Source: a virus. Taken from it: a stretch of DNA of 43,869 nt. Numbering within the stretch: the stretch's first letter is position 1; every line of letters starts with the position of its first letter. Positions 1 through 43,869 of the stretch are shown piece after piece. A program made the position numbers and the translations under genes. The notes under the pieces are model-generated. The model worked only from the letters and a program-made list of their open reading frames with translations, had not been told where the DNA came from and did not search any database. The stretch covers positions 1 through 43,869 of IMG/VR virus record IMGVR_UViG_3300024520_000149; one strand, written 5' to 3'.

Positions 1-167
1 TGAGGTCATACTAAGTAAATATACTAATACTAAACAAGGGGATTAACTGCGTTATTACTATTGAGTGCCAGCTCATACTCTAGTAGATTCTATCAACATT
101 CCAACCTCCCCACGTTTTCTTGGTTTTGTACTTGCGCCCTAACTTTTTACCTAGGTCGTAAGCCATG

Positions 168-422
168 TTAGACAGCGGGGATTTTAGGCGGTACTCTTCT
201 CTTAAAATTTTTGTATGCTCCCCTTTTTGTATGCTCCCCTATTTCCATGCCTAGCACTTTCTTGTATCCAGCAGAGTTCTTTAGATGAGCACTACGACCT
301 TTTGGTTTTTCGCCGTGTTCTACTATAAGTTTTGCAGTTTGTGCCAACTCTATTAGCTTGACACTCTCTTCTGTACTCTCCGCCTGCGCCACAACTAGAT
401 TATTTTGCATTGCATACTTCAT
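168..422 (-). CDS. hypothetical protein, 84 aa
   Basis: I do not recognise this small basic protein. It starts MKYAMQNNLVVAQAESTEES and has a predicted helical N-terminal half and a Lys/Arg-rich C-terminal half. Its ATG overlaps the stop of the upstream 39-aa gene (ATGA), so it is translationally coupled within the leftward operon. A tandem 16-nt repeat lies in its 3' part (about 209-241). The copy at 43229-43396 keeps the first 38 or so residues, but a 182-nt deletion shifts the frame and gives a different, shorter C-terminus, so only the N-terminal part seems constrained. Confidence 0.65.
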   Translation of the reverse strand: MKYAMQNNLVVAQAESTEESVKLIELAQTAKLIVEHGEKPKGRSAHLKNSAGYKKVLGMEIGEHTKRGAYKNFKRRVPPKIPAV

Positions 423-538
423 ACTTCTGCATGTTTACTGTTAAGCTCGTCTAACGCTTGTCGAACCTCCTCGATAGGGAGGTGTTTGTTAGCTTCAAAG
501 TATTCTGCTATCGCCACATTTTTGTCTGTATCATTCAT
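419..538 (-). CDS. small hypothetical protein, 39 aa
   Basis: This reading frame encodes MNDTDKNVAIAEYFEANKHL and onward, ending KHAEV. It is supported by the diverged copy at 43393-43506, which keeps the pattern IAxxFEANK..P(I/L)EEVR.xLD(E/D)..SKHAEV. Conservation at the protein level despite nucleotide changes indicates a real gene. It is a helical acidic peptide of unknown function, and its stop codon overlaps the start of the next gene leftwards. Confidence 0.7.
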   Translation of the reverse strand: MNDTDKNVAIAEYFEANKHLPIEEVRQALDELNSKHAEV

Positions 539-573
539 GGTTAGAAGTATATTCATTAGTTAAAATAAGTCAA

Positions 574-720
574 CTACTTATTAATATACCTCCTAATGAA
601 GTAGGAGATCGATTGTGGACTTTTCTTTAGAACCCTAGCTATATCTACGTTCTTGACACCCGCTCTTTTCATAGCTCTGATGCGATCTATTACTCGTAGT
701 TGTACTGGACGACCCATCAT
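574..720 (-). CDS. small helix-turn-helix DNA-binding protein, 48 aa
   Basis: The protein starts MMGRPVQLRVIDRIRAMKRA and continues with a segment (VKNVDIARVLKKSPQSISYFI) resembling a single helix-turn-helix: a first helix, a turn and a recognition helix with SPQSISYFI. It is very basic. The second copy (43581-43727) is almost identical, ending IKK instead of INK. A role as transcriptional regulator of the divergent early region is inferred from the fold and the position. An alternative start is the second Met (717). No repressor-sized regulator was found elsewhere. Confidence 0.75.
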   Translation of the reverse strand: MMGRPVQLRVIDRIRAMKRAGVKNVDIARVLKKSPQSISYFIRRYINK

Positions 721-756
721 TCACATTATTATATAACTTCTTTCAAAGAAAGCAAC

Positions 757-1002
757 TTACTTTGTGTAAGTTAGAACCGTGTAGGTTCCAATGAAGACAC
801 CTAGCGCGTACATAAAGACCCCCAGTGTTCCGTAGCGGGCGATGTTCTGAATGATTGAAACGATTATCAACATACTTACCATTGTTTCTATGAACATCAG
901 ACTCGCTGCAAGACTGGGACTCTTGTGTGAGATAGCACGAATACTCGCAGCTCCGATGGCTGCGATGATAACTCCCCCCATTAAGTAAAAGAATAATTCC
1001 AT
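757..1002 (-). CDS. small integral membrane protein, 81 aa
   Basis: The product begins MELFFYLMGGVIIAAIGAAS and has three hydrophobic stretches: residues about 3-21, 35-52 and 58-77. They are separated by short polar turns (ISHKSPS, NIARYG). The open frame extends upstream, but that extension overlaps the preceding gene in another frame and reads as Arg-rich nonsense, so the internal ATG at 1002 is chosen. A partial second copy (43764-43869) confirms the C-terminus. It could be a holin or another early membrane effector; nothing in the sequence decides this. Confidence 0.7.
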   Translation of the reverse strand: MELFFYLMGGVIIAAIGAASIRAISHKSPSLAASLMFIETMVSMLIIVSIIQNIARYGTLGVFMYALGVFIGTYTVLTYTK

Positions 1003-1049
1003 ATCTGAGTTATGGGGAGGAGCAGCCGTAGCTGCATCCCCCCGACGGC

Positions 1050-1349
1050 TCAAACGTCGAACTCGCCATTTTTGACCCCATCTACGAAGATCCGCCATTC
1101 TTCCTTGTTGAATATCAGAGTTGTCTTCGTTGGGTCTTTGGTGTCGCGTACCTTCACGTGCCGTTCCGTCTTCTTGACGGAGACACAGTAGTGGACACCT
1201 GGTTTGCTTCCCGATGGGCATACGAAACCGTCTTCGGTGACTTTGTGGCCGAGGGCGATGCGTCGCTTCTCAGCACTTGTCATACCTGGAAGGTATCTTT
1301 CCATCTCTTTTGTGATTGTCAGGTCGCGTTTCAAGGTACTTCTCCTCAT
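1050..1349 (-). CDS. DUF397-like domain protein, 99 aa
   Basis: The C-terminal half carries a pattern I recognise from DUF397 proteins: a Cys-Val-Ser strand (HYCVSVKK), then VRDTKDP, then FNKEEWRIFVDGVKNGEFD. The family is usually described from actinobacteria and some small-genome bacteria, and its function is unknown. The N-terminal half is basic and helical. The ATG at 1349 is preferred to the GTG at 1382, because a promoter with a -10 at 1373-1378 would start transcription between the two. It is the first gene of the leftward operon. The DUF397 assignment comes from motif memory. Confidence 0.65.
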   Translation of the reverse strand: MRRSTLKRDLTITKEMERYLPGMTSAEKRRIALGHKVTEDGFVCPSGSKPGVHYCVSVKKTERHVKVRDTKDPTKTTLIFNKEEWRIFVDGVKNGEFDV

Positions 1350-1372
1350 AAGGCGGGATTGCCTATATAAGC

Positions 1373-1401
1373 TATATAACACAGGACGGAGGCAAAGTCA
1401 A
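1373..1401 (-). promoter_or_regulatory. leftward sigma70-type promoter
   Basis: On the minus strand TTGACT (1396-1401) is followed after 17 nt by TATATA (1373-1378). It is placed to transcribe the leftward operon beginning at the ATG at 1349. It lies back to back with a rightward promoter whose -35 starts at 1403, so the two would compete for polymerase. Confidence 0.55.
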
Positions 1402-1402
1402 G

Positions 1403-1431
1403 TGAACAAATTGGGAGGGGTGTGTTATTAT
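1403..1431 (+). promoter_or_regulatory. rightward promoter for the structured RNA and early operon
   Basis: TGAACA (1403-1408), a 17-nt spacer and TATTAT (1426-1431). The predicted start, near 1438, coincides with the first nucleotide of an 11-bp RNA helix, which supports both calls. The -35 box is weak (4 of 6). Confidence 0.4.
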
Positions 1432-1437
1432 TTATGG

Positions 1438-2030
1438 ATGACTAGTGCGATAATCAAAACTGTATCTTACGTTGGACGCGGAACAGCACTAGTCATTAGT
1501 TCCGTTTCCAACATAGGGTGCAGTTTTTTTAATACCCGCGCTTAACTGTGTGGGTTTTGTGTGTTCTTTGAAGGGAGTGTGTCATTTAACACGCTATAAG
1601 GGAGGGGATGATATAGCCCCCGACGTTGTACACACTCCCTTCAGAGAATACACACAGTTCATTAGTAAAGTTGAGGTCGTTGGAGAACCATTCAATCTTC
1701 GGATTGGGGTCGGCCAACTCCCGTGACCTCTACCTTGCTAATAAGCAAGATAATTCGATTAATAGTTGCAAGTGATGGTATCTTTTTCTCTTAGGAGTTT
1801 TTACACCATCAAAGTATCAGTACGGTGGATTGTGCTACATAGATGTCTTGGGAAGACACACTAGGCTGATGTTAAGAGGATGTGGGGTTAAGGTCCCCGA
1901 CCGCTGGTTCCGAAAGGAGGGATACTTGCAACGAAAGGTTAATGCCAGCCGACCTAACTTTTTTGATACATATTACCGCCGTTGTCTTACGGTGGAGGGA
2001 TAGTTTTATCTAACCTTTGAGGGGTAAATT
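1438..2030 (+). ncRNA. large structured RNA candidate with pseudoknot
   Basis: This stretch of about 650 nt without a plausible gene is dense in paired segments on the plus strand. Helices: 1438-1448 with 1486-1496 (11 bp, perfect); 1471-1484 with 1499-1512 (13 of 14), which crosses the first helix and so makes a pseudoknot; 1457-1463 with 1521-1527; 1534-1541 with 1548-1555; 1571-1582 with 1630-1641 (12 bp, perfect), extended by 1559-1570 with 1642-1655; 1673-1678 with 1725-1730; 1773-1779 with 1805-1811; 1887-1895 with 1951-1958; 1976-1982 with 1989-1995. Small stems capped by a cUUCGg tetraloop (1693-1706) and a GAAA tetraloop (1908-1919) favour the plus strand. Known large phage RNAs (GOLLD, ROOL) are possible relatives, but I cannot assign a family. 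Confidence 0.6.
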
Positions 2031-2036
2031 AATACC

Positions 2037-2246
2037 GTGAGTAGAGTAAAACCTTACGTAGCTATAGGGGATGGGGATGTTTGTCCTAAGTGTACTAACC
2101 CTATGCAAAGAAGAGAACATAAAGAATTAAAGGAGAAACAGAAAAACGCGCCTTACTATTTTGAGATGTGGGATTACTGTAGACCTTGTAGGCATGTTCA
2201 ACATCACGAAGAATTTAAGGTATATAATAAGAACCAAAAGAAATGA
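2037..2246 (+). CDS. small zinc-ribbon protein, 69 aa
   Basis: It starts with GTG, with GAGGGG about 15 nt upstream. Two CxxC knuckles, CPKC near residue 16 and CRPC near residue 41, suggest one zinc site, followed by a His-rich segment (HVQHHEEF). The protein is basic. It is the first gene after the structured RNA and overlaps the next gene by 4 nt (ATGA). Small zinc proteins of this type are common in phage early operons; the function is unknown. Confidence 0.7.
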   Translation: MSRVKPYVAIGDGDVCPKCTNPMQRREHKELKEKQKNAPYYFEMWDYCRPCRHVQHHEEFKVYNKNQKK

Positions 2247-2581
2247 AAAAACAGAGTAAGAAAAAGAGGAAAGAACAAGCGAGAAGGGGCAGTCTAATAA
2301 AAGACAGGTCTGAAACCAAAGTAGCTTTTAAGAAGTTGGTTCAACTTGATAGGCGTTTTTACGAAGAAAACACTCGCATTTACCTTCAAAAGCACAAAAT
2401 GGATTGGGACAACCTCCAAGACAACAAGTGTCCGCAATGTGAGTGCCAGTTAATTAAAGAAGAAAAGCTATTTATCTGCAAACATCCCGAATACACAGGC
2501 TACCTGAAACCCTTTAGGACTTCTCCTAAAAAACTAAAAAAGATTCAACAAGAATATGAAACTAATACACGGAGACAGTAA
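2243..2581 (+). CDS. zinc-ribbon protein with basic N-terminus, 112 aa
   Basis: The first 25 residues are almost all Lys, Arg and Gln, suggesting nucleic-acid contact. A zinc ribbon, CPQCEC followed by a second Cys and His (FICKHPEY), lies around residues 63-83, and the C-terminus is again Lys-rich. The start codon overlaps the previous stop, and the 3' end overlaps the methyltransferase start by 26 nt. I do not recognise a named family. Confidence 0.7.
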   Translation: MKKQSKKKRKEQARRGSLIKDRSETKVAFKKLVQLDRRFYEENTRIYLQKHKMDWDNLQDNKCPQCECQLIKEEKLFICKHPEYTGYLKPFRTSPKKLKKIQQEYETNTRRQ

Positions 2582-4235
2582 CGAAGAACTACTCAAGATT
2601 ACGGGAGTAGACACAATAATAACCGACCCGCCATACGGCCTCTCTTTCATGGGTAAGAAGTGGGATTACGATGTTCCCTCGGTACAGTTTTGGAAAGTGG
2701 CACTAGCAAGTTGTAAACCTGGAGCTACCGCACTTGTCTTTGCAGGTAGTAGAACCTCACACAGAATGGCATGTAACATGGAAGACGCAGGGTGGATTCT
2801 AAAAGACACTATCATGTGGTTATATGGCTCAGGATTTCCTAAAGCTACTGATATAAGTAAGCAGTTTGATAAGACTCAAGGGTTAAAAAGGACAGGGATA
2901 ATTAAGACAGACGGAAGTGGCTCTGGTGAAATAAGAACAACAAGTGATAGAGAACGCCAACTAGAAACCACTTACGAAACAGGAGAGCCAGTATCAGACG
3001 AAGCAAAACTATGGAACGGCTGGAAATCACACGGTCTTAAACCAGCCTACGAACCTATCATAGTAGCCATGAAGCCTAATGATGGTACTTACGCCAACAA
3101 CGCCCTTAAACATGGTGTGAGTGGTTTGAATATAGATGGTGGGAGGATAGGGATGAGTGAAGAAGATTATAAAAAAAGCAGTCGTCCTAATTTTGATGGA
3201 ACAGACAAAACTACTGATGGTGATAGTGTTTTTGGAACTACATACATGAGGGGTGAACTAAGTAAACAAGGTAGATTCCCAGCAAATTTATTGTTGTCGT
3301 GTGAGTGTGAAATGCCAAAATCCCGTCAACATAGTGCGGAAAACTCCACACCACTCGGGGATTCTGGTCTTGTTACCCAAGAGTATCACGAAGAGAACTG
3401 CCCAGTCAAGATGTTAGATGAGCAGAGTGGGGAAAGAAAAGGGTGGGCTGGTCAAAATCACAGCAATTTTAATCCTTATGGAGGTAACGCACTACAAGAA
3501 AGCAAGACTGAAAGAAGTGGCTATCACAAAGGTTTCAACGACAAGGGTGGGGCGAGCAGATTTTTTTATTGTGCGAAAAGTTCAAAACGTGAACGAAACA
3601 ATGGGCTTGACTGTACCCTTACCGTCAAGTACAATAGTGGTATATGCAAAGAAGACAATATGGTAGCGGTTCAGTTACTAAAAAAGGTTACATACGATAC
3701 GGAAACCGTGAGTTTCAACATAGACGAGTCTGGCGAAAACATCATGGCGCTGTGCCACAAGGATTCTTTATCTACCATATTAACCACGACAAACAAGACA
3801 ATAGAATTGAAAACCTTGAACTCGTTACGGCACTTCATCACAAGCGGATTCATTCAGGGTGCGAACTCCGAGGTGGAGAGTGGTGGAAGCCCTGCCGAAA
3901 GTGTGGAGAGTTTAAGCAAGTGGCTACTGACTACTACAAACGGAAATCAGGAATCAGCCCGTGGTGTAAGCAATGCTGTATTAGAAATGCTGTTGACAAT
4001 AAAATACGAAGAAAACTGGAGTCCACTGACAAACATACATAGTACAGTTAAACCCCTAGCCCTTATGGAATACTTAGTTAAACTCACAGCCACCCCCACT
4101 GGTGGTACTGTCCTAGACCCCTTTATGGGAAGCGGAACCACGGGCATCGCTTGTAAGAACCAAGGTAGAGACTTCATAGGAATTGAGCTAGACGAGGAGT
4201 ATTATGAGATTGCTAAAGCACGAATCGGCATATGA
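2556..4235 (+). CDS. beta-class DNA methyltransferase with an inserted HNH-coding segment
   Basis: The N-terminal region holds motif IV, TDPPYGLSFMG (around residue 24). The C-terminal region holds HSTVKP, then DPFMGSGTTG (motif I) and FIGIELDEEYYEIA. This IV-before-I order is that of beta-class N6-adenine or N4-cytosine methyltransferases. The conserved block FFYCAKSSKRERNNGLD (about 336-352) normally lies a short linker away from the NxHPTVKP block, but here about 140 codons intervene. That stretch reads as low-quality Ser/Thr/Leu-rich sequence and exactly contains a 132-codon HNH gene in another frame. The methyltransferase frame stays open throughout, so the enzyme may still be made with a long inserted loop. 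It could modify phage DNA against restriction. Confidence 0.88.
   Translation: MKLIHGDSNEELLKITGVDTIITDPPYGLSFMGKKWDYDVPSVQFWKVALASCKPGATALVFAGSRTSHRMACNMEDAGWILKDTIMWLYGSGFPKATDISKQFDKTQGLKRTGIIKTDGSGSGEIRTTSDRERQLETTYETGEPVSDEAKLWNGWKSHGLKPAYEPIIVAMKPNDGTYANNALKHGVSGLNIDGGRIGMSEEDYKKSSRPNFDGTDKTTDGDSVFGTTYMRGELSKQGRFPANLLLSCECEMPKSRQHSAENSTPLGDSGLVTQEYHEENCPVKMLDEQSGERKGWAGQNHSNFNPYGGNALQESKTERSGYHKGFNDKGGASRFFYCAKSSKRERNNGLDCTLTVKYNSGICKEDNMVAVQLLKKVTYDTETVSFNIDESGENIMALCHKDSLSTILTTTNKTIELKTLNSLRHFITSGFIQGANSEVESGGSPAESVESLSKWLLTTTNGNQESARGVSNAVLEMLLTIKYEENWSPLTNIHSTVKPLALMEYLVKLTATPTGGTVLDPFMGSGTTGIACKNQGRDFIGIELDEEYYEIAKARIGI
3644..4042 (+). CDS. HNH homing endonuclease nested in the methyltransferase gene
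   Basis: This 132-aa product is read in a different frame from the methyltransferase around it. It has the HNH_3-type core: RRVWRKHHG, an IYHINHDKQDNRIENLELVT block with the catalytic His and Asn pattern, then HHKRIHSG. A four-Cys zinc element follows (CRKCGEF ... CKQCC). The stop codon TAG sits inside the codons for His-Ser of the HSTVKP motif, so the insert ends flush with conserved host-gene sequence. It is probably a mobile homing endonuclease whose target is the uninterrupted methyltransferase gene. An intron is an alternative I could not confirm. Confidence 0.85.
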   Translation: MQRRQYGSGSVTKKGYIRYGNREFQHRRVWRKHHGAVPQGFFIYHINHDKQDNRIENLELVTALHHKRIHSGCELRGGEWWKPCRKCGEFKQVATDYYKRKSGISPWCKQCCIRNAVDNKIRRKLESTDKHT

Positions 4236-4435
4236 AACTACCACCACTATCTAAATTCAAAGTAGACACTAGAGAAGAACATATTATCTTAGGGGAAGAA
4301 CTTTCTGAATATTACAAGAAGAACTTGTATTGGGTAGCGTGGAAGTACCGTGTTAAGGATATAAAAGAGAAGTTTCTTGAATTAAAGAAAGCGGGGGACA
4401 AAGAGTTCAAACATTTAATGCAGAAACTAAAATGA
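4232..4435 (+). CDS. hypothetical protein, 67 aa
   Basis: A small helical, Lys/Glu-rich protein of unknown function. It overlaps the methyltransferase stop by 4 nt and the next start by 4 nt. Its last codons (HLMQKLK and stop) and the following start context are repeated 553 nt downstream, on the other side of the MetRS-fragment gene, implying that the latter was inserted exactly at this gene boundary. Confidence 0.65.
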   Translation: MKLPPLSKFKVDTREEHIILGEELSEYYKKNLYWVAWKYRVKDIKEKFLELKKAGDKEFKHLMQKLK

Positions 4436-4436
4436 A
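4411..4436 (+). repeat. direct repeat flanking the MetRS fragment, left copy
   Basis: This 26-nt segment matches 4964-4989 at 23 of 26 positions. It covers the last codons of the 67-aa gene, its stop codon and the overlapping ATG of the next gene. The right copy has the same role in front of the NinG-like gene. Confidence 0.85.
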
Positions 4437-4962
4437 ACGCAAAATCAAGCGCAGAGTCAACACTGGAACAGACGCAACACGTTACTTACTTTTGCGTCAC
4501 ATCCACCCAGCGGATGATACGGATATAACTTGGGAGCGTCTTGACGAGTGGTATACTGCCAATTTGGTTAATGGTCTTGGGAACTTTATTGCGCGGGTCA
4601 TGAAAATGGCTGAGTCTAATCTAGACGACCCTGTTTTTGTGGATGACACAGAAAGGAACGAAAGGTTAATCCTAACCACAGGCTTGGGAAACCTGATTGA
4701 AGAGTTTAAATTTAACGAAGCTTTAGACAAGATTTGGGGGGAGATATCAGAGGCAGACAAAGAGATAGAAACCAAAAAACCTTATAGGTTGTTAAAGAGC
4801 AACCCAGAAGAAGCTAAGGAGATAATTAGGGGTCTTGTAAAGAAGTTACACAGAATCGCTGTCTTGTTGGAGGCGTTCATGCCGGACACTTCTCAGATAA
4901 TTTACCAAGCGATAAGGGAAAACAGGAAACCAGATAATTTATTTCCCCGTTTGGGGGAGTGA
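4432..4962 (+). CDS. methionyl-tRNA synthetase anticodon-binding domain fragment, 176 aa
   Basis: The sequence aligns by eye with the C-terminal all-helical anticodon-binding domain of MetRS: GTDATRYLLLRHI at the start (the segment just after KMSKS in full enzymes), TANLVNGLGNFIARVMKMAE, FNEALDKIWGEISEADK, AVLLEAFMPDTSQ and a terminal LFPRLGE. The catalytic Rossmann domain, with HIGH and KMSKS, is absent. Stand-alone, it cannot activate methionine; it could bind tRNA-Met or interact with host MetRS. Near-identical 26-nt direct repeats flank it, marking an insertion. It is tightly coupled (ATGA) to the upstream gene, so it is expressed. The family identification is strong; the function is inference. 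Confidence 0.85.
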   Translation: MKRKIKRRVNTGTDATRYLLLRHIHPADDTDITWERLDEWYTANLVNGLGNFIARVMKMAESNLDDPVFVDDTERNERLILTTGLGNLIEEFKFNEALDKIWGEISEADKEIETKKPYRLLKSNPEEAKEIIRGLVKKLHRIAVLLEAFMPDTSQIIYQAIRENRKPDNLFPRLGE

Positions 4963-4963
4963 C

Positions 4964-4989
4964 ACATTTAATGCAGAAGTTGAAATGAA
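4964..4989 (+). repeat. direct repeat flanking the MetRS fragment, right copy
   Basis: Right-hand copy of 4411-4436. It still reads HLMQKLK and stop in one frame, a relic of the 3' end of the 67-aa gene, and supplies the overlapping ATG of the following gene. This suggests that the ancestral order was 67-aa gene directly followed by the NinG-like gene. Confidence 0.8.
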
Positions 4990-5374
4990 GAAGGTTAAAA
5001 GGAAAAAGCCAACTGTAAGCAAGCTCAAAAAAAAGTTATGGAAAGTTTTTACTCTTTACATCAAGAATCGTGATAAGTGGACATGCTTTACGTGTGGTAG
5101 GCAAGCTAAGGGGGCGGGCATGCACAGCGGACATTACATAGCAAAGTCAGTCGGAGGACTTGCACTTTACTTTCATGAAAAGAATGTCAATGCTCAATGC
5201 TATCACTGCAACATAGACCTCTCGGGTAATTCGGATGTCTATATTCAGAAACTTATAGGGAAGTACGGCGAAGAAGTTATTGACGAGATACGACTCTTGC
5301 GCCAAGAAATAACGAAATGGACAATACAAGATTACGAAGAAAAGATTTTGTTTTATCAAGACAGGTTGAAGTAA
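4985..5374 (+). CDS. NinG/Rap-like recombination protein, 129 aa
   Basis: The domain resembles lambda NinG: a Lys-rich N-terminus, YIKNRDKWTCFTCGRQ, then GMHSGHYIAKSVGG, LYFHEKNVNAQCYHCNIDLSGN and a helical tail. The CxxC, HSGH and CxxC-like residues form the zinc/HNH-related core of NinG proteins, which act in phage recombination on branched DNA. It closes the early block before a gap of about 70 nt with a promoter for the sugar operon. Length is shorter than lambda NinG (about 200 aa). Confidence 0.8.
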   Translation: MKKVKRKKPTVSKLKKKLWKVFTLYIKNRDKWTCFTCGRQAKGAGMHSGHYIAKSVGGLALYFHEKNVNAQCYHCNIDLSGNSDVYIQKLIGKYGEEVIDEIRLLRQEITKWTIQDYEEKILFYQDRLK

Positions 5375-5396
5375 ATAGAACACTATAAAAAGGAGG

Positions 5397-5426
5397 TAGA
5401 CAAGCTAATAGAAAGTACGGTAAAAT
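5397..5426 (+). promoter_or_regulatory. candidate promoter of the sugar operon
   Basis: TAGACA (5397-5402), an 18-nt spacer and TAAAAT (5421-5426), located in the only gap between the early block and the sugar genes, 21 nt before the first start codon. The sequence AAAGGAGG at 5389-5396 is too far from the ATG to act as its ribosome site. Confidence 0.35.
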
Positions 5427-5447
5427 AAAACAAAGCCTACCCAAACC

Positions 5448-6164
5448 ATGGACGCTAAGATTTCTAAAATTAAAAAAGACGTTCTTAATGCAAGTTACGC
5501 AGCGGGCGCATGTCACATAGGTTCAGCCTTATCTTGTGTTTCAATATTAGTTCCTCTCCTTTACAGCAAAAAAGATGAGGACATTTTTATATTTGGCAAA
5601 GCCTCGGGAGTGGCCACTTTCTATGCAATCCTTGCCGACCAAGGGCTCTTCCGCAAAGAAAACCTTCCGTTATTCTTGAAAAGATACCCACTTCCTTCTA
5701 AAGTAGTTCCTGGAGTTATACATTCTGTAGGTTCCATGGGACACGGTTTATCGGTTGCAGCGGGTTTGGCATACGCAGACCGAACAAGAAATGTTTACGT
5801 TCTCCTAAGTGACGGAGAGTGCCAAGAGGGTTCGACTTACGAGGCTTGCCTGTTCGCAGGACAACATGATTTAACTAACTTACATGTAATTGTTGACAAT
5901 AACGGACTACAAGCAGGTGGAAGAACTTGTGACATATTAAACTTAACAGACACTTTCGAGTTTATGTGTAAAGCACTACCTAACTGTCAGGTTGTAAAAA
6001 CAGTAAAGGGGGATGGTGTGGCCAGATTTGAGAATGACTATACCTGGCACTATAAGAATTTAGATGATAAAATCCTAAAGGAAGCCCTAGAAGATATTGA
6101 TGACCCCCAAAAATACGAAAAAAGGAGGAAATTTTACGATAAAAAAGGAGTGTCAACACTGTAA
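5448..6164 (+). CDS. transketolase-like N-terminal (TPP-binding) subunit, 238 aa
   Basis: The sequence follows the TPP-binding half of transketolase: GACHIGSALSCVSIL near the start, GSMGHGLSVAAGLAYA, then LLSDGECQEGSTYEACLFAGQ and IVDNNG, the GDGx(~25)NN-type TPP/Mg site. It would pair with the C-terminal subunit at 6712-7176 to move a two-carbon ketol unit, here probably for a sugar precursor. The conserved part ends near KEALEDI (about residue 217); the last 20 residues are supplied by the start of the inserted HNH gene. A second, diverged copy of the 3' end survives downstream (6653-6715). Confidence 0.87.
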   Translation: MDAKISKIKKDVLNASYAAGACHIGSALSCVSILVPLLYSKKDEDIFIFGKASGVATFYAILADQGLFRKENLPLFLKRYPLPSKVVPGVIHSVGSMGHGLSVAAGLAYADRTRNVYVLLSDGECQEGSTYEACLFAGQHDLTNLHVIVDNNGLQAGGRTCDILNLTDTFEFMCKALPNCQVVKTVKGDGVARFENDYTWHYKNLDDKILKEALEDIDDPQKYEKRRKFYDKKGVSTL

Positions 6165-6657
6165 GAGGGTGTTCGACGCCTTAATTTATAACGTAAGGAA
6201 AGGATATGGGAAACACTGTTCAAAAAAATGCAGCAATCTATATAACAATCTTGGTTTCAAGGTTGGGCATGTTGGGCACCACACAAAGGAGGGGGATAGA
6301 AAGATTGGGATTGCAAGCAGGAATAGGAAAAGGAGGGGGTGGACACCCGAAGAAAGAAAGAGGCAGTCAGAGAGGCTTAAAAAGCACTATGACAAGATTG
6401 GTAGAAAGAAATGTACAAGCAGAGACGGGAGAAGGAAATGTTCCCAATGTGTCGAGTGGAGAAAAAAGGTTTTTAAACGGGACGACTATACTTGCCAGAT
6501 TTGTAAAAAGCGGGGTGTCTATATTGAATCAGACCACATTAAGTCTTGGAGCAAGCACAAGGAATTTAGGCATGATATATCAAATGGCAGAGCGCTGTGC
6601 CTGCCCTGTCACCAAAAGACACCGAACTACAAGAGTAAGGCAAAGACACAAGTATGA
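6097..6657 (+). CDS. HNH homing endonuclease inserted at the 3' end of the transketolase gene
   Basis: This 186-aa protein has an N-terminal zinc motif (CQHCKR ... HCSKKCSN), a basic middle (RKRRGWTPEERKRQSERLKKH) and a C-terminal HNH domain: YTCQICKKRG, then ESDHIKSWSKH, then NGRALCLPCHQKT. The HNH core resembles the one fused to the amidotransferase at 10576-11322. The gene starts inside the transketolase frame and ends next to a relic of the transketolase 3' end. It appears to be a free-standing mobile endonuclease that arrived by homing and brought a foreign gene end with it. Confidence 0.87.
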   Translation: MMTPKNTKKGGNFTIKKECQHCKRVFDALIYNVRKGYGKHCSKKCSNLYNNLGFKVGHVGHHTKEGDRKIGIASRNRKRRGWTPEERKRQSERLKKHYDKIGRKKCTSRDGRRKCSQCVEWRKKVFKRDDYTCQICKKRGVYIESDHIKSWSKHKEFRHDISNGRALCLPCHQKTPNYKSKAKTQV

Positions 6658-6715
6658 GTGGCACTACAAGAACCTCACAGAAGAATTATTAGAGTCAGCA
6701 CTCAAACAAGTATGA
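6653..6715 (+). pseudogene. displaced 3' end of the transketolase N-subunit gene
   Basis: These 20 codons plus stop read YEWHYKNLTEELLESALKQV and match YTWHYKNLDDKILKEALEDI at the end of the intact upstream frame (10 of 20 identical). The stop overlaps the ATG of the C-terminal subunit (ATGA), the coupling style of this operon. This therefore looks like the original gene end, separated from its body by the HNH insert. Confidence 0.8.
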
Positions 6716-7176
6716 GCGATTTAAGACAAGCATTTTTCGACGAGATGGAAGTTCTCGCCAAGGAAGACGAGAACGTAATTGTACTTGTTGGGGATTTGGG
6801 GTATTCCTTCTGTGAAGGATACAAAGAGAGATACCCAGAGCAGTTTATAAACGCGGGAGCTGCAGAACAAAATATGGTTGGGGTAGCGGCGGGGTTAGCT
6901 ATCGCTGGCATGAGACCCTATGTCTATAGTGGGGCTATTTTTGCCATAATGCGTCCGTATGAATTTATAAGGGACGACGTGGCATTCAATAACTTAAACG
7001 TGAAAATCATCGGCACGGGGGCAAGTGATTTTTTAGGATTTACTCATGTCCTAGGAGATACGGAAGATGAAGTAGCTATGGTAAACACACTTCCCAACAT
7101 ACATGGAGAAAGAGCAACAGAAGAAACTTTGGGTAAATTATTAAGGAGTAAGGGACCTAAATACATTCGCTTATGA
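6712..7176 (+). CDS. transketolase-like C-terminal (pyrimidine-binding) subunit, 154 aa
   Basis: The pyrimidine-binding fold is recognisable: VIVLVGDLGYS, then FINAGAAEQNMVGVAAGLAIAGMRPYVYS with the catalytic Glu of the EQNM motif, then a phosphate/pyrimidine region (FLGFTHVLGDTEDEVAM). The family is usually about 300 aa with an additional C-terminal domain; here only the Pyr domain remains, so it is a minimal version. The start at 6712 is chosen over 6658 because it overlaps the relic stop codon and the extra N-terminal residues belong to the relic. Works with 5448-6164. Confidence 0.85.
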   Translation: MSDLRQAFFDEMEVLAKEDENVIVLVGDLGYSFCEGYKERYPEQFINAGAAEQNMVGVAAGLAIAGMRPYVYSGAIFAIMRPYEFIRDDVAFNNLNVKIIGTGASDFLGFTHVLGDTEDEVAMVNTLPNIHGERATEETLGKLLRSKGPKYIRL

Positions 7177-7259
7177 TAAAAGGACAAAAACACTCAGAAG
7201 AGTTGTGTCATTCTTGCCATTTAAAAGCAGATAAAAATAAAATAGAATTATGCGTGTAG
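7173..7259 (+). CDS. 28-aa zinc-knuckle peptide
   Basis: The frame MIKGQKHSEELCHSCHLKAD then KNKIELCV fits exactly between its neighbours: ATGA overlap with the transketolase subunit upstream and overlap with the aminotransferase start downstream. It has CHSCH and a final Cys, so it might bind zinc. The gap would otherwise be unexplained. Function unknown. Confidence 0.45.
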   Translation: MIKGQKHSEELCHSCHLKADKNKIELCV

Positions 7260-8293
7260 ATTTCGTAAACTTCGGCGCACAATATCGCCAACACAAAGAA
7301 GAATACGATGAGGCTATTTTTAAGTGTCTCAACGAAGGCAAGTTGATTCTCCAAGAGGATGTAGAGGAATTTGAAGGTAACTTGGCGAAGTTCTTAGGAA
7401 TGAAATATGCAGTAGGAACTAGTAGCGGGACAGATGCATTAACTCTTGCTTTGAAAGCAAAGAGAAGGATTTATCCCGAGTTACGGGCAGGCTCTAGTCG
7501 GGTGGATATTCCAGGCTATACATTCAAGGCTACGATGGAAGCGGCTAGTCACGCTGGCTATTCGCCTATAATAAGTGACATCACAAGAGACAGACTATTA
7601 CCAGAGAATCGGGCTGTGGGGACATCAGTTCCTGTTTATCGCGGGCGGTGTATACCAGTGCATATTGAAGGGTCTGTTTGTAAGGCAAAAGGAACCGTCC
7701 TTGTAGAGGATGCTTGCCAAGCAATAGGAGCTAGGGGAGTGGGTTACTCGGGAACAGCTTGTTATTCATTCTACCCAGCGAAGATTTTGGGAGGATTCGG
7801 AGACGGTGGTGCTGTGGTTACGAACGACAAAGGGGTAGCAGACGAGGTTCGCCTTCTAAGACATCATTGGCAGACTGATAAGGACGAGGAGTATGGGTTC
7901 TGCTCAAGACTAGACAACGTACAGGCAGCTTTCCTTAATGTGAAGCTAAAGTATTTGCCCGGGATTCTTGAAAGACGACAAAAGATAGCTGAAATGTATT
8001 TAGAAGCCCTCACGGACGTTGTGGGGCTTCCTGTAGCCTCTGTTGAGCGCGTTTGGCAAGACTTTGTGTGTACGGTAGAGAATCCCAAAGAACTTCAAGA
8101 GCATCTTAAGAAAAATGGAATAGAAACTCTTGGAGTTGGAATGATTCCACCACATATTGCCCTAAATACTGGGCAGTCACTTCCAAATACAGAAAAGCTC
8201 TATAGAGAAATGATACGACTTCCTCTCAACGAAACTCTGACCGACGATGACGTGAACTATGTGATTTCTAAAGTAAATGAGTTATATGATTAA
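7250..8293 (+). CDS. DegT/DnrJ/EryC1/StrS-family sugar aminotransferase
   Basis: A PLP-dependent aminotransferase acting on nucleotide-linked keto-sugars. Visible motifs: GTSSGTDALTLAL (cofactor phosphate region), VEDACQAIGA (Asp contacting the PLP ring, Gln), and YSFYPAKILGGFGDGGAVVT with the Schiff-base Lys in SFYPAKILG. RLDNVQAAFL follows. The length of 347 aa is normal for the family. It probably acts on the 4-keto (or 3-keto) sugar made by the neighbouring dehydratase. It overlaps the dehydratase gene by 17 nt. Confidence 0.92.
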   Translation: MRVDFVNFGAQYRQHKEEYDEAIFKCLNEGKLILQEDVEEFEGNLAKFLGMKYAVGTSSGTDALTLALKAKRRIYPELRAGSSRVDIPGYTFKATMEAASHAGYSPIISDITRDRLLPENRAVGTSVPVYRGRCIPVHIEGSVCKAKGTVLVEDACQAIGARGVGYSGTACYSFYPAKILGGFGDGGAVVTNDKGVADEVRLLRHHWQTDKDEEYGFCSRLDNVQAAFLNVKLKYLPGILERRQKIAEMYLEALTDVVGLPVASVERVWQDFVCTVENPKELQEHLKKNGIETLGVGMIPPHIALNTGQSLPNTEKLYREMIRLPLNETLTDDDVNYVISKVNELYD

Positions 8294-9104
8294 AGGAAAA
8301 AGAATTTTAATAGCGGGTTCAGCGGGTTCGATAGGTTCGGAGTTAGTTCGGCAACTCGCCCCCAACAACACCATTTACAGTGTTGATATAAACGAGTCGG
8401 GACTCTTTGACTTGGAGCAGACTCTCAATACTCCAAATGTAACCTCAAGAGTCAGTGACATACGAGACAGAAGAACTGTTGAGGACATCTTCCAAGACTT
8501 CAAACCGCACATAGTCATAAATTGTGCCGCTTATAAACACGTTCCTCTAATGCAGTACACCCCAGAGGAGGCAATTAAGACCAACGTACTCGGACACCTT
8601 AACTTGGTTCATACAGCAAAGACATGGGAGTGTGTAGAGAAGTTTATTTACATAAGCACTGACAAGGCTGTGAGTTCCCACTCAATTATGGGAGCAACTA
8701 AACTACTAGGAGAAAGAATCACTACAAACCAAGGATATACTGTGATTAGATTTGGTAACGTAATGAACTCTAGGGGGAGCTTATTTAAAATTTGGCAACG
8801 TCAGATAGACAACGGGGAGGACATTACAGTGACGGATGAGCGAATGGAGCGCTATTTTATGACTATCCCCGAAGCTGTGGAGCTTGTGATAGAGGCGGCT
8901 GTCGATAGTAAAGGAGGAGATACTTACATCATGGACATGGGCAAAAAGGTCAACATTTATGAGTTAGCGAAGAAGATAGTAAAGGGTTCCGACGTTGAAA
9001 TCAAAATCACAGGAATCAGAGAAGGAGAGACATTGACAGAGGAGATTATGACTTCCGAGGAAAAGCAAAGAGCAACATTAAAAGGTAAATTCTATATATT
9101 ATGA
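8277..9104 (+). CDS. FlaA1/PseB/CapD-type nucleotide-sugar dehydratase, 275 aa
   Basis: A short-chain dehydrogenase fold for UDP-sugars: GSAGSIGSELVRQL (NAD-binding), INCAAYKHVPLMQ, STDKAVSSHSIMGATKLLGE with the Met-x3-Lys version of the catalytic pair, RFGNVMNSRGS, then MTIPEAVELV. FlaA1/PseB enzymes convert UDP-GlcNAc to a 4-keto-6-deoxy product. It lacks the membrane domain of full CapD/WbpM. An alternative start is the ATG at 8286. Product and substrate are inferred from the family. Confidence 0.9.
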   Translation: MSYMIKGKRILIAGSAGSIGSELVRQLAPNNTIYSVDINESGLFDLEQTLNTPNVTSRVSDIRDRRTVEDIFQDFKPHIVINCAAYKHVPLMQYTPEEAIKTNVLGHLNLVHTAKTWECVEKFIYISTDKAVSSHSIMGATKLLGERITTNQGYTVIRFGNVMNSRGSLFKIWQRQIDNGEDITVTDERMERYFMTIPEAVELVIEAAVDSKGGDTYIMDMGKKVNIYELAKKIVKGSDVEIKITGIREGETLTEEIMTSEEKQRATLKGKFYIL

Positions 9105-10018
9105 AAATCCTAATTACAGGAAGCAGGGGGTTTGTTGGGACAGAGACAGTCAAGTTATTAGAAAAGGAAGTGGAGGTTACAAGGATAGGTTCGGGGTCTA
9201 CTTCAAAACTAGAGATGTCATCGTTCCCCGAGTGTAAACATGAGATTATAGGCTTCGACCTGATGGATGGTTACGATATTCGTGACCGAGACCTATTAGA
9301 GAATGTAATAGAAAGCGAGAACCCAGATCGCATCTTGCACCTAGCAGCTGTAGCAAGGTTTGCAGACGCAGATGCTGACCCTAAACTAGCTTTCGAGACT
9401 AACGTGGACGGTACACGAAACGTAGCGGAATTGGCTGAGGCTTATCACGTTCCAGTCGTGTATGCCTCAACAGGTTCGGTTTATATGCCCATCCTTAACA
9501 TGGAGGACTCTATCAAGGAAGACTGGCGCGGTGTAGGTAACTCAGTCTATGGTTGTACTAAATACATGGGAGAGACGTTAATTAGAGGCGTAAACCCACA
9601 TATCATTCTTAGATACGCACATCTATATGGTAAAGAAAAAAGGACGCACGGTCTTATAGGAGGTTTTATGGATAGGATATCTCGTGGGCTGGCACCCACC
9701 CTTTATGGTGGAAAACAATCAAACGATTTCACTTACATACTTGACGTTGCTGCAGCAAATGTCGCAGCACTAACAGCTCCGTGGGATAAGTGGAACCAAG
9801 CATACAATATCGGTACAGGAGAAGAACTTACCGCAGAGGAAGCAGGTAAAATAATTTGTGAACACGCAGGATACAAAGGAGAAATAGACGTTAAAAAAGG
9901 CAGAACGGTAGACCCCGACAGATTCTTTTTCGATTGCAGCAAAGCTGAGCGAATGCTCGGGTTCAAAGCCGAGTACGGTTTTGCTGATGGACTCAAACAT
10001 ATGTTCAAGGAGGACTAA
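9101..10018 (+). CDS. NAD-dependent nucleotide-sugar epimerase/dehydratase, 305 aa
   Basis: An extended short-chain dehydrogenase: MKILITGSRGFVGTETVKLL (Rossmann), LHLAAVARFADADADPKLAFETNVDGT, ASTGSVY, then YGCTKYMGE with catalytic Tyr-x3-Lys, and LRYAHLYG. The C-terminal half binds the sugar (FADGLKHMFKED end). It is a GalE/RfbB-like relative; whether it epimerises or dehydrates cannot be read from the sequence. It overlaps the previous stop by 4 nt. Confidence 0.88.
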   Translation: MKILITGSRGFVGTETVKLLEKEVEVTRIGSGSTSKLEMSSFPECKHEIIGFDLMDGYDIRDRDLLENVIESENPDRILHLAAVARFADADADPKLAFETNVDGTRNVAELAEAYHVPVVYASTGSVYMPILNMEDSIKEDWRGVGNSVYGCTKYMGETLIRGVNPHIILRYAHLYGKEKRTHGLIGGFMDRISRGLAPTLYGGKQSNDFTYILDVAAANVAALTAPWDKWNQAYNIGTGEELTAEEAGKIICEHAGYKGEIDVKKGRTVDPDRFFFDCSKAERMLGFKAEYGFADGLKHMFKED

Positions 10019-10020
10019 AT

Positions 10021-10491
10021 ATGAATGAGTTTTTAGATGGAGGTATGGGTTGGCCGAAGAGAGCAGCTATAATCAACTCCGTGAAAGAGAAAGGTGGTAC
10101 CATCTGGTATCCCGAACTTTCAAACTTCTGCCCCGCCAAGTTTGGCGTTCGCTGCATTGTACATTCACACGTTTGGGTAGGTGATGAGGTGATTCTCGGT
10201 GACGATGTCCGCATCCAAGCCTTCGCCTTCATTCCGAACGGTGTAATCGTCGGAGACAATGTCTTCATTGGGCCACGTGTTACATTTACCAACGACAAGC
10301 ATCCACCGTCAACGAACTGGGACACAACCTTTGTTCAAGATGGAGTTTCGATTGGTGCTGGTGCAATAATTCTTCCTGGTCTTGTACTGGGGAAGAACTG
10401 CGTTATCGGAGCCGGAGCCGTTGTCACAAAGAGCATCCCACCGAATGAGACTTGGTGGGGTAATCCAGCAAAGCCAAGGGGAGGGGCTTGA
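10021..10491 (+). CDS. left-handed beta-helix acyltransferase, 156 aa
   Basis: Hexapeptide repeats of the form (I/V/L)Gxxxx are clear: VGDEVILGDDVRIQA, VGDNVFIGPRVTFTNDKHP, GAGAIILPGLVLGKNCVIGAGAVVTKSI and the terminal NPAKP. The FTNDKHP segment resembles WbpD-type UDP-sugar N-acetyltransferases and places a catalytic His. It likely acylates the amino group introduced by the aminotransferase. Confidence 0.88.
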   Translation: MNEFLDGGMGWPKRAAIINSVKEKGGTIWYPELSNFCPAKFGVRCIVHSHVWVGDEVILGDDVRIQAFAFIPNGVIVGDNVFIGPRVTFTNDKHPPSTNWDTTFVQDGVSIGAGAIILPGLVLGKNCVIGAGAVVTKSIPPNETWWGNPAKPRGGA

Positions 10492-10505
10492 GCCTCCCCA
10501 CTATT

Positions 10506-10574
10506 GCCAGTTGAATGGTTCGTCGGTAGCATCCATTAACTACTGTGAATTGGGTTCGATTCCCTACTCTGGCA
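10506..10574 (+). tRNA. tRNA-like sequence, probably degenerate
   Basis: The 3' part has a near-consensus T arm (GGGTTCGATTCCC) followed by CTGGCA, which pairs with TGCCAG at the 5' end. Between them is a D-loop-like TCGTCGGTAG with ATG/CAT as a short stem. The anticodon stem pairs poorly, U33 is missing, and there is no room for a variable loop. No CCA is encoded. It sits in the gap between two sugar genes and touches the next start codon. I treat it as a tRNA remnant. Confidence 0.35.
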
Positions 10575-10575
10575 C

Positions 10576-11322
10576 ATGCAAACACAATGCCGCAGATGTG
10601 TTTTAGATAAGTCCGCCGAGGAGATAACCTTTGACGAGAAGGGGGTGTGTAACTTCTGCCACATGGCACAGAGGGAGTTAGATTTAATTGGTCACAGGTG
10701 GTGCGAGAGAGCTAATGAAGGGGAGGTCGTTTCGTTCCCACCCACACTTCCTAATGACTTGTTCTTCCCTGTACCTTCTCTATATGATAGACTAATAGGT
10801 ATGGTTTTTGAAAAAGGACATAAGATATTTCTCGGGCGCAAACACTCTGAGGCAACAAAGGAGAAAATGCGTGAGAAAGCCACGGGGCGTAAGCATAATG
10901 AAGAGACAAAAGAAAAATTAAGACAGGGTCGTATTGGTATGAAGCACACAGAAGAGACGAAAAAAAAGATGAGCGAACAAAGGGGGGGAGAAAACAATGC
11001 ATTTTATGGGAAAAAACACACAATGGAAACACAGGAAAGATTGTCTGCGTATAGAGGTGAGTTAAAAGGTAACTGGAAAGGTGGTATCACACCGATTCGT
11101 AAGAAAGAAAGAAGCACCTTTGAGTATCAAAATTGGAGAAAAGCAGTAAAAGAAAGAGATGAGTATAAGTGTCTACGGTGTGGTTCAGAAGACAATTTAG
11201 AGGCAGACCATATTAAATCGTTTGCTTATCATCCTGAGCTGCGATTTGATATTGAGAATGGGCGTACTTTATGTCGCGATTGTCATAAAAAAACAGACAG
11301 TTATGGAAAAGTTGAAAAATAA
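10576..11322 (+). CDS. N-acetyl sugar amidotransferase N-terminus fused to a NUMOD3-HNH endonuclease
   Basis: Residues 1-35 carry the zinc-finger start typical of WbpG/PseA-type N-acetyl sugar amidotransferases: CRRCVLDKSAEEITFDEKGV followed by CNFCHMAQ. From about residue 80 the protein becomes a homing endonuclease: repeated GRKHSEATKEKM, GRKHNEETKEKL, GMKHTEETKKKM elements (NUMOD3) and an HNH core (YKCLRCGSED, EADHIKSFAYHPEL, NGRTLCRDCHKKT). The rest of the amidotransferase follows as a separate gene (11303-12175). The amidotransferase has thus been split by a mobile HNH unit; the halves may reassociate or the N-part may be spliced. Confidence 0.85.
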   Translation: MQTQCRRCVLDKSAEEITFDEKGVCNFCHMAQRELDLIGHRWCERANEGEVVSFPPTLPNDLFFPVPSLYDRLIGMVFEKGHKIFLGRKHSEATKEKMREKATGRKHNEETKEKLRQGRIGMKHTEETKKKMSEQRGGENNAFYGKKHTMETQERLSAYRGELKGNWKGGITPIRKKERSTFEYQNWRKAVKERDEYKCLRCGSEDNLEADHIKSFAYHPELRFDIENGRTLCRDCHKKTDSYGKVEK

Positions 11323-12175
11323 ATATTCATGTTTGATTGGTTTGAGCGGAGGTGCTGATTCGTCGTATGTACTACACAAGGCGGTAGAGCTGGGGCTTAA
11401 ACCCTTGTGTTTTTCGGTAGACAACGGTTGGAACGACCCCAAGGCAGACGAGAACATCATGCGGCTTGTCGAGACCTTAAAGGTTCCGTTCTATCGCTAC
11501 ACCATAGACCTTAAAAAGTTCCGCGACTTACAATCAGCTTTTATAAAAGCGGGATTGAAGAACATCGAAATCCCCACAGACCACATTTTAATGGCAACAA
11601 CTTATGAGATGGCTGCTAAGAACGGTATCAAGTATGTCTTGTCAGGTGGGAATGTAGCAACCGAGTCTATAATGCCCGCCAGTTGGGGCTACAACGCCAG
11701 AGACCTTGTTCACATCAGAGATGTTTATAGGAAAATGAAGGGAAAAAAACTTACGGGGTTGCCTGTTTGTTCTCTCTTAAAGTGGAACTACTACAAGTGG
11801 ATTAAGGGCATCAAGATACTCTACCCTTTAGATGTATGGGGTTACAACAGACAAGACGCCATTTGGATACTGGAGGAGAAGTACGGTTGGAAAAACTACC
11901 ACGAAAAGCATTGCGAGAACACATTTACTTGGTGGTTCCAAAACTACTATCTATTCGAGAAGTTCGGAATAGATAAACGTAAAGCTCACTTATCGTCGCT
12001 GATAAACTCGGGACAGATGACAAGAGAGGAAGCTTTAGAAGAATTGCAGAAATGTCCTGTTTACCCAACGATAGGCTTAGAGCAAAGAGTGACGAGGTAC
12101 CCCAAAGGAAGTCACGACGACTACGCCAAGGATAGGTACGACTTAATAGCTAAGATAGTTAAATGGAAATCTTAG
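11303..12175 (+). CDS. N-acetyl sugar amidotransferase, catalytic C-terminal part (WbpG/PseA type)
   Basis: A PP-loop ATP pyrophosphatase: CLIGLSGGADSSYVLHKAVE (PP-loop SGGADS), then FSVDNGWND, IEIPTDHIL, YVLSGGNVATE and a long C-terminal region normal for the family. WbpG/PseA-type enzymes convert an N-acetyl group to an acetamidino group with ammonia from a glutamine amidotransferase. Its usual zinc-finger N-terminus is on the previous gene. I chose the ATG at 11303, which overlaps the HNH stop; the 27 extra upstream codons lie inside the HNH gene. Confidence 0.88.
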   Translation: MEKLKNKYSCLIGLSGGADSSYVLHKAVELGLKPLCFSVDNGWNDPKADENIMRLVETLKVPFYRYTIDLKKFRDLQSAFIKAGLKNIEIPTDHILMATTYEMAAKNGIKYVLSGGNVATESIMPASWGYNARDLVHIRDVYRKMKGKKLTGLPVCSLLKWNYYKWIKGIKILYPLDVWGYNRQDAIWILEEKYGWKNYHEKHCENTFTWWFQNYYLFEKFGIDKRKAHLSSLINSGQMTREEALEELQKCPVYPTIGLEQRVTRYPKGSHDDYAKDRYDLIAKIVKWKS

Positions 12176-12627
12176 GAGAGTTCACAACGTCTTTAGTCAA
12201 GGCACTGGGTGAAATAGACAAAAGCTGGGAGGAGTATGACGGGCTTGTAGTGTGTGGTTCCCACTCTCCGACCGACATAGAGGAGAGGATTGAGAAGATA
12301 AAAGAAGCTGGGGAGTCGGGCAGACCGTTTTTAGGAATATGTCACGGACATCAACTTGCGGCAATACAGTGGGCGAGGGCTAATGGTATACTAGATGCTA
12401 CGAGCGAGGAGTTCGGTGAGGGAACTTTTGTTGTTAAAAGACGTGACCAACTGGATGTTGGTTTGTTAGATGGAGAGACTTATTGGAGCAACTACGCGGT
12501 GGCGATTGATTGGCAGAAACCAGACTACTTCTTTACCACCCCATCGCACCCCGAGTACCAGAGCTCCAAACACAGTCCTCATCCTTTACTCGTTAATTTC
12601 CTCAAAGCATGCAAAAAAGCCACATAA
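12163..12627 (+). CDS. class I glutamine amidotransferase, 154 aa
   Basis: The Cys-His-Glu triad is visible: LGICHGHQLAA with the nucleophilic Cys, and SHPEYQSS with His and Glu, followed by HPLLVNFLKA as in CTP-synthase-type glutaminase domains. It would hydrolyse glutamine and feed ammonia to the neighbouring PP-loop amidotransferase, replacing the HisH-like partner seen in WbpG/PseA systems. It is short for the family (about 190-200 aa). It overlaps the neighbours at both ends. Confidence 0.85.
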   Translation: MEILGEFTTSLVKALGEIDKSWEEYDGLVVCGSHSPTDIEERIEKIKEAGESGRPFLGICHGHQLAAIQWARANGILDATSEEFGEGTFVVKRRDQLDVGLLDGETYWSNYAVAIDWQKPDYFFTTPSHPEYQSSKHSPHPLLVNFLKACKKAT

Positions 12628-12797
12628 CATTTAGTCTAGATGACAAGGAAATCACTGCGAGGGGGTTTTCTTCTTTGATACACAATATCCTTTTGATTCA
12701 AAATACAAAGATTAAGGAAATGGGAGAGATTGTCGACGTTCGAGACATTAGTGAAGATGAAGATAAAATTAATATAGAAATTACTTATGCAAGTTAG
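12609..12797 (+). CDS. hypothetical protein, 62 aa
   Basis: A small acidic protein with alternating strand-like segments (HITFSLDDKEITARG ... INIEITYAS). It overlaps both neighbours by 11-19 nt, so it is embedded in the sugar operon. No family recognised. Confidence 0.55.
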   Translation: MQKSHITFSLDDKEITARGFSSLIHNILLIQNTKIKEMGEIVDVRDISEDEDKINIEITYAS

Positions 12798-13656
12798 AGT
12801 AGCGCCGTCACTAGGAGAGTTAGAAGGGACACATCAAGATGTGTGGGGCACTGATGTATATCCTGAAGTTTTTGGTGAGTTTTTTATTGGATGGCGGGAA
12901 GAGCCGACAGTTTTCTTCGGACTCTACGGGTTGCCCGATTTCTTTACACTGTGGAGACACGAGGGAGACAGGTACATTCTGTGGGCTGGCACAGACATAA
13001 CTCACTTTCAATCGGGGTATTGGTTAGAAGAAGGCGGCAACGTAAGAATAGACTCCACGCCCTTAGCACAGTGGATAGAGAAGAACTGCGAAAGCTGGGT
13101 GGAGAATGAAGTGGAACGTGTGGCACTGGAAGATATGGGTATTACAGCTAAAGTTTGTCCTTCTTTTATGGGAGACGTAGACGACTATGAAGTTAAATAC
13201 CAACAACAAGACCGCCCCCAAGTATATCTTAGTGTGAGTGGAAATAACTTTGACCTATATGGGTGGCACACAATAGAACAGATTGCAGACCAGTGCAAAG
13301 TGGACTTTCATTTATACGGCAACACAGAGCCGTGGGAGAGCAAGCATATAAATGTGTTCGTCCACGGGAGGGTTCCAAAGGAGCAAATGAACGAGGAGAT
13401 TAAATATATGCAGTGTGGGCTTAGACTTTGTGTAGAGATGGATGGATTTTCGGAGGTGACTGCAAAAAGTGTTCTATGGGGGCAGTATCCTATTGTCGCC
13501 GAGAGTTACAAGTACCCTCATTTAGATTCGTTTCGAAACACAAATCATTTAGTACAGCAATTGAATAGGTTGAAGTATAAGAAAGGCCCTAACCCAGTAC
13601 GAGATTACTATATTAGTAGATTAAATTCTTTCCCGTGGAACATAAAAAGGAATTAG
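12787..13656 (+). CDS. putative GT-B glycosyltransferase, 289 aa
   Basis: The C-terminal half resembles the nucleotide-sugar-binding half of GT-B enzymes: a predicted strand PQVYLSVSGNN, then HLYGNTEPWESKHINVFVHG, MQCGLRLCVEMDGFSEVTAK and WGQYPIVAESYKYPH, with the E-x7-E-like DGFSEVTAK element. The N-terminal half (FFIGWREEPTVFFGLYGL) would hold the acceptor. Its neighbours make sugar donors. The exact family is not certain. Confidence 0.65.
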   Translation: MQVRVAPSLGELEGTHQDVWGTDVYPEVFGEFFIGWREEPTVFFGLYGLPDFFTLWRHEGDRYILWAGTDITHFQSGYWLEEGGNVRIDSTPLAQWIEKNCESWVENEVERVALEDMGITAKVCPSFMGDVDDYEVKYQQQDRPQVYLSVSGNNFDLYGWHTIEQIADQCKVDFHLYGNTEPWESKHINVFVHGRVPKEQMNEEIKYMQCGLRLCVEMDGFSEVTAKSVLWGQYPIVAESYKYPHLDSFRNTNHLVQQLNRLKYKKGPNPVRDYYISRLNSFPWNIKRN

Positions 13657-13676
13657 AGGCTTCTGTAAGGGATAAT

Positions 13677-14594
13677 ATGACAAAAAATAATAAGACTTGC
13701 CATTTTCTATATGTACCCTTCACTGGCTTAGGACTCTACGGAGGATACCGAGGTCCGCGGTGGCTGAAGAACAGGATACAGATATTCAAACAGTTCGTGG
13801 TTCCTTCACTGCTAGCGCAGACAGACCGAGACTTCATTCTTTGGGTGAGTTGGAGACACGAAGAACGTAACAATAAACAGGTGCTTGATTTGCTAGAGTA
13901 TTTACGTCGCGGAGGATTGAGGGTGGTGTTCACGTATTCGGGCGTCTGCTTCTGGGACGATAAGTATGACGACGTTACGGCTAGGGAACGTCTTGTGTTT
14001 GCGGTTCATCGTTCAGTGGGGGAATTGCACGACGCGATGGGAGAGTGTGACGAAGTTCTGATGACTATTCAACCCAGTGACGATTGTTACCACAAGAAGT
14101 TTGTGGCAGAGACTAAGTACATGCTAAGGGCAAGGAAGTTGCAGGTGTTCGGCTATAAGAGGGGTTACGTCATGGACTACAAGAGTGGGCGGCTTGCAGA
14201 ATGGAACCCAGCGACAACACCGCCGTTCTATACAATCAAATTCAACAGAGACACGTTCACTGACCCGTTCAAACATATGAAATACACGGGGCCGTATAAA
14301 TCACATGAGTATGTTAAGGACTACCTGAAGGCTAACTACTCAGAAAAACGCGGCTTCATCGTAGGAACTCATGGGGAAAACATATCTACAATCTTCGACC
14401 ATCCGTTTACTGGGGCTGACGTAGACGGCTCTGTCCTCTCAGACTTTGGTTTACTGGGAGTTGCGCCGTTGCATATCAGAATGAGTTTACGAAAGATGGC
14501 GATGCGAAAGCTGCCCTACGGATGGCAGCGCAAGCTACGTTACCTACTGGGGGAGAAGTTCTTTTCTGGGATGTATAATTGGCTGAGGGCATGA
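13677..14594 (+). CDS. putative rhamnosyl-transferase-like glycosyltransferase, 305 aa
   Basis: The N-terminus (RWLKNRIQIFKQFVVPSLLA, QTDRDFILWVSW) and the later QPSDDCYHKKFV match my memory of the putative rhamnosyl transferase (Rhamno_transf) family, in which a Asp-Asp pair would bind the metal and donor. The frame is open from 13635. The ATG at 13677 is preferred because AAGGG lies 7 nt upstream and it avoids overlapping the previous gene. It probably adds a sugar to the glycan built by this island. Confidence 0.65.
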   Translation: MTKNNKTCHFLYVPFTGLGLYGGYRGPRWLKNRIQIFKQFVVPSLLAQTDRDFILWVSWRHEERNNKQVLDLLEYLRRGGLRVVFTYSGVCFWDDKYDDVTARERLVFAVHRSVGELHDAMGECDEVLMTIQPSDDCYHKKFVAETKYMLRARKLQVFGYKRGYVMDYKSGRLAEWNPATTPPFYTIKFNRDTFTDPFKHMKYTGPYKSHEYVKDYLKANYSEKRGFIVGTHGENISTIFDHPFTGADVDGSVLSDFGLLGVAPLHIRMSLRKMAMRKLPYGWQRKLRYLLGEKFFSGMYNWLRA

Positions 14595-15217
14595 AGTATT
14601 TTAGAGGCACGAAGCATCACAAAAAGTTCTGGGAAGAGCGCCAAGTTGACTGGGAAAAGGACTATTTGGATACGTGGAAACACCCCCATAGGTTTGCCAT
14701 CTCTGAAATACTCTCGACCTTTTATTGGTTGTTAATGGTGGAGGTTGGTTGTGGTAGTGGTCCGAACTTGGTTAACATTAACAAGCATTTTCCCGGTCGG
14801 CAGGTGGGAGGTGTCGACGTCAACAAGGATGCTATTGAGTTAGCGGCTAAGACCCTTCAGGGGGCGCATCTTAAGGTGAGTTCGGTGGAAGACATAATGA
14901 TGTCCGACAACTCGGCGGACTTGGTGTTGAGTGATATGACGATGATATATGTTAGTAACCCCGACAAGGCTATTAGAGAAATAAAGCGCATAACACGGCG
15001 ACATGTGCTGTTTTGCGAGTTGCACAGCAATAGCTGGTGGGGTAGAATGAAGCTAAGGTATACATCGGGTTATCACGCTCATAATTATAAGAGGTTATTA
15101 ACTAAACACGGCTTTAAGGACATCATCATAGTCAAGTTTCCATCAGGCACATGGCCAGGTGGCAACCCACAAAAGGACTACGGATACTTCATTAAAGCTC
15201 GTAAACCAAAACGATGA
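14591..15217 (+). CDS. SAM-dependent methyltransferase, 208 aa
   Basis: Class I methyltransferase: VEVGCGSGPNLVNI (motif I), VGGVDVNKDAIELAAK with the acidic ribose contact, SADLVLSDMTMIYV (motif IV region), and CELHSNSWWG. It likely methylates a sugar or a glycan end. The ATG at 14591 overlaps the preceding stop (ATGA) and is preferred to the ATG at 14579. Last gene of the sugar island. Confidence 0.85.
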   Translation: MKYFRGTKHHKKFWEERQVDWEKDYLDTWKHPHRFAISEILSTFYWLLMVEVGCGSGPNLVNINKHFPGRQVGGVDVNKDAIELAAKTLQGAHLKVSSVEDIMMSDNSADLVLSDMTMIYVSNPDKAIREIKRITRRHVLFCELHSNSWWGRMKLRYTSGYHAHNYKRLLTKHGFKDIIIVKFPSGTWPGGNPQKDYGYFIKARKPKR

Positions 15218-15672
15218 ACTACATAATTACACTACTTGCCGTAGTCGCACTAATAGAATTATATAGAGTGTGGGTTATTAACGTGCCAGTGTCTCAAAAG
15301 AGGCACTTTAAGGCTAAGCTTCGAGGAACCACGCAAGCACGTTGGGACTTAACTTTCAAGAAATACAAGACTAGCGAGGTGCGTGAGGACATTAGAAAGG
15401 AGTACGACTATATGCAGGCAACTATTTCGGCTCTTGAAGAAATGGAAAAGCAAGAAAAGGACAAGGAAGAGAGGGATAACCAAAAAGACAAAATAACACG
15501 CGGCAACAACGACCTCGAAAGACTCAAAACGCAATTGGCTCAGTTGGACATGGAAATTCACGGAGCTAAACCTTCTAACGAGGTGCCTAACGGATACATC
15601 GGGCTTCAAGAACAAATAGAAGGATATGAAGAACTAGAAGGGATGCTAGGAGATTACATAAAGACTCTCTAA
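15214..15672 (+). CDS. membrane-anchored coiled-coil protein, 152 aa
   Basis: Residues about 3-20 (YIITLLAVVALIELYRVWV) form one membrane helix. A basic stretch follows and then a long Glu/Lys/Gln-rich segment (about 62-110) that reads as coiled coil. Overlaps the methyltransferase by 4 nt. It might be a spanin-like or glycan-export accessory protein, but nothing identifies it. Confidence 0.6.
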   Translation: MNYIITLLAVVALIELYRVWVINVPVSQKRHFKAKLRGTTQARWDLTFKKYKTSEVREDIRKEYDYMQATISALEEMEKQEKDKEERDNQKDKITRGNNDLERLKTQLAQLDMEIHGAKPSNEVPNGYIGLQEQIEGYEELEGMLGDYIKTL

Positions 15673-15710
15673 AACTTGCAATTCTTGTTATCTTTGTCAT
15701 ACTCACCTGT

Positions 15711-15845
15711 ATGGACAAACCTCAATACAAATTTATTCCAGTACGCGAAGAAACACATCATCTTACTAAGTTGGGTGCAGCAAAACGCGGCATGATCTTT
15801 GACGAGTACCAGCAACACTTATTATCATTAGACGATGAAGTATGA
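15711..15845 (+). CDS. small hypothetical protein, 44 aa
   Basis: The frame MDKPQYKFIPVREETHHLTK ... DDEV ends with an ATGA overlap onto the next gene. Composition is balanced and coupling fits the operon style. No family recognised. Confidence 0.5.
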   Translation: MDKPQYKFIPVREETHHLTKLGAAKRGMIFDEYQQHLLSLDDEV

Positions 15846-16093
15846 CATTCATAGAAGACAAGGTTGAGGAGTTAATGGGCATTGTCATGGAAAGCACGGG
15901 CACACAAGAAATTGCTACGGGAGATATTAAAGAAGCTCTCACCACAACTCTCAAAGAAGCGACGGAGCCAGATATGGTTCGTGTTGGAATGTTACGTCAG
16001 TGGCTCAACGAAGACCGAATAACAGACCCCGAGAAAATGGTCACTAACGAAGACATAATTAGCTGGCTCTCTAACACACCACACCATGAGTGA
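15842..16093 (+). CDS. hypothetical acidic protein, 83 aa
   Basis: A Glu/Thr-rich, probably helical protein (TFIEDKVEELMGIVMES ...). Start overlaps the previous stop, end overlaps the next start. No family recognised. Confidence 0.6.
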   Translation: MTFIEDKVEELMGIVMESTGTQEIATGDIKEALTTTLKEATEPDMVRVGMLRQWLNEDRITDPEKMVTNEDIISWLSNTPHHE

Positions 16094-16205
16094 GAGAAAC
16101 TACCACAAACCAAAAGTCACTAAGATGTACTGCTATTGTGAACGGTGCGAAGATATTTACAGAACATCTTTCAGACCTTTATCAATTATAAGTCGAGTTA
16201 ATTAA
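16086..16205 (+). CDS. small Cys-rich protein, 39 aa
   Basis: The frame contains MYCYCERCEDIY, a compact CxCxxC cluster that could bind zinc, in a basic background. It overlaps the previous gene by 8 nt and ends 5 nt before the next ATG. Function unknown. Confidence 0.5.
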   Translation: MSERNYHKPKVTKMYCYCERCEDIYRTSFRPLSIISRVN

Positions 16206-16210
16206 GAAAC

Positions 16211-16573
16211 ATGAAAGAAGAAGTAAAAATAGGAGGCGTTGTATACGTTCCAAAAAGTGAAGTTAAAGCGGGTGCAAAAAAGAAAAAGAACATGAAGTAC
16301 GTGATTGTCCGCACTTACTCAGCGGGTGTGTTTGCAGGGTACTTAGAAGAGCGTACTGGCAAGGAAGTGATTATGCGAGATGCGAGGAAACTTTGGTACT
16401 GGGATGGTGCCTCAACTCTGTCGCAATTAGCAATGGAAGGTGTTTCAAAGCCAGATACATGTAAGTTTCCTTGTGAAGTAGACAAGATAGAACTATTAGA
16501 AGCTGTTGAGATTCTTGATTGTACCGAAGCCGCACGGGAGTCCATTGCTAAAGTACCTGTATGGTCGAGCTAA
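16211..16573 (+). CDS. DUF6948-like protein, 120 aa
   Basis: The central part (MKYVIVRTYSAGVFAGYLEE, then VIMRDARKLWYWDGASTLSQ, then CKFPCEVDKIELLEAVEILD and KVPVW) matches what I remember of DUF6948 proteins, small beta-rich proteins common in phages and often followed by a Gly/Ser-rich repeat gene, exactly as here. Function unknown. Family name from memory. Confidence 0.7.
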   Translation: MKEEVKIGGVVYVPKSEVKAGAKKKKNMKYVIVRTYSAGVFAGYLEERTGKEVIMRDARKLWYWDGASTLSQLAMEGVSKPDTCKFPCEVDKIELLEAVEILDCTEAARESIAKVPVWSS

Positions 16574-16815
16574 CCAATAATGTGATGCGTGGCTCTGGCT
16601 CTGGCTCTGGCTCTGGCTATGGCGATGGCTCTGGCTCTGGCTATGGCTCTGGCTCTGGCGATGGCTCTGGCTATAGCGATGGCTATGGCTCTGGCTATGG
16701 CTATAGCGACGGCGATGGCTCTGGCTCTGGCTATGGCTATGGCTCTGGCTATGGCTCTGGCTATGGCGACGGCGACGGCGACGGCTCTGGCTCTGGCTCT
16801 GGCTATGGCGATTAG
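16561..16815 (+). CDS. Gly/Ser/Tyr/Asp repeat protein, 84 aa
   Basis: After MVELTNNVMRG the protein consists only of Gly alternating with Ser, Tyr or Asp. It is encoded by hexanucleotide units GGCTCT, GGCTAT, GGCGAT and GGCGAC. It overlaps the DUF6948-like gene by 13 nt, the pairing known from other phages. A second frame through the same repeat (Met-Ala-Leu repeats, from 16589) is equally open, so the coding frame rests on the gene context. The protein is likely disordered or phase-separating; the repeat is prone to slippage. Confidence 0.6.
   Translation: MVELTNNVMRGSGSGSGSGYGDGSGSGYGSGSGDGSGYSDGYGSGYGYSDGDGSGSGYGYGSGYGSGYGDGDGDGSGSGSGYGD
16590..16812 (+). repeat. tandem hexanucleotide repeat
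   Basis: About 37 consecutive units of GGC followed by TCT, TAT, GAT, GAC or AGC. The G-C-rich strand composition is unlike the flanking AT-rich sequence. Unit order is irregular, pointing to ongoing expansion and mutation. Confidence 0.95.
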
Positions 16816-16827
16816 TAATTAAGAGAC

Positions 16828-16995
16828 ATGAATATGGAAAACATATGTGATTACGGAAAGTTTGACCAAAATGAAGAAAAGTGTACCAACAAAGCATTTC
16901 ATGTATGTATGTGTTGCGGTAGTAATATATGTTACCCGCACCAAGATAGAAACACCTGTCCCTACGGCGGCATGGGAATGATTGAAATAATTTAA
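16828..16995 (+). CDS. small Cys/His-rich zinc protein, 55 aa
   Basis: The frame begins MNMENICDYGKFDQNEEKCT and contains HVCMCCGSNICYPHQDRNTC; seven or more Cys and two His resemble a B-box or AN1-like compact zinc fold. Function unknown. Confidence 0.6.
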   Translation: MNMENICDYGKFDQNEEKCTNKAFHVCMCCGSNICYPHQDRNTCPYGGMGMIEII

Positions 16996-17025
16996 CCTAG
17001 ACCTGTAGTATTACCTCAGACGTGT

Positions 17026-17322
17026 ATGCAACCAATAGAAATCACAGTCAGAACCAACCCAGAAACATACGAAACGCAAGTGTCTGCTGCCGTTGACCCG
17101 CTTTTGGATGCGAAGGTCTTGTTAGAAGGTGTTGGTGTATTAGTCAACGAGATTGAAAAGTTTTCCGCCACAAAACCCGCTGAACTTAATGAAGATAAGT
17201 GGAACTTGAAGCGTGAGCAAATTATTAAAATGATGCACGACTATCTTGATTTAGCCGCTGTTGATTATCCCGAAACTTCTAAAGAAATACCTTCACCCCT
17301 AACCCCACCCCATAAACTATGA
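17026..17322 (+). CDS. hypothetical protein, 98 aa
   Basis: An acidic, probably alpha/beta protein (PIEITVRTNPETYETQVSAA ... ) with a helical middle and a Pro-rich tail (IPSPLTPPHKL). Overlaps the following start. No family recognised. Confidence 0.6.
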   Translation: MQPIEITVRTNPETYETQVSAAVDPLLDAKVLLEGVGVLVNEIEKFSATKPAELNEDKWNLKREQIIKMMHDYLDLAAVDYPETSKEIPSPLTPPHKL

Positions 17323-17506
17323 AGAAGGATAAATTCAAAGGAACATACAAAGCTGTACTCTTGGATTACTCGGAGGTTTAGTTTGGGTAGCTTATATTTA
17401 TTACGTGAGCGATGTTAAAGGTGGTGGAATACAAACTGTTGCCTTTTGGTCTATTTGGTTGATACCAATTCTAGGGGCAACATTTGGAGTTAAAATATGT
17501 ATCTAG
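17319..17506 (+). pseudogene. small membrane protein gene with an apparent frameshift
   Basis: The ATG frame gives MKKDKFKGTYKAVLL and then stops after 20 codons. From about 17360 another frame continues GLLGGLVWVAYIYY, then VAFWSIWLIPILGATFGV, two clear membrane helices ending at a stop at 17506. Adding one base near 17361 joins them into a sensible 62-aa protein. Either a real frameshift mutation or a base-call error. Confidence 0.5.
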
Positions 17507-17508
17507 GA

Positions 17509-17537
17509 TAGACGAAGATAAGTGGACACTGTATAAT
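17509..17537 (+). promoter_or_regulatory. promoter of the terminase operon, possibly leaderless
   Basis: TAGACG (17509-17514), 17-nt spacer, TATAAT (17532-17537). The predicted start, about 7 nt downstream, falls on the A of the terminase small-subunit ATG at 17544, so the mRNA may have no 5' leader. The -35 shares the ..GACG core with the promoters at 19669 and 39446. Confidence 0.5.
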
Positions 17538-17543
17538 TAAAGT

Positions 17544-17867
17544 ATGAATCCGGATAAACCCGTAACCAATCGGAGAAAGGATGGAACGTTTGGCGCGAAC
17601 AATAACGCTAATCCTAGCGGCAGACCAGTTGGTTTAACTGTAGTAGGAAAACTGAAGCAGATGTTTGAGGAAAATCCTGCAGACTTTGAAGCATTTGTTT
17701 TGAGGTACAAAGAGAACCCCAATAACGAAAGGCACCTTACAGAAATGATAGATGGTAGACCTAAGCAAGATCTAGCTGTAGATGCAGAGGTGCATAGCAC
17801 CATTGAATTGAGTGATGAACAACTTGAAAGAATTATCAGAAAAAGAGCAGAACAACTTACTGGCTAA
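17544..17867 (+). CDS. terminase small subunit candidate (DUF5681-like N-terminus), 107 aa
   Basis: The N-terminus has FGANNNANPSGRPVG, the basic FxxGNxxNPxGRPxG motif of DUF5681 and related terminase small subunits. A helical, acidic C-terminal part follows (STIELSDEQLERIIRKRAEQ). It directly precedes and overlaps the large terminase gene by about 50 nt, the normal position. It would recognise phage DNA for packaging. Confidence 0.75.
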   Translation: MNPDKPVTNRRKDGTFGANNNANPSGRPVGLTVVGKLKQMFEENPADFEAFVLRYKENPNNERHLTEMIDGRPKQDLAVDAEVHSTIELSDEQLERIIRKRAEQLTG

Positions 17868-19287
17868 AAGAGTTGGGAAGGAATCTTTGAGGGACTTCTG
17901 CGTAGTTACAGATCCTAAGTATGACCCACAGTGGTTCCATGATGGTATTGCACGTATACTTCAAAATGTATACGAGAGAGTTCTGAATGGTGAGAGTCCA
18001 CGTGTTATGATAACCATGCCACCCAGACATGGGAAGTCCGAATTGGCTACCAAGAAGTTTCCTGCATGGGTTTTAGGTAAAGAGCCTGACTTTCCTGTTA
18101 TAGTTTCAACTTACTCACAAGATTTATCAACCAAGTTCGGCCAAGGGACAAGGGATATAATGAATAGTGTTGCGTATAGAGCTATCTTTGACGCGAGACT
18201 GAGAGCAGACACTAAAGCCAAAGCATCGTGGATGACGGAAGAGGGGGGAGGTTACGAAGCAGTAGGAGTTGGGGGAGCGATTACAGGGAAGGGATTCAAA
18301 ATTGGCATCATCGACGATCCATTCAAGAATGATGAAGAAGCTGAGAGTGAAGTCATACGAGACAAGATATGGGACTGGTATATAACTACTTTCTATACCA
18401 GACAGGAGGGTAACGCAGCAATCATTCTGATAAACACAAGGTGGCACGACGCAGACCTTTCTGGGAGGTTATTAGCGAAAGAGAAAGAAGACACAGACAA
18501 CAGCGAGACCGATTTTGATAAGTGGGAGCTTGTGAACTTTACCGCTGTTGCAGAACGTGACGAACAACATAGAAAAGAAGGCGAACCGCTGTGGCCTGGT
18601 AAGTTCTCTTCGGAACAACTGGCTAAGACGAAGAAAACACTCGGTCCCTATAAGTGGTCTGCTTTGTATCAACAGAATCCAGTGGACGAAGAATCTCAAG
18701 AGTTTAAGAGTAGCTGGTTCAGGTATAGGACATTTGAGCAAGTTGCTGCGCTGGATACCAGGAACTTCTTGACGATAGACCCAGCGTCAGCGATGAGAGA
18801 TAAGTCTGATAACATTGGGGCTGTTCTCAACCTTGTTGACTCGGAGAATAAATGGAACTTTATGGCGTGGAAGCTACGCATGAACGCTCCCGAACTCATT
18901 GAGTTCATGTTTAAGACATATTTAGAGTATGGGTTTGAGAAAGTCGGTATTGAGCAAGGTGTGTACCAACAAGTAATCAAACCCTACTTAGATGATGAGA
19001 TGAGGAAGCGGAACGTATTCTTTACTGTTGTCGAGTTGAAACACGAGCAACAGGCTAAGATACTTAGGATTAGAGGGCTCGTGCCCTACTATAGTTCTGG
19101 TAGTGTTTATCATGTGGAAGGCTTTTGTTCTGATTTAGAAGAAGAGGAAGTTCGCTTTCCCAAAGGAGCACATGACGATGTAGTAGATGCTGGTGCGTAT
19201 CAGCTACAACTGGCTGAGGCGCCCTCTAAGGGCCAAACAACTCAGTCAACACCAGCGCAATCTTATTATCCTGAGTTAGGTATATGA
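17815..19287 (+). CDS. terL: terminase large subunit
   Basis: ATPase motor and nuclease for DNA packaging. Motifs: MPPRHGKSELATKKFPAW (deviant Walker A as in many large terminases), GFKIGIIDDPFKND (Walker B with catalytic acid context), INTRWHDADLSGRLL, then the C-terminal RNase-H-like nuclease with FLTIDPASAMRDKSDN, VGIEQG and HDDVVDAGAY. The length of 490 aa is typical. ATG at 17815 is preferred over GTG at 17812. Confidence 0.95.
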   Translation: MNNLKELSEKEQNNLLAKRVGKESLRDFCVVTDPKYDPQWFHDGIARILQNVYERVLNGESPRVMITMPPRHGKSELATKKFPAWVLGKEPDFPVIVSTYSQDLSTKFGQGTRDIMNSVAYRAIFDARLRADTKAKASWMTEEGGGYEAVGVGGAITGKGFKIGIIDDPFKNDEEAESEVIRDKIWDWYITTFYTRQEGNAAIILINTRWHDADLSGRLLAKEKEDTDNSETDFDKWELVNFTAVAERDEQHRKEGEPLWPGKFSSEQLAKTKKTLGPYKWSALYQQNPVDEESQEFKSSWFRYRTFEQVAALDTRNFLTIDPASAMRDKSDNIGAVLNLVDSENKWNFMAWKLRMNAPELIEFMFKTYLEYGFEKVGIEQGVYQQVIKPYLDDEMRKRNVFFTVVELKHEQQAKILRIRGLVPYYSSGSVYHVEGFCSDLEEEEVRFPKGAHDDVVDAGAYQLQLAEAPSKGQTTQSTPAQSYYPELGI

Positions 19288-19493
19288 GACTTCAACTTGA
19301 AATAAAAAACACAGATAACGTAGGTGCGCTAACTGATGAAGATATTGTGCACATGGAGGAGATATTAGAAGCACTGATTACATCGGGAGGACTTACTGGT
19401 GTTAAAGGAGGCAGAACTATTATTCACTTTGATGGTAAGGGAGACTTCCAAGGAGTCGAACACCAACACATGACATGGAGAAGAAGGAAATGA
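19284..19493 (+). CDS. hypothetical protein, 69 aa
   Basis: A small protein with the pattern of strand, helix, strand (RLQLEIKNTDN, DIVHMEEILEALITSGG, RTIIHFDGKGDF). It is coupled by 4-nt overlaps to the terminase gene and to the next small gene. No family recognised. Confidence 0.6.
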   Translation: MRLQLEIKNTDNVGALTDEDIVHMEEILEALITSGGLTGVKGGRTIIHFDGKGDFQGVEHQHMTWRRRK

Positions 19494-19654
19494 GAATTGT
19501 ATTTGACTTTGTGGGAGGGCTAGATAAGAAATATCCTGTTCACTCTGTTACGTATTTTCACTATAACCCCAACGAACAATCATTCGTTATAGATTGGACG
19601 AATAAAACAGTTACGTTACGTGGAAAAACAGTACAACCCAACGAGGGAAGTTAA
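19490..19654 (+). CDS. small hypothetical protein, 54 aa
   Basis: The frame MRIVFDFVGGLDKKYPVHSV ... continues with strand-like segments to a stop at 19654. The ATGA overlap with the previous gene supports it. Function unknown. Confidence 0.5.
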   Translation: MRIVFDFVGGLDKKYPVHSVTYFHYNPNEQSFVIDWTNKTVTLRGKTVQPNEGS

Positions 19655-19668
19655 CGGGGCTTTCTTCT

Positions 19669-19696
19669 TTGACGTAACACGTACAAATAGTATAAT
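19669..19696 (+). promoter_or_regulatory. strong sigma70-type promoter of the portal operon
   Basis: TTGACG (19669-19674), 16-nt spacer, TATAAT (19691-19696). The transcript would start near 19703 with a leader containing CTTAACCCATAAC, shared with the leader at 25569-25581. Confidence 0.75.
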
Positions 19697-19723
19697 TATA
19701 GAAAGTCTTAACCCATAACAGCG

Positions 19724-19754
19724 GGCAGGCGTAGTAATACGCGTGCCTTTATTT
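19724..19754 (+). terminator. leader hairpin / attenuator before the portal gene
   Basis: The stem 19724-19733 pairs with 19738-19747 (9 of 10, one central G-G mismatch) around the loop GTAA and is followed by TTTATTTA. It lies about 20 nt after the predicted transcript start and 9 nt before the portal ATG. It could terminate early transcripts unless antitermination occurs, or control translation or RNA decay. Confidence 0.6.
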
Positions 19755-19756
19755 AT

Positions 19757-21493
19757 ATGCCCATACTAAAAGAAGTTGACACTCTCCTAGAAAAGCTGAA
19801 GGCTGAAAAGGAAGCAGCCAATGAACTGCAAGAACGTAAACATAGCGACTGGAACGATAACTACGAACTGTATCGTAACAAGGTAAGAACTAATCGCCTC
19901 ACTCAGCGGCAGGCGGTGAACATTCCTCTGATGAAGGAGACCATCAAGACTCTTCTTTCTAAGATAGATGACGCACCCAGCATTGAGTGGAAGGAGTTAG
20001 GCGGAGACGAGGGTAAAGAAATCATTTACCAAGAAATCTGGGATACTAACTTTAGAGAAAACAAACTTGAACTGGCTGACGTGATAGACAAGAAGAATGT
20101 CCTACTCTATGGTATTTCAACAAAGAAGTTGAATATTTCTGACAAGGGAGTAGACATAGATGTCTTAGACCCATTTGATGTTGTGTACGACCCTTTAATG
20201 AAGGTTGGCGAAATAGAGACAGCACGTTTCGTAGTCCATCAAAATATCTTCCGAACCTTACGAGAGATACTTGCCGACGACCGTTACACTAAGAAGGGAA
20301 AGGACGAATTGAAGAAGTGGACTAACGCACCCAGAGGAATACTACAGACACATGAGAACCTCGAGGTTTACAGAAAGAAGATGGACAGGTTACAGGCTAT
20401 GGGGGTTTCCGACAGAGATTTCCCGTTGTTTGCTGGTGGCGACAGACTCATTAACCTTACGGAGCACTACACCCAGATGTGGGAGAAAGATAAGTGGGTT
20501 CGTCGTGTTGTTACTTACGCTGACGACGAGGTGGAGCTATTAGACGAACCATTAAAGGATTTGTTAGGAGTAGATTTCTGGCCGTTTCAAATGTGGGTGG
20601 AAGACCCAGAAACTACAGATATTTATAGTGACTCGGTAGCTGACCTGGTGCGGACACCTAACAAGGTAATTAACGTATGGTATTCACAGTTGGTAGAGAA
20701 CAGAACACTAAAGAACTTCCAAATGCACTGGTTCATGCCCGGACAGAACTACACGGCACAAACATACACACCAGGACCGGGAGCAATGTTTCCTTCTCCA
20801 CCAGGAGATGACATTAACAAGGTTATAAAACCTGTAGAGATTAGTGGACTGGACGACACGATGGGAGCTATCGAAGCTCTTACTACTATTGTTGAACGGG
20901 CGACTGGTGCTACTGCATTAGAGAAAGGTGAGAGTGAGGGGGGGCAGCAAACTCTAGGAGAGGTTGAAATCCTAGTAGGGAAATCAGTAGAGAGGGCTAT
21001 AGGTTTTGCTAAGTTCTATCGCATAGCATGGTACGAGACTTGTGTGAAATGGAGTAAGATTATGCACGCTAATAAGCCGCGCATTATTGAGCTTTATAAA
21101 GTGGGAGGCACGGGCAAGGTTTACACAAAGCGTGCCTACGCTGCTGACTGGAACTCTAAAGTTGGTTACGAACCACAGGTAACTTCGTCATCAGAACAGG
21201 AACAGAACGAAATCAAATCTATACAGAAGTGGCAGTTCATCATGCAGCAGCACCCAGAGAACATGGTTCTTAGGAAGGTGGCTTTGAAACGTGAACTCGA
21301 ACTTCTTGACCTTACACCAGAAGAACAAAAGCAGATTACTGACGAGTTCGAGAATCCAACACAAGCGCAAAGACAAGAGCAGCCGACACAGCAACAAGCG
21401 CAACAACAACAAGCAGCCACAGCGCAAGCAGCACAACAAGATGACGGAGTGGTACAAGAGATACAAAGTAGCTTAGCAGAACTAGCGGCATAA
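19757..21493 (+). CDS. portal protein, 578 aa
   Basis: Follows the terminase and has features of podovirus/myovirus portal proteins: a helical N-terminus (TLLEKLKAEKEAANELQERK), WNDNYELYRNK, the wing region with FDVVYDPLMKVGEIETARFV, HYTQMWEKDKWVRRV, the stem/crown region with VSNVWYSQLVENRTL-like segment and ALEKGESEGGQQTLGEVEIL, and a Gln-rich C-terminal tail (about 530-565). It forms the dodecameric DNA gate at the capsid vertex. Identification rests on position, size and motif style. Confidence 0.85.
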   Translation: MPILKEVDTLLEKLKAEKEAANELQERKHSDWNDNYELYRNKVRTNRLTQRQAVNIPLMKETIKTLLSKIDDAPSIEWKELGGDEGKEIIYQEIWDTNFRENKLELADVIDKKNVLLYGISTKKLNISDKGVDIDVLDPFDVVYDPLMKVGEIETARFVVHQNIFRTLREILADDRYTKKGKDELKKWTNAPRGILQTHENLEVYRKKMDRLQAMGVSDRDFPLFAGGDRLINLTEHYTQMWEKDKWVRRVVTYADDEVELLDEPLKDLLGVDFWPFQMWVEDPETTDIYSDSVADLVRTPNKVINVWYSQLVENRTLKNFQMHWFMPGQNYTAQTYTPGPGAMFPSPPGDDINKVIKPVEISGLDDTMGAIEALTTIVERATGATALEKGESEGGQQTLGEVEILVGKSVERAIGFAKFYRIAWYETCVKWSKIMHANKPRIIELYKVGGTGKVYTKRAYAADWNSKVGYEPQVTSSSEQEQNEIKSIQKWQFIMQQHPENMVLRKVALKRELELLDLTPEEQKQITDEFENPTQAQRQEQPTQQQAQQQQAATAQAAQQDDGVVQEIQSSLAELAA

Positions 21494-21494
21494 C

Positions 21495-22793
21495 ATGGCA
21501 GGCGATGTTTTAAAACAAGTAAACGAAGACCTAAAAGAGCAGGTTCGGGAAAAGAAAGAGGCTGCTCGAGAAGAGGAGAGGTTAGGTGCCTTTGCTCTTA
21601 TTGCTGACGATATGGTGGAGAAGTTAACGGGTGCTTTTCAAGACTTACGAGTCCCTGTTCCTGAGATTAAAGTAGAGCCTAAGGCTGAGGTGAACATACC
21701 TGAGATTAAGCTGCCTGTTATAAATGTTCCTGAAGCGAAGGTCGTAGTAGAGATGCCTAAGATACCACCGATAAAGATTCCTAAGATTGACACACCCAAG
21801 ATACCACCTATTAAAGTTCCCACTCCCAAGGTAACGGTGAATGTTCCCAAGGTGGAGATGCCTGACATGCCCAAGGTAGAAATGCCCGACAAGATGAAGG
21901 CGGAGGTAACAAACGACAGAGGCAACCCAATACCGATGACACCTGTGGATTTAGAAGGTAAGCCGATGAGTTTCAGTGGGGGGAGCAGTGGTGGAACTAG
22001 AATAGGAAAATCTTCAATACTCGACGCTTCGGGAGAAATGATAAACCCCGCGACAGCAGAGAACCAGTTTATCGACCCTGCACTCGAAATGGCACGCGGC
22101 AACGTTCCAGGTCTAAGTGTTATAAACAAGTTTGGTAGGAATGATACGATTGCCTCGGGTACTACCGAGGACATCTGGGATGGTTCAGCTCTATATTCTT
22201 TTCCTGCTACTGCACTCATGACTAGCATTAGTCAAACAACAGACCAAGTGGCTATGCGTGGAGCAACTATTGAGGTTCAAGGGTTAGATGCTAATTGGGA
22301 TTTGGTGGTGCAGGATGCAACACTTAATGCTTCCAATACTACGACGGTAGTAACCTTAACAACTCCATTGATAAGAGTATTTCGGATGAAAGTACAAGCT
22401 GCTGTCGTGGGTGACTCAACGATAAGAGTGCATAACGCAGGAGAAACACAAGATTACGCAACTATCACAACAGGAAACAACCAGACTTTAATGGCAATAT
22501 ACACAGTTCCGAATGGGAAGACGGCATATATGACCAGATGGTACGCGACGGTAAACCCTGCAACCAATCTCGACCCGACTTCGATGGCTGTTCGTTTATG
22601 GGCGAAGGACAATGACAACGGATACGAGAGGCAGCTAAAGCACGTCGAAGGAATCACCGAGGGACAACATATTCATACGTATTACCCTTACAAGAAATTC
22701 ACACAGAAGTCGGACATTTACATAGATGCTTCACCAGCGGGGAAGGCTGCAGATGTTTCAGCGGGGTTTGATTTAATACTAGTAGATAATTAG
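21495..22793 (+). CDS. structural protein with Pro-periodic rod, 432 aa
   Basis: The N-terminus is a charged helix (DLKEQVREKKEAAREEER). Residues about 52-130 are a rod of repeated (I/V)P-x-(I/V)-K units (PEIKLPVINVPEAK, PKIPPIKIPKID, PKVTVNVPKVEMP). The rest is a beta-rich globular domain (VVTLTTPLIRVFRMKVQAAV ...). The architecture is repeated in the next gene. Likely a fibre, spike or baseplate component; no confident family. Confidence 0.7.
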   Translation: MAGDVLKQVNEDLKEQVREKKEAAREEERLGAFALIADDMVEKLTGAFQDLRVPVPEIKVEPKAEVNIPEIKLPVINVPEAKVVVEMPKIPPIKIPKIDTPKIPPIKVPTPKVTVNVPKVEMPDMPKVEMPDKMKAEVTNDRGNPIPMTPVDLEGKPMSFSGGSSGGTRIGKSSILDASGEMINPATAENQFIDPALEMARGNVPGLSVINKFGRNDTIASGTTEDIWDGSALYSFPATALMTSISQTTDQVAMRGATIEVQGLDANWDLVVQDATLNASNTTTVVTLTTPLIRVFRMKVQAAVVGDSTIRVHNAGETQDYATITTGNNQTLMAIYTVPNGKTAYMTRWYATVNPATNLDPTSMAVRLWAKDNDNGYERQLKHVEGITEGQHIHTYYPYKKFTQKSDIYIDASPAGKAADVSAGFDLILVDN

Positions 22794-22799
22794 AAGTTT

Positions 22800-24272
22800 A
22801 TGGCAAACAACCTTAACAAAGTAAAGAAGATGCTTGAAGAGGCAAAAAAGCGCAACCGCGCCGAGAAGAACCGTGCTCTAGCGGAGGAGGAAAACACTCT
22901 CAAGGCGGAAACCAAAAGCGACGCAGCCGGCCCGATGACGTCGACGGTTATAAAAGAGGTCTCACGTGCTTTTACTCCGCTTCTCGAGGAGATTGCCAAG
23001 TCAAAGCAGGAGGTGACTATCCAAATAGACCCAGACGGCGTAGGGAAAGCAATTAGTAAATCCCTAGATTCAAACAAGGACGACATAGTTGACGCAATTA
23101 GTAAAATCGAAGTAAAGCCGGGGAAAGTTACTGTAGATATTCCTGAGGTGAAACTCCCCGATATTAAAGTTCCCGTAGTAAATGTTCCCAAACCAGAGGT
23201 GACTGTGAAGGTTCCACCTATCAAGATACCTACTATCAACATTCCTGAAACCAATTTCCCAGATGAAATGGCCGTGAGGGGTTGGATTCAGTTGATGCTT
23301 AATGACAAGCCGGTAGGACTAGACAACCCACTTGCTGTAACCTTACGAGACGCAGACGGTTCGCCAGTAAACTTCGCAGCTTCCATGTCCTCTGTTACAG
23401 GGGGAGGCGGAGGGGTTGCTAAGATAGTGAAAGTGTCTGGTGTGCTTTCGACAGTGGGAGTGGTTCAGATAAATCCTGATGGGAGTGTGCCTGTTAGTTC
23501 TACTGGACTCACTGATACAGAACTCCGAGCTACGAGCGTACCAGTTTCTCAAGTGAGTGGCGCTAACTACAGTGTCAATGTAGCGGATGCTTTCGGTTCT
23601 ACTGCTGTTACGTCGGTATTTAACGCAGATAACCGAGTGAGGGTTTCTATAGAAACTGGCGGTAGCGGCTTAACTGACGCAGAGCTAAGAGCAACTTCGG
23701 TACCTGTGGAGCAGGTTTCTGGCTCGACTTGGAGTACAGAAATTACAGCGACAGTTGGATTGACTGATACCGAATTGCGAGCCGCAAGTGTGCCAACAGA
23801 GCAAGTAAGCGGTTCAGTATGGTCTACTGAAGTTACCTCGACAGTTGGGTTGACGGATACTGAATTAAGAACTACATCTGTGCCTGTTTCCCAAGCTAGT
23901 GGTGCCATGTGGTCTACAAGTTCCTTTGAAACACCAAGTGCCTCGAATACGTTTACCCCCTCCGCCGCTGATTCATCAGCTTTCGAGTCTTTGAACGTTG
24001 CAAAAGCATCAGCAGGTGTTCTTTACGGTTTAACTGGTTATAATTCTTCAACGTCTGCTCAGTTTATCCAAGTGCATAACACAGCGGCTGTACCGAATGA
24101 TGCCGCTGCACCTGTTATCACATTTAGAGCAGAGGCATCTTCAAACTTCTTTTGGGATGGCAGTAAGTTCGGCAAGGAGTTTTCTACAGGGATTACTGTT
24201 GTCAACTCAAGTGCAGCAGCGACGAAGGTTCGACAAGATGCGGATTGTTGGTTTAATATAATGTATGAGTAG
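22800..24272 (+). CDS. paralogous structural/fibre protein with two kinds of repeats, 490 aa
   Basis: The N-terminus is a charged helix (KMLEEAKKRNRAEKNRALAE) and a Pro-periodic rod (PEVKLPDIKVPVVNVPKPEV) like the previous gene. The middle has four copies of a motif close to GLTDTELRATSVPVSQVSG followed by WSTE (about residues 238-375). The C-terminal domain is beta-rich and resembles the end of the previous protein (FNIMYE versus DLILVDN). The LTDTELRAxxVPV repeat is familiar from phage tail and fibre proteins. The pair probably arose by duplication. Confidence 0.7.
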   Translation: MANNLNKVKKMLEEAKKRNRAEKNRALAEEENTLKAETKSDAAGPMTSTVIKEVSRAFTPLLEEIAKSKQEVTIQIDPDGVGKAISKSLDSNKDDIVDAISKIEVKPGKVTVDIPEVKLPDIKVPVVNVPKPEVTVKVPPIKIPTINIPETNFPDEMAVRGWIQLMLNDKPVGLDNPLAVTLRDADGSPVNFAASMSSVTGGGGGVAKIVKVSGVLSTVGVVQINPDGSVPVSSTGLTDTELRATSVPVSQVSGANYSVNVADAFGSTAVTSVFNADNRVRVSIETGGSGLTDAELRATSVPVEQVSGSTWSTEITATVGLTDTELRAASVPTEQVSGSVWSTEVTSTVGLTDTELRTTSVPVSQASGAMWSTSSFETPSASNTFTPSAADSSAFESLNVAKASAGVLYGLTGYNSSTSAQFIQVHNTAAVPNDAAAPVITFRAEASSNFFWDGSKFGKEFSTGITVVNSSAAATKVRQDADCWFNIMYE

Positions 24273-24765
24273 AGTAAATACAGGGGCAACGGCAGTGGCG
24301 GGAGCATCACTACCTGCTGGTATAGTTTTGGCCGTGGCTGCTACGGGTGCTCCTACTGGTGATTTTCTGGAATGTGATGGTTCAGCAGTAAGTAGAACAA
24401 CATACGCAGACTTGTACACCGCAACTGGTGATAGATACGGCAATGGTGACGGCTCAACTACTTTCAACCTCCCAGATTATCGAGGTCAGTTCTTACGTGG
24501 TTTTGATGATGGTGCTGGAATTGACCCTGACGCCGCAAGTCGAACTGATAGTGGTGACGGAACTACGGGTGACAACATAGGTACACAGCAAGCTGATGCG
24601 TTTGATAGCCACACGCACGGAGTAGCTGGTGGAAGTTTTAATGCTGCCAGCGGTTCAGGTCAGCGTGTTCCTGGTAATCACGCCTCGACTCAGTTGAGCG
24701 CAGCTGTTGGTGGCAACGAAACACGACCGGTGAACATTGCAGTAGCTTACTACATAACTTTTTAA
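24265..24765 (+). CDS. tail fibre protein with collar domain, 166 aa
   Basis: Phage tail-collar (microcystin-dependent-protein-like) fold: SLPAGIVLAVAATGAPTGDF, then LECDGSAVSRTTYADLYTAT, FNLPDYRGQFLRG and the end NETRPVNIAVAYYI. These are hallmark motifs. It overlaps the previous gene by 8 nt and probably forms the tip of a fibre that binds the host. Confidence 0.88.
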   Translation: MSRVNTGATAVAGASLPAGIVLAVAATGAPTGDFLECDGSAVSRTTYADLYTATGDRYGNGDGSTTFNLPDYRGQFLRGFDDGAGIDPDAASRTDSGDGTTGDNIGTQQADAFDSHTHGVAGGSFNAASGSGQRVPGNHASTQLSAAVGGNETRPVNIAVAYYITF

Positions 24766-24766
24766 C

Positions 24767-25231
24767 ATGACTTATTACTCTTTTAGCCCCTCAACGAACG
24801 AATATCGAGGTTCACGAGAACCGCAGATTGACCCTCTCGAGACAGAGGCAGCGGGTGAACCTGTATACATGGGGGAAGGACGATACGAAACAAGTGTTGC
24901 CCCAGTTCTTGCTGCTGGACAAGTTCCCGTGTGGGACGGCAACCAGTGGAACTTAAAAGCAGACCACAGGGGGGAAGTTTGGTATACGGGAGGATTTGAT
25001 GAACACCCAGAGGGCGTTCAGGCTTCCGCTCTAACAATTACTATAACTGACATAGGCGACCCAGCAGTTTTAGGTCTACTAGCAAACGAGCCTCTACCAC
25101 CTAATGACCCCGTTTATCCCGATATGCAAGAGCAGTTTAATCTTTTGTGGGATGCAATGGAATCGGGGGAAATACCAAAAGCGACCGCATTTCACGCCGC
25201 AATTAAAACAGTTAAAGACGCTAACTTATAA
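24767..25231 (+). CDS. tail fibre assembly-like protein, 154 aa
   Basis: Directly follows the collar fibre gene. Contains a short N-terminal segment TYYSFSPSTNEYRGSREPQI, LAAGQVPVWDGNQWNLKADH and RGEVWYTGG. The pattern VWDGxxWxLxxDHRGxVWY is typical of phage tail fibre assembly chaperones or short fibre proteins. The C-terminal part is helical. Assignment by motif memory and position. Confidence 0.65.
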   Translation: MTYYSFSPSTNEYRGSREPQIDPLETEAAGEPVYMGEGRYETSVAPVLAAGQVPVWDGNQWNLKADHRGEVWYTGGFDEHPEGVQASALTITITDIGDPAVLGLLANEPLPPNDPVYPDMQEQFNLLWDAMESGEIPKATAFHAAIKTVKDANL

Positions 25232-25235
25232 TATT

Positions 25236-25547
25236 ATGAACTTAATCGACTTAATTCTTAAGAAGCGTGGCGTCAAGCCAGAGGAGTTAGACGAAGAAGA
25301 GAAACAAACTATTGAAGGGTGGAGGAAAATTCTTGCTGCTGACGAAATTGGTTTAGACGAGGTTACTCAACTTTGTAGTGGTGCTATCGACAATATCGAA
25401 GCTCAATTTCGAGACTTAGACAACACGAAAGAGAAGATAGAGCGACTAGTTCTTCAACATTCCATCTACTCCACAATCAAGTCAGTAATAGAATCTCCCA
25501 AAGCACAACGCGAACAGTTAGTAGCATATTTACAAACTCAACTGTAA
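25236..25547 (+). CDS. hypothetical helical protein, 103 aa
   Basis: Starts MNLIDLILKKRGVKPEELDE and reads as an all-helical acidic protein (CSGAIDNIEAQFRDLDNTKE). The open frame runs from 25104, but the region before 25236 overlaps the previous gene; the ATG at 25236 follows an AT-rich spacer. No family recognised. Confidence 0.6.
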   Translation: MNLIDLILKKRGVKPEELDEEEKQTIEGWRKILAADEIGLDEVTQLCSGAIDNIEAQFRDLDNTKEKIERLVLQHSIYSTIKSVIESPKAQREQLVAYLQTQL

Positions 25548-25557
25548 TAGTATAATT
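25530..25557 (+). promoter_or_regulatory. promoter of the scaffold/capsid operon
   Basis: TTTACA (25530-25535), 16-nt spacer, TATAAT (25552-25557), overlapping the end of the upstream gene. Its leader contains the same CTTAACCCATAAC ... CGGGC block as the portal promoter leader. Confidence 0.65.
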
Positions 25558-25583
25558 ACTGTATAACCTTAACCCATAACCAC

Positions 25584-25615
25584 GGGCGGGTCTCATCACG
25601 AGACGCGCCCTTTTT
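25584..25615 (+). terminator. leader hairpin / attenuator before the capsid operon
   Basis: The stem 25584-25594 pairs with 25600-25610 (10 of 11, again with one G-G mismatch) and is followed by five Ts, 7 nt before the next ATG. It has the same design and place as the hairpin at 19724-19754 but a different stem sequence, so pairing is conserved rather than bases. Confidence 0.65.
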
Positions 25616-25621
25616 AAATAC

Positions 25622-25765
25622 ATGGCTCACAAGCGTATAGGAAAAGTGCTTAGTAGATTTGTCACTAAGACAAGTGCAGGTGCTAGTTCAATCTTCCGTA
25701 CTCCTACAAAGTTTCGCAACCGCAGCTTTGGGAGCATTAACATTAGTAGACGTAACAAGAAGTAA
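25622..25765 (+). CDS. basic 47-aa protein
   Basis: The frame MAHKRIGKVLSRFVTKTSAG ... SRRNKK is very Lys/Arg/Ser-rich and ends 1 nt before the next ATG. It follows the leader hairpin directly. It could be a DNA-binding or capsid-associated peptide. Function unknown. Confidence 0.55.
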   Translation: MAHKRIGKVLSRFVTKTSAGASSIFRTPTKFRNRSFGSINISRRNKK

Positions 25766-25766
25766 T

Positions 25767-25964
25767 ATGGTATTTGAGACAAAAAAAAGAGACTTCACCA
25801 TAAAGAAGGGGACTCCCCTAGTTGGAAGTTTGAAGCCCGAGAAGGTTTCGAGGAGAAAAGTAACAGAGACTATCCCCGGTGCACCGATGCCTGGTAGTGA
25901 AGGGGGCTTCGGTAACATGGGTACGACCCAAGCAAAGAAGAGTCGTATCAAGATGGACTATTAG
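25767..25964 (+). CDS. hypothetical protein, 65 aa
   Basis: Starts MVFETKKRDFTIKKGTPLVG. The open frame extends upstream to 25659, but that part overlaps the 47-aa gene and the ATG at 25767 fits the operon spacing. The C-terminus is Gly/Met-rich (GSEGGFGNMGTTQAKK). No family recognised. Confidence 0.55.
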   Translation: MVFETKKRDFTIKKGTPLVGSLKPEKVSRRKVTETIPGAPMPGSEGGFGNMGTTQAKKSRIKMDY

Positions 25965-26014
25965 TTGTGGGTGGCGACCCAATACGCTTTATTAGACAAC
26001 CATAAGTCATAAAA

Positions 26015-26602
26015 ATGGAACAAGAAAAGGACGTTCAGGAAGTCCAAGAAACACCTGAAGCAGTGGAGGAAACTCCAGTTAAGGAAGTTATCATAAAAGA
26101 CGAGGAACCTGTAAAGGAACCAGAAGTTGATGTAGATGACCTCCAGAAGAAGGCAGATGCAAGTTCGCAGAACTTCGAGCGAGCCAAAAAGGCTGAGAAC
26201 GAAGTTAAGGAATTGCGCGAGCAATTAGAAAGTAATCAAGTTCTTTCTGAATATGAAGAAGGCGACACGCTAAAAGAAGATGTTTCTGAATTGAAACAGA
26301 AACTTGAAGCGGCTGACATCAAAGAAGCGTATCCTGAATTGAAAGACTCTTGGAGTGATTTCGACACATTTCGCCAAGAGGACGACAACAAGGCTATGCC
26401 TATGAGAACAGCAGCAAAAGCTTTTATGGCTGAAAAGGGTCTTTTGGAACCCCGTAGAAAGGGTCTCGAGACTCCAACTGGCGGTAAGGGAGAAGCGTAT
26501 TCTTCGAGTATGAGTACAGAACAATTGCAGGAACTCCGTATCAATGATGGTAGGAAATACCAAGAAATGATTGAGAAGGGGCAAGTCAAATTCGACTCAT
26601 AG
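26015..26602 (+). CDS. capsid scaffolding protein candidate, 195 aa
   Basis: Highly acidic N-terminal part (EEDPV repeats, residues 1-45), a coiled-coil middle (FERAKKAENEVKELREQLES), then a helical C-terminus (SMSTEQLQELRINDGRKYQE) before the end. Placed directly before the capsid gene. This composition and position are those of phage scaffolds. Confidence 0.75.
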   Translation: MEQEKDVQEVQETPEAVEETPVKEVIIKDEEPVKEPEVDVDDLQKKADASSQNFERAKKAENEVKELREQLESNQVLSEYEEGDTLKEDVSELKQKLEAADIKEAYPELKDSWSDFDTFRQEDDNKAMPMRTAAKAFMAEKGLLEPRRKGLETPTGGKGEAYSSSMSTEQLQELRINDGRKYQEMIEKGQVKFDS

Positions 26603-26657
26603 GGTCGCAGAGAGGATAAAACATTATCTAAAAAAATAAGGATAATGATATAAATTT

Positions 26658-27986
26658 ATCGCAACTTTAACTAATTTTGGAGAGCAGTTTGCTGCGAAGG
26701 TTCTTAGTCGTGTTTACGCACGAGCTTTGGTCAACGTTATTGCAAACCGCGACTACGAAGGAGACATCAAGAAACCAGGAGACCGTGTAAACATTCTCTC
26801 TTTCTTGAATGACATCCTTCTAAGTGACTACACAGTAGGTTCTGACATGCCGTCGGAAACTATTGTGGATCACGAAGATGTTCTCGTTGTAGAAAAGCGT
26901 AGAAGCTACAACTTCTCACTTGACCGACTAGAAGACCTCTTCACATACGGCGGCGACATTCCCGAGAATCTTCTCGAGACTGCTGCTAAAGTATTGGAAA
27001 CCGAAGTGGACGCTTATGTCTTTAACAAGGCAGCTGAAGAAGCTAAGGCAGGTAACTGGATTGGTATAGACCTTATTGTTGAAGGTTCAGGACAAACTAT
27101 GGCATCTATCGCTACTACAGCGACAGGTGGTACAGTTACTCTAAACGCAACCTCTAACACATACGAGAGCCAAGTAGGTTCAGTAGAGAACCCACGCGAC
27201 GGTAATGACTACCACGCTGGATTCGATACACAAGACCTCTTCAAGGGATTCCGTTTGCGCTCAACAGCCGCATTCGTATCGCCTTGGTACCGAATCTCGT
27301 CAGTCACAAGTTCAGTTGTGGCTACTCTCACAGAGTGGGACGAGGCAGCGGGCGGTTCAGACTTCGCAGAAGGTGACACACTACGTGGAATCTTTGGTGG
27401 AGATGGACGAGACTTCCCTAAGTACGGAGACGGTAACGCGAAACTCGTAACAATGGCGGGTCTCGGCTGGGAATTCCAAGCAGCTATCCCTACATCAGTG
27501 ACAGCTTCTAACATTTACGACAACACAACTCTGCTTGCAGAGGCGTTGGACGAAAATGACATCCCAACGGAAGGACGTAAATTGTCAGTACCACCAGCTG
27601 GTATAACATTGCTACGTCAAGCTTCGGAACTACAACCTACAGGTATTGCTGAAATCTTTAGTGGCACTGTTCTCAACGGACGCGTAATGCGATTCGGTGG
27701 GTTCGATGTTCACTCAGCTAGTGGAGTCCGCGTTTCAACACGCTCAGGACACCGCGCTACATCCGTAACTGGTCCAGGTGCAGACTTAGTTCTCACCGCC
27801 ACGACGGGTTATCAGATGCCAGCAAACCACACAGGATTCATCACTTATGCACATAAGTGGAGTGAGTCTCGTGTTGTAGACGCTGAAAACCAATTTGCGA
27901 AGAAGTATCAGGGATTATTCCTCTACGGAGCGAAAGTACCTGACCAACGACGTAAGTTTGGTGCTATCCTATTCGGTAGCTTTTAG
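26658..27986 (+). CDS. major capsid protein, non-canonical start
   Basis: An HK97-type capsid protein is suggested by position after the scaffold and by VNVIANRDYEGDIKKPGDRV near the N-terminus, with SGTVLNGRVMRFGGFDVHSA and a C-terminal SRVVDAENQFAKK. Reading upstream in frame, TLTNFGEQFAAKVLSRVYAR continues naturally, but no ATG or GTG exists: the first usual alternative is TTG at 26727, which would remove that segment. The frame begins after a TGA at 26646-26648. ATC at 26658 gives the expected start (M)ATLTNFGEQ, so either ATC initiates or a base is wrong. The ATG at 26645 is out of frame. Confidence 0.8.
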   Translation: MATLTNFGEQFAAKVLSRVYARALVNVIANRDYEGDIKKPGDRVNILSFLNDILLSDYTVGSDMPSETIVDHEDVLVVEKRRSYNFSLDRLEDLFTYGGDIPENLLETAAKVLETEVDAYVFNKAAEEAKAGNWIGIDLIVEGSGQTMASIATTATGGTVTLNATSNTYESQVGSVENPRDGNDYHAGFDTQDLFKGFRLRSTAAFVSPWYRISSVTSSVVATLTEWDEAAGGSDFAEGDTLRGIFGGDGRDFPKYGDGNAKLVTMAGLGWEFQAAIPTSVTASNIYDNTTLLAEALDENDIPTEGRKLSVPPAGITLLRQASELQPTGIAEIFSGTVLNGRVMRFGGFDVHSASGVRVSTRSGHRATSVTGPGADLVLTATTGYQMPANHTGFITYAHKWSESRVVDAENQFAKKYQGLFLYGAKVPDQRRKFGAILFGSF

Positions 27987-28057
27987 TCAATAATTGACTC
28001 GTGCGTGGGTGGGCTTCCTGACGAATCTCACCCACCAAGTCAGGGCGCGAGTCCCTG
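27985..28057 (+). promoter_or_regulatory. structured leader after the capsid gene
   Basis: Three helices lie between the capsid stop and the next ATG: AGTCAA/TTGACT (27985-27990 with 27994-27999), GTGGGTG/CACCCAC (28005-28011 with 28029-28035) and CAGGG/CCCTG (28041-28045 with 28053-28057). There is no T-run. It may be a processing site or mRNA stabiliser separating the strongly expressed capsid gene from its neighbours. Confidence 0.4.
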
Positions 28058-28061
28058 TAAT

Positions 28062-28811
28062 ATGATTTACCTTAAAAGGTTGCTCTTTAAAATCTTAAGA
28101 AAAACACCAGCCGATATGGAAATGGTGGAGTATTGGAAAAATTCAAATGCTATCCCAGCCAAAGTGATGGAAGTTGACAATGTCACTGTCATGCAGATGG
28201 AGGGGGAGAAGTATCAATTTCCAGGCTTTCCTAGAGGGTATCTCCTCTTTGGGAGGTTGTCTAAGCTAAAACACGAGGTCAAGAGTCAAGTTTTCAATGA
28301 TTCATGGGCTCTCTTAGAAGAAGGAAAGCCCATGATGCCCCATATCCGCTCTGTTATGCCGAATATTGAAGAACTTTTAGAGGCTAGTCGCTTCGATATG
28401 GTTCCTCATAAGAGAATGGCTCCGCCAGTTGCAGAGTTGTACAGAGCTTGGACTAAAGTTTCGCCCGAAACCTCGCAGTTAAGGGACTTGGTGACTTATG
28501 TTTTCCAAGAAGATGATGCTTATCGCTTTAGATTCCAATGGATGACTTCATATTTTGGGTGGTTTGGCACTCCGGCGGAGAAACTCGACCGAGGGCTTCA
28601 GTGGTTGGAGCAGGCAGAGATTATCGGAGACATGAGGGAACGTGTTCGTCTAGTTAGAAGAGTCCTTCTAGAGATAATTGACCACGACCCGACTCTTTGG
28701 AATGCCCTATACAAGGAAATTGACTGGAAGAAGGTCAAAATGTCGAAGGCGGATAAGTTTTTCTTTAGAGCAAAGTATTTTAAGGTAGACCTTGATTGGT
28801 TTGAATATTGA
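28062..28811 (+). CDS. hypothetical structural protein, 249 aa
   Basis: Starts MIYLKRLLFKILRKTPADME. The open frame runs from 28005, but that part covers the structured leader. Contains predicted helices and aromatic residues (FRFQWMTSYFGWFGTPAEKL) and ends KYFKVDLDWFEY. Lies between capsid and tail genes; could be a head or connector component. No family recognised. Confidence 0.6.
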   Translation: MIYLKRLLFKILRKTPADMEMVEYWKNSNAIPAKVMEVDNVTVMQMEGEKYQFPGFPRGYLLFGRLSKLKHEVKSQVFNDSWALLEEGKPMMPHIRSVMPNIEELLEASRFDMVPHKRMAPPVAELYRAWTKVSPETSQLRDLVTYVFQEDDAYRFRFQWMTSYFGWFGTPAEKLDRGLQWLEQAEIIGDMRERVRLVRRVLLEIIDHDPTLWNALYKEIDWKKVKMSKADKFFFRAKYFKVDLDWFEY

Positions 28812-28812
28812 T

Positions 28813-28929
28813 ATGGAAAAGATTTGTTCAGTTTGCGGAATGCCCTTCAAAGTATCGATAGATGTAGACCGGAGGACTATACAAATGATAACTAAGTGCT
28901 CTTTTCATGCGACCACACGAGATAAATAG
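28813..28929 (+). CDS. small zinc-finger protein, 38 aa
   Basis: The frame MEKICSVCGMPFKVSIDVDR then CSFHATTRDK has CxxC, Cys and His suited to one zinc ion. It overlaps the next gene's start by 23 nt. Function unknown. Confidence 0.45.
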   Translation: MEKICSVCGMPFKVSIDVDRRTIQMITKCSFHATTRDK

Positions 28930-30385
28930 CTTCCGAGGAGGTGTCAGTGACGAAAACGATAAAGGTGTCGTGGGTTCTTTCAAACACGGAGAAGCATTGG
29001 ACATACACGCACAAGACGACGCTCTCACAGCCAGACAAGCCCTCACTACAGTTTTTGGGGCTTCTAATACAACTCAGGCGGGAGTATTTAACTTTTTTGT
29101 AAATGCAATAGACGGGAGTACGTATGCTTTCGGTTCAACAGGTTCTATTTACGCCAGAAGTGGAGGTGGTGTTTGGAATAACGTATATAACGACGAGAAC
29201 GGAGCTATCCTAGGGGCAGCAGAATGGCAATTGAGCGACGGAGTTAACTACATGTTCTGGGCTACGGCTACGAGTGTAGCTCGTAAGACAATGCCGGGGA
29301 CTACTACTGCGCCAGATTCAGCACAGGGACTTTGGGCGGACGCGACACAAGATTGGAGGGCGACTTTAGATGCGGCAGACTGGCACACTATGAGACCAGC
29401 ATCGGGTTCGCTTTTGATAGCTAACAACGAATACATTGCGGAGATAGGCTACGGCGGGGTATTTAATAACACTGCTCTTGATATACGCCCCGGCAACGTA
29501 ATAAAAACACTAGAGGAGCGTGACGACTACGCCATTATGGGGACTGGTAGAAAAGACAAGTCGGAAGAAGGGCACATATTTAGTTGGATTTCATCTGCCA
29601 CAAGTTGGGTGCAAAAGAAACGCATACCAATTAAAGGAATCAACACCCTGATTAATACGGAGTTTCTTATCGCCCAAGGGGGTTCAGACGGCGAATTGTT
29701 CTTTACAGACTTCGTAAACGCCACCCCGCTACATGGTATTCCAGGAGGAGGACAGGCCAATCCAGGTGGGGCTGCTATTGAAGATGACATTGCGATGTTC
29801 GGTATTTACGGAGGAACCTATCCTGGTATTTGGTCTTACGGACGCAAAAGAAAGAATCGTCCTTATGCCCTAAACTATCCATATCTAATGGTTCCTGCTT
29901 TGGCTGGGAGCACTATTTCTACTATCAGTGCTGTTACTGTAGCAGACGGTACTTTACTTGCGTCTTGGGGTACTACAGACGGCTCCACGAGCGATTATGG
30001 AGTGGATGCGGTAGACAGTTCCAGTAAAGCTACAGCTAAGTACGAGGGGTTAGAATTTAGTGTGTCACCACATCTTAAAAAGAAGTTCAACACAGTTAAG
30101 TTAATTTTAGACCCAATGGTAAGTGGAACTTCGGTCTCCGTGAGGTTTAAAAAAGACCACAAGACTACAGAAGGGGATTCTTCCGCTGGGGCGGGGTGGA
30201 AATATGCCGTCACAGGAGGTGGAGCTACTTCTTTTGGAGTAGAGGATGCTACGGAAGCCATCTTTACACTGGGAGACGTAGCCCAAACATACGAGTTAGG
30301 AATTGACTTAAACCCAACATCGAACAGTTCACCGAAAGTCTACAGCGCCGTGACGTACGTAGATAATGATAGCTATGACTACTAA
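28907..30385 (+). CDS. tail or stopper structural protein, 492 aa
   Basis: A beta-rich protein that begins RPHEINSFRGGVSDEND, contains repeated Trp/Gly motifs (SGGGVWNNVYNDENGA, YIAEIGYGG, EGHIFSWISSATSWVQKK) as in propeller-like phage tail proteins, and ends with a SYDY-containing tail. Located between capsid and adaptor genes. Likely part of the tail tube/stopper complex; family not identified. Confidence 0.65.
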   Translation: MRPHEINSFRGGVSDENDKGVVGSFKHGEALDIHAQDDALTARQALTTVFGASNTTQAGVFNFFVNAIDGSTYAFGSTGSIYARSGGGVWNNVYNDENGAILGAAEWQLSDGVNYMFWATATSVARKTMPGTTTAPDSAQGLWADATQDWRATLDAADWHTMRPASGSLLIANNEYIAEIGYGGVFNNTALDIRPGNVIKTLEERDDYAIMGTGRKDKSEEGHIFSWISSATSWVQKKRIPIKGINTLINTEFLIAQGGSDGELFFTDFVNATPLHGIPGGGQANPGGAAIEDDIAMFGIYGGTYPGIWSYGRKRKNRPYALNYPYLMVPALAGSTISTISAVTVADGTLLASWGTTDGSTSDYGVDAVDSSSKATAKYEGLEFSVSPHLKKKFNTVKLILDPMVSGTSVSVRFKKDHKTTEGDSSAGAGWKYAVTGGGATSFGVEDATEAIFTLGDVAQTYELGIDLNPTSNSSPKVYSAVTYVDNDSYDY

Positions 30386-31298
30386 ACCTTACACAAATAC
30401 AGTTAAGCCAGATGAGTCGATTATTGTTACTCCTGCTTTTCAACAGAATGCAAAGCCGCCTAGCGGCTTTGGTTCACTCATACCAGATACTTACGAACCT
30501 TTTGACCCAGACGCTACCGAGGGAGCTACTTGGGGAACTAATATAAACAACGAACCAACAGACTTAGCTGACGTGAACGCGGCAGAAGGAGCGAAATTGA
30601 CAGGTGTTGAAGCAGGTGCAGACGTTACAGCTAGTAACACAGCTAACGACACTACCAACGTAAACTCCGTAGCGTCTAGTCAAATGCAACCACGCGCAGA
30701 ATCCCTTTGGGAAAACGACAACTTTATTGGTGCTCCTAACGACGGATTTACAGAAGAAGTGGGTGGTGGGGGTTCTATCACTCGTACCATTGCTTCCACA
30801 ACTTGCGTTACGGGGGCTTCCTCAAATACTGTCGATCTCCATTCTGCGTCAAGCTCAAGCCCCTATGACTACGACCTAGACCATGAGTTTGTATGCCGTG
30901 CTCAATTCTCCGCAGTAGGTTCTAATGTTTCTGCGCTACTTGGAAGCACCACTACACTCACACCTAGTGTCAACACTTCTGGTACGTGTACTGACCGCCA
31001 CATAGGATTCACTATAGGAACTTCAACTGTTTATGCTTCTAACTCTGACAACAGCAGCCAGACTAAGACTGATGTTACGGCTGGCATAACCCTCACCGAC
31101 CAGAACAGATTTAGCTACGTGTGGGATGCTGGTACTGACGTGAAATTTTATATAAACAACGTATTGGTAGCTACACACACAACCAACCTACCTTCGGCGA
31201 ACTCCGTTAGACTTATATTCCAACTTACATATTCAGCAGGCGGGGCTAGCAAAACACTCACTCTTGGTAATGGTTATTTCCTAACATTCACAACATGA
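30366..31298 (+). CDS. structural protein with lectin-like domain, 310 aa
   Basis: N-terminal Pro/Thr-rich linker with DPDATEGATWGTNINNEP and AEGAKLTGVEAGADVTASN (a phage fibre/neck motif), then a C-terminal beta-sandwich-like domain (ENDNFIGAPNDGFTEEVGGG, then FYINNVLVATHTTNLPSANS) resembling concanavalin-like folds. Likely an appendage or receptor/glycan-binding protein. Start could also be 30375. Confidence 0.6.
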   Translation: MIAMTTKPYTNTVKPDESIIVTPAFQQNAKPPSGFGSLIPDTYEPFDPDATEGATWGTNINNEPTDLADVNAAEGAKLTGVEAGADVTASNTANDTTNVNSVASSQMQPRAESLWENDNFIGAPNDGFTEEVGGGGSITRTIASTTCVTGASSNTVDLHSASSSSPYDYDLDHEFVCRAQFSAVGSNVSALLGSTTTLTPSVNTSGTCTDRHIGFTIGTSTVYASNSDNSSQTKTDVTAGITLTDQNRFSYVWDAGTDVKFYINNVLVATHTTNLPSANSVRLIFQLTYSAGGASKTLTLGNGYFLTFTT

Positions 31299-31546
31299 GA
31301 ATCAAACACCCAGATGGAGGACACACAACGATAGCAGACAACGACTCGCGCGCGGTTGCTATACGTTCTGGTAAGAAAGCAACCTTTGATAAAGACACTG
31401 GACAGTTCACTGGGGTGGCGACTACTAAAACTGAATTTGATATAGATTCTTTTGAGACAAAGTTAAAGGATAAAACTGTTTCGTCAGCAGAAAAAGACGC
31501 GTTCCTTTTAGAGGCAGTCGCATTATATAAAAAACTAAACTATTAA
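31295..31546 (+). CDS. hypothetical protein, 83 aa
   Basis: A small protein with a strand-rich N-terminus (RIKHPDGGHTTIADNDSRAV) and a helical C-terminus (SSAEKDAFLLEAVALYKKLN). Coupled to the previous gene by 4 nt. No family recognised. Confidence 0.55.
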   Translation: MRIKHPDGGHTTIADNDSRAVAIRSGKKATFDKDTGQFTGVATTKTEFDIDSFETKLKDKTVSSAEKDAFLLEAVALYKKLNY

Positions 31547-31547
31547 C

Positions 31548-32273
31548 ATGGTATCAACACTAGGAGAAATAAAGAACGACGTATTAGTACAGTCACAGGC
31601 AAACACCACTTTTGCCTTCTATACTGAACCCATTCTCAATAACTGGACTAATAAGGCTCATAAGTGGGCCGCTAGTTACAAGAAGTGGCCTCAAACAGAA
31701 GGGCGCTCTTCAACAACATTTTCAAGCCTTGCAACGAACGCAGACGGGCTAGTAGAGGGCAACTACCCCGAAGGATGGAAGGCAGACAGCATCAGAAAGA
31801 TGCGCATAGGGGGAAAGAGGGTAGACAAGACGGACTTTAGTAAGTTTCTCGACTTCATAGAGGACTACTCCAGTGACAACGAGAGAATCTTTTCTGACTT
31901 TGGCAGAGTTTACTACATTAATCCCAACATAGACCTATCAGGAACGGTAGCCATGTGGGGACAATACACACCAGCTGACCTCGACACTACAGACCAGAGT
32001 GCTACTACTGTTTTTTCGGCTAACTTACCAGAGGCAAACGAAGCTATTGTCGAGGAAATAATGTCGTATGCCAAGAAAAGAGAAAAGAAACCACAAGAAT
32101 CTGTTTTGCATCACGAAAATGCTATAAGAATTCTTGACGGACTCTGGCAGCAACACCTCGACGAACAGTACCAGTATGGAATAACAGACACAGACAAGGG
32201 TGGCATGTTCAAGCGTATGGACGTAGTAGACGGTGGATTTAGAGATGACTTATTCCGTAGAGACCAATTTTAG
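31548..32273 (+). CDS. head-tail adaptor candidate, 241 aa
   Basis: Helical N-terminus (STLGEIKNDVLVQSQANTTF, EPILNNWTNKAHKWAAS), a strand-rich middle and SYAKKREKKPQESVLHHENA, where the last helices carry a Tyr/Gln-rich segment. Location and composition match phage adaptor (connector) proteins. Assignment is by style, not by a firm motif. Confidence 0.55.
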   Translation: MVSTLGEIKNDVLVQSQANTTFAFYTEPILNNWTNKAHKWAASYKKWPQTEGRSSTTFSSLATNADGLVEGNYPEGWKADSIRKMRIGGKRVDKTDFSKFLDFIEDYSSDNERIFSDFGRVYYINPNIDLSGTVAMWGQYTPADLDTTDQSATTVFSANLPEANEAIVEEIMSYAKKREKKPQESVLHHENAIRILDGLWQQHLDEQYQYGITDTDKGGMFKRMDVVDGGFRDDLFRRDQF

Positions 32274-32274
32274 T

Positions 32275-32385
32275 ATGTTTACTTTGACCACAGAGAAAGG
32301 TAGCAAAATAGAAATGGACGCAGGGATGACTCTACAGTTCGACTTAGATGATAAACGTTACGAGGTATCAATTATAGAAAAGTAA
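32275..32385 (+). CDS. small hypothetical protein, 36 aa
   Basis: The frame MFTLTTEKGSKIEMDAGMTL ... VSIIEK sits between two structural genes with 1-nt gaps. Strand-rich. Function unknown. Confidence 0.4.
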   Translation: MFTLTTEKGSKIEMDAGMTLQFDLDDKRYEVSIIEK

Positions 32386-32386
32386 T

Positions 32387-34126
32387 ATGGCGAAATTAAA
32401 ATTAGCACAAGGAGTTGACTTTGACCTACCAGAAGTGGGAGAAGTTTTCACAAGTTCGGCAGGGACACAAGGGCAGCTTTTTCTGCGAACTGAGAATCAG
32501 GGGATTGTAACATTCGACCCAGGTGGCGCGGGAGCTTCCCAAACGGGGGCGCGGTTACAGCAAGCCCAAGATGTGCTCGGTGGGCAGAGTGTTAGGAATC
32601 TAAACCTTGGTGACGTGCTACAGGGTTTGAACCTTACCACTGGTCAAAACCAAAGGAGTGTTGCCTCTACCGACGACCTCTCTCTTTTCAAACCTACTGG
32701 GGTGCAAGAAGGTGGAGAAGTTTTCACGCAGCAGATTTCAGCACTCAACCCACAAGCTGCTGACATCGTCTCTAACAGAACCGGAATAGTACAACAAGCT
32801 CAAGTCCCCACTGCTCAAGCTCAACAAGCTCAAGCTCAAGGACAACAGGTGGCTGCTCCTCAGAGTCAACAAGACTTCGCAGGAGTCCAAGCACCAGATG
32901 CAGGCTTTCAAGGAACTGAACAGTTAGCCCAAGCTACACAACAACCCTTAGCCTCTCAACAAGCAGGAGGACAACCGCTAGACCCATTCTCACCAGAAGG
33001 AGCTACTCAGATAGCAGAGATAGCAGGACAAGCTCTTTCGCCACAACAACCACAACAAGCCATCTTTGGTCCCTCTAGTTATCAAGGTCCGTCTGTAGTT
33101 GACTACTTAAGCTCAGTTGGACAAGCTAACGACTTTGGTTCTCGTTCAGAACTTGCAAGGAACTTGGGTATAACAAACTACACTGGGACAGCAGACCAGA
33201 ACACTAGAATGTTAGAACTTTTAAGAAGTGGTGCTCAACCTCAACAAATTATCCCTCAAGCATCACCAGGAGAATCTCTTTCTCCAATCCAACAACAGCA
33301 AGTTTTAGGAACTACACTAACCAACTTAGGAGGTGAACAGCAGTCCTTTACAGACGCGTTCGTTTCTAATCCTGATGACACTCTCAAACAATTCGCTTCA
33401 GCTATCTTCGAGAACTCAGGACTACCAGAATTACGCGCACAGATAAAGTCTAACGCAGAAGAAACAGAAGCTTTGGAGAACGACAGAGATACACAACTAG
33501 CCGAAATAAATGACAATCCTTGGATTTCAGAAGCTCTTAGAAGCCGTCAAGTACAGAAACTAAACGCAGAGTTTGACGGTAGGCTAAATAACCTCAACAA
33601 CAAACAGATAAGGCTCAATGCTCTTTCAGACGACATCACAGAAGAAGCGCGGTTTAACCTCACCATGGCAGTAGGTCAATTCAATGCTCAGAGAGAGTTC
33701 GACTACAACAGAATTCAAGACATTATGGATAGGCAGGACAGTTTGTTACAAGCAGAACGAGATGAGTCATTCAGGCAGGACTCGTTGTCACTGGATAGAC
33801 AACAAGAAAACAGAATAGCTTCGGGTGGGGGTGGAGGAGCGTTTACTGGGGCAAGCACTTCTTCGTTTGAGCAGGTGTTGGATGGTTTTACTTCTCTTTC
33901 CGAGCTCACACCTACAAACTTGGCTGAAGTCAAAGGACAGCTTTTCGCTAGCGGGTTTGGTTCGGATACACCACCTGATTGGTTCAGAGAGTTCATTCAA
34001 CAAGAGTTGCGTCAAAACTTAATACCAAGTGCTCTCAAAGCTGAGTGGTTGAAATACCGTGATTCTGTTCTTAGTGGACAATCCTCAGTAGGGGGGTCGG
34101 GTACTTTAGATTTTGATGCCTTATAA
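32387..34126 (+). CDS. Gln/Ala-rich internal virion or tail protein, 579 aa
   Basis: After a short beta N-terminus, residues about 130-290 are very rich in Gln and Ala (QQAQAQGQQVAAPQSQQ, AGQALSPQQPQQA). The remainder is helical coiled coil (SNAEETEALENDRDTQLAEI, DYNRIQDIMDRQDSLLQAER) with a Gly-rich hinge near 480. This is the style of podovirus internal core or ejection proteins. Followed by the 943-aa ejection-like protein. Confidence 0.65.
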   Translation: MAKLKLAQGVDFDLPEVGEVFTSSAGTQGQLFLRTENQGIVTFDPGGAGASQTGARLQQAQDVLGGQSVRNLNLGDVLQGLNLTTGQNQRSVASTDDLSLFKPTGVQEGGEVFTQQISALNPQAADIVSNRTGIVQQAQVPTAQAQQAQAQGQQVAAPQSQQDFAGVQAPDAGFQGTEQLAQATQQPLASQQAGGQPLDPFSPEGATQIAEIAGQALSPQQPQQAIFGPSSYQGPSVVDYLSSVGQANDFGSRSELARNLGITNYTGTADQNTRMLELLRSGAQPQQIIPQASPGESLSPIQQQQVLGTTLTNLGGEQQSFTDAFVSNPDDTLKQFASAIFENSGLPELRAQIKSNAEETEALENDRDTQLAEINDNPWISEALRSRQVQKLNAEFDGRLNNLNNKQIRLNALSDDITEEARFNLTMAVGQFNAQREFDYNRIQDIMDRQDSLLQAERDESFRQDSLSLDRQQENRIASGGGGGAFTGASTSSFEQVLDGFTSLSELTPTNLAEVKGQLFASGFGSDTPPDWFREFIQQELRQNLIPSALKAEWLKYRDSVLSGQSSVGGSGTLDFDAL

Positions 34127-34128
34127 GT

Positions 34129-36960
34129 ATGGCTATTTCAGATTTCATAAGAAGACAGTTTAATCCAGGCCCACAGGAGGTTGGCCTGGCTAATATTGCG
34201 CGTGAAATACCAGGCACCGTTGAGAGGTTTACTCAACCAGTAAGAGATGTCGCTGGTTTCTTGTCTCCGACAAACCGGCAAATCCTTGGAGAGCTTCAGG
34301 AAGAACTACAACAAACATTAACCCCCAGTGCTGCGATAAGACTTTCTGAGCAACGTGCCGCTCAACAAGGAATATTAAGAGTGCCCTTCATACGGGGCAG
34401 TGGCGTGAGTTTTGACGAGTTCTTGGATGCGCCTGCCTTTGACTTCCCGTTTGTTGCTGGACTTGGCAGGGGGATAACGAAGACACTTTCACAAAAAATC
34501 ACAGAAGAGTTGGCAAGAGAAACCACAAAGACGGGGGTAATGAAGATTCTCAAAAAACAATCGTTGGGGTTGTCTGATAACCTGCTCAACAAAGTTTCAC
34601 CAAGAATTGCTGGCGCGACCTCTCCGGAGGCTGTTACACGAGAACTTAAAAGGGTAGCGCAACAAAACATAGGGTTGAGGACTCGTGGATTTGTTCAGAG
34701 CGCCCAAGAGGTTATACCAAGAGCAAGCAGGATTTCAGGTCAATATATACCTCGTTCTACGGACGACTTGTCCATCAAAGCGAAGAACCTTATAGCGGAT
34801 AATTTTGCACAAGCGGAAAGGATTGCCTTAACTCAAACAGACGACAAAGCAGTAGCTATCGCCTCTGAGCTTTTGAAAAAGTTTTCTGACGACGCGGCGC
34901 AGGCCACAGATGATGTTATTCGTAATTCTCTGTTCGATAAGGCTGCTGAGATAGCTAACACACTAGCTCCTAAACTAACAGAACAAGGACGTTCCATTCA
35001 AGCTGCTTCTATTCTAGGAAGACTAACACCTGAAGGGCAGGTGCGTTTTGCAGCTAGGGAAATACAGAGGTTTAACGAGAAGAATCCACTAAAGGCTGTA
35101 CCTGAAATGACGGGTGAGCAAGCTCGAGCTATTCTTGAAGAAATGAAAGCCATCAATGCAATGGTGGACGGGGTGGAGAGGGCTGCACGTTTCCAGAAGT
35201 TGCAGGAACTTATTCAGGACATGGTTCCTTCTCCCATGATTAAGAAAGTTACGACAGCATGGAAGGCTGGACTACTTACTGGAATAAAAACAACTGGGCT
35301 GAATCTATTCTCCAACTTAAGCCACGGTATTTCTGAAGTAGTTAAAGACGTGCCAGCTGCAGTTGTTGATAGTGCTGCTGCACTCTTCACTGGAGAAAGA
35401 ACTAAAGTGTTCACAACCAAGAGAGCGTTCGAAGGAATCAAAGAGGGGACGGTTAAAGGTGTGAGATATTTTTCCACTGGATTTGACGAGCGCAATATAG
35501 GAGAGAAGCTAGATTATAAGAGGGTTAACTTCGGGAAGGGGCAGGTCGCCAAAGCGTTTAATTCTTATACGGGTACAGTCTTCAGGTCGCTGGGTGCAGC
35601 CGACCAACCCTTCTATTACGCGGCACTGTCTCGCTCTTTGATGGACCAGGCTCTCGCGCAGGGCATGAACAAGGGGTTGAAAGGAAAGAAGTTGGTCGAA
35701 GCTGCCTACAAAATCGTGGAGGCTCCGACAGAAGAGATGATTCGTTATGGTACGGCTGACGCTACTACCGCTGTATTTCAAAATCAAACTTCTCTAGGGA
35801 GATTAGCCAGAGGTATCCAAAAATTAGGAGGAGGCGCAGGTGAGATAGTTCTACCGTTCGGTAGGACACCTTCTTCTGTTGCAATGCAGATAATCAACTA
35901 CTCGCCAATAGGTATCGCAAAGACTGTCATTAGTAATATCGGGAAGGGACAGTTTGACCAGAGGTTGTTTTCCCAAGGACTAGGTAGGGGTATAACAGGT
36001 ACTGGTGTACTTGCTATTGGTATGGAGCTAGCTAAGGAAGGGCTTGTATCTTTAGACTATCCCCAAGGAGACGAGCGTGAGCAAAAGTTACAGGAAGTCG
36101 AAGGAGTGAAAAACAACGCAATTAAGATAAATGGGAAATGGAGAAATCCTATTGTGTTAGGTCCGTTAGGCAACTTACTTCTGATTGGTGCTCACTTCCA
36201 AAAAGCTATCGAGGAGGAAGGGAGTCCGTCTGAGGCTCTAACTAAAGCTGTTCTTGGGAGTATGAAGTCATTTACTGAGCAAACTTTCCTTACTGGTATT
36301 AACAACGCAGTGAATGCAATCACCGACCCAGAACGCTACGCCAAGTCTTATCTTCCTGGTTTGGTTGCTTCTTTTGTTCCTACCATTGTTTCGGATATAG
36401 CAAGAGCTACTGACCCTCTTGAACGAAGGGCAGAATCTACTCTCCAACGTGTTCAGGCTAGGGTTCCAGGTGCACGTAGAGCACTAGAACCACAAGTAGA
36501 TATACTCGGGAAAGAGCGGAAAAGCGTTGGTAACTTAGTTGAGATTATGTTCGACCCCACTCGACCCTCACCAGAGCGGACAACTCCTGTTATCTCAGAA
36601 CTAAGAAGGTTGGCAAGCGAGGGGCATAAAGTTTCTCCAACTGCGCTTGGGAACCGCAGGGGCTACAAAGTATTGACTCAAGTACAGAACACAGAATTGT
36701 GGAAACTTACTGGAGGTATTGTTGAAGACAAGCTAACTTCCTTACTTTCGAATGAGGCTTACGGTGTACTTCCGGACGACGAGAAGGCAAAAACGATAGA
36801 CAGGATTGTAAAACAAGCAAAGATTAACGCCCGTGCTGGCATGGTTCTGGAGCTTACAGAGGGCATGGTTGGAGAGGAGCTCCAAAAAGAACTATCTAGG
36901 TTAAAGGAAGGGGGTCTCCTGGTAAGAGATGTGTTCGCAAAATACCAAGAGCTGCGTTAG
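34129..36960 (+). CDS. large internal virion (ejection) protein, 943 aa
   Basis: A long helical protein. The segment YLPGLVASFVPTIVSDIARA, then TDPLERRAESTLQRVQARVPG, LEPQVDILGKE and FDPTRPSPE corresponds to what I know as a large-polyvalent-protein-associated region (LPD38-like) found in phage ejection and mobile-element proteins. Hydrophobic stretches near 600 and 680 could insert into membranes. It probably leaves the virion with the DNA and helps to form the conduit into the cell. Confidence 0.7.
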   Translation: MAISDFIRRQFNPGPQEVGLANIAREIPGTVERFTQPVRDVAGFLSPTNRQILGELQEELQQTLTPSAAIRLSEQRAAQQGILRVPFIRGSGVSFDEFLDAPAFDFPFVAGLGRGITKTLSQKITEELARETTKTGVMKILKKQSLGLSDNLLNKVSPRIAGATSPEAVTRELKRVAQQNIGLRTRGFVQSAQEVIPRASRISGQYIPRSTDDLSIKAKNLIADNFAQAERIALTQTDDKAVAIASELLKKFSDDAAQATDDVIRNSLFDKAAEIANTLAPKLTEQGRSIQAASILGRLTPEGQVRFAAREIQRFNEKNPLKAVPEMTGEQARAILEEMKAINAMVDGVERAARFQKLQELIQDMVPSPMIKKVTTAWKAGLLTGIKTTGLNLFSNLSHGISEVVKDVPAAVVDSAAALFTGERTKVFTTKRAFEGIKEGTVKGVRYFSTGFDERNIGEKLDYKRVNFGKGQVAKAFNSYTGTVFRSLGAADQPFYYAALSRSLMDQALAQGMNKGLKGKKLVEAAYKIVEAPTEEMIRYGTADATTAVFQNQTSLGRLARGIQKLGGGAGEIVLPFGRTPSSVAMQIINYSPIGIAKTVISNIGKGQFDQRLFSQGLGRGITGTGVLAIGMELAKEGLVSLDYPQGDEREQKLQEVEGVKNNAIKINGKWRNPIVLGPLGNLLLIGAHFQKAIEEEGSPSEALTKAVLGSMKSFTEQTFLTGINNAVNAITDPERYAKSYLPGLVASFVPTIVSDIARATDPLERRAESTLQRVQARVPGARRALEPQVDILGKERKSVGNLVEIMFDPTRPSPERTTPVISELRRLASEGHKVSPTALGNRRGYKVLTQVQNTELWKLTGGIVEDKLTSLLSNEAYGVLPDDEKAKTIDRIVKQAKINARAGMVLELTEGMVGEELQKELSRLKEGGLLVRDVFAKYQELR

Positions 36961-37055
36961 TAAATACCACCAATTGATATGATGTATATGATGTAAGTAA
37001 TGACCGTTGCACCAGCCAATAGTTCACCCACTGTTTTTAATATTTCATTCCACAT
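36957..37055 (-). CDS. antisense single-helix membrane peptide, 32 aa
   Basis: On the minus strand the gap encodes MWNEILKTVGELLAGATVIT then YIIYIISIGG, an amphipathic start and one membrane helix. Its stop overlaps the end of the 943-aa gene. It fills the only gap in this block. Could be real (holin-like) or chance. Confidence 0.35.
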   Translation of the reverse strand: MWNEILKTVGELLAGATVITYIIYIISIGGIY

Positions 37056-37074
37056 AATATAACTTTATAATAAC

Positions 37075-38457
37075 ATGAGTCCTAACCAAAGTCAAGTGCC
37101 CATAGATGATTTCAAGAGAAGGCGTAACCCAGCCTTATTTCAAGCTTCTCGTGAGAGACCAAAGCCAATATTGTTTTCTTCTGCAGCTCAAAAGGTCGGT
37201 GGATTCTTTAAGTCTGCTGCACAAGGACTCGCTAAGGTCCCTCTAAGAGCTGGGCTAAGTCTTTCAGACGCTACTCGTACTTTTCAAGGTAAAGAGCCTC
37301 TTCCAAGGTTTGATGTGCCAGGAATAGGCGAAGTAGCCTCTGCACAACGCGAAGCCAGTGACGTAGTCACACGAGAAGATACAGCGCTAGGGCAAGCTGC
37401 CGGACTGTTAGGGGTTGGGAGTCAAGCAGCGCTTGATGTTGCAACACTGGGTTCTGTTGCTGAGACAGCGCAAGGGATTGCCTCTCACTTGGCCGACAGG
37501 AGAACGCTAGGGCGTGTTGCTGCTTCTAGTGGACGACATATAGAGTCAGGAAAGCAAATCTTAGAAAATCTTACCCCAAACCAAATAGCGGCTAATGGGG
37601 GAGTGAATGCTTTGATAAAACGAATCCAAACCAATATTTCCGCTGGGCTGGCTCGAGAGGGGAGCCCGTTGATAAGTAAAGCAGTACAAGGAATCAATAC
37701 CGCAAACACCCCAACTGTAGGTCTCTTTTCAAACGCAGTAAACAGCATTCTTTCTCTGGCACCTAAGTCTAGTATTCCCTTCGTAGGAACAACTGCTGCG
37801 GTTGTAGGTCAGGGTTTCAACATTCCGAAAGGACAGACGATAACAACGGAAAACATTCCGCCCATCTTTCAGGAAAGGCTACGGGGCGGAATCTCAAGTT
37901 TAAAGATACATGAGCTAAAGGATAGCGGAGCCACACTAGGAGAGTACCGCAGAGCAGGGCAGCAAATTTTTGACGGACTCGTTAAAAATACCAACAAAGA
38001 GTTTGCATTTAGAGTCGCCCAAACATGGAGAGGTCTTGACCAAGCAGACATAGGTTTAAAGCTTAAAGGTCGCACTGCAGATGAACAAGAAGTTGCCTTA
38101 ACCCACGAGATTCTTCATCACATGTTTGAAGACATAATCGGTTTTAATAATACTAAGCCAGCCAATGCTCGGTTTTTTGAAGAAGCTTACACACGAGATT
38201 GGAATAGGGCGATGCTCAAGAGAGGAGACTTCCTAACCAAGGTGGACGAAATGGTTGACCTCGACCCTAAGATTCAGAAAATAAAAGCAGACTTTGAGCG
38301 CCAACAAAGGCAAAACTTAGGTTCAGGTCAACTCGACCGATGGCCTATTATTGCAGAGCGTTATGCTTACCTAGGACAAGAGGCTGTAGAGAAAGGAGTC
38401 GAAGTAATCCCAGAGGACTTACGTAAATATTACCGAGGTATCTTTAAAGGTATATGA
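37075..38457 (+). CDS. internal virion protein with HExxH motif, 460 aa
   Basis: The N-terminal half is Ala/Gly/Ser-rich with hydrophobic helices (FFKSAAQGLAKVPLRAG, ALGQAAGLLGVGSQAALDVA). The C-terminal half contains EVALTHEILHHMFEDIIGFN, a HEILH zinc-metallopeptidase signature, followed by AEEAYTRD-like and RYAYLGQEAVEKG segments. Such a domain could cut the cell wall, capsid or host proteins at entry. It is the last gene before lysis. Confidence 0.65.
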   Translation: MSPNQSQVPIDDFKRRRNPALFQASRERPKPILFSSAAQKVGGFFKSAAQGLAKVPLRAGLSLSDATRTFQGKEPLPRFDVPGIGEVASAQREASDVVTREDTALGQAAGLLGVGSQAALDVATLGSVAETAQGIASHLADRRTLGRVAASSGRHIESGKQILENLTPNQIAANGGVNALIKRIQTNISAGLAREGSPLISKAVQGINTANTPTVGLFSNAVNSILSLAPKSSIPFVGTTAAVVGQGFNIPKGQTITTENIPPIFQERLRGGISSLKIHELKDSGATLGEYRRAGQQIFDGLVKNTNKEFAFRVAQTWRGLDQADIGLKLKGRTADEQEVALTHEILHHMFEDIIGFNNTKPANARFFEEAYTRDWNRAMLKRGDFLTKVDEMVDLDPKIQKIKADFERQQRQNLGSGQLDRWPIIAERYAYLGQEAVEKGVEVIPEDLRKYYRGIFKGI

Positions 38458-38645
38458 TTGAGAAAAACAACAACGGGTATAAGCTCACCACAGAAAGCAG
38501 GCTCTCAAAACTCGAGGCTTACTTAGAGGAGATAAAAGACAACCACCTCCCCCACTTACAGTCGAGGGTTGATAAAATCATGTGGCTATTGATTGCGACT
38601 CTGGCGGGAGTTGCTGTGGACTTACTATTAAGAATAATAATGTGA
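38454..38645 (+). CDS. holin-associated coiled-coil/TM protein, 63 aa
   Basis: An N-terminal coiled coil (ESRLSKLEAYLEEIKDNHLP) and a C-terminal membrane helix (IMWLLIATLAGVAVDLLLRI). This is the architecture of XhlA-type lysis proteins. Its overlap with the endolysin gene and position at the lysis block support a role in lysis. Confidence 0.65.
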   Translation: MIEKNNNGYKLTTESRLSKLEAYLEEIKDNHLPHLQSRVDKIMWLLIATLAGVAVDLLLRIIM

Positions 38646-39235
38646 AGTTAGAACTTTTCTACCCGACAGACGATTACTTAGTCTTCCAAAGATTCGGTGA
38701 ATGTCACCCTAATGTTTGTGAGTGGTATCACAACCTTGGTTTAGCTGGTCACAACGGCGAAGACATAAGAGCCTACACAGGACAGATAGTTAGAGCAGCC
38801 CACGATGGTGTTGTGACTTTCGCAGGGGAAGATGGCTCGGGAGGTTATGGGGTGGTTCTGAGGACACACGACAGACGAAACTACAAGGAGGGGGTCTCTT
38901 ATTTCAAAACTATTTACTGGCATTTAAAGGCTGACTCTGTGTTTGTCAAGGCTGGTAAGAATGTTGCTGTCGGTGACATTATTGCCTTTGCAAACAACAC
39001 TGGTATGTCAACAGGTTCACACTTACATTTTGGACTAAAGCCTCTCTACCAAGGAGAGCAAGACTGGCAGTGGTGGAACACCGAACAAGAAAATGGCTAT
39101 AAAGGAGCTATCGACCCTGCGCCATATTGGTCAGAACTGCATGCTTATACATACGCATCTATCCGAGCGCAGCTACACGAAGTAGCTTTACAGGTAGCGT
39201 CGATTATTAACAGCTTTAAGAATTTAAAACTATGA
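38642..39235 (+). CDS. M23-family peptidase endolysin, 197 aa
   Basis: M23 metallopeptidase hallmarks: HNGEDIRA (HxxxD metal ligands), HDGVVTFAGEDGSGGYG, then SHLHFGLKP (HxH). These zinc enzymes cut peptidoglycan peptide bridges. GTG at 38642 overlaps the previous stop; the upstream open frame (from 38582) runs through the preceding gene. The C-terminal tail is helical. Confidence 0.85.
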   Translation: MKLELFYPTDDYLVFQRFGECHPNVCEWYHNLGLAGHNGEDIRAYTGQIVRAAHDGVVTFAGEDGSGGYGVVLRTHDRRNYKEGVSYFKTIYWHLKADSVFVKAGKNVAVGDIIAFANNTGMSTGSHLHFGLKPLYQGEQDWQWWNTEQENGYKGAIDPAPYWSELHAYTYASIRAQLHEVALQVASIINSFKNLKL

Positions 39236-39396
39236 TGAACTTAGGAAAAGGTTATCTAACATACTTCATGGGATTCCTTGCAGTAGGTTTTGGAATCCTC
39301 GGATGGTTTATGGGATGGATAGACCAAGCAACAGCAGTCACAACTATTTGGGCTGGCTTCACCACCCTAGGAGTTCGACGTGCAATCGCCCGATAG
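39232..39396 (+). CDS. small two-helix membrane protein, holin-like, 54 aa
   Basis: The product has two membrane helices (GYLTYFMGFLAVGFGILGWF and ATAVTTIWAGFTTLGV) and a short basic end. Coupled to the endolysin by an ATGA overlap. Typical small phage holin layout; also seen in unannotated structural operons of other phages. Confidence 0.65.
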   Translation: MMNLGKGYLTYFMGFLAVGFGILGWFMGWIDQATAVTTIWAGFTTLGVRRAIAR

Positions 39397-39434
39397 GTGT
39401 GGTACTCTCTTAGTTAGAAGACCAACACTTTGGG

Positions 39435-39461
39435 AAAGGGAGCCTTTGACGGCTCCTTTTT
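39435..39461 (+). terminator. terminator after the lysis operon
   Basis: Stem AAAGGGAGCC (39435-39444) with GGCTCCTTTT (39451-39460), 6-nt loop, followed by TTTTT. Its loop contains the -35 box of the next promoter (TTGACG). Confidence 0.85.
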
Positions 39462-39473
39462 CTGTTGTATACT
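39446..39473 (+). promoter_or_regulatory. promoter embedded in the terminator
   Basis: TTGACG (39446-39451), 16-nt spacer, TATACT (39468-39473), the same -35 box and spacing as the portal promoter. The leader downstream has TTAAACGCCCATAA, similar to the leader block of the other two cassettes. The resulting transcript would end at the 39541-39565 terminator. Confidence 0.55.
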
Positions 39474-39479
39474 ATATCG

Positions 39480-39565
39480 GGTTAAACGCCCATAAAAATG
39501 TTATTAACAAATCTTAATAGGCTGTTATAACTTTTTCTCGAAAACCGCCGTCGATGGCGGTTTTT
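39480..39565 (+). ncRNA. possible small RNA between promoter and terminator
   Basis: About 86 nt lie between the predicted start of the 39446 promoter and the terminator at 39541-39565; no start codon leads to a substantial frame. Could be a small RNA or an attenuated leader. Confidence 0.35.
39541..39565. terminator. bidirectional terminator
   Basis: AAAACCGCC (39541-39549), loop GTCGAT, GGCGGTTTTT (39556-39565): a GC-rich 9-bp stem with a T-run on the plus strand and an A-run that serves the minus strand. It separates the rightward operon from the leftward gene 39620-39937. A TATAAT (39571-39576) lies just after it, but I see no good -35. Confidence 0.9.
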
Positions 39566-39619
39566 GCGTGTATAATATTAGAGGCGCGCTAAATCTAAAG
39601 TTCAAAATATGAAACACTT

Positions 39620-39937
39620 TTAGATGTGCGTCAAAAAGAAATACTGCTCTTCTTGCCTCGGCTTTTTGAGCAGTATTTCAATACTGTTTTGTTTTATAAA
39701 ATATTTAAATCTCCTTGAGACTTGCCACGCGTTTCGTGCAAAATGGAAGCTTCTCAACTGCGTTGGGGTGGCTCCTTTAACAATCAAACGCGCAGTAAAC
39801 AAGTCGGGGTGGTATGCGTACTCATCTAAAAAGTCCTGCCGTACTCTTTTTCGGATATCTTCGATAGTCCGCATCTCTTCTTTGTGGAAACTACAGAAGT
39901 AGCCCTCATCTAATTGGTAACAAAATTCACAACCCAT
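39620..39937 (-). CDS. hypothetical protein, 105 aa
   Basis: Starts MGCEFCYQLDEGYFCSFHKE (four Cys and a His suggest a zinc site) and continues with a helical, basic middle (RTIEDIRKRVRQDFLDEYAY, SFHFARNAWQVSRRFKYFIK). An isolated leftward gene beyond the lysis block. An overlapping plus-strand frame is rejected. Function unknown. Confidence 0.6.
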   Translation of the reverse strand: MGCEFCYQLDEGYFCSFHKEEMRTIEDIRKRVRQDFLDEYAYHPDLFTARLIVKGATPTQLRSFHFARNAWQVSRRFKYFIKQNSIEILLKKPRQEEQYFFLTHI

Positions 39938-39988
39938 ACTTTCATATTACTATAAAAAAGGAGGTCACTACGGTGGGTTGTGGACAAC

Positions 39989-40012
39989 AAAAGGAGTCGC
40001 CGAAACGACTCC
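39989..40012 (-). terminator. terminator of the secreted-protein gene
   Basis: The stem GGAGTCG (39993-39999) pairs with CGACTCC (40006-40012). Read on the minus strand it is followed by TTTTGTTG, so it would end transcription of the leftward gene at 40021-40434. Confidence 0.65.
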
Positions 40013-40020
40013 GAGTTTGG

Positions 40021-40434
40021 CTAGATGCTGTACCCTGCCGGTTGTTTGAGCTTCTGTGCGTAAAACTGAGTCAAGGCCTGGTTAGGTGTGGGCTTCACCA
40101 TTACAGGGCCGAACTGAGTTTGTACTGCTATGACATCGCCGCGCATGATGTTCAATACGACGGCTTTGCCGTTCTGCTCCAAGGTCAAGGTCTGGACGAC
40201 CTTGACTTTGTGCATATAGACAATACTGTGCGCACAGGCTCTGGTTTTACCAGCTTTTTTATTTACAGCTTTCAGGGCGTCTTGCATAGGCATTCCGCCA
40301 CCGAATTTCAACTCAAGCAACATAGCCATTTGTGCCTGAGAGTCGCACAAGATTGCCTTCATGGGGCCAACTTGTGCTTGTGCAGACGCGCACCAAACGA
40401 GCAGTGAGATGCTAGCAAAGAGATACCGTAACAT
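40021..40434 (-). CDS. secreted/periplasmic protein of unknown function, 137 aa
   Basis: The N-terminus, MLRYLFASISLLVWCASAQA, is a classic signal peptide with a likely cleavage after AQA. The mature part has two Cys (ILCDSQ and TRACAHS) that could form a disulfide, and a strand-rich C-terminus (VVLNIMRGDVIAVQTQFGPV). An AAAGGGG Shine-Dalgarno lies 5-11 nt upstream, unlike most genes here. Base use is GC-richer than the neighbours, suggesting a separate origin. It is likely expressed on its own. Confidence 0.75.
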   Translation of the reverse strand: MLRYLFASISLLVWCASAQAQVGPMKAILCDSQAQMAMLLELKFGGGMPMQDALKAVNKKAGKTRACAHSIVYMHKVKVVQTLTLEQNGKAVVLNIMRGDVIAVQTQFGPVMVKPTPNQALTQFYAQKLKQPAGYSI

Positions 40435-40552
40435 TGGTAACCCCTTTCTGGCTGAACTTGATGCCAGCCGTTAAATAAAGATTTCTCTGTACTTAACGCC
40501 GTGTACCAACCAACCTACCTAATTCGTTGTATCCTAAGCTACTATTCTCGAA

Positions 40553-40581
40553 TTGTTGTTTTCTTGTAGCCCACCTACAAT
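40553..40581 (+). promoter_or_regulatory. candidate promoter of the giant structured RNA
   Basis: TTGTTG (40553-40558), 17-nt spacer, TACAAT (40576-40581). The predicted start, around 40588, lies 20 nt before the first long helix. The -35 box is weak, so this is tentative. Confidence 0.35.
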
Positions 40582-40587
40582 TGCTTT

Positions 40588-41637
40588 TGCAATAATTTCC
40601 GTTTTGCGGTGGGAATGATGTAGCCTAGCAGTGTGTGACACACTATACCTAGATATCCGATATTTTTTAGGGCTATGATAAGTCACTTAGCCTCGGACAC
40701 GCATACCGCGGAAACGTCTAGCCGCTACATCATTCCTACAACAACCTTTAAGGGTTGGGTGGGTACTGGCTGCTCGATTGTCTTTCGACTGAAACAGCGG
40801 ATACCCACCCAACTCTCGATAACTCTCTGAATGTAGGAGGCAAGGATTATGTTATACCTAGAATAAATCCTTGCATGGTGGCGCAAACTACATTTGTAAT
40901 TCATTTTACCACCGTACCACCTGTTTCCTCCGCCGAGGTGCCAAGTGTGCCTTATAGCCGTTTGCGGGGGCGATTATTCAGCCACTCCTACATTCAGAAA
41001 ACTATCTCTGAAACAAATAGGGGTAATCACTCACCCCTATCTTCAGCTTCTATTTTTTCTTGTAGAAGCCTTGTCCTCCAACAGTGGAATTTCCTTCTTC
41101 CTATTCTTATGAAGAAGTTGTCTAAGGCTATCTCTAGTCTTGACCACCACACACTGTTGTCGGCATTACGACTTACTCTTGAGCAGCACATCTCGTCAAG
41201 TGAACCCCCCAGGAGGTTAAGTATGCGAGAGGCAGACATAAGAAGTTGTCGCATTCTTTCCTCCTATGTTTAGAGTGGGATATTGCTACCCCACTCGTGT
41301 TACCTAGAGGGACAAACCTCAAGAGCCAAAGAGTTTTGCGCGCCTCTTATGACCGTTGGTGTGTCTTAATCGCCCAAGGACAGACAGCCAGCTCGAAGAT
41401 GTGGTTTTGTTGTTGCCATTGCAATAAGCAAAAATTGCAACACCAATAATGTACAAAACCAACAACAACGCTCTTGACGTGCATGCCTTCTTCGTCGATT
41501 TTTCTTCCACACAGAGCATTTGAACACTTCATTTGTGCTCCTAACTGCGACACTGGTGCCGCAAGCTCCTCTCGAAAGAGAAGCCAATGAATGCATCTCA
41601 CCTATCAAGGTGAGCTTGCGGCACCAGTATCTTTTTC
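40588..41637 (+). ncRNA. giant ornate RNA candidate, about 1.05 kb
   Basis: A gene-free region with many long, mostly perfect helices: 40609-40624 with 40724-40739 (16 bp, one G-U); 40754-40765 with 40802-40813 (12 bp); 40826-40839 with 40985-40998 (14 bp) enclosing 40840-40848 with 40866-40874 (9 bp); 41017-41024 with 41033-41040; 41046-41052 with 41063-41069; 41094-41100 with 41111-41117; 41223-41228 with 41249-41254; 41273-41279 with 41290-41296; and 41552-41568 with 41612-41628 (17 bp). The last is followed by TCTTTTTC as in a terminator. A weak promoter precedes it. The plus strand is favoured but not proven. Size, complexity and phage setting recall GOLLD/ROOL-class RNAs. Confidence 0.65.
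41552..41636 (+). terminator. terminal 17-bp hairpin with T-run
   Basis: 41552-41568 pairs perfectly with 41612-41628; inside are a GAAA-capped stem (41571-41582) and a CTCACC/GGTGAG stem. ATCTTTTTC follows. Long-range stems closed by a T-run can end transcription, and the helix may also protect the RNA 3' end. Confidence 0.55.
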
Positions 41638-41645
41638 AATGAGCT

Positions 41646-41677
41646 AAAAACAAAACGCACCATAGTAGGTGCGCTTT
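41646..41677 (-). terminator. terminator of the leftward operon
   Basis: CGCACC (41656-41661) pairs with GGTGCG (41668-41673); on the minus strand it is followed by TTTTGTTTTT. It closes the leftward operon just after its last small frame. Confidence 0.85.
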
Positions 41678-41682
41678 GTTGT

Positions 41683-41751
41683 TTACTCTTCGGTAGCTTC
41701 TTCAGTAGCTTCTTCCGCTACCTCCTCTCCTTCGTTTTTTATTTCATCCAT
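41683..41751 (-). CDS. acidic 22-aa peptide
   Basis: The frame MDEIKNEGEEVAEEATEEAT then EE is extremely acidic and built of a near-repeat (EEAT). It lies between the 111-aa gene and the terminator. It could be a tiny real protein; evidence is only position and composition. Confidence 0.35.
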   Translation of the reverse strand: MDEIKNEGEEVAEEATEEATEE

Positions 41752-41792
41752 AAAAACTTACTAACTAATAAGTCTGTCTTAAGTATAACATG

Positions 41793-42128
41793 TCAATCGA
41801 GTCTCGCTTTGATGTGGTCTATAAGCTTCTCCATTTTTTCTCTGTAGAACGCTTCAAAGTCACCAACCCTGCCCCCTTGCTGCCATAGTACGAATAACGT
41901 CGCACGGAGGCGTTTAGAGGGCGTTTTGGGCGTGTCCTCAGCTTGTTCTGTTGGTAAATCTTGGGTTTTGACTTCGTTTTCTTGGAAAACTAACCAGCCA
42001 TACAATTGGTAGTGCTTGTCAAGCTCCACCAGAGCTTCAGTTGAAAGTTCTTGAGTTTCAAACCTAACCGAAGCTGAACGATCTGCCTTGCGGTTGTATC
42101 CCGTTAGGTAGGCTGGCAGACGAATCAT
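41793..42128 (-). CDS. hypothetical protein, replication-module neighbour, 111 aa
   Basis: A helical and charged protein (MIRLPAYLTGYNRKADRSAS, then VRFETQELSTEALVELDKHY, KRLRATLFVLWQQ). It lies one base after the SSB-like gene. By position it may act with it in replication or recombination, but I do not recognise a family. Confidence 0.6.
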   Translation of the reverse strand: MIRLPAYLTGYNRKADRSASVRFETQELSTEALVELDKHYQLYGWLVFQENEVKTQDLPTEQAEDTPKTPSKRLRATLFVLWQQGGRVGDFEAFYREKMEKLIDHIKARLD

Positions 42129-42129
42129 A

Positions 42130-42642
42130 CTAGAACGGCGAATCTTCTTCGTTAATCTCAGGCTCCTCAGAGAACATTGCCTCTAGGCTACCTTCGCTTA
42201 GGTCACTTTCTTCAAACGCTTTTATAATCTGTTCTCCTCTCTCTTTAGGAGGTGAGGCGATTACGTTGTATTTAGTGTCTAGCTCTTTACCTGCACGATT
42301 TATCTTTAGGTCGTAACTACGGCTGTCTCCGTAGTCTTCGTCTTTTTCGTACTCGTAAATTGAGCGTTGAATAGTAGCTTGGGTGATTTCCCATATAGCT
42401 ACTTTCTCTGTGGTGTAGTCCCATACCAAGCATAACCACATTTCTTTGATGCTACTGTCGCCTCGTATGTCGGTGGGAACCTTTGTTGGATATTTTTTCA
42501 GGCGTACAGGCTTGCTGTCGGCTGTCCAATACATAAAGCCAACGTGAAAATCTGTTAGTAATCGGACTCTGTTCTCGCCGTCTTGGGGCTTAAAGTAATT
42601 TGAGTCCTTTGTGGGAACTTCGTAGTTTGAAGGTAAGCTCAT
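42130..42642 (-). CDS. ssDNA-binding protein (gp32/SSB-like), 170 aa
   Basis: The N-terminal part KDSNYFKPQDGENRVRLLTD and the following aromatic and basic residues (VGFMYWTADSKPVRLKKYPT) suggest an OB-type fold; the C-terminus is acidic and ends EEPEINEEDSPF, the tail type by which SSBs bind partners. The pattern YFKPxxGENRVR(I/L)L is known from phage SSB-like proteins. It is the only clear replication gene. Confidence 0.65.
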   Translation of the reverse strand: MSLPSNYEVPTKDSNYFKPQDGENRVRLLTDFHVGFMYWTADSKPVRLKKYPTKVPTDIRGDSSIKEMWLCLVWDYTTEKVAIWEITQATIQRSIYEYEKDEDYGDSRSYDLKINRAGKELDTKYNVIASPPKERGEQIIKAFEESDLSEGSLEAMFSEEPEINEEDSPF

Positions 42643-42643
42643 A

Positions 42644-42877
42644 TTAATTGTTATAGGCTAGTTGTAATTTGTCAACCGCACTTTGCGCGGTTTTTATTTC
42701 TTTTAAGTCTGGGACTTCGTCATTGTGGTCGTTTTTGTAGTAAGTGCCACCAAAGCTATAAGATATATCCTGTAGTGTGTGCTTAATAAGCACTCGCATC
42801 TGTTCTTTTGTTAATTCTACTTTCATACCCCTGCGCGTTTCCTCGTACTCCATCTGTTTTGTTAGTTCTTTACTCAT
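42644..42877 (-). CDS. hypothetical protein, 77 aa
   Basis: Starts MSKELTKQMEYEETRRGMKV and is helical. The ATG at 42877 overlaps the previous stop and is preferred over the upstream start at 42913, which is inside the neighbouring gene. It reads into KLQLAYNN at the end. No family recognised. Confidence 0.6.
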   Translation of the reverse strand: MSKELTKQMEYEETRRGMKVELTKEQMRVLIKHTLQDISYSFGGTYYKNDHNDEVPDLKEIKTAQSAVDKLQLAYNN

Positions 42878-42999
42878 ATCTTCTGTTCTTCTATGATTTC
42901 TTTTTCGCTCCACTGTAAAAGCTCGTCTAGTGTAGCTATACCCAGAGCTTTGCTCATCATGTCTTGCGTTTCTTTTTGGTATTTAATTACTTCTTTCAT
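42874..42999 (-). CDS. small helical protein, 41 aa
   Basis: The frame MKEVIKYQKETQDMMSKALG then IATLDELLQWSEKEIIEEQK ends in an ATGA overlap with the next gene. Balanced helical composition. Function unknown. Confidence 0.55.
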   Translation of the reverse strand: MKEVIKYQKETQDMMSKALGIATLDELLQWSEKEIIEEQKI

Positions 43000-43000
43000 G

Positions 43001-43165
43001 TTACAAACTTATTAAAACTGCTAATGCCATTGACGACGATATAGCTGAAGCTATCACAAATGTTTCTATTTGTTCCCTCTCGGTTTCCCCCTTCTTCCCG
43101 AAAAACTTTACAGAAACCATAAAAGAAATCAAGAAAACTATGGCTGCGATTACGACTGAGGTCAT
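43001..43165 (-). CDS. small two-helix membrane protein, 54 aa
   Basis: MTSVVIAAIVFLISFMVSVK followed by a charged loop (FFGKKGETEREQIETFVIAS) and a second hydrophobic helix (AISSSMALAVLISL). The first codons are also present at positions 1-9, where the contig starts. Function unknown; holin-like layout. Confidence 0.6.
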   Translation of the reverse strand: MTSVVIAAIVFLISFMVSVKFFGKKGETEREQIETFVIASAISSSMALAVLISL

Positions 43166-43228
43166 ACTAAGTAAATATACTAATACTAAACAAGGGGATT
43201 AACTGCGTTATTACTATTGAGTGCCAGC

Positions 43229-43396
43229 TCATACTCTAGTAGATTCTATCAACATTCCAACCTCCCCACGTTTTCTTGGTTTTTCGCCGTGTTCTACTAT
43301 AAGTTTTGCAGTTTGTGCCAACTCTATTAGCTTGATACTCTCTTCTGTACTCTCCGCCTGCGCCACAACTAGATTATTTTGCATTGCATACTTCAT
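43229..43396 (-). CDS. shortened variant of the 84-aa gene, 55 aa
   Basis: Same N-terminal region as 168-422 (one substitution, S-V to S-I near residue 22), then a frameshifted tail RKRGEVGMLIESTRV produced by the 182-nt deletion. It shows that the C-terminal half of this protein is dispensable or variable. Confidence 0.6.
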   Translation of the reverse strand: MKYAMQNNLVVAQAESTEESIKLIELAQTAKLIVEHGEKPRKRGEVGMLIESTRV

Positions 43397-43506
43397 ACTT
43401 CTGCATGTTTACTACTAATGTCATCTAAGACAGCTCGGACTTCCTCAAGAGGACGATTCTTGTTCGCTTCAAAGAAGTCTGCTATTTCTTCTGCTTTTGT
43501 TGTCAT
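43393..43506 (-). CDS. diverged copy of the 39-aa gene, 37 aa
   Basis: MTTKAEEIADFFEANKNRPL followed by EEVRAVLDDISSKHAEV. Compared with 419-538, substitutions are mostly conservative, evidence of protein-level selection. Confidence 0.65.
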   Translation of the reverse strand: MTTKAEEIADFFEANKNRPLEEVRAVLDDISSKHAEV

Positions 43507-43513
43507 AGTGATT

Positions 43514-43544
43514 AGTTAATTGTTCTAAAAAGGAACAATTAACT
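43514..43544. promoter_or_regulatory. 12-bp perfect hairpin, present only in the second copy
   Basis: AGTTAATTGTTC (43514-43525) pairs with GAACAATTAACT (43533-43544), 7-nt loop. It lies between two leftward genes. Could be an operator or a transcript processing site; absent from the first copy, so it is not essential. Confidence 0.4.
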
Positions 43545-43580
43545 ACTTGGAAACCTATCATAGAACTTAAAATAAGTCAA

Positions 43581-43727
43581 CTACTTTTTAATATACCTCC
43601 TAATGAAGTAGGAGATCGATTGTGGACTTTTCTTTAGAACCCTAGCTATATCTACGTTCTTGACACCCGCTCTTTTCATAACTCTGATGCGCTCTATTAC
43701 TCGTAGTTGTACTGGACGACCCATCAT
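43581..43727 (-). CDS. copy of the small helix-turn-helix gene, 48 aa
   Basis: Nearly identical to 574-720; nucleotide changes are few and mostly silent. See that entry for the domain. Confidence 0.7.
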   Translation of the reverse strand: MMGRPVQLRVIERIRVMKRAGVKNVDIARVLKKSPQSISYFIRRYIKK

Positions 43728-43763
43728 TCACATTATTATATAACTTCTTTCAAAGAAAGCAAC

Positions 43764-43869
43764 TTACTTTGTGTAAGTTAAAACCGCGTAAGTCCCAATG
43801 AAGATACCTAGTGCATACATAAAGACCCCCAGCGTGCCGTAGCGGGCGATGTTCTGAATTATTGAAACG
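43764..43869 (-). CDS. copy of the 81-aa membrane protein gene, partial
   Basis: C-terminal part of the same membrane protein as 757-1002, cut by the contig end. The third hydrophobic segment and the YTVLTYTK-type end are retained with substitutions. Confidence 0.65.
   Translation of the reverse strand, partial: VSIIQNIARYGTLGVFMYALGIFIGTYAVLTYTK

Follow-up and report, generated by a model that had tools for sequence, protein, structure and literature searches.

A strongly structured RNA leader at the start of a phage early operon, most likely a switch acting in cis

The stretch of DNA analyzed here (the window), a single IMG/VR virus record of 43,869 bases, contains a real and strongly structured leader where its rightward early operon begins, most likely a switch acting in cis. 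Its structured portion, of about 310 nt (positions 1438-1746, + strand), consists of long hairpins that abut one another, and the RNA is predicted to begin with a segment complementary to the loop of the first hairpin. The function that we infer, with a probability of roughly 0.45, is that of a 5′ leader of the rightward early transcript that would operate during transcription as an attenuator or antiterminator.

The leader lies in a 654-base gap. On one side the gap is bordered by a leftward gene for a DUF397-like protein (1050-1382, − strand), and on the other by the rightward early operon, which starts at 2037. Up to position 4962 (+ strand), the early genes encode a zinc-finger-like protein of 69 aa, a protein of 112 aa, a DNA methyltransferase (2556-4235), a protein of 67 aa, and a protein of 176 aa (4432-4962) resembling the MetRS anticodon-binding domain. 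The latter is a stand-alone protein that matches methionyl-tRNA synthetase in this domain only; encoded 3′ of the leader in the same operon, it is a possible candidate for an RNA-binding partner. The window TerL is of the Terminase_6N/phrog_38 kind, and the portal protein is SU10-type. The two ends of the window (1-862 and 43157-43869) are 89-100% alike and differ in length, which reflects either a circular or permuted genome whose ends overlap and vary between strains, or a duplication in tandem. Short tandem repeats with spacings of 12 and 18 bases are present at 16554-16853.

A promoter-like site (1403-1431, + strand; TGAACA-17-TATTAT, with TG before the −10 element) precedes the leader and predicts a transcription start (+1) at about 1438. 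Its agreement with the consensus is modest (9 of 12 positions), and chance alone would supply about two such sites (2.2) in the 1.4 kb covered by the scan. The hairpins follow the predicted +1 and are located 5′ of the genes that start at 2037. A first-pass annotation of this DNA was right to place a structured RNA on the + strand ahead of the rightward early genes, beginning where a promoter would set the start.

Extent and strength of the structure

The same annotation had described at least nine helices in a segment of roughly 590 nt. Taken whole, 1438-2036 folds better than 100 dinucleotide-shuffled versions, with z about −7.5 on either strand. This excess is confined to 1436-1750 (z −9.86, + strand), and in the remaining noncoding gap (1747-2036) folding of the + strand does not exceed chance (z +0.15), the − strand value being −2.6. 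Control stretches within genes gave z +0.8. The helix-rich description therefore holds for about half of the segment. On a measure neutral to strand, four ungapped inverted repeats score above 11, compared with 0.08 per shuffle. Codon scoring of the open frames on both strands of the segment found none that is convincingly coding, the best being near 0.

Structure is distributed over four parts of the + strand, the first of which (1436-1532, z −6.4) contains hairpin H1, described below. It is followed by hairpin h (1534-1555; z −4.5 for 1528-1557), an 8-bp, terminator-like stem with TTTT after it. Hairpin H2 (1558-1654; z −8.8 for 1556-1656) has arms at 1558-1582/1630-1654 with 23 Watson-Crick, 2 G-U, and 0 A-C pairs and encloses an internal hairpin. 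Hairpin H3 (1657-1746; z −3.9 for 1655-1748) has arms at 1657-1685/1718-1746 with 21 Watson-Crick, 4 G-U, and 2 A-C pairs. The switch model proposed here does not account for H2 and H3, the other long hairpins of this leader. Of the two stable tetraloops initially reported, the cUUCGg loop at 1698-1701 caps the inner hairpin of H3, whereas the GAAA hairpin at 1906-1921 is weak, with a pairing probability of 0.26.

The minimum free energy (MFE) model closes a large domain through a weakly supported long-range helix (1661-1683/1945-1967, + strand), which ends in T6 (1960-1965) and competes with H3. Its duplex energy is reached by 1 of 1,000 shuffles, for two segments that were both picked post hoc. 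We do not rely on this domain, because a model with H3 imposed is only 4.7 kcal/mol less stable, polymerase completes H3 200 nt sooner, and folding in the 3′ half is no more stable than expected. A terminator formed by this helix was dropped as the main reading, given the competition from H3 and the chance-level folding of the 3′ half.

The report of a second large structured region in this phage was confirmed. It occupies 40440-41660, the − strand giving the best reading (z −10.3 for 40440-41300), with long hairpins in a row at 41631-41549, 41006-40818, 40816-40751, and 40744-40604. This region matches no Rfam family and shares no sequence with the early leader.

Competing pairings at the 5′ end, in the window and in related phages

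The predicted 5′ end of the transcript, segment A (ATGACTAGTGC; 1438-1448, + strand), is perfectly complementary to the loop of hairpin H1 (1456-1527, + strand). The arms of H1 (1456-1484/1499-1527; 23 Watson-Crick, 4 G-U, and 1 A-C pairs) enclose a loop of 14 nt, most of which is filled by the partner of A, segment A′ (GCACTAGTCAT; 1486-1496, + strand). All 11 of the 11 A:A′ pairs are Watson-Crick, and a match of 11 nt to the loop was reached by 1 of 20,000 shuffles of the 35-nt flank. Within the DUF397-like gene, GCACTTGTCAT at 1273-1283 matches A′ at 10 of 11 bases; A′ could pair with the leftward mRNA at this place, or the match may be due to chance.

Two crossing helices, 1438-1448/1486-1496 and 1471-1484/1499-1512, had been read as a pseudoknot. 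Both exist, the second being the inner part of the longer H1 stem, but they are unlikely to form together in full. The connecting loops appear too short for coexistence: the 11 pairs would have to be bridged by 2 nt (1497-1498), and the stem of 27 to 29 pairs by 7 nt (1449-1455). By this geometric estimate, A:A′ and H1 are probably mutually exclusive alternatives. The idea of one independent RNA of about 590 nt with a pseudoknot thus gives way to about 310 nt of abutting hairpins, at the start of which two pairings appear to exclude each other.

A run of seven T residues (T7; 1524-1530, + strand) comes directly after H1. Together they may constitute an intrinsic terminator, which would yield an RNA of about 93 nt. 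The strength of this putative terminator is uncertain because the base of H1 that adjoins T7 is rich in G-U pairs. A terminator scan did not list H1, the loop of which is larger than the limit of that scan. In simulated folding of the growing chain, A:A′ was complete at about nt 59 (−19.7 kcal/mol); H1 overtook it from about nt 77 (position 1514) and was complete by nt 92 (−35.7 kcal/mol).

We found no homologue of the leader sequence by DNA similarity in phage and plasmid records or related virus records, and comparison of the flanking proteins and the translated RNA frame with viral contigs gave no relative containing this region. A single 41-nt match among 379 genomes from the phylum of a Patescibacteria metagenome-assembled genome (L223) was judged to be a chance match in apparently coding sequence. 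We also considered the interleaved order A-B-A′-B′, in which B and B′ are the hairpin arms. It occurs 36 times in 10.4 million shuffled strand-bases and 10 times in 1.22 million real ones. At this chance rate the pattern is not diagnostic alone, and its placement at the start of an early transcript is the notable part. An occurrence in L122, adjoining an integrase gene, was rejected as an attP region, and a match in L113/G010 was rejected because it falls within an open frame.

Two related phages, G007 and G415, have the same layout in the same place with unrelated sequence, namely, an early promoter, a 5′ segment A, a long hairpin, and A′ in its loop. Of the relatives whose early region is assembled, G007 (L017/L018) is the closest, and its TerL is 78% identical to that of the window. 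Its divergent early promoter (TTGACA-16-TATTAT, − strand, 1889-1862) matches the consensus at 11 of 12 positions and predicts a start at about 1855, inside its segment A (TATATGGATAAAG), which is complementary to the loop of its hairpin. This hairpin (1837-1806/1778-1747) has 26 Watson-Crick, 4 G-U, and 0 A-C pairs, and its 3′ arm contains the ATG of the gene for a DnaD-like helicase loader. G415 (L232) was found by a search with the DnaD-like loader of G007 and has a TerL match with an E value of 6.7e-144. Its segment A (CTTGCGAGCA), located 3′ of leftward genes, has its complement in the loop of a hairpin (19 Watson-Crick, 2 G-U, and 0 A-C pairs) that abuts the ATG of its own DnaD-like loader gene; 2 of 20,000 flank shuffles reached this flank-loop match. 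Growing-chain folding gave the same order of events in both relatives, first A:A′ and then the long hairpin. We also compared with shuffles the energy of the structure that forms early and is then broken; it was reached by 1 of 60 shuffles for the window, 0 of 40 for G007, and 10 of 40 for G415, so that the switching energy of G415 is not unusual.

Among about 55 long hairpins in about 24 related and control sequences, flank-loop complementarity of at least 10 nt was found only in the leaders of the window and G007. A shorter version (7 to 9 nt) is present in L227, L228, and L229, where 102 to 553 of 20,000 shuffles did as well. Reading these sequences side by side reveals one compensatory pair, GGGC..GCCC in L227 and L228 being GGGT..ACCC in L229. 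L225, L231, and most other leaders of DnaD-like genes have no flank-loop pairing above chance. These comparisons were designed after the window had been seen and provide three strong leader cases only. In G415 a second hairpin with flank-loop complementarity (L253; 10973-11040; flank ACGGCTAG, loop CTAGCCGT; 2 of 20,000 shuffles) occupies a gap among late genes and is closely followed by a 264-aa open frame.

Other explanations for the structured leader

An open frame of 35 codons (ATG..TAA; 1438-1545, + strand; putative leader peptide MTSAIIKTVSYVGRGTALVISSVSNIGCSFFNTRA) has its ATG exactly at the predicted +1 and extends across A, H1, and T7 to a stop codon inside hairpin h. If this leaderless frame were translated through H1 and T7, the movement of the ribosome could decide whether H1 forms, as in leader-peptide attenuation. 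Leader frames of 26 codons from the predicted +1 in G007 and of 30 to 33 codons overlapping the DnaD-like start codon in G415 and L227/L228 are consistent with such a mechanism. The segment also shares with amino-acid leader attenuators its alternative hairpins, a T-run, and the possible short frame, and it bears a weak resemblance to Leu_leader (RF00512). However, that resemblance reaches 26.1 bits against a gathering score of 50, and unlike Leu_leader the segment has neither a run of leucine codons nor a biosynthetic operon directly downstream. In addition, the leader peptides differ between phages, the codon score is neutral, the L229 frame ends differently with one T missing, and open frames of leader length are not rare. 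We consider leader-peptide attenuation unlikely, and prefer a switch operated by the RNA itself.

It is similarly doubtful that the hairpins belong to a stand-alone noncoding RNA, or to processed hairpin RNAs, with its own 3′ end and a role in trans that has nothing to do with regulating the genes downstream. Long abutting hairpins, together with the larger structured region on the − strand (40440-41660), would suit this explanation, as would an array in a related phage. In G005 (L019; 12750-11860, − strand), about five abutting hairpins carry a GGUGGUAAU..CAGUUACU motif, and two of them hold permuted tRNA-like T-arm/capped acceptor/D-arm modules. This array, which was not called by Rfam, is directly 5′ of a TROVE plus Ro60-vWA gene and beside tRNA genes, and is likely a phage-borne array of Y RNAs (YrlA-like). 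The window leader resembles it in its abutting hairpins, but 1438-2036 lacks both the motif and the tRNA-like modules, and the Ro-binding motif GTAA..TTAC, which G005 has, does not occur in 1436-2036. Y-RNA, tRNA-like T-arm, and Met-anticodon motifs were sought in the segment and none was found, and no TROVE/Ro60 match was present among the window proteins scanned. When the window, the segment, and the relatives were compared with Rfam, no family passed its threshold for the segment or the related leaders. Like ROOL and GOLLD, the segment is a large structured RNA in a phage, but it differs from them in having no Rfam match, only about 310 structured nt, and no tRNA genes in the window, whereas ROOL and GOLLD often have tRNA genes nearby. 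The stand-alone hypothesis is also opposed by the absence of sequence-level relatives. Moreover, the equivalent place in G007 and G415 holds only a leader of about 100 nt beside the first gene, and no large RNA. The A-B-A′-B′ layout at the early promoters of relatives, in unrelated sequence, argues for a leader acting in cis rather than for an ornate stand-alone RNA.

Inverted repeats in a divergent intergenic region might instead be operator sites or part of a replication origin, i.e., a DNA-level element. DnaA-box-like TTATCCACA sites do occur near promoters in the early regions of G009, G007, and G005, but this region of the window contains no site of that type. Segment A is not palindromic, and exact copies of it are absent elsewhere in the window. 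We also counted wobble pairs on the transcribed strand, where G-U and A-C pairs number 4:1 in H1, 2:0 in H2, and 4:2 in H3 of the window, 4:0 and 4:0 in the G007 stems, and 2:0 and 2:0 in the G415 stems. Altogether there are 22 G-U and 3 A-C pairs (binomial probability, 7.8e-5), GT and AC mismatches having been given equal weight in the scoring. This strand bias favors selection on RNA over a DNA element, which we regard as quite improbable. G009 (L110) has a structured gap of its own (32681-33501, − strand; z −9.6) upstream of a methyltransferase operon, with several hairpins of 14 to 21 bp, one of them ending in a T-run, with TTATCCACA sites, and with the promoter TTGACA-16-TATAAT.

That the hairpins are insertions or remnants devoid of regulatory function, their likeness to those of G007 and G415 being coincidental, would agree with the lack of sequence homologues and with only three strong leaders from comparisons chosen post hoc, but is very improbable in light of the small shuffle probabilities at the same predefined place in three related phages, the strand-biased wobbles, and the strong fold excess.

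The proposed switch and its possible significance

In the cis-acting switch that we favor, the outcome would be decided when RNA polymerase reaches T7 (1524-1530). The enzyme would then hold 10 to 14 nt of RNA, and A:A′ and the partial H1 would be about equally stable. Having formed first, A:A′ would tend to persist, so that H1 would come into play late as a terminator and transcription would by default continue into the early operon. Freeing or covering the 5′ end, by a terminated H1 RNA of about 93 nt acting in trans, by a protein, or through slow transcription, would lead to more termination. With its A′ exposed, the terminated RNA could occupy segment A on the transcript made next, resulting in feedback or in an immunity like that of P4 CI RNA. 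In the two relatives, G007 and G415, a start codon takes the place of the T-run, within the late hairpin or directly beside it, and the output there would be translational.

The closest working analogue is antisense-controlled termination of the P4/IsrK type. In satellite phage P4 (CI RNA and the seqA-seqC immunity) and in prophage Gifsy-1 (IsrK), complementary segments of an untranslated operon leader, one of which can exist as a short RNA, decide between termination and read-through (PMC4825925). The window likewise has complementary segments, A and A′, in one early leader, and H1 with T7 would give a separable RNA of about 93 nt. In contrast to P4 CI RNA, A is the 5′ end itself, A′ is the loop of a 27-pair hairpin, and there is no Rfam match; the C4 antisense RNA-type family did not match the segment at the Rfam gathering score, nor at E values up to 10. 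A replication gene was not recognized directly downstream in the window, where a zinc-finger-like protein, an unknown protein, and a methyltransferase are encoded, but is present in G007 and G415 as the DnaD-like loader gene. We use P4/IsrK as an analogy, claim no membership, and regard action in trans as putative.

HK022 put RNA offers a second comparison. It is about 70 nt long, has two stem-loops and sequence common to putL and putR, and binds the zinc-binding domain of the RNA polymerase β′ subunit (PMC9378689). The put element suppresses distant terminators. As in HK022, a structured RNA is found just 3′ of a phage early promoter and might favor read-through of terminators, a resemblance that is positional only. 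Several hairpins follow the window promoter, their sizes and sequence differ from those of put, and flank-loop complementarity is not a put feature.

Tentatively, and with rather more doubt than we attach to the switch in the window, these leaders may represent a recurrent class of phage RNA switches set by topology and not by sequence. In such a class, the first 10 to 13 nt of the transcript would pair with the loop of a hairpin of 20 to 32 pairs located a few nucleotides later. The two pairings would be exclusive, and the 3′ arm would carry the output, a T-run or a start codon. In finished RNAs the exposed loop may also act in trans, as a sequence-specific signal of self-recognition that differs between phages.

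The present case separates the reading of a giant structured RNA into a supported part, of 310 nt, and an unsupported part. If the topological class is real, leaders of the same shape and unrelated sequence at early promoters of related phages would make up a class of regulatory RNAs that searches by sequence or covariance miss, and the pair formed by the loop and the 5′ end of each phage would be a specificity code for early-gene control or superinfection immunity.

Follow-up and report, generated by a model that had tools for sequence, protein, structure and literature searches.

Positions 40588-41637 of a phage genome are crowded with long perfect helices, and the question raised by this locus is what kind of molecule these helices belong to. 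The original prediction was that the whole kilobase forms a giant ornate RNA, read from the plus strand. The window, that is, the whole stretch of DNA analysed, comprises the 43,869 nucleotides of the IMG/VR record IMGVR_UViG_3300024520_000149, a linear tailed phage with a terminase and an M23 endolysin, the TerL of which is less than 40% identical to its best-placed matches in named phages. In this 44-kb phage, positions 5448-15217 (plus strand) hold a nucleotide-sugar/glycan cluster (split transketolase halves, a DegT aminotransferase, epimerases, a hexapeptide transferase and a methyltransferase) with an ORF for an HNH/NUMOD3 homing-type endonuclease inside it (10576-11322); the cluster is not adjacent to the RNA described below.

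Helices, strand and small genes of the region

The excess of long perfect helices is real. The region holds four that reach 12 bp or more, where 0.02 are expected (mean of 100 dinucleotide shuffles, maximum 1), and nine of at least 9 bp against 1.7 in dinucleotide shuffles. The four longest are the following:

41552-41568 with 41612-41628: 17 bp
40826-40839 with 40985-40998: 14 bp
40612-40624 with 40724-40736: 13 bp
40754-40765 with 40802-40813: 12 bp

The mean folding z of the region, calculated in 140-nt windows, is -2.9 on the plus and -3.1 on the minus strand, compared with ~0 in 101 windows elsewhere. The structure comes in patches, pronounced at 40611-40890, 41031-41100 and 41521-41660 but missing at 41101-41240 (z near 0); instead of one continuous structure of ~1 kb we found it concentrated in 40604-41006, 41011-41040 and 41550-41631. 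The assignment to the plus strand did not hold either, as the minus strand folds better (whole-region z -10.5 versus -7.2) and carries both the conserved RNA and the flanking genes. The terminator-like plus-strand end exists insofar as a T-run follows 41631, but the minus strand also has hairpin-plus-T-run signals (41679-41646 and 41040-41011), and the weak promoter proposed ahead of the region is not distinguishable from chance (3 sites in a consensus scan versus 2.9 by chance). The region had been described as free of credible genes, but two minus-strand ORFs led by Shine-Dalgarno (SD) sequences were found. The minus-strand features, read from 41751 down to 40021, are as follows:

41683-41751, minus: tiny acidic ORF MDEIKNEGEEVAEEATEEATEE, which stops directly ahead of the next terminator
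41646-41679, minus: terminator of the upstream gene, GCGCACC/GGUGCGU followed by UUUUGUUUUU (z -7.2)
41550-41631, minus: long hairpin, 17 bp perfect and ~20 bp in all (MFE -55.9, z -10.2), immediately ahead of the SD that leads the 61-aa ORF
41347-41532, minus: 61-aa ORF with SD AGGAG at 41542-41538; Cys-rich, C-x4-C ... C-x2-C
41027-41254, minus: 75-aa ORF with SD AGGAGG at 41265-41260
41011-41040, minus: terminator-like hairpin AUAGGGGU..ACCCCUAU followed by UUUGUUU (z -4.8; read from the sequence), overlapping the 75-aa ORF at its stop codon
40818-41006, minus: manA-class domain, closed by a P1 with 22-nt arms (41006-40985 with 40839-40818)
40750-40817, minus: hairpin directly after the manA-class domain, with the 13-bp helix GUUGGGUGGGUAU/GUACCCACCCAAC (MFE -38.2 kcal/mol, z -8.8)
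40604-40744, minus: multi-branched domain with a closing helix of ~13 bp, GUAGGAAUGAUGUAGC/GCUACAUCAUUCCCAC (MFE -53.6, z -4.7)
40021-40434, minus: gene for a signal-peptide-bearing protein of 137 aa; SD AGGGG

The 61-aa and 75-aa ORFs are probably real small genes. The former gives a weak TRASH-like zinc-finger match (PF24273, E 0.001, short of the Pfam cut-off) and a codon score not above the null; the latter has a codon score of 0.07, on a par with that of the 137-aa ORF, and a folding z near 0 inside. The stretch that holds the SD and the start of the 75-aa ORF can pair with parts of its early coding sequence (41185-41265, minus), and the modelled pairing might constitute a translation-control hairpin. 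The terminator scan did not list the terminator-like hairpin at 41011-41040, and no T-run lies behind the 40750-40817 hairpin. The 137-aa protein has no Pfam or PHROG match, and no relatives of the neighbouring 137-, 170-, 61- and 75-aa proteins were found in viral contigs. A 172-aa plus-strand ORF was rejected as a gene: it belongs to no family, its codon score is at the null level and it lies antisense to the conserved RNA.

Outside the manA-class domain the kilobase consists of separate elements, namely the two small genes plus terminator or mRNA hairpins of an ordinary kind. Evolution supports ~190 nt of the structure, whereas ~400 nt are supported only by their folding.

A manA-class RNA on the minus strand

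The proposed likeness to GOLLD or ROOL was checked by cmscan against all 4227 Rfam families. GOLLD, ROOL, OLE and raiA gave no match even at E values up to 5; the best match was manA (RF01745), on the minus strand at 41012-40830, with model positions 1-192 of 192 aligned and 33.0 bits (E = 1.9e-6 when the region is searched with every family, 1.5e-8 when the record as a whole is searched with manA only). Since this score lies below the curated gathering cut-off of 55.2 bits, the RNA is not a manA member as Rfam itself defines the family. Judged by its sequence and predicted fold, the minus-strand RNA 41006-40818 is almost certainly a divergent manA-class RNA. The prediction of a structured noncoding phage RNA with structure beyond chance was sound in itself; it erred in the strand, in the class and in the size, which is ~190 nt rather than 1 kb. 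The following conserved parts lie within the domain:

40974-40984, minus: invariant element UGGCUGAAUAA, the 5' side of P2 and the internal loop
40946-40954, minus: conserved element UAAGGCACA, the 3' side of P2 (alignments A1 and A2)
40840-40874, minus: P5 hairpin GCAAGGAUU/AAUCCUUGC, a 9-bp helix

Columns 8-18 of alignment A1 are invariant, except for column 10, which is G or A, and UAAGGCACA is common to the window RNA, to its relatives L132, L156 and L194 (see below) and to others. The RNA has the invariant UGRCUGAAUAA and UAAGG core and the full-length manA architecture, with covariation-supported P1, P2/P2b and P5; the mismatches are one C-U in P2b and one U-U in the consensus P5. The P0 hairpin, UUCAGAgauaguuuUCUGAA, can form but competes with the 22-nt-arm P1, which is favoured by 11 kcal/mol (predicted energies -76.0 for the long P1 and -64.8 kcal/mol for the P0 alternative).

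Canonical manA (RF01745; Weinberg et al. 2010, PMC2864571) and the window RNA have in common the P1-closed multi-branch fold, the UGRCUGAAUAA/UAAGG sequences, the positions of P2, P2b and P5, and an occurrence in phages, 5' of genes (at a distance of ~400 nt in the window). The window RNA differs in its P1, which is extended to ~20 bp and would displace the 5' P0 hairpin, in its lengthened P5 helix, in the missing aCUU insert before P2b and in not being placed directly behind a promoter: a -10-like hexamer lies just upstream of 79 of the 93 canonical copies, while no promoter-like sequence was found just ahead of the window RNA. The manA-II motif (PMC11109978), a candidate riboswitch whose name derives from the same gene as that of manA, is by its description a separate class, a three-stem junction of Leptotrichia. 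GOLLD and ROOL (PMC12286853) are likewise large structured phage RNAs; the window RNA departs from them in giving no covariance-model match, in its conserved domain of only ~190 nt and in its surroundings, the window being devoid of tRNA genes and hence of the tRNA-island setting of GOLLD and ROOL. No tmRNA was found in the window.

Relatives and compensatory changes

Neither the full region nor its manA part gave a useful match as a blastn query against phages; relatives were found by pattern scans of viral contigs. The first motif, GGAGTGRCTGAATAA, picked up mostly canonical manA of the cyanophage type, along with coincidental matches in coding sequence; gapped scans with tighter criteria gave the intermediates L132/L141 and L156 and then a broad set. 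L156 scores 55.4 bits with RF01745, above the cut-off, and L132/L141 score 49.6, just short of it; GUGGCUGAAUAA and UAAGGCACA(C) are common to these intermediates and the window RNA, and all of them are without the aCUU insert. A third pattern, UGGCUGAAUAA N6-36 AAGGCACA, gave 39 further loci, ~35 of them manA-like by inspection. At E values up to 1, RF01745 detects 25 of the 41 core-pattern records, 13 of them above the cut-off, and as the best members pass the model (up to 79 bits), the broad set is firmly tied to manA. To the other 16 records (~4 of them chance hits), most of which have the full core, the model is blind at the same threshold. The survey reveals a diversity of manA-type phage RNAs that goes far beyond what the present Rfam model picks up.

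In an alignment of 29 sequences, 97.7% of the cells of P1, P2, P2b and P5 are paired, a value that falls to 52-56% when the partner is slid by one column. The alignment contains 118 double changes versus 29 in shuffles, none of 500 shuffles reaching as many, and P1 alone occurs as GGGAG/CUCCC, GUGAG/CUCAC, GACCG/CGGUC, GCAUUG/CAAUGC, GGAUGG/CCAUCC and GCUUC/GAAGC; the P3/P4 portion is variable. A covariance model (R1) built from 22 of the 29 aligned sequences, with the window RNA and L194 left out, finds a single site in the 44-kb window, 40991-40833 on the minus strand (46.6 bits, E = 1.2e-9, a rough value from a short calibration). R1 also recognizes a further manA-like RNA (74.8 bits) at L130:4673-4852 (minus); because this copy turned up in a contig fetched through a chance coding match, such RNAs are suggested to be common. 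In bacterial genome contigs the pattern had 26 matches, all chance by inspection, and R1 found none in 229 genomes of the class to which Psychrosphaera belongs, a search that had no positive control.

The closest relative, L194 (viral contig, IMG/VR 3300035698_026991), is 78% identical to the window RNA over 139 nt (E = 1.6e-22) and folds on its own to the same plan. Of 63 comparable pairs of the window fold 57 are conserved in L194 (34 unchanged, 5 changed on one side and 18 double-changed) and 6 are broken, while slid-partner controls gave only 1-4 double changes. P5 still pairs, one of its pairs being broken and 4 changed on both sides, and a number of changes fall in the outer portion of P1, which argues that the two RNAs share the long P1 (~20 bp) where canonical manA has the P0 hairpin. 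Among the changed or wobble pairs, 7 are G-U in the minus sense (A.C on the plus strand) versus 2 in the reverse, which supports the minus strand. Computation establishes the manA homology, traced through graded relatives, the strand, and the preservation of P1, P2, P2b and P5 through compensatory changes. The check for homologues and compensatory changes that had been recommended was positive for the manA-type domain; the structures 41631-41550, 40817-40750 and 40744-40604 and both small ORFs had no match in the viral-contig loci compared.

Both RNAs have a hairpin directly after P1, although its sequence differs. In L194 the 5' arm of this hairpin, GUCCAGUUCU/AGAAUUGGAC, is part of the 3' strand of the long P1; as the arm is shared, hairpin and P1 would be mutually exclusive in the manner of an expression platform, and by its sequence the overlap is a possible switch. 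It is absent from the window. The L194 RNA ends 69 nt ahead of the start codon of a DUF397 gene, which has an SD, whereas the downstream gene of the window RNA is ~400 nt off.

At its other end the window carries an ORF (1050-1382, minus) with the DUF397-like C-terminus HYCVSVKKTERHVKVRDTKDPTKTTLIFNKEEWRIFVDGVKNGEFDV, the product of which resembles that of the L194 gene directly downstream of the RNA (tblastx, 48% over 62 aa). This is the sole clear protein likeness between the window and the L194 stretch compared.

Several contigs with manA-like RNAs contain tmRNA-related sequences. At L190:4380-4459 (plus) and L195:3940-4021 (minus), RNAs of ~80 nt align to the tmRNA family from one end to the other, at 68.6 and 51 bits; their mRNA-like part is nearly all replaced by a loop of 14-17 nt, they have a G3-U70 alanine-type acceptor pair, and they adjoin the manA-like RNA on the same strand as anticodon-less "mini tmRNAs". 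A lone T-arm-like sequence, GAACAGGTTCGAATCCTGTC, lies between the two RNAs at L195:4090-4115 (minus). L206, a phage contig with a manA-like RNA before an Hsp20 gene, has a permuted tmRNA at 999-1193 (plus; RF04321, 85.6 bits), and full tmRNA genes with the tag GTQSAFALAA are present in the phage contigs L199 (4802-5132, plus) and L209 (3945-4275, minus).

Role of the RNA

We know of no ligand or mechanism for manA, which to our knowledge is an orphan candidate regulatory RNA. Taken as a whole, the locus is probably best explained by a minus-strand manA-class core within a leader that acts in cis on the 137-aa gene; cis action as such is only modestly favoured. The RNA sits in a minus-strand gene block of the phage, between the 75-aa ORF with its terminator-like hairpin and the gene of the exported 137-aa protein, in the leader of which it would be transcribed. 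The P1-closed multi-branch domain would fold co-transcriptionally, perhaps stabilised by a ligand or a protein, and together with the hairpins 40817-40604 it could set the extent of transcription, or the accessibility or stability of the 137-aa message. A leader element fits the placement of the relatives, which lie 24-69 nt ahead of a start codon with an SD in no fewer than four independent groups (L188/L207, L194, L201 and L203; 24-40 nt in all but L194), with the L206 copy ~180 nt ahead of its Hsp20 gene, and it fits earlier reports of manA RNAs as candidate riboswitches in potential 5' UTRs, those of ibpA chaperones included (PMC2864571). Against it, the 137-aa gene, although on the same strand, starts ~400 nt from the RNA, and no clear expression platform (a terminator or sequestered SD) overlapping P1 was found in the window.

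The heterogeneity of the relatives' downstream genes, and the copies that end in terminators or lie among tRNA/tmRNA genes, would suit the same manA-class RNA working alone, either in trans or as a machine-like RNA, after being cut from a longer minus-strand transcript. A terminator-like hairpin lies within 120 nt of P1 in 17 of 93 canonical copies versus 2% of controls, L193 and L205 have a terminator or T-run right after P1, and the L190 and L195 copies adjoin tmRNA-like RNAs. The short distances to start codons in the independent groups speak against such a stand-alone RNA, as does the window itself, where a separate 3' end is unmarked, and we regard this reading as the less likely one, though a serious competitor. 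We also consider, as a rather unlikely extension, that manA is one branch of a large and ancient phage RNA class, with the window RNA and L194 as a long-P1 subclass, and not a one-pathway cyanophage riboswitch; members might act in trans or in RNA islands with tRNAs and anticodon-less tmRNA-like RNAs. If so, 41006-40604 of the window would be one three-domain RNA of ~400 nt.

A giant ornate RNA of ~1 kb on either strand, whether GOLLD/ROOL-like or of a new class, is very improbable. The overall folding z is strong on both strands and the three adjacent domains of 41006-40604 are very stable (z -10.6 with the terminator hairpin), but the Rfam search was negative for large RNAs, two SD-led ORFs and a terminator-like hairpin break up the region, z is near 0 at 41101-41240, relatives were found for the manA part only and the window lacks tRNAs; for the plus strand the reading was rejected, with Rfam, ORFs, strand and homology all contrary. 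That the hairpins serve replication, packaging or recombination as DNA, with an incidental resemblance to manA, is hardly tenable: those at 41631-41550, 40817-40750 and 40744-40604 have no RNA relatives among the loci compared, but the manA domain has conserved single-stranded sequence, a multi-branch topology, more G-U pairs on one strand and a homology far beyond chance.

As a divergent, long-P1 variant of manA, the window RNA is of interest mainly for having led to a far wider range of manA-type RNAs in phages. Its relatives extend manA well past the Rfam model and place it in new gene contexts (DUF397, Hsp20 and other small phage genes), and these contexts, together with the strong covariation, make the structure and function of manA easier to test.
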